Of a stretch of 10,251 nucleotides of DNA, positions 1 to 10,251 are shown piece after piece. Numbering within the stretch: position 1 is the first letter of the stretch; each line of letters begins with the position of its first letter. A model generated the notes under the pieces. The model was not told the DNA's origin and made no database searches. It saw only the letters and a program-made list of their open reading frames with translations. Both the position numbers and the translations under genes were made by a program. The DNA is from Planctomycetota bacterium (lineage in GTDB: Bacteria > Planctomycetota > Phycisphaerae > UBA1845 > PWPN01): assembly GCA_020346805.1 (NCBI GenBank), contig CP070790.1, positions 1,909,733 to 1,919,983 of the forward strand, read 5' to 3'.

Positions 1-1172
1 ACCTTCAAGCTCGAAAGATCGCGCTTAAGGGCATGCTCCTCGCCTTCACGCATCAAGGCCCGAATTGCCGTCGGCGCCGTATAGAACTGAGTAATTTTAT
101 ATTTGTCCACTACATCCCAGAATCGACCCGCATCGGGATATACGGGCACCCCTTCAAACATCACCGAAATAGCCCCTTCAGCCAGCGGACCATAAACAAT
201 GTACGAGTGTCCGGTGACCCATCCGATGTCCGCTGTGCACCACCAGATGTCTCCGTCATGATAATCAAAGATATACTTGAAGGAGATTGCAGTATAAACC
301 ATGTACCCACCGATAGTGTGCAACACGCCTTTTGGCTTACCGGTCGAGCCGGAGGTATACAAGATAAACAGTGGTTCTTCCGAATCCATCCACTCCGGCT
401 CGCAATCGGCCGAGGCCTTACCCATCAAATCCTCCCACCACAGATCCCGGCCATCCTTCATCGGCACTTCATGACCTGTACGCTTGACCACCACCACCTT
501 TTCGATGCTGGGACATTCTTCAACGGCCAGGTCGGCCTTGCTCTTCATCGGAATGTCGGTCTTCTTGCCCCGCAACGCCGTATCCTGGGTTACCAGAATC
601 TTGCATGCCGAATCCTGAATCCGATCCCGCAGCGAATCCTCCGAAAACGCTCCAAACACCACCGAGTGAATCGCGCCAATGCGGGCGCAGGCCAGCATGG
701 CTATCGGCAATTGCGGAATCATCTGCAGGAATAAACAAATCCGATCGCCTTTCTTTACACCCAGCGACTTCAACGCGTTAGCAAATTTGCACACCTGCTC
801 GTGCAGTTCCCTATAAGTCAGTTTGGCGTCTTCGCCCGGCTCGTTACCTTCCCAGATAAGTGCCGTTTGATCGCCACGCGTCGCCAGATGCCGATCCAGG
901 CAGTTATATGAGATGTTAGTCTTGGCCCCGATATACCATTTGATATCGATGCTGCCGTCGAAGTCGTAATCGCGGACCTTGGTCCATTTCTCTTTCCAGT
1001 AAAAGTCCTCCGCCACTTCACCCCAGAATCCTTCCGGGTCCTCAATCGATTGCTTGTACATCTTCTGATAGGTATCCATCGATTTGATATGCGCCTTTTG
1101 CACAAAATCATCCGATGGATGAAAAAGAGAATCAGCATTTTGAGTAGTAGTGTCAGGCTCTGTCGCACACAT
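1..1172 (-). CDS. acs: Acetyl-CoA synthetase, AMP-forming (N-terminal part, truncated by window edge)
   Basis: Cytosolic enzyme that activates acetate with ATP and CoA to acetyl-CoA through an acetyl-AMP intermediate. I translated the minus strand by hand: 390 codons are open from the ATG at 1172 to the window edge, about 60% of the usual ~650 residues. Visible in order: the N-terminal Acs domain (DPEGFWGEVAEDFYW near residues 45-59, then KWYIGAKTNISYNCLDRHL near 78-95), a core GARIG-like stretch followed by HSVVFGAFS (169-177), and the AMP-binding P-loop YTSGSTGKPKG (272-282), followed by WWCTADIGWVTGHSY. These are typical of true Acs rather than other acyl-CoA synthetases. The start is supported by AAAGGAG at 1182-1188 on the minus strand. 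The C-terminal lid with the acetylatable lysine lies outside the window. The porin gene lies upstream in the same direction, but the 160-bp gap argues against a tight operon. Confidence 0.95.
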   Translation of the reverse strand, partial: MCATEPDTTTQNADSLFHPSDDFVQKAHIKSMDTYQKMYKQSIEDPEGFWGEVAEDFYWKEKWTKVRDYDFDGSIDIKWYIGAKTNISYNCLDRHLATRGDQTALIWEGNEPGEDAKLTYRELHEQVCKFANALKSLGVKKGDRICLFLQMIPQLPIAMLACARIGAIHSVVFGAFSEDSLRDRIQDSACKILVTQDTALRGKKTDIPMKSKADLAVEECPSIEKVVVVKRTGHEVPMKDGRDLWWEDLMGKASADCEPEWMDSEEPLFILYTSGSTGKPKGVLHTIGGYMVYTAISFKYIFDYHDGDIWWCTADIGWVTGHSYIVYGPLAEGAISVMFEGVPVYPDAGRFWDVVDKYKITQFYTAPTAIRALMREGEEHALKRDLSSLK

Positions 1173-1332
1173 TATCTTAAGCTCCTTTGTTTATTCCCGC
1201 AGTCACGCGACTGCTCATTCGATTTACATCACTTAACTTTCTACAGAGGTCCACGTCGGCATAAAAAGTTGCAGGTTTTTCTTGTTCTGCTCTTTCCCAT
1301 GCACGCCTCTATAACAAAAATCATACTCCTGA
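1173..1332 (-). promoter_or_regulatory. acs 5' leader with a short hairpin just upstream of the ribosome binding site
   Basis: Gap between the porin stop and the acs start. On the minus strand it holds a perfect 6-bp stem GCAGTC/GACTGC with a 4-nt loop (1199-1214), about 10 nt upstream of the AAAGGAG Shine-Dalgarno. No U-run follows it, so it is not a standard terminator. I found no convincing -35/-10 pair and no strong terminator for the porin; the A/T-rich 5-bp stem just after the porin stop is weak. A regulatory role for the hairpin is inference only. Confidence 0.3.
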
Positions 1333-2661
1333 TTAAAAGGTAACCCGCATTCGCACACCGGCCACAATCGTATGGGCCAGTGTATTATCACCGCCGGGAT
1401 TATCTATGTATTGTATATCGGGCAGGATGGCCAGCCACGGGGTTGCCTGCCACGAATAGTAAAGCTCGTAAATAGTTTCACTGCCCGCCCGATCATTTAT
1501 TCGCGATCGGTACTGCCTGGAGTGAATCTTCTGGGCGATGGCCGCCCCCATATGATCCTTGTCCCGCGTGGGTATCAACCCCGTATATACCAGGCCGGTG
1601 GACCAGAACTGGTTGAAGCGGAACGATTCGCCATGCCTGAATCCGTAACGGAAAAACCATCCCAATCCCTGGTTGTCATCGGGATTCTCGCGGTAAAACA
1701 TCTGATCGAAACTGGTATAGAAACCCAGATCGTTACCGTTTCGTTGCGGCGAGGCCCCCGGCCGCCTGAACTCATCCCGCACCGTCGGATCGTATAATAA
1801 ACCGAACCGATAATTACCCGTCAAAGGTCCGTTACCGCTTGGTATTTTGGTGTGCAGGGTCTGTTCTATATAAGTAAGAAACCACGCCTCGTCATGAAAG
1901 GCGGTGGAAAAGCCCGGTTTGTAAAGCGGCAAACGCTGAGCGTCACCAACCCCCAATATCATGGTGTACCACTCGCAGGGCCTGACGTACAAGGTCGCAC
2001 CCAAGCCGGTCATCGCTGCCGTCGGAATCAATGGGTTATTGTCCAACGCCGCGTTCATAAACTGTTTGTCTTCGCTATTGGCATATACGTTGCGATCCAC
2101 AATCGTCTGATAGTCCAGGTACCCGAGTTCCAAGGCCAGCTTGCGATCCCAAAAGTGCTGCCGATACCACAGCATGTCCACGTAGATGCCGCGATTCCCG
2201 TCCGCATCGTCGATTACCTGTTCGGAAGAACCGGTCCAGGGATTGACACTTCGGCCCCACTGTCCCCTCGCATCGAACAGCACCTCGGCATCGGGAATCA
2301 AACCCATCTTGTCCAGATCGAAGGTAACGATCCAGTCATAGGTTGCACTATGTTTGCCGCTGTCCGTCCGCCGCCCCCCCTTGATCACCGAGGTATAGTG
2401 GCTGTTCCAGTAATATTTCATACCGATACCGATATCTTCCAACGGCTTGCCCAGCCCGAACCAGTTGTCGGTCAGGGTTGGCCGGTCCAGACTGAACGGC
2501 CTAGGTCCCGACTCTTCGACTTTGGGTGTCGGCTTGGTCGCCGCTGCCGGTTGGGTGGCCGGTGCCCTCGTCTTCTCTGCTGCCACTAATTGCTGGCGAG
2601 GAAACAGCCCCGCCCCGGCAAAAAGTAAAATCACCATCCCTAGCAAAATTTTCCGCAGCAT
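1333..2661 (-). CDS. Carbohydrate-selective porin, OprB family
   Basis: Outer-membrane beta-barrel channel, 442 residues, close to the usual OprB size. The first ~28 residues are a Sec signal peptide (MLRKILLGMVILLFAGAGLF, then LVAA before the likely cleavage site). An Ala/Pro/Thr/Lys-rich linker follows (about 30-50). The mature part is full of alternating aromatic strands, such as GMKYYWNSHYT, WFFRYGFRHGESFRFNQFWSTGLVYTG split over two strands, and ETIYELYYSWQATPWLAILPDIQYI near the end. The last three features (PDIQYIDNPGG, a final strand GVRMRVTF, terminal Phe) match the OprB C terminus and the BAM recognition signal. The start has GAGGAA a few bases upstream. OprB porins usually pass sugars; the substrate here cannot be read from sequence. 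It is probably transcribed alone from the promoter at 2798-2826. Confidence 0.87.
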   Translation of the reverse strand: MLRKILLGMVILLFAGAGLFPRQQLVAAEKTRAPATQPAAATKPTPKVEESGPRPFSLDRPTLTDNWFGLGKPLEDIGIGMKYYWNSHYTSVIKGGRRTDSGKHSATYDWIVTFDLDKMGLIPDAEVLFDARGQWGRSVNPWTGSSEQVIDDADGNRGIYVDMLWYRQHFWDRKLALELGYLDYQTIVDRNVYANSEDKQFMNAALDNNPLIPTAAMTGLGATLYVRPCEWYTMILGVGDAQRLPLYKPGFSTAFHDEAWFLTYIEQTLHTKIPSGNGPLTGNYRFGLLYDPTVRDEFRRPGASPQRNGNDLGFYTSFDQMFYRENPDDNQGLGWFFRYGFRHGESFRFNQFWSTGLVYTGLIPTRDKDHMGAAIAQKIHSRQYRSRINDRAGSETIYELYYSWQATPWLAILPDIQYIDNPGGDNTLAHTIVAGVRMRVTF

Positions 2662-2681
2662 ATATTCCTCATTACTGGAAG

Positions 2682-2726
2682 CTTGGGGTTTGCTCGGCCG
2701 AATATCCCTTTTTCACGACCCCCAAG
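2682..2726 (-). repeat. Inverted repeat in the porin 5' leader
   Basis: Arms CTTGGGG (2682-2688) and CCCCAAG (2720-2726) are perfect 7-bp complements separated by 31 nt. They lie between the predicted porin promoter and its start codon, so they would be transcribed as part of a leader of about 130 nt. No U-tract follows. Function unknown. Confidence 0.3.
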
Positions 2727-2797
2727 GGCCTAATAAGGGCGACGGGTATCCCGGTGGTTCTCAGATCTAGCCCCGCGGCCGAAGATTAAAAACTAAT

Positions 2798-2826
2798 ATC
2801 ATACAGCAAAACGAGGGCCACAGCAA
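2798..2826 (-). promoter_or_regulatory. Predicted sigma-70-type promoter of the porin gene
   Basis: Read on the minus strand: TTGCTG (-35, 2826-2821), a 17-nt spacer, and TATGAT (-10, 2803-2798). The -10 has five of six consensus bases and the -35 has three of six. Transcription would start near 2790, giving a leader of about 130 nt. Confidence 0.45.
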
Positions 2827-2831
2827 AATAA

Positions 2832-2887
2832 AAGCCGATCGGAATCTCATTCCCCTACAATATCACCGAAGCCGCTCCAATCGGCTT
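2832..2887. repeat. 8-bp inverted repeat between the divergent porin and cytochrome promoters
   Basis: AAGCCGAT (2832-2839) and ATCGGCTT (2880-2887) are perfect complements 40 nt apart. A smaller GGAAT/ATTCC hairpin lies inside (2841-2853). The pair sits between the two outward-facing promoters, so it could be an operator pair or a looped structure. The sequence alone does not decide. Confidence 0.25.
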
Positions 2888-2890
2888 AAT

Positions 2891-2919
2891 TTGACCGGTA
2901 AATCGCCTTGGGATATGTA
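2891..2919 (+). promoter_or_regulatory. Predicted sigma-70-type promoter of the cytochrome gene
   Basis: TTGACC (2891-2896), a 17-nt spacer and TATGTA (2914-2919). The -35 matches five of six consensus bases and the -10 about three. An ATG at 2908 falls inside this promoter, which supports the downstream start at 2968. Confidence 0.4.
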
Positions 2920-2967
2920 ATAGCCGTCACAGATAAGCTGAATCCTGCCCCATTTGGAGTATATCAA

Positions 2968-3501
2968 ATGCATATATCCATATTACCAAGAACCCTGATA
3001 TCGGCAATTTGCCCCCTGCTGATACTGGCGATCTCGTCCTGTCGGCCCTCACCCACCAAAGATTATCAACAGCGGCTGGCCCAGACCGCCGAACCGGCCC
3101 GCCACGCCATCCATACCGACCGACTCCACGCCATAATGGCTGACCTGGGCCGACAGGTAGCCAAGACCTGGCCGCAGGAGATGGAGGCCGAGGCCAAGGC
3201 CGATGCCGATCGGACCCGTGCCGAGAGCTTCGAGAATGCCCGCAAATTGGGCCGGGCCCTGGCCGAGACGGCCGAGAAGATCCCCCACGCCGTCGCCGAT
3301 GTCGATATGCCCGACGCCGACCGGGAGGCCTTCCTGGCCAGTGCCCGTATGCTCCGCGGGCAAGCCTCTTCATTGGCCAGGTTTGCCAGAGAGCAGAACA
3401 CCAAGCGCATGCGGCATACCCTGAACACCATCCAAACCACGTGCTACGGTTGTCACTCACAGTTCAGCAAATACACCGGCCCCCTGAAATTCGGGCAGTA
3501 A
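2968..3501 (+). CDS. Lipoprotein c-type cytochrome, cytochrome c'-like (single C-terminal CxxCH)
   Basis: 177 residues. The N terminus is a lipoprotein signal: basic/hydrophobic ISILPRTLISAICPLLILA, then lipobox ISSC with Cys25 as the lipidated residue, so the protein should be membrane-anchored in the periplasm. The body is Ala/Glu/Arg-rich and almost entirely helical. One covalent heme site, CYGCH (residues 159-163), lies 14 residues from the C terminus. Long helices with a heme motif near the C terminus are the layout of the cytochrome c' / c556 four-helix bundle, so an electron-transfer or gas-binding role is plausible but not shown. I chose ATG 2968, not the in-frame ATG 2908: GGAG lies 8 nt upstream of it, it starts exactly at the signal peptide, and the upstream start lies inside the predicted promoter. 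No partner oxidase or reductase is nearby. Confidence 0.75.
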   Translation: MHISILPRTLISAICPLLILAISSCRPSPTKDYQQRLAQTAEPARHAIHTDRLHAIMADLGRQVAKTWPQEMEAEAKADADRTRAESFENARKLGRALAETAEKIPHAVADVDMPDADREAFLASARMLRGQASSLARFAREQNTKRMRHTLNTIQTTCYGCHSQFSKYTGPLKFGQ

Positions 3502-3639
3502 ACATCACCTGCCCAAATTTGTGTGAAGGAAGAACGCACTAGCCGCATGCAGTAACCCGAGTGTCAACCAGGGCCAACTTATACGCATTCTGATTGAACT
3601 TTGCGCGCATGTTTGGCGCCTGTTAGGGTTGCGCGCTGT
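3502..3639. other. Intergenic stretch left of the insertion sequence
   Basis: No ORF, terminator or clear promoter is visible between the cytochrome stop and the IS. It holds two copies of the self-complementary GCGCGC (near 3603 and 3631). The left IS boundary is somewhere near its right edge. Confidence 0.3.
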
Positions 3640-3686
3640 AGACAACTATGTCATGATGATCTTTTTGCTAAGACAAGGAGGTCATT

Positions 3687-4259
3687 ATGCATGTTGCCAA
3701 CCATCATACCATTGCGGAATTAAAACGTCTGATCCAAAGCGCAAGTGATGCTCGCCAACTCTTACGTTTGCAGGTGGTATTGTTAGCCAAACAAGGACGA
3801 ACCGCGCCCCAGATTGCGGAATCTTTGTTCGTCAGCCGGCGCAACTTGCAGGATTGGGTTTATCGTTACAATGCCCATGGTCTGGAAGGATTGAAGGATC
3901 GACGGCAGGGTGGTAATCAGCGTAAAATCGGCGATGAACAGGAACAGCAAGTGAGGGATTACCTTGACCAGGGACAACTTCCCTCAGGGGGTGTACGTCG
4001 TGGGGAGGATCTGCGGGCGTGGATTCACAAACGTTTTGGTGTTCTCTATAGCCTGCCGGGCACCTATGATTTGTTGCATCGCCTGGGATATAGTTGCCTC
4101 GTACCCCGGCCACGCCACAAGGACGCAGATCCTCAAGTGCAAAGTACTTTTAAAAAAACGCCACGGCTAAGGTCCAGCAAATCGCTCAAGAACACACCAA
4201 GAAACGCATCGAAGTCTGGTTCCAGGACGAAGCCCGATTCGGTCAACAAGGGACCATAA
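3687..4259 (+). CDS. IS630 family transposase, first frame (helix-turn-helix DNA-binding part)
   Basis: 190 residues if translated without frameshifting. Residues ~10-65 form the helix-turn-helix typical of IS630/Tc1-like transposases (AELKRLIQSASDARQLLRLQ, then TAPQIAESLFVSRRNLQDWVYRY). A winged-helix segment follows to about residue 150 (GEDLRAWIHKRFGVLYSLPG, then YDLLHRLGYS). After codon 157 the reading turns into low-similarity Ser/Lys/Arg sequence and stops at 4259, while the family sequence continues in the -1 frame. A very strong AAGGAGG (3674-3680) precedes the ATG. On its own the product would bind ends but could not cut, so it may act as a regulator; that is inference. Confidence 0.8.
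   Translation: MHVANHHTIAELKRLIQSASDARQLLRLQVVLLAKQGRTAPQIAESLFVSRRNLQDWVYRYNAHGLEGLKDRRQGGNQRKIGDEQEQQVRDYLDQGQLPSGGVRRGEDLRAWIHKRFGVLYSLPGTYDLLHRLGYSCLVPRPRHKDADPQVQSTFKKTPRLRSSKSLKNTPRNASKSGSRTKPDSVNKGP
4148..4160 (+). other. Candidate -1 frameshift site (T4A7) in the IS630 transposase
   Basis: The run TTTTAAAAAAACG joins the two transposase frames. In the zero frame it reads TTT AAA AAA ACG. A -1 slip on the second AAA (4155-4157) gives AAC GCC ACG and avoids the TAA at 4151-4153 that blocks the -1 frame upstream. Seven consecutive A residues also allow transcriptional slippage. I saw no strong stem-loop just downstream. The alternative is a simple one-base deletion that inactivated the element. 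Confidence 0.5.
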
Positions 4260-4729
4260 CTCGAAAGTGGGGCCGTACCGGTTCGAGGCCCCCGGCGATT
4301 AAACAAACGCAATATGACTGGTTGTATGTGCTCGGTGCGGCCTGTCCGGAAACCGGCCAGACCGTAGGCCTCATCTCCCCACACGTCAACACGGAAGTGA
4401 TGAACACCTTCCTTGATCAATTCGCCAAACAGATTGATCCTGAGGTACATGCGGTCATGATCTGGGATCAGGCTGGTTACCACGGAGGCAGAAACCTAAA
4501 AATCCCTGATAACATAGATATCATACCCCTACCACCATATTCCCCGGAACTCAATCCTGTCGAAAATCTATGGCATTACTTGCGGAGTCACTACTGGTCC
4601 AATCGGATATACGAGGATTACAACGAATTGGCCGATGCAGTTTGCGAGTCATGGCAAGCAACCTGTTTGGAACCCGAACTGGTTAAAACTGTTTGCCGGG
4701 CATCTTATATCAAAACGCGCGAGGTGTAA
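4154..4729 (+). CDS. IS630 family transposase, second frame (DDE catalytic domain), likely expressed as a -1 frameshift fusion
   Basis: The -1 frame is open from 4154 to the TAA at 4727-4729. It holds all three acidic residues of the DDE_3 domain: Asp in VWFQDEARFG (codon 4226-4228), Asp in VMIWDQAGYHGG (4466-4468) and Glu in LNPVENLWHYLR (4562-4564). That leaves 31 residues between the last two. The first possible start codon in this frame is a TTG at 4322, after the first catalytic Asp, and it has no convincing ribosome binding site, so this part cannot make a complete catalytic domain alone. Joined at the A7 run, the fusion would be 347 residues, the normal size for the family, with catalytic residues at 181, 261 and 293. 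Confidence 0.75.
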   Translation, partial: KNATAKVQQIAQEHTKKRIEVWFQDEARFGQQGTITRKWGRTGSRPPAIKQTQYDWLYVLGAACPETGQTVGLISPHVNTEVMNTFLDQFAKQIDPEVHAVMIWDQAGYHGGRNLKIPDNIDIIPLPPYSPELNPVENLWHYLRSHYWSNRIYEDYNELADAVCESWQATCLEPELVKTVCRASYIKTREV

Positions 4730-4736
4730 TCATGAT

Positions 4737-4745
4737 TGGTATAAT
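4737..4745 (+). promoter_or_regulatory. Extended -10 promoter at the IS/repeat junction, reading into the radical SAM gene
   Basis: TGGTATAAT is a perfect extended -10 element (TGn plus TATAAT). No matching -35 lies upstream, which extended -10 promoters can tolerate. The equivalent site in the repeat copy at 9057-9064 reads GGAATAAT, so the first T of TATAAT is specific to this junction. Transcription would begin near 4752, giving a leader of about 155 nt. Confidence 0.4.
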
Positions 4746-4786
4746 TGAGCCAGACCCGGCACACGTTTGAAGTGGAATTCGTATTA
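4741..4786 (+). repeat. Dispersed repeat, copy A (beside the IS right end)
   Basis: 46 bp that match 9060-9105 in the same orientation at 42 of 46 positions. The shared core is ATAATTGAGCCAGACCC, then GCACACGTTTGAA and TGGAAT. An inverted relative occupies 8996-9053. This copy has only one arm of the palindrome seen at 8993-9105. It could be the remnant of a repeat into which the IS inserted. Confidence 0.75.
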
Positions 4787-4803
4787 GTGCTTTGTCCACA
4801 TTT

Positions 4804-4830
4804 TTCAATGATTCCTCTTGCTCCATTGAA
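4804..4830 (+). repeat. Perfect 7-bp hairpin in the radical SAM leader
   Basis: TTCAATG (4804-4810) and CATTGAA (4824-4830) with a 13-nt loop. It lies in the predicted leader of the radical SAM gene, upstream of the terminator-like hairpin at 4877-4894. Function unknown. Confidence 0.3.
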
Positions 4831-4876
4831 CAACAATTGGCCTGATTGTGTACCATTAGGTAAAGTACAAACGTAT

Positions 4877-4894
4877 CGGCCATCGGGCCGTTTT
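4877..4894 (+). terminator. Terminator-like hairpin just before the radical SAM ribosome binding site (possible attenuator)
   Basis: CGGCC-ATCG-GGCCG (4877-4890) is a perfect GC-only 5-bp stem with a tetraloop, followed at once by TTTT (4891-4894) and then the AAGGA Shine-Dalgarno (4895-4899). The stem is short for a strong intrinsic terminator. Its place, between promoter and start codon, suits an attenuator. Confidence 0.35.
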
Positions 4895-4906
4895 AAGGAT
4901 AACCGC

Positions 4907-6646
4907 ATGCGCGTTTTATTTATCTATCCCAACCTCAACGCTGAAGAGGGTTTCAATCACGGCATCGCCTCACTTTCGGGTTGTCTTAAGGCCCGCGGGC
5001 ACACCACCGGCCTGATCAATATCAACGAAGCCCTATACAGAGTCCCCGACGATGGGCAGATCGTCGAACAGATCCGGGCCTGGAAACCCGACTTTGTTGC
5101 TTTCAGCGTAATGACCCAGCAGTACAGGTTCGCCCTGCGCCTGGGTCGGCTCATAAAACAATCCCTGCCTCAGGTACCCCTGGCTGTCGGCGGTGTGCAT
5201 GTTTTGATGTGTACTGAACAAATCAAAGGCGACGCCCTGTGGGATTTCATCGGCATCGGCGAATGCGACGATGCCCTGCCCGAATTAATCGATAAACTTG
5301 AAGCCAACGACTCCGAATACCTGAAGGTTAACAATTTCTGCATTCGCCAACCGGACGGCACCTACCAAAATAATCCCCTGGGGCCCTACCCCGACCTGAA
5401 TGCCCTGCCCCCCAAGGATTATGAGATCTTCGACCTATCCCGCATGCTACGCCGAAAAAATGGATGGCAAAGCCTGCTGACCTCGAGAGGCTGCCCCTAC
5501 CGCTGCACCTATTGCTTCAATCATGAAGTAACCGACCGGTATCTGCAAGACGGCCACTCTCGAAAATCTTATCTACGCCATTACTCCACCGACCGAATGA
5601 TCCGCGAAATCAAGGGGTTAAAGCAACGACATCCTTACATTGAAACATTTATTATCGACGATGATCTTTTCACTTTGAACAAGGATCACTGCATCGACTT
5701 CGTCAAGGCCTATTCCGATGCCGACATCAACGTTCCCTTTGTATTAAACGCCCACGTCCAGGCCTTCAATGAGCCCATCGCCGAGGCCCTGGCCGATTCA
5801 CCATGCATGATTGTGAAGTTCGGCGTGGAGTGCGGCAGTTATAAATTACGTAAGGAGGTACTGGAAAGGCACATGAGCAATCAGGCCATCGTTAACGCTT
5901 TCGACCTCTGCCATCAATACGGCCTGCACTCATCGGCATTTATTATGTTCGGCCTGCCCTACGAAACCCGGGCCATGATGGAAGAAACCATCGATCTGAT
6001 GGCCAAAATCCAACCTGGTAGAATGCGCTGGGCCATCTTTTTCCCCTTCGCTGGCACCCAAAGCTACACCATCTGCGAACAAGGCGATCTCATCGATTAT
6101 CGCAAGATGGATAGCATGGACAATTATTTCTGCGCTTCCTGCCTGAAATTCGACAAGGCTACGGATTTGTTTATCCGAAAACTTCAGCGGATATTCCATT
6201 GGTATGTAAACGCCCGTGCTTCATTGCCCTTATCCAGTGACTACCTCAAGCTGGTGGATGAAGTCGAAAAAATGAACGCCGACCAGTGGCACGAAGCCAG
6301 CGAGCAAATACTCGCCCGCGACCGGCAAATATCCAACGATTATCTGGCCCGCGTTAAATCGGGGGACATGGCGGCCTTGAAAAAAAACAAACATTATTCA
6401 ATCCGTTATACCGAGGTAATGGCCGTCGACAGCAACTTCGTATTGGCTGAAAAAGGCGACTACAAAAATCTGGCCGCCCGGCGATGGAAGGCCTTCCGCG
6501 AACAGATCGATCAGTCTCGCATTGCTGCAGAGTCAACCATGGATAACGACTACAAAAAAATCATGGCAACCGATTCGAAATCAATACCCCACCTACGCAT
6601 AATTCAATGCCCGGCTTCGGCTCCCGCCGACACAACCACACATTAA
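4907..6646 (+). CDS. B12-binding-like domain / radical SAM protein, substrate unknown
   Basis: 579 residues from ATG 4907. Residues 1-140 look like the Rossmann-type B12-binding domain found in class B radical SAM enzymes: MRVLFIYPNL start, KPDFVAFSVMT, PLAVGGVH, and FIGIGECDDALPEL, the equivalent of the usual GEGE turn. No DxHxxG cobalt-ligand motif is visible, as is common in this class. The radical SAM core follows with the [4Fe-4S] cysteines in RGCPYRCTYCFN (Cys196, Cys200, Cys203), the IIDDDLF strand and a GVECGS glycine motif (306-311). A helical, charged tail runs from about 420 to the end. The frame stays open upstream to a TTG at 4745, but that stretch encodes the dispersed repeat. 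ATG 4907 has AAGGA 7 nt upstream and starts on the first beta strand. No biosynthetic partners are adjacent, so the substrate cannot be inferred. Confidence 0.85.
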   Translation: MRVLFIYPNLNAEEGFNHGIASLSGCLKARGHTTGLININEALYRVPDDGQIVEQIRAWKPDFVAFSVMTQQYRFALRLGRLIKQSLPQVPLAVGGVHVLMCTEQIKGDALWDFIGIGECDDALPELIDKLEANDSEYLKVNNFCIRQPDGTYQNNPLGPYPDLNALPPKDYEIFDLSRMLRRKNGWQSLLTSRGCPYRCTYCFNHEVTDRYLQDGHSRKSYLRHYSTDRMIREIKGLKQRHPYIETFIIDDDLFTLNKDHCIDFVKAYSDADINVPFVLNAHVQAFNEPIAEALADSPCMIVKFGVECGSYKLRKEVLERHMSNQAIVNAFDLCHQYGLHSSAFIMFGLPYETRAMMEETIDLMAKIQPGRMRWAIFFPFAGTQSYTICEQGDLIDYRKMDSMDNYFCASCLKFDKATDLFIRKLQRIFHWYVNARASLPLSSDYLKLVDEVEKMNADQWHEASEQILARDRQISNDYLARVKSGDMAALKKNKHYSIRYTEVMAVDSNFVLAEKGDYKNLAARRWKAFREQIDQSRIAAESTMDNDYKKIMATDSKSIPHLRIIQCPASAPADTTTH

Positions 6647-6687
6647 TTTTACAAAACAAGGAGATTATCCAACGTGCATTGTGTTTA
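6647..6687. other. Short gap between convergent genes
   Basis: 41 bp between the stops of the radical SAM gene (+) and the FHA gene (-). No hairpin is visible, so I cannot point to a terminator for either gene here. Confidence 0.4.
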
Positions 6688-7215
6688 TTACTTGTTTTCG
6701 TCCTCGTCGGCTTCAGTAAACGATTCATCAACATCGATAGCCGATGTGTCGTCGGTGCCGGCAAGGGCTTCGAGGGCGCTGATGGGATCTTCTTCAGTGG
6801 AAAGGATGTCTTTGGTTTCGATGGTATCCGACTCGCCAGGGCCGGTTTCCTCGATACTGACGGCATTGGCTACCGGAGAGCGGGCTTCCATACGAGTATG
6901 AACCGGTTTGATGTCGGAGGGTTCACCATCGATCTGTACGGTCAGGACCACCGGGCCGACCACAATATGGTCGCCGGCGGAGATTTCCTGCTCGCTGATT
7001 TTCTGATTGTTGACGTAAGTCCCGTTGGAACTGCCCATATCACGAATAGTTACCGAATTCTCATCGATCATGATCATGGCATGTTTACGGGAAACCTCGG
7101 CCAGGGGAATACGAAGATCGCACTCTTCCTTTCGACCAATTATGGTCTTACCGGGATTGAGGGGGAAATCCTTGCGTTCCCCGGTTTCCTTGAACAGGAT
7201 CAGCAATACGTCCAT
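6688..7215 (-). CDS. FHA domain protein with acidic C-terminal tail
   Basis: 175 residues from the ATG at 7215. Residues 1-95 are one forkhead-associated domain, a phosphothreonine-binding module: the signature residues are Gly27-Arg28 in TIIGRKEECDLRI, Ser42-Arg43-Lys44-His45 (VSRKHA) and Ser63-Asn64-Gly65 (GSSNGTYVNN). The rest is unstructured and strongly acidic (ESDTIETKDILSTEEDPI, ending DESFTEADEDENK), with Thr/Ser residues that could be kinase targets. No transmembrane segment or second domain is seen. It probably reads Ser/Thr-kinase phosphorylation, but no such kinase is in the window. The start is uncertain: an in-frame ATG at 7257 adds 14 residues, and neither start has an ideal ribosome binding site. 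I chose 7215 because the FHA fold begins there. It diverges from the parA gene. Confidence 0.82.
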   Translation of the reverse strand: MDVLLILFKETGERKDFPLNPGKTIIGRKEECDLRIPLAEVSRKHAMIMIDENSVTIRDMGSSNGTYVNNQKISEQEISAGDHIVVGPVVLTVQIDGEPSDIKPVHTRMEARSPVANAVSIEETGPGESDTIETKDILSTEEDPISALEALAGTDDTSAIDVDESFTEADEDENK

Positions 7216-7566
7216 CTGATCATAAAACCTCACCGTAAGCCCAGGGCACCATGTCATCGTGAAATGACCACCATACTGCTGAATGCAGTCAGGCTGCCTC
7301 CTCGCACTCCTAGTACAATTGAGTCTACAAATTCCGGCCAATTATCGCAAGAGGACATTTAATATCCATCTTACCGGGCCGAAAACAAGGTTTTAGCACC
7401 AAAGATTATATAATTTCGGCCACCAAATCAGCCCCCGGATTCGGTAGATTCTCGACATACAGGTCAATGTATAAGTCTGGCGTTCAAATTGATAAATTTT
7501 CCATATAATTGTCAATTATACCATGGGCCAACTCACAGGGGGGCAATAAATAAAGACAATTCTTTT
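7216..7566. other. Divergent intergenic region between the FHA and parA genes
   Basis: About 350 bp without a gene, AT-rich in its middle. It holds a symmetric ATTATATAAT (7405-7414) that could give a -10 on either strand, but no good -35 on either side. It also holds an 8-bp inverted repeat GGCCGAAA/TTTCGGCC (7377-7384, 7414-7421) around that site, and the 17-bp palindrome listed separately. The FHA promoter is probably here but I cannot place it. Confidence 0.3.
7504..7520. promoter_or_regulatory. Perfect 17-bp palindrome, candidate operator
   Basis: TATAATTG-T-CAATTATA has 8-bp arms around one central base, with no mismatch. It lies about 50 bp upstream of the predicted parA promoter, between two divergent genes. 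Such odd-centred AT-rich palindromes are often dimeric regulator sites. No regulator gene is adjacent, and AT-rich sequence raises the chance of coincidence. Confidence 0.35.
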
Positions 7567-7594
7567 TTGCATCATCGGATGCGGTCTATATAAT
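7567..7594 (+). promoter_or_regulatory. Predicted promoter of the parA-like gene
   Basis: A consensus TATAAT lies at 7589-7594. The best -35 is TTGCAT (7567-7572) with a 16-nt spacer, which matches only the first three consensus bases. A small GCATC/GATGC hairpin (7569-7582) overlaps the spacer. Transcription would start near 7601, right at the beginning of the structured leader. Confidence 0.45.
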
Positions 7595-7600
7595 GATAAT

Positions 7601-7712
7601 ACCTGAAAACCACAAGCAGGGCACGAGGCCCGGCAGGCCGATGGAGCCAAGACCATACGGTTAAGCCGGCATATCTCAGGCAGAGTCGGCTCCCATCGGG
7701 AAAGGAGGTCCG
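7601..7712 (+). promoter_or_regulatory. Structured parA leader with mutually exclusive stems, candidate translational riboswitch or other RNA switch
   Basis: A long stem joins CCGATGGAGCC (7638-7648) to GGCTCCCATCGG (7688-7699): 11 pairs with one bulged base. It encloses 39 nt that can form small hairpins (ACC-ATAC-GGT near 7652-7661; CTC-AGGCA-GAG near 7676-7686). Further 5', GGGC/GCCC near 7618-7631 can pair. The Shine-Dalgarno GGAGG (7704-7708) follows the stem at once. The 3' arm bases CATCGGG (7694-7700) can instead pair with TCCGATG (7709-7715), which includes the start codon, giving a 7-bp stem (one G-U) whose 8-nt loop is the Shine-Dalgarno itself. The two folds share 7694-7699 and exclude each other. 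I do not see the conserved bases of the cyclic-di-GMP-I, TPP, cobalamin, glycine or fluoride classes. Confidence 0.5.
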
Positions 7713-8864
7713 ATGCGACGCATTACCATCATCAACCAAAAAGGTGGCGTAGGTAAAACCACCACCGCAGTCAACGTGGGCATGGCATTGGCTCGGCTGG
7801 GTCAGCGGGTCCTGTTGATCGATCTGGATCCCCAGGCCCATCTGACCATGCACCTGGGGCTGGACCCCGCCGATGACACGCCGGGCACCTACGAGATGCT
7901 CACCGCATCGGCGACTATCGCCAAGGTTCGCCGCAAAGTCAGCGACAACCTTTGGGTGGTAGGTTCCAGTATCGATCTGGCGGCGGCGGAAATTGAACTG
8001 GTCAGCGTGGTTGGTCGGGAAGTCATTCTCCGCGACGCCCTCGATCAGCATTTAGGCCAGGACAATAAAAACCACCGACAAAAATACGATTATATCCTGA
8101 TAGATTGCCCGCCCTCACTGGGGGTTCTGACTTTGAATGGACTTTGTGCCGCCCATGAAGTTTTTATACCCCTTCAGCCTCACTATCTGGCCCTGCAGGG
8201 ATTGGGTAAGTTAGTGGAAACCGTTTTGTTGGTAACTAAGCGTATCAATCCCTCGTTGAAAGTAAGCGGAGTGATGGTGTGTATGCATGACACAGGTACC
8301 AGGTTGGCGGCCGAGGTAATCGAGGACGTGCGTTCGTTTTTCGAAAAAGCACGTGGGACTAATGTTCCCTGGGCGTCGGCCCAGCTATTTGAAACACTTA
8401 TTCGCAGGAATATCAAGTTGGCCGAGGCCCCGAGCCACGGCAAAACCATCTTCGATTATGCCCCGGACAGCAACGGGGCAAAAGATTACGAACGACTAAG
8501 TCTGGAAATACACGATCCGATTGTTTTTCATGAACGAATAAGCGAACCCAACGTCCCGGCAAAGAAAGACGACAAAATCGAAAGCGAGAAATCAAGCAAC
8601 GAGGTGCAAACCGATAATGAGATAGATTCAGCACTTGCCGAACCGATAAAGGCCGAACCGGCCAAGGTTGCCGCCGACAAGCACCTAAAGAGCATAAATA
8701 AAACCAAACAACATCGTGATAAAAAACAAACCAAGGCACCGGCGGCAAATAAAGAACCTGAAGCAAGACCGTCAACTGAACCTCTTACCTCGACCACGCC
8801 AACACCAGTACCAGAATCGACACCAAAAAACGTTGTCGAGCCGCCAATAATTCAATCAGTTTAA
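7713..8864 (+). CDS. ParA/Soj-family ATPase with disordered C-terminal extension
   Basis: 383 residues. The first ~265 are a complete ParA/MinD-like ATPase: deviant Walker A KGGVGKTT (10-17), switch I region LLIDLDPQAH (34-43), Walker B YILIDCPPS (127-135), then LTLNGLCAAHEVFIPLQPHYLALQG in two blocks and the C-terminal RRNIKLAEAPSHGKTIFDY (231-249), which is typical of chromosomal Soj proteins rather than MinD. Residues ~271-383 are Lys/Glu/Pro/Ala/Thr-rich and low in hydrophobics, so probably disordered; most ParA proteins end near 260. The family positions DNA or large complexes by ATP-driven gradients. No parB or parS-like site is seen here, so it is an orphan by context and its cargo is unknown. 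The start is fixed by AAAGGAGG just upstream. Translation may be controlled by the leader. Confidence 0.85.
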   Translation: MRRITIINQKGGVGKTTTAVNVGMALARLGQRVLLIDLDPQAHLTMHLGLDPADDTPGTYEMLTASATIAKVRRKVSDNLWVVGSSIDLAAAEIELVSVVGREVILRDALDQHLGQDNKNHRQKYDYILIDCPPSLGVLTLNGLCAAHEVFIPLQPHYLALQGLGKLVETVLLVTKRINPSLKVSGVMVCMHDTGTRLAAEVIEDVRSFFEKARGTNVPWASAQLFETLIRRNIKLAEAPSHGKTIFDYAPDSNGAKDYERLSLEIHDPIVFHERISEPNVPAKKDDKIESEKSSNEVQTDNEIDSALAEPIKAEPAKVAADKHLKSINKTKQHRDKKQTKAPAANKEPEARPSTEPLTSTTPTPVPESTPKNVVEPPIIQSV

Positions 8865-8992
8865 CGCACCCAACGCCAGCGAACCGTTAACCCGAATTAT
8901 ACCTGGGATATTTTGTTGTTCGGTGCTGGTGAGATAATTTCTTTTCTTTTAAGAGTGCATCTCGGGCCGGCCGCACATGTGCCCAATTGGAT
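8865..8992. other. Downstream flank of parA
   Basis: No gene. It contains a pyrimidine tract (ATTTCTTTTCTTTT, about 8936-8950) preceded by weak long-range complementarity (CCAGC near 8876, GCTGG near 8923), too loose to call a terminator. Two abutting perfect palindromes follow: GGCCGGCC (8965-8972) and GCACATGTGC (8973-8982). Confidence 0.3.
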
Positions 8993-9105
8993 GCGTATTA
9001 TACGAATTCCACTTCAAACATACGCTAAGAGAGCGGGTCAGGCACAATATTCCTTTGGAATAATTGAGCCAGACCCAGCACACGTTTGAATTGGAATCCT
9101 TATTA
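8993..9105. repeat. Imperfect palindromic repeat (MITE- or REP-like), inverted arm plus copy B
   Basis: The inner arms GGGTCAGGCACAATATTCC (9035-9053) and GGAATAATTGAGCCAGACCC (9057-9076) pair at 17 of 19 positions with one bulge, around a 3-nt TTT loop. Outer arms are also related: 8996-9019 reversed matches 9084-9107 at 19 of 24 positions. The right half (9060-9105) matches copy A at 4741-4786 at 42 of 46. The left arm carries about 6 bp absent from the right. No ORF is inside. This fits a small non-autonomous palindromic element; its mobilising enzyme is not in the window. Confidence 0.65.
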
Positions 9106-9151
9106 TTCATTGGCCGTTGGAGCCCGGCGGATGCTTTTTTCGACCGTGAAT

Positions 9152-9187
9152 AATCCGCTTCAAACCATAAGATTGTCCTGGCGGATT
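9152..9187 (-). terminator. Weak terminator-like inverted repeat downstream of the histidine kinase gene
   Basis: AATCCGC (9152-9158) and GCGGATT (9181-9187) form a perfect 7-bp stem with a 22-nt loop. It is 35 nt past the kinase stop on the minus strand, with ATTATT after the stem. On the plus strand TTT follows. The large loop and poor U-tract make it a weak candidate in either direction. Confidence 0.25.
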
Positions 9188-9221
9188 TTTATGAAGGCGA
9201 GCGATCAGTTGTAACTTCGGT

Positions 9222-10251
9222 CTATTGCCGGTCGGCATGGGTAACCGACTCGGGCCTCTCATCCAAGGCTTTTCTGATAGCCTTGGCCAGGATCATCATC
9301 GAGAAAGGCTTATTAACATACCCCACCGCACCCTTTTCAATTAGTCTGGTAAAGGCCGCCCGATCATCGAAGCCGCTGGCCAACAACACCGGGGCGTGCG
9401 GACAGCGCTGCTTGATTCTCTCCAGCATTTCATCGCTGGAACATTTGGGAATATTCAAGTTCATCAGGACCAGATTGATGTCCTCGAAATTAGTATCCAT
9501 AAAAGCGGTGGCATCATCCGCATCGGTATGTGAAACCACACAGTAACCCAGCGAGGACAAAATCTGTTCCACGGTCCGTGCCACTGCTTCATCATCATCG
9601 ATAACTAAAACGGTTTCGGAACCTTGCGGCGGCTCTTCCCATTCGGTCTGGGGACGAGCGGAACGAAAAACGGCCTCTTCCTTGGCTGCGGGCAGCCACA
9701 CAGACATGGTAGTACCACCCCCCGGTGTGCTTTCAGCGCGAATTTGACCGTTGTGGCTATGGACAATCCCCAAGGCGGCCGCCAGTCCCATACCACGTCC
9801 CATGATCTTGGTGGAGAAAAACGGCTCGAATATGCGCTCGACGGTCTCGGTATCCATCCCGCAACCGTGATCCTCAACCCGAATACAAATAAATCGTCCT
9901 TTCTCCAATTCCAGGAGTTTGGCCCGTCGGTGCTTCAAAATCTCTTCAGCGGTGCTGATTTTGATCTCGCTGGGCGGCAGAGAAGCCTGAATGGCGTTAA
10001 GACAGAGATTCATCACTACATGTTCAATCTGCGTGGGATCGGCAATGATAGCAGGCAAATCCTCACCCAAAACGGTGACCATCTCGATCTGTGGAGGGGT
10101 AGTGCGCCTGAGCATACGCAACACGGAACGGATTATTTCGTTTAAATTCACAGGTTCAGGCTTTTGCAGGCCACCTCGCGCATAGGCAAGCAATTGATTG
10201 GTCAAAGCCGACCCGCGTTCCGATGCACTAACAATATCGTGCAAGGAGTCA
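9222..10251 (-). CDS. Hybrid sensor histidine kinase with atypical receiver domain (N terminus outside the window)
   Basis: 342 codons are visible. The gene runs off the right edge; the first visible residues (DSLHDIVSASERG, then SALTNQLLAYARGG) are the second half of the HisKA dimerisation helix, so the phospho-accepting His and any sensor domain lie outside. The HATPase_c domain is complete: N box VVMNLCLNAIQA, G1 EDHGCGMD, F box FEPFFSTK, G2 GRGMGLAAALGIVHSHNG. After a ~25-residue linker comes a receiver domain (ETVLVIDDDEAVARTV to the end) with the acidic pair and the late Lys (VNKPF) conserved. The strand-3 phospho-acceptor Asp is replaced by Asn: LVLMNLNIP, codon AAC at 9461-9459. The next key position reads LLASGF, with Ala where Thr/Ser is usual. 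The domain is therefore probably not phosphorylated in the normal way. The kinase half looks active. Confidence 0.85.
   Translation of the reverse strand, partial: DSLHDIVSASERGSALTNQLLAYARGGLQKPEPVNLNEIIRSVLRMLRRTTPPQIEMVTVLGEDLPAIIADPTQIEHVVMNLCLNAIQASLPPSEIKISTAEEILKHRRAKLLELEKGRFICIRVEDHGCGMDTETVERIFEPFFSTKIMGRGMGLAAALGIVHSHNGQIRAESTPGGGTTMSVWLPAAKEEAVFRSARPQTEWEEPPQGSETVLVIDDDEAVARTVEQILSSLGYCVVSHTDADDATAFMDTNFEDINLVLMNLNIPKCSSDEMLERIKQRCPHAPVLLASGFDDRAAFTRLIEKGAVGYVNKPFSMMILAKAIRKALDERPESVTHADRQ

Follow-up and report, generated by a model that had tools for sequence, protein, structure and literature searches.

The leader of an orphan parA gene in the window, the 10,251-nt stretch of DNA analyzed here, is probably a CsrA-type translational operator, a known kind of element at an unusual target. 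Among the possibilities raised by the earlier note on this DNA, that of a protein-binding leader fits best with the GGA loops, the conservation and the covariation of two hairpins, H1 and H2. An arrangement of two GGA-loop hairpins, one of them over the Shine–Dalgarno (SD) sequence, is the architecture of the CsrA-repressed leaders of glgC and Campylobacter flaA.

The Shine–Dalgarno hairpin and its conservation

Hairpin H2 (7694..7715, forward strand), identified by scans, conservation and covariation, has a stem of seven pairs between 7694-7700 and 7709-7715. The earlier note had described CATCGGG (7694-7700) as complementary to TCCGATG (7709-7715) around AAAGGAGG, and all coordinates check, with the parA start codon ATG at 7713. 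It had also considered both the start codon and the SD sequence to be sequestered, which is correct for the former, located in the H2 stem, and incorrect for the latter, AAAGGAGG (7701..7708, forward strand) being the unpaired H2 loop and containing A-A-GGA-G, a form of the ANGGAN signature. CsrA sites have this geometry, with the SD in the loop and the start codon in the stem, and typical thermosensors do not.

In the window sequence by itself, H2 and a longer alternative stem described below stand out only weakly and neither is far beyond chance. H2 alone has a predicted energy of -7.6 kcal/mol, equaled in 55 of 2,000 shuffles of its arms with the SD kept, and the fold of the whole leader has a z score of -1.31, with 21 of 200 shuffles folding as well. 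With a transcript start at 7601 or 7619, H2 is also predicted to be a minority fold, formed in 5–33% of molecules. It is by conservation that the short hairpin rises above chance. We compared 56 orthologous parA leaders, drawn from the window's own family f1 (11 of 13 genomes) and a second family of the order, f8 (46 of 51 genomes, 45 usable), and found them to be unalignable except for two blocks, H1 and H2. The H2 block keeps a constant position relative to the start codon (TCGGnAAnGGAGGnCCG-ATG) and its conserved core in the alignment of leaders corresponds to 7696-7700 with 7709-7713 on the forward strand; strict CGG/CCG arms are present in 28 of the 56 leaders and in both families. Across all 56, 66.1% of the H2 cells pair in comparison with 57.8% after shuffling (reached by 0 of 500 shuffles), and the covariation score was reached by 1 of 500.

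As related sequences inflate such pairing counts, we simulated columns evolving independently along a ParA tree and applied this tree-aware test to the 28 leaders that had been chosen only for their CGG/CCG arms. In the simulations, covariation at the closing pair -13:-4 averaged 0.18, and none of 3,000 runs reached the observed 0.83. The pair ranks first of 25 column pairs by covariation and forms in 24 of the 28 leaders, a number reached by 7 of 3,000 simulations. The variants seen are U–A, G–U, A–U and U–G, and the tree requires at least seven changes in column -13 and at least five in column -4. Compensatory changes in the short stem among homologues, which had been named beforehand as a check, are therefore present at this pair, and H2 is, on this comparative evidence, to be regarded as a real, conserved and cis-acting RNA hairpin.

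The loop is as distinctive as the stem. A GGA in a loop of 5–8 nt with a stem score of at least 4 was found in 31 of the 56 parA leaders, against a mean of 9.6 and a maximum of 17 when the flanks were shuffled. The signature in the H2 loop has A in 27 of 28 leaders, followed by a free N (15 A, 12 G and 1 T) and then by GGA, the conservation of which is owed partly to the Shine–Dalgarno sequence itself. The flagellin leaders of the order (L185-L214), flagellin being the classical target of CsrA, have a similar element: 25 of 30 contain a GGA-loop SD hairpin with a stem score of at least 4, the signature being A(29/30)-N-GGA, while the stems vary (CAATC/GATTG, CATC/GATG and GTTC/GAAC). This hairpin with an ANGGAG loop is likely a CsrA operator of the order's flagellin genes, which, by analogy with other bacteria, would be CsrA targets here as well. 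The two sets differ in the closing of the loop: the parA H2 loop is mostly of eight bases and has A.G in 22 of 28 cases where the flagellin leaders close with C–G, and the exact ANGGAN hexaloop with a stem of at least 3 is found in 8 of 56 parA leaders vs. 21 of 30 flagellin leaders. In two negative controls, groEL and rpsL, the GGA-loop hairpin was present in 2 of 26 leaders each, together 4 of 52 in comparison with 31 of 56 for parA, counts that ignore relatedness and come from control genomes with a different mix of families.

Within the window's own genome, the exact H2 pattern is found once, at parA; allowing two mismatches gave 13 further hits vs. 3 for a reversed control pattern. A search of 114 genomes of the order with a covariance model of the leader, R1, gave 39 matching sites in 36 genomes at E ≤ 0.05. 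The 26 top-scoring sites are all at parA, 20 of them being training sequences and 6 independent; one training genome (G051) does not appear among the listed matches. None of the 13 lower-scoring sites coincides with a known parA, and we inspected four of these loci (L181-L184). The first of them, L181 (G015:C2:635554-635650), has a perfect SD hairpin, TCGGAC-AAGGAG-GTCCGA, at a non-parA gene that by eye encodes a lipoprotein with a metallopeptidase-like HEGLH stretch; judged from this hairpin, the gene is possibly another CsrA target. The R1 model and, as an internal comparison, the flagellin leaders would be tools for testing CsrA targets in the group.

The upstream hairpin and a probable promoter

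Hairpin H1 (7619..7631, forward strand; GGGC-ACGAG-GCCC) is seen in alignments A3 and A4, in pair counts and in the predicted fold. It is the homologue of the GGC-AGGAK-GCC hairpin of the relatives, most of which have AGGAG or AGGAU in the loop where they have H1, but in the window CGA replaces GGA and the equivalent of the CAGGANG motif reads CACGAGG. The strict motif is present in 19 of the 56 leaders, between -95 and -26; as controls, the reverse complement gave 2, the stretch -160..-96 gave 1, and shuffled sets averaged 1.3 with a maximum of 6. Where the H2 arms are strict (28 leaders), the motif is found in 17, and among the 31 leaders passing the H2 score in only 15. GGA is present in 19 of 23 H1-like hairpins, the window being among the four without it. 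The third pair of H1 is G–C, G–U, U–G or U–A, though sliding the hairpin by one column yields an equal covariation score and alignment A3 consists of sequences chosen for a motif that fixes two of the H1 pairs; the pairing of H1 appears less well supported than that of H2.

In 20 relatives, 32–64 nt separate the GGA positions of the two blocks; in the window, the separation is 77 nt. A hairpin scan identified a further hairpin specific to the window, GGC-CGATGGA-GCC (7636..7648, forward strand), with a GGA at 7643-7645 that is not homologous to that of H1 and possibly substitutes for the one lost there. As its upstream loop has CGA instead of GGA, the operator looks partly decayed in the window, and CsrA binding would be expected to be weaker or to take place via the GGA at 7643-7645. 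Counted against a CsrA operator are this CGA, the 25 of 56 leaders that fail the H2 score, the 37 of 56 without a strict CAGGANG, the mostly eight-base H2 loop with its A.G and the minority share of H2 among the predicted folds of the window leader. With a leader peptide and attenuation in mind, we looked by eye for a start codon or reading frame shared by the parA leaders after H1 and found none.

Upstream of the hairpins, a pattern scan found a sigma-70-like promoter, TTTGCA-17-TATAAT (7566..7594, forward strand), with 10 of 12 consensus matches; one such site was found against 0.5 expected in shuffles. The earlier note had pointed to a TATAAT at 7589-7594 that would start the RNA at the 5′ edge of the structure, and this hexamer indeed has the context of a -10 element, with a -35 element TTTGCA across a 17-nt spacer. 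The RNA is expected to start near 7601. Among the leaders listed, the gap from the end of a -10-like hexamer (loose pattern) to the H1 loop is 18–33 nt in 20 of 21 and 42 nt in the remaining one. Two repeats lie close to these sites. At 7569-7582, just upstream of the -10 element, an inverted repeat GCATC-ATCG-GATGC, repeating CATCGGATG, is possibly an operator; 6 of the 56 leaders (L011, L037, L109, L112, L113 and L118) have a palindrome, CGTCGACG, just 5′ of H1, close to where transcription is expected to start.

A different arrangement is found in family f4, where TATAMT (TATACT) ends 6–7 nt before the parA ATG in 13 of 14 orthologues (L039, L041, L042, L045-L048, L050, L051 and L053-L056). 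From their sequence, the parA mRNAs of these 13 look leaderless and, being leaderless, could not carry an operator of H1 and H2. Families with a leader and families with leaderless parA would then provide a natural experiment on the loss of such control.

Proposed CsrA control and competing explanations

CsrA sites, as described in PMC7652899, have GGA in hairpin loops and ANGGAN as a hexaloop; the same review gives CAGGA(U/A/C)G in hairpin loops as the CsrB-type repeat and describes how, on the E. coli glgC leader, a dimer bridges two CsrA sites, the SD and the loop of an upstream hairpin. The parA leader resembles glgC in combining an SD site with a site in an upstream hairpin loop (PMC7652899) and differs from it in that a conserved hairpin forms the SD site as well, in another gene and another phylum. 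The H1 of the relatives resembles the CsrB repeat, with CAGGAG/UG in a GGC/GCC-like hairpin, but is present as a single copy in an mRNA leader and often has G where CsrB has U, A or C. In Campylobacter jejuni, the sections on the flaA leader in PMC4894983 report two ANGGA stem-loops, the second over the ribosome-binding site, with CsrA binding demonstrated by mutation and footprint and the stem-loops supported by compensatory changes; a change of GGA to UGA in the first, SL1, weakens CsrA binding (PMC4894983). The parA leader shares with this CsrA–FliW system two stem-loops, both with GGA in most relatives that have H1, the second lying over the ribosome-binding site, as well as compensatory changes and the presence of CsrA and FliW, the latter here as a fliW-like gene. 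The target in flaA is a flagellin and here an orphan ParA; the GGA spacing in flaA is 21 nt (PMC4894983), below the 32–64 nt of the relatives and the 77 nt of the window; and the parA SD loop, a putative CsrA site, is mostly of eight bases. Extra loop bases lower the affinity of RsmE. Among titles and opening lines of abstracts, we found neither a CsrA–ParA leader nor a paper on the CsrA regulon in this group, probably Phycisphaerae; PMC8544851 links parAB expression to another plasmid gene being disrupted rather than to a CsrA leader.

CsrA (PF02599) is present in 60 of 61 genomes, that of the window included, and its distribution is no test of the model because nearly all genomes have it. 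The CsrA of the window's genome scores above the cut-offs of the NCBIfam csrA models and keeps the RNA-binding residues L4 and R44. Its gene adjoins a fliW-like gene (L146:1017-1973), which falls short of the curated cut-offs of the FliW models. No flagellin was found in the same genome, which is rated 72.75% complete, so its absence is not claimed, and the 3.3 kb around csrA, a stretch that holds a gap of 100 N, contains no convincing flagellin remnant (best E 0.038). The gap lies 840 bases downstream of the pair of fliW-like gene and csrA.

Under CsrA control, the transcript starting near 7601 would expose H1 and H2, the latter presenting the SD in its loop and the start codon in its stem. 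By binding both GGA loops at once, a CsrA dimer would bridge the two hairpins, cover the SD and block translation initiation, as on glgC and flaA. Free FliW could then release the parA mRNA from CsrA and allow its translation.

SD hairpins are able to tune translation without any protein, and the leader may have no regulator at all, H1 being a ribosome standby site and H2 a mild SD hairpin that together set a low constant dose of ParA. The apparent lack of a leader in 13 of 14 f4 orthologues agrees with such a role, but two conserved blocks are more than constant dosing would need, H1 retains its GGA (19 of 56) at a place where no SD is required, and the A-N-GGA signature is common to the flagellin leaders; we consider this explanation unlikely.

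The earlier note proposed a two-state RNA switch. As a riboswitch or thermosensor, the leader would have an 11-pair stem and the start-codon hairpin as competing folds, the choice between them being set by a ligand or by temperature. The stem is present between CCGATGGAGCC (7638..7648, forward strand) and 7688..7699 (forward strand), which overlaps the 5′ arm of H2, with the correction that the right arm has one bulged C, giving 11 pairs over 11 + 12 bases. Both arms come from folding and neither is conserved. The duplex has a predicted energy of -20.8 kcal/mol, and after dinucleotide shuffling of the upstream part, an equally good pairing was reached in 24 of 1,000 cases. The energy comparison that the note had proposed puts the two folds within 1 kcal/mol of each other, -41.7 kcal/mol with the long stem forced and -40.9 kcal/mol with the short hairpin forced on 7601-7730, and about 52–66% of transcripts starting at 7601 or 7619 are predicted to form the long stem in its outer part. 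Two near-isoenergetic stems would suit a switch, but the relatives do not share the arrangement: pairing against the 5′ arm of H2 at P ≤ 0.05 was found in 3 of 56 leaders, the window included, which is no better than shuffles, and we dropped the two-state switch on this result. As far as the data go, the long stem appears private to the window among the relatives compared, the nearest of which belong to other genera. The 39 enclosed nucleotides had been suggested as a ligand or protein site; the bases between H1 and H2 are unalignable and no conserved ligand pocket is seen. A metabolite riboswitch would have a conserved ligand-binding core between helices, and here only H1 and H2 align. A thermosensor would have the SD paired in a conserved structure, and here it is the unpaired H2 loop. 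The statement that the leader matches no known class stands: Rfam searches of the window, of 7560-7760 with lax filters and of nine parA leader loci gave only chance-level matches at the leaders. Taken together, we regard a switch as very improbable. The scan of the leader loci also found a tRNA elsewhere in L174.

Least probable, by a little, is that another RNA-binding protein or a small RNA recognizes both loops: 4 of 23 H1-like hairpins lack GGA yet keep the stem and two loop A's, and A.G stands in the parA loop at the place of the flagellin C–G, but CsrA is present and 19 of the 23 do have GGA.

The ParA protein, its neighborhood and wider meaning

The gene behind the leader (7713..8864, forward strand) was identified by profile match and orthologue searches as encoding an orphan ParA ATPase. 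Its product matches Pfam AAA_31 (E 4.5e-53) and has the Walker A motif KGGVGKT of the P-loop ParA fold, as QKGGVGKTTT near the N terminus. It resembles the Soj/ParA chromosome-partition ATPases, matching PDB chains 8ray_B (E 3e-52) and 1wcv_1 (E 4e-46), and differs from those systems in that no ParB was found among the eight window proteins tested. A second ParA, 38% identical, is encoded elsewhere in the same genome. Some ParA match was found in all 61 genomes searched, that of the window included, and one better than 1e-60 in 56 of them.

If the leader is a CsrA operator, CsrA control extends to a ParA ATPase and to this group, probably Phycisphaerae. A tentative extension is that the flagellin–FliW–CsrA checkpoint also sets ParA synthesis, with f4 having cut the link through leaderless parA and the link in the window decaying or having moved to the GGA at 7643-7645. 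On this model, once flagellin is exported, FliW would bind CsrA and both flagellin and ParA would be made, tying the assembly of the flagellum to the placement of the chromosome or other cargo; the GGA at 7643-7645 would be buried by the long stem and freed by the H2 fold.

Behind parA, a convergent hybrid histidine kinase gene is kept, by eye, in at least two f1 relatives (L003 and L004). A long hairpin between the two convergent genes (9026-9086), which surfaced as a chance match to mir-425, is perhaps their shared terminator. Elsewhere in the window (3687-4729), a transposase that we take to be IS630-like is spread over two open reading frames, one with the HTH part and one with the DDE part.
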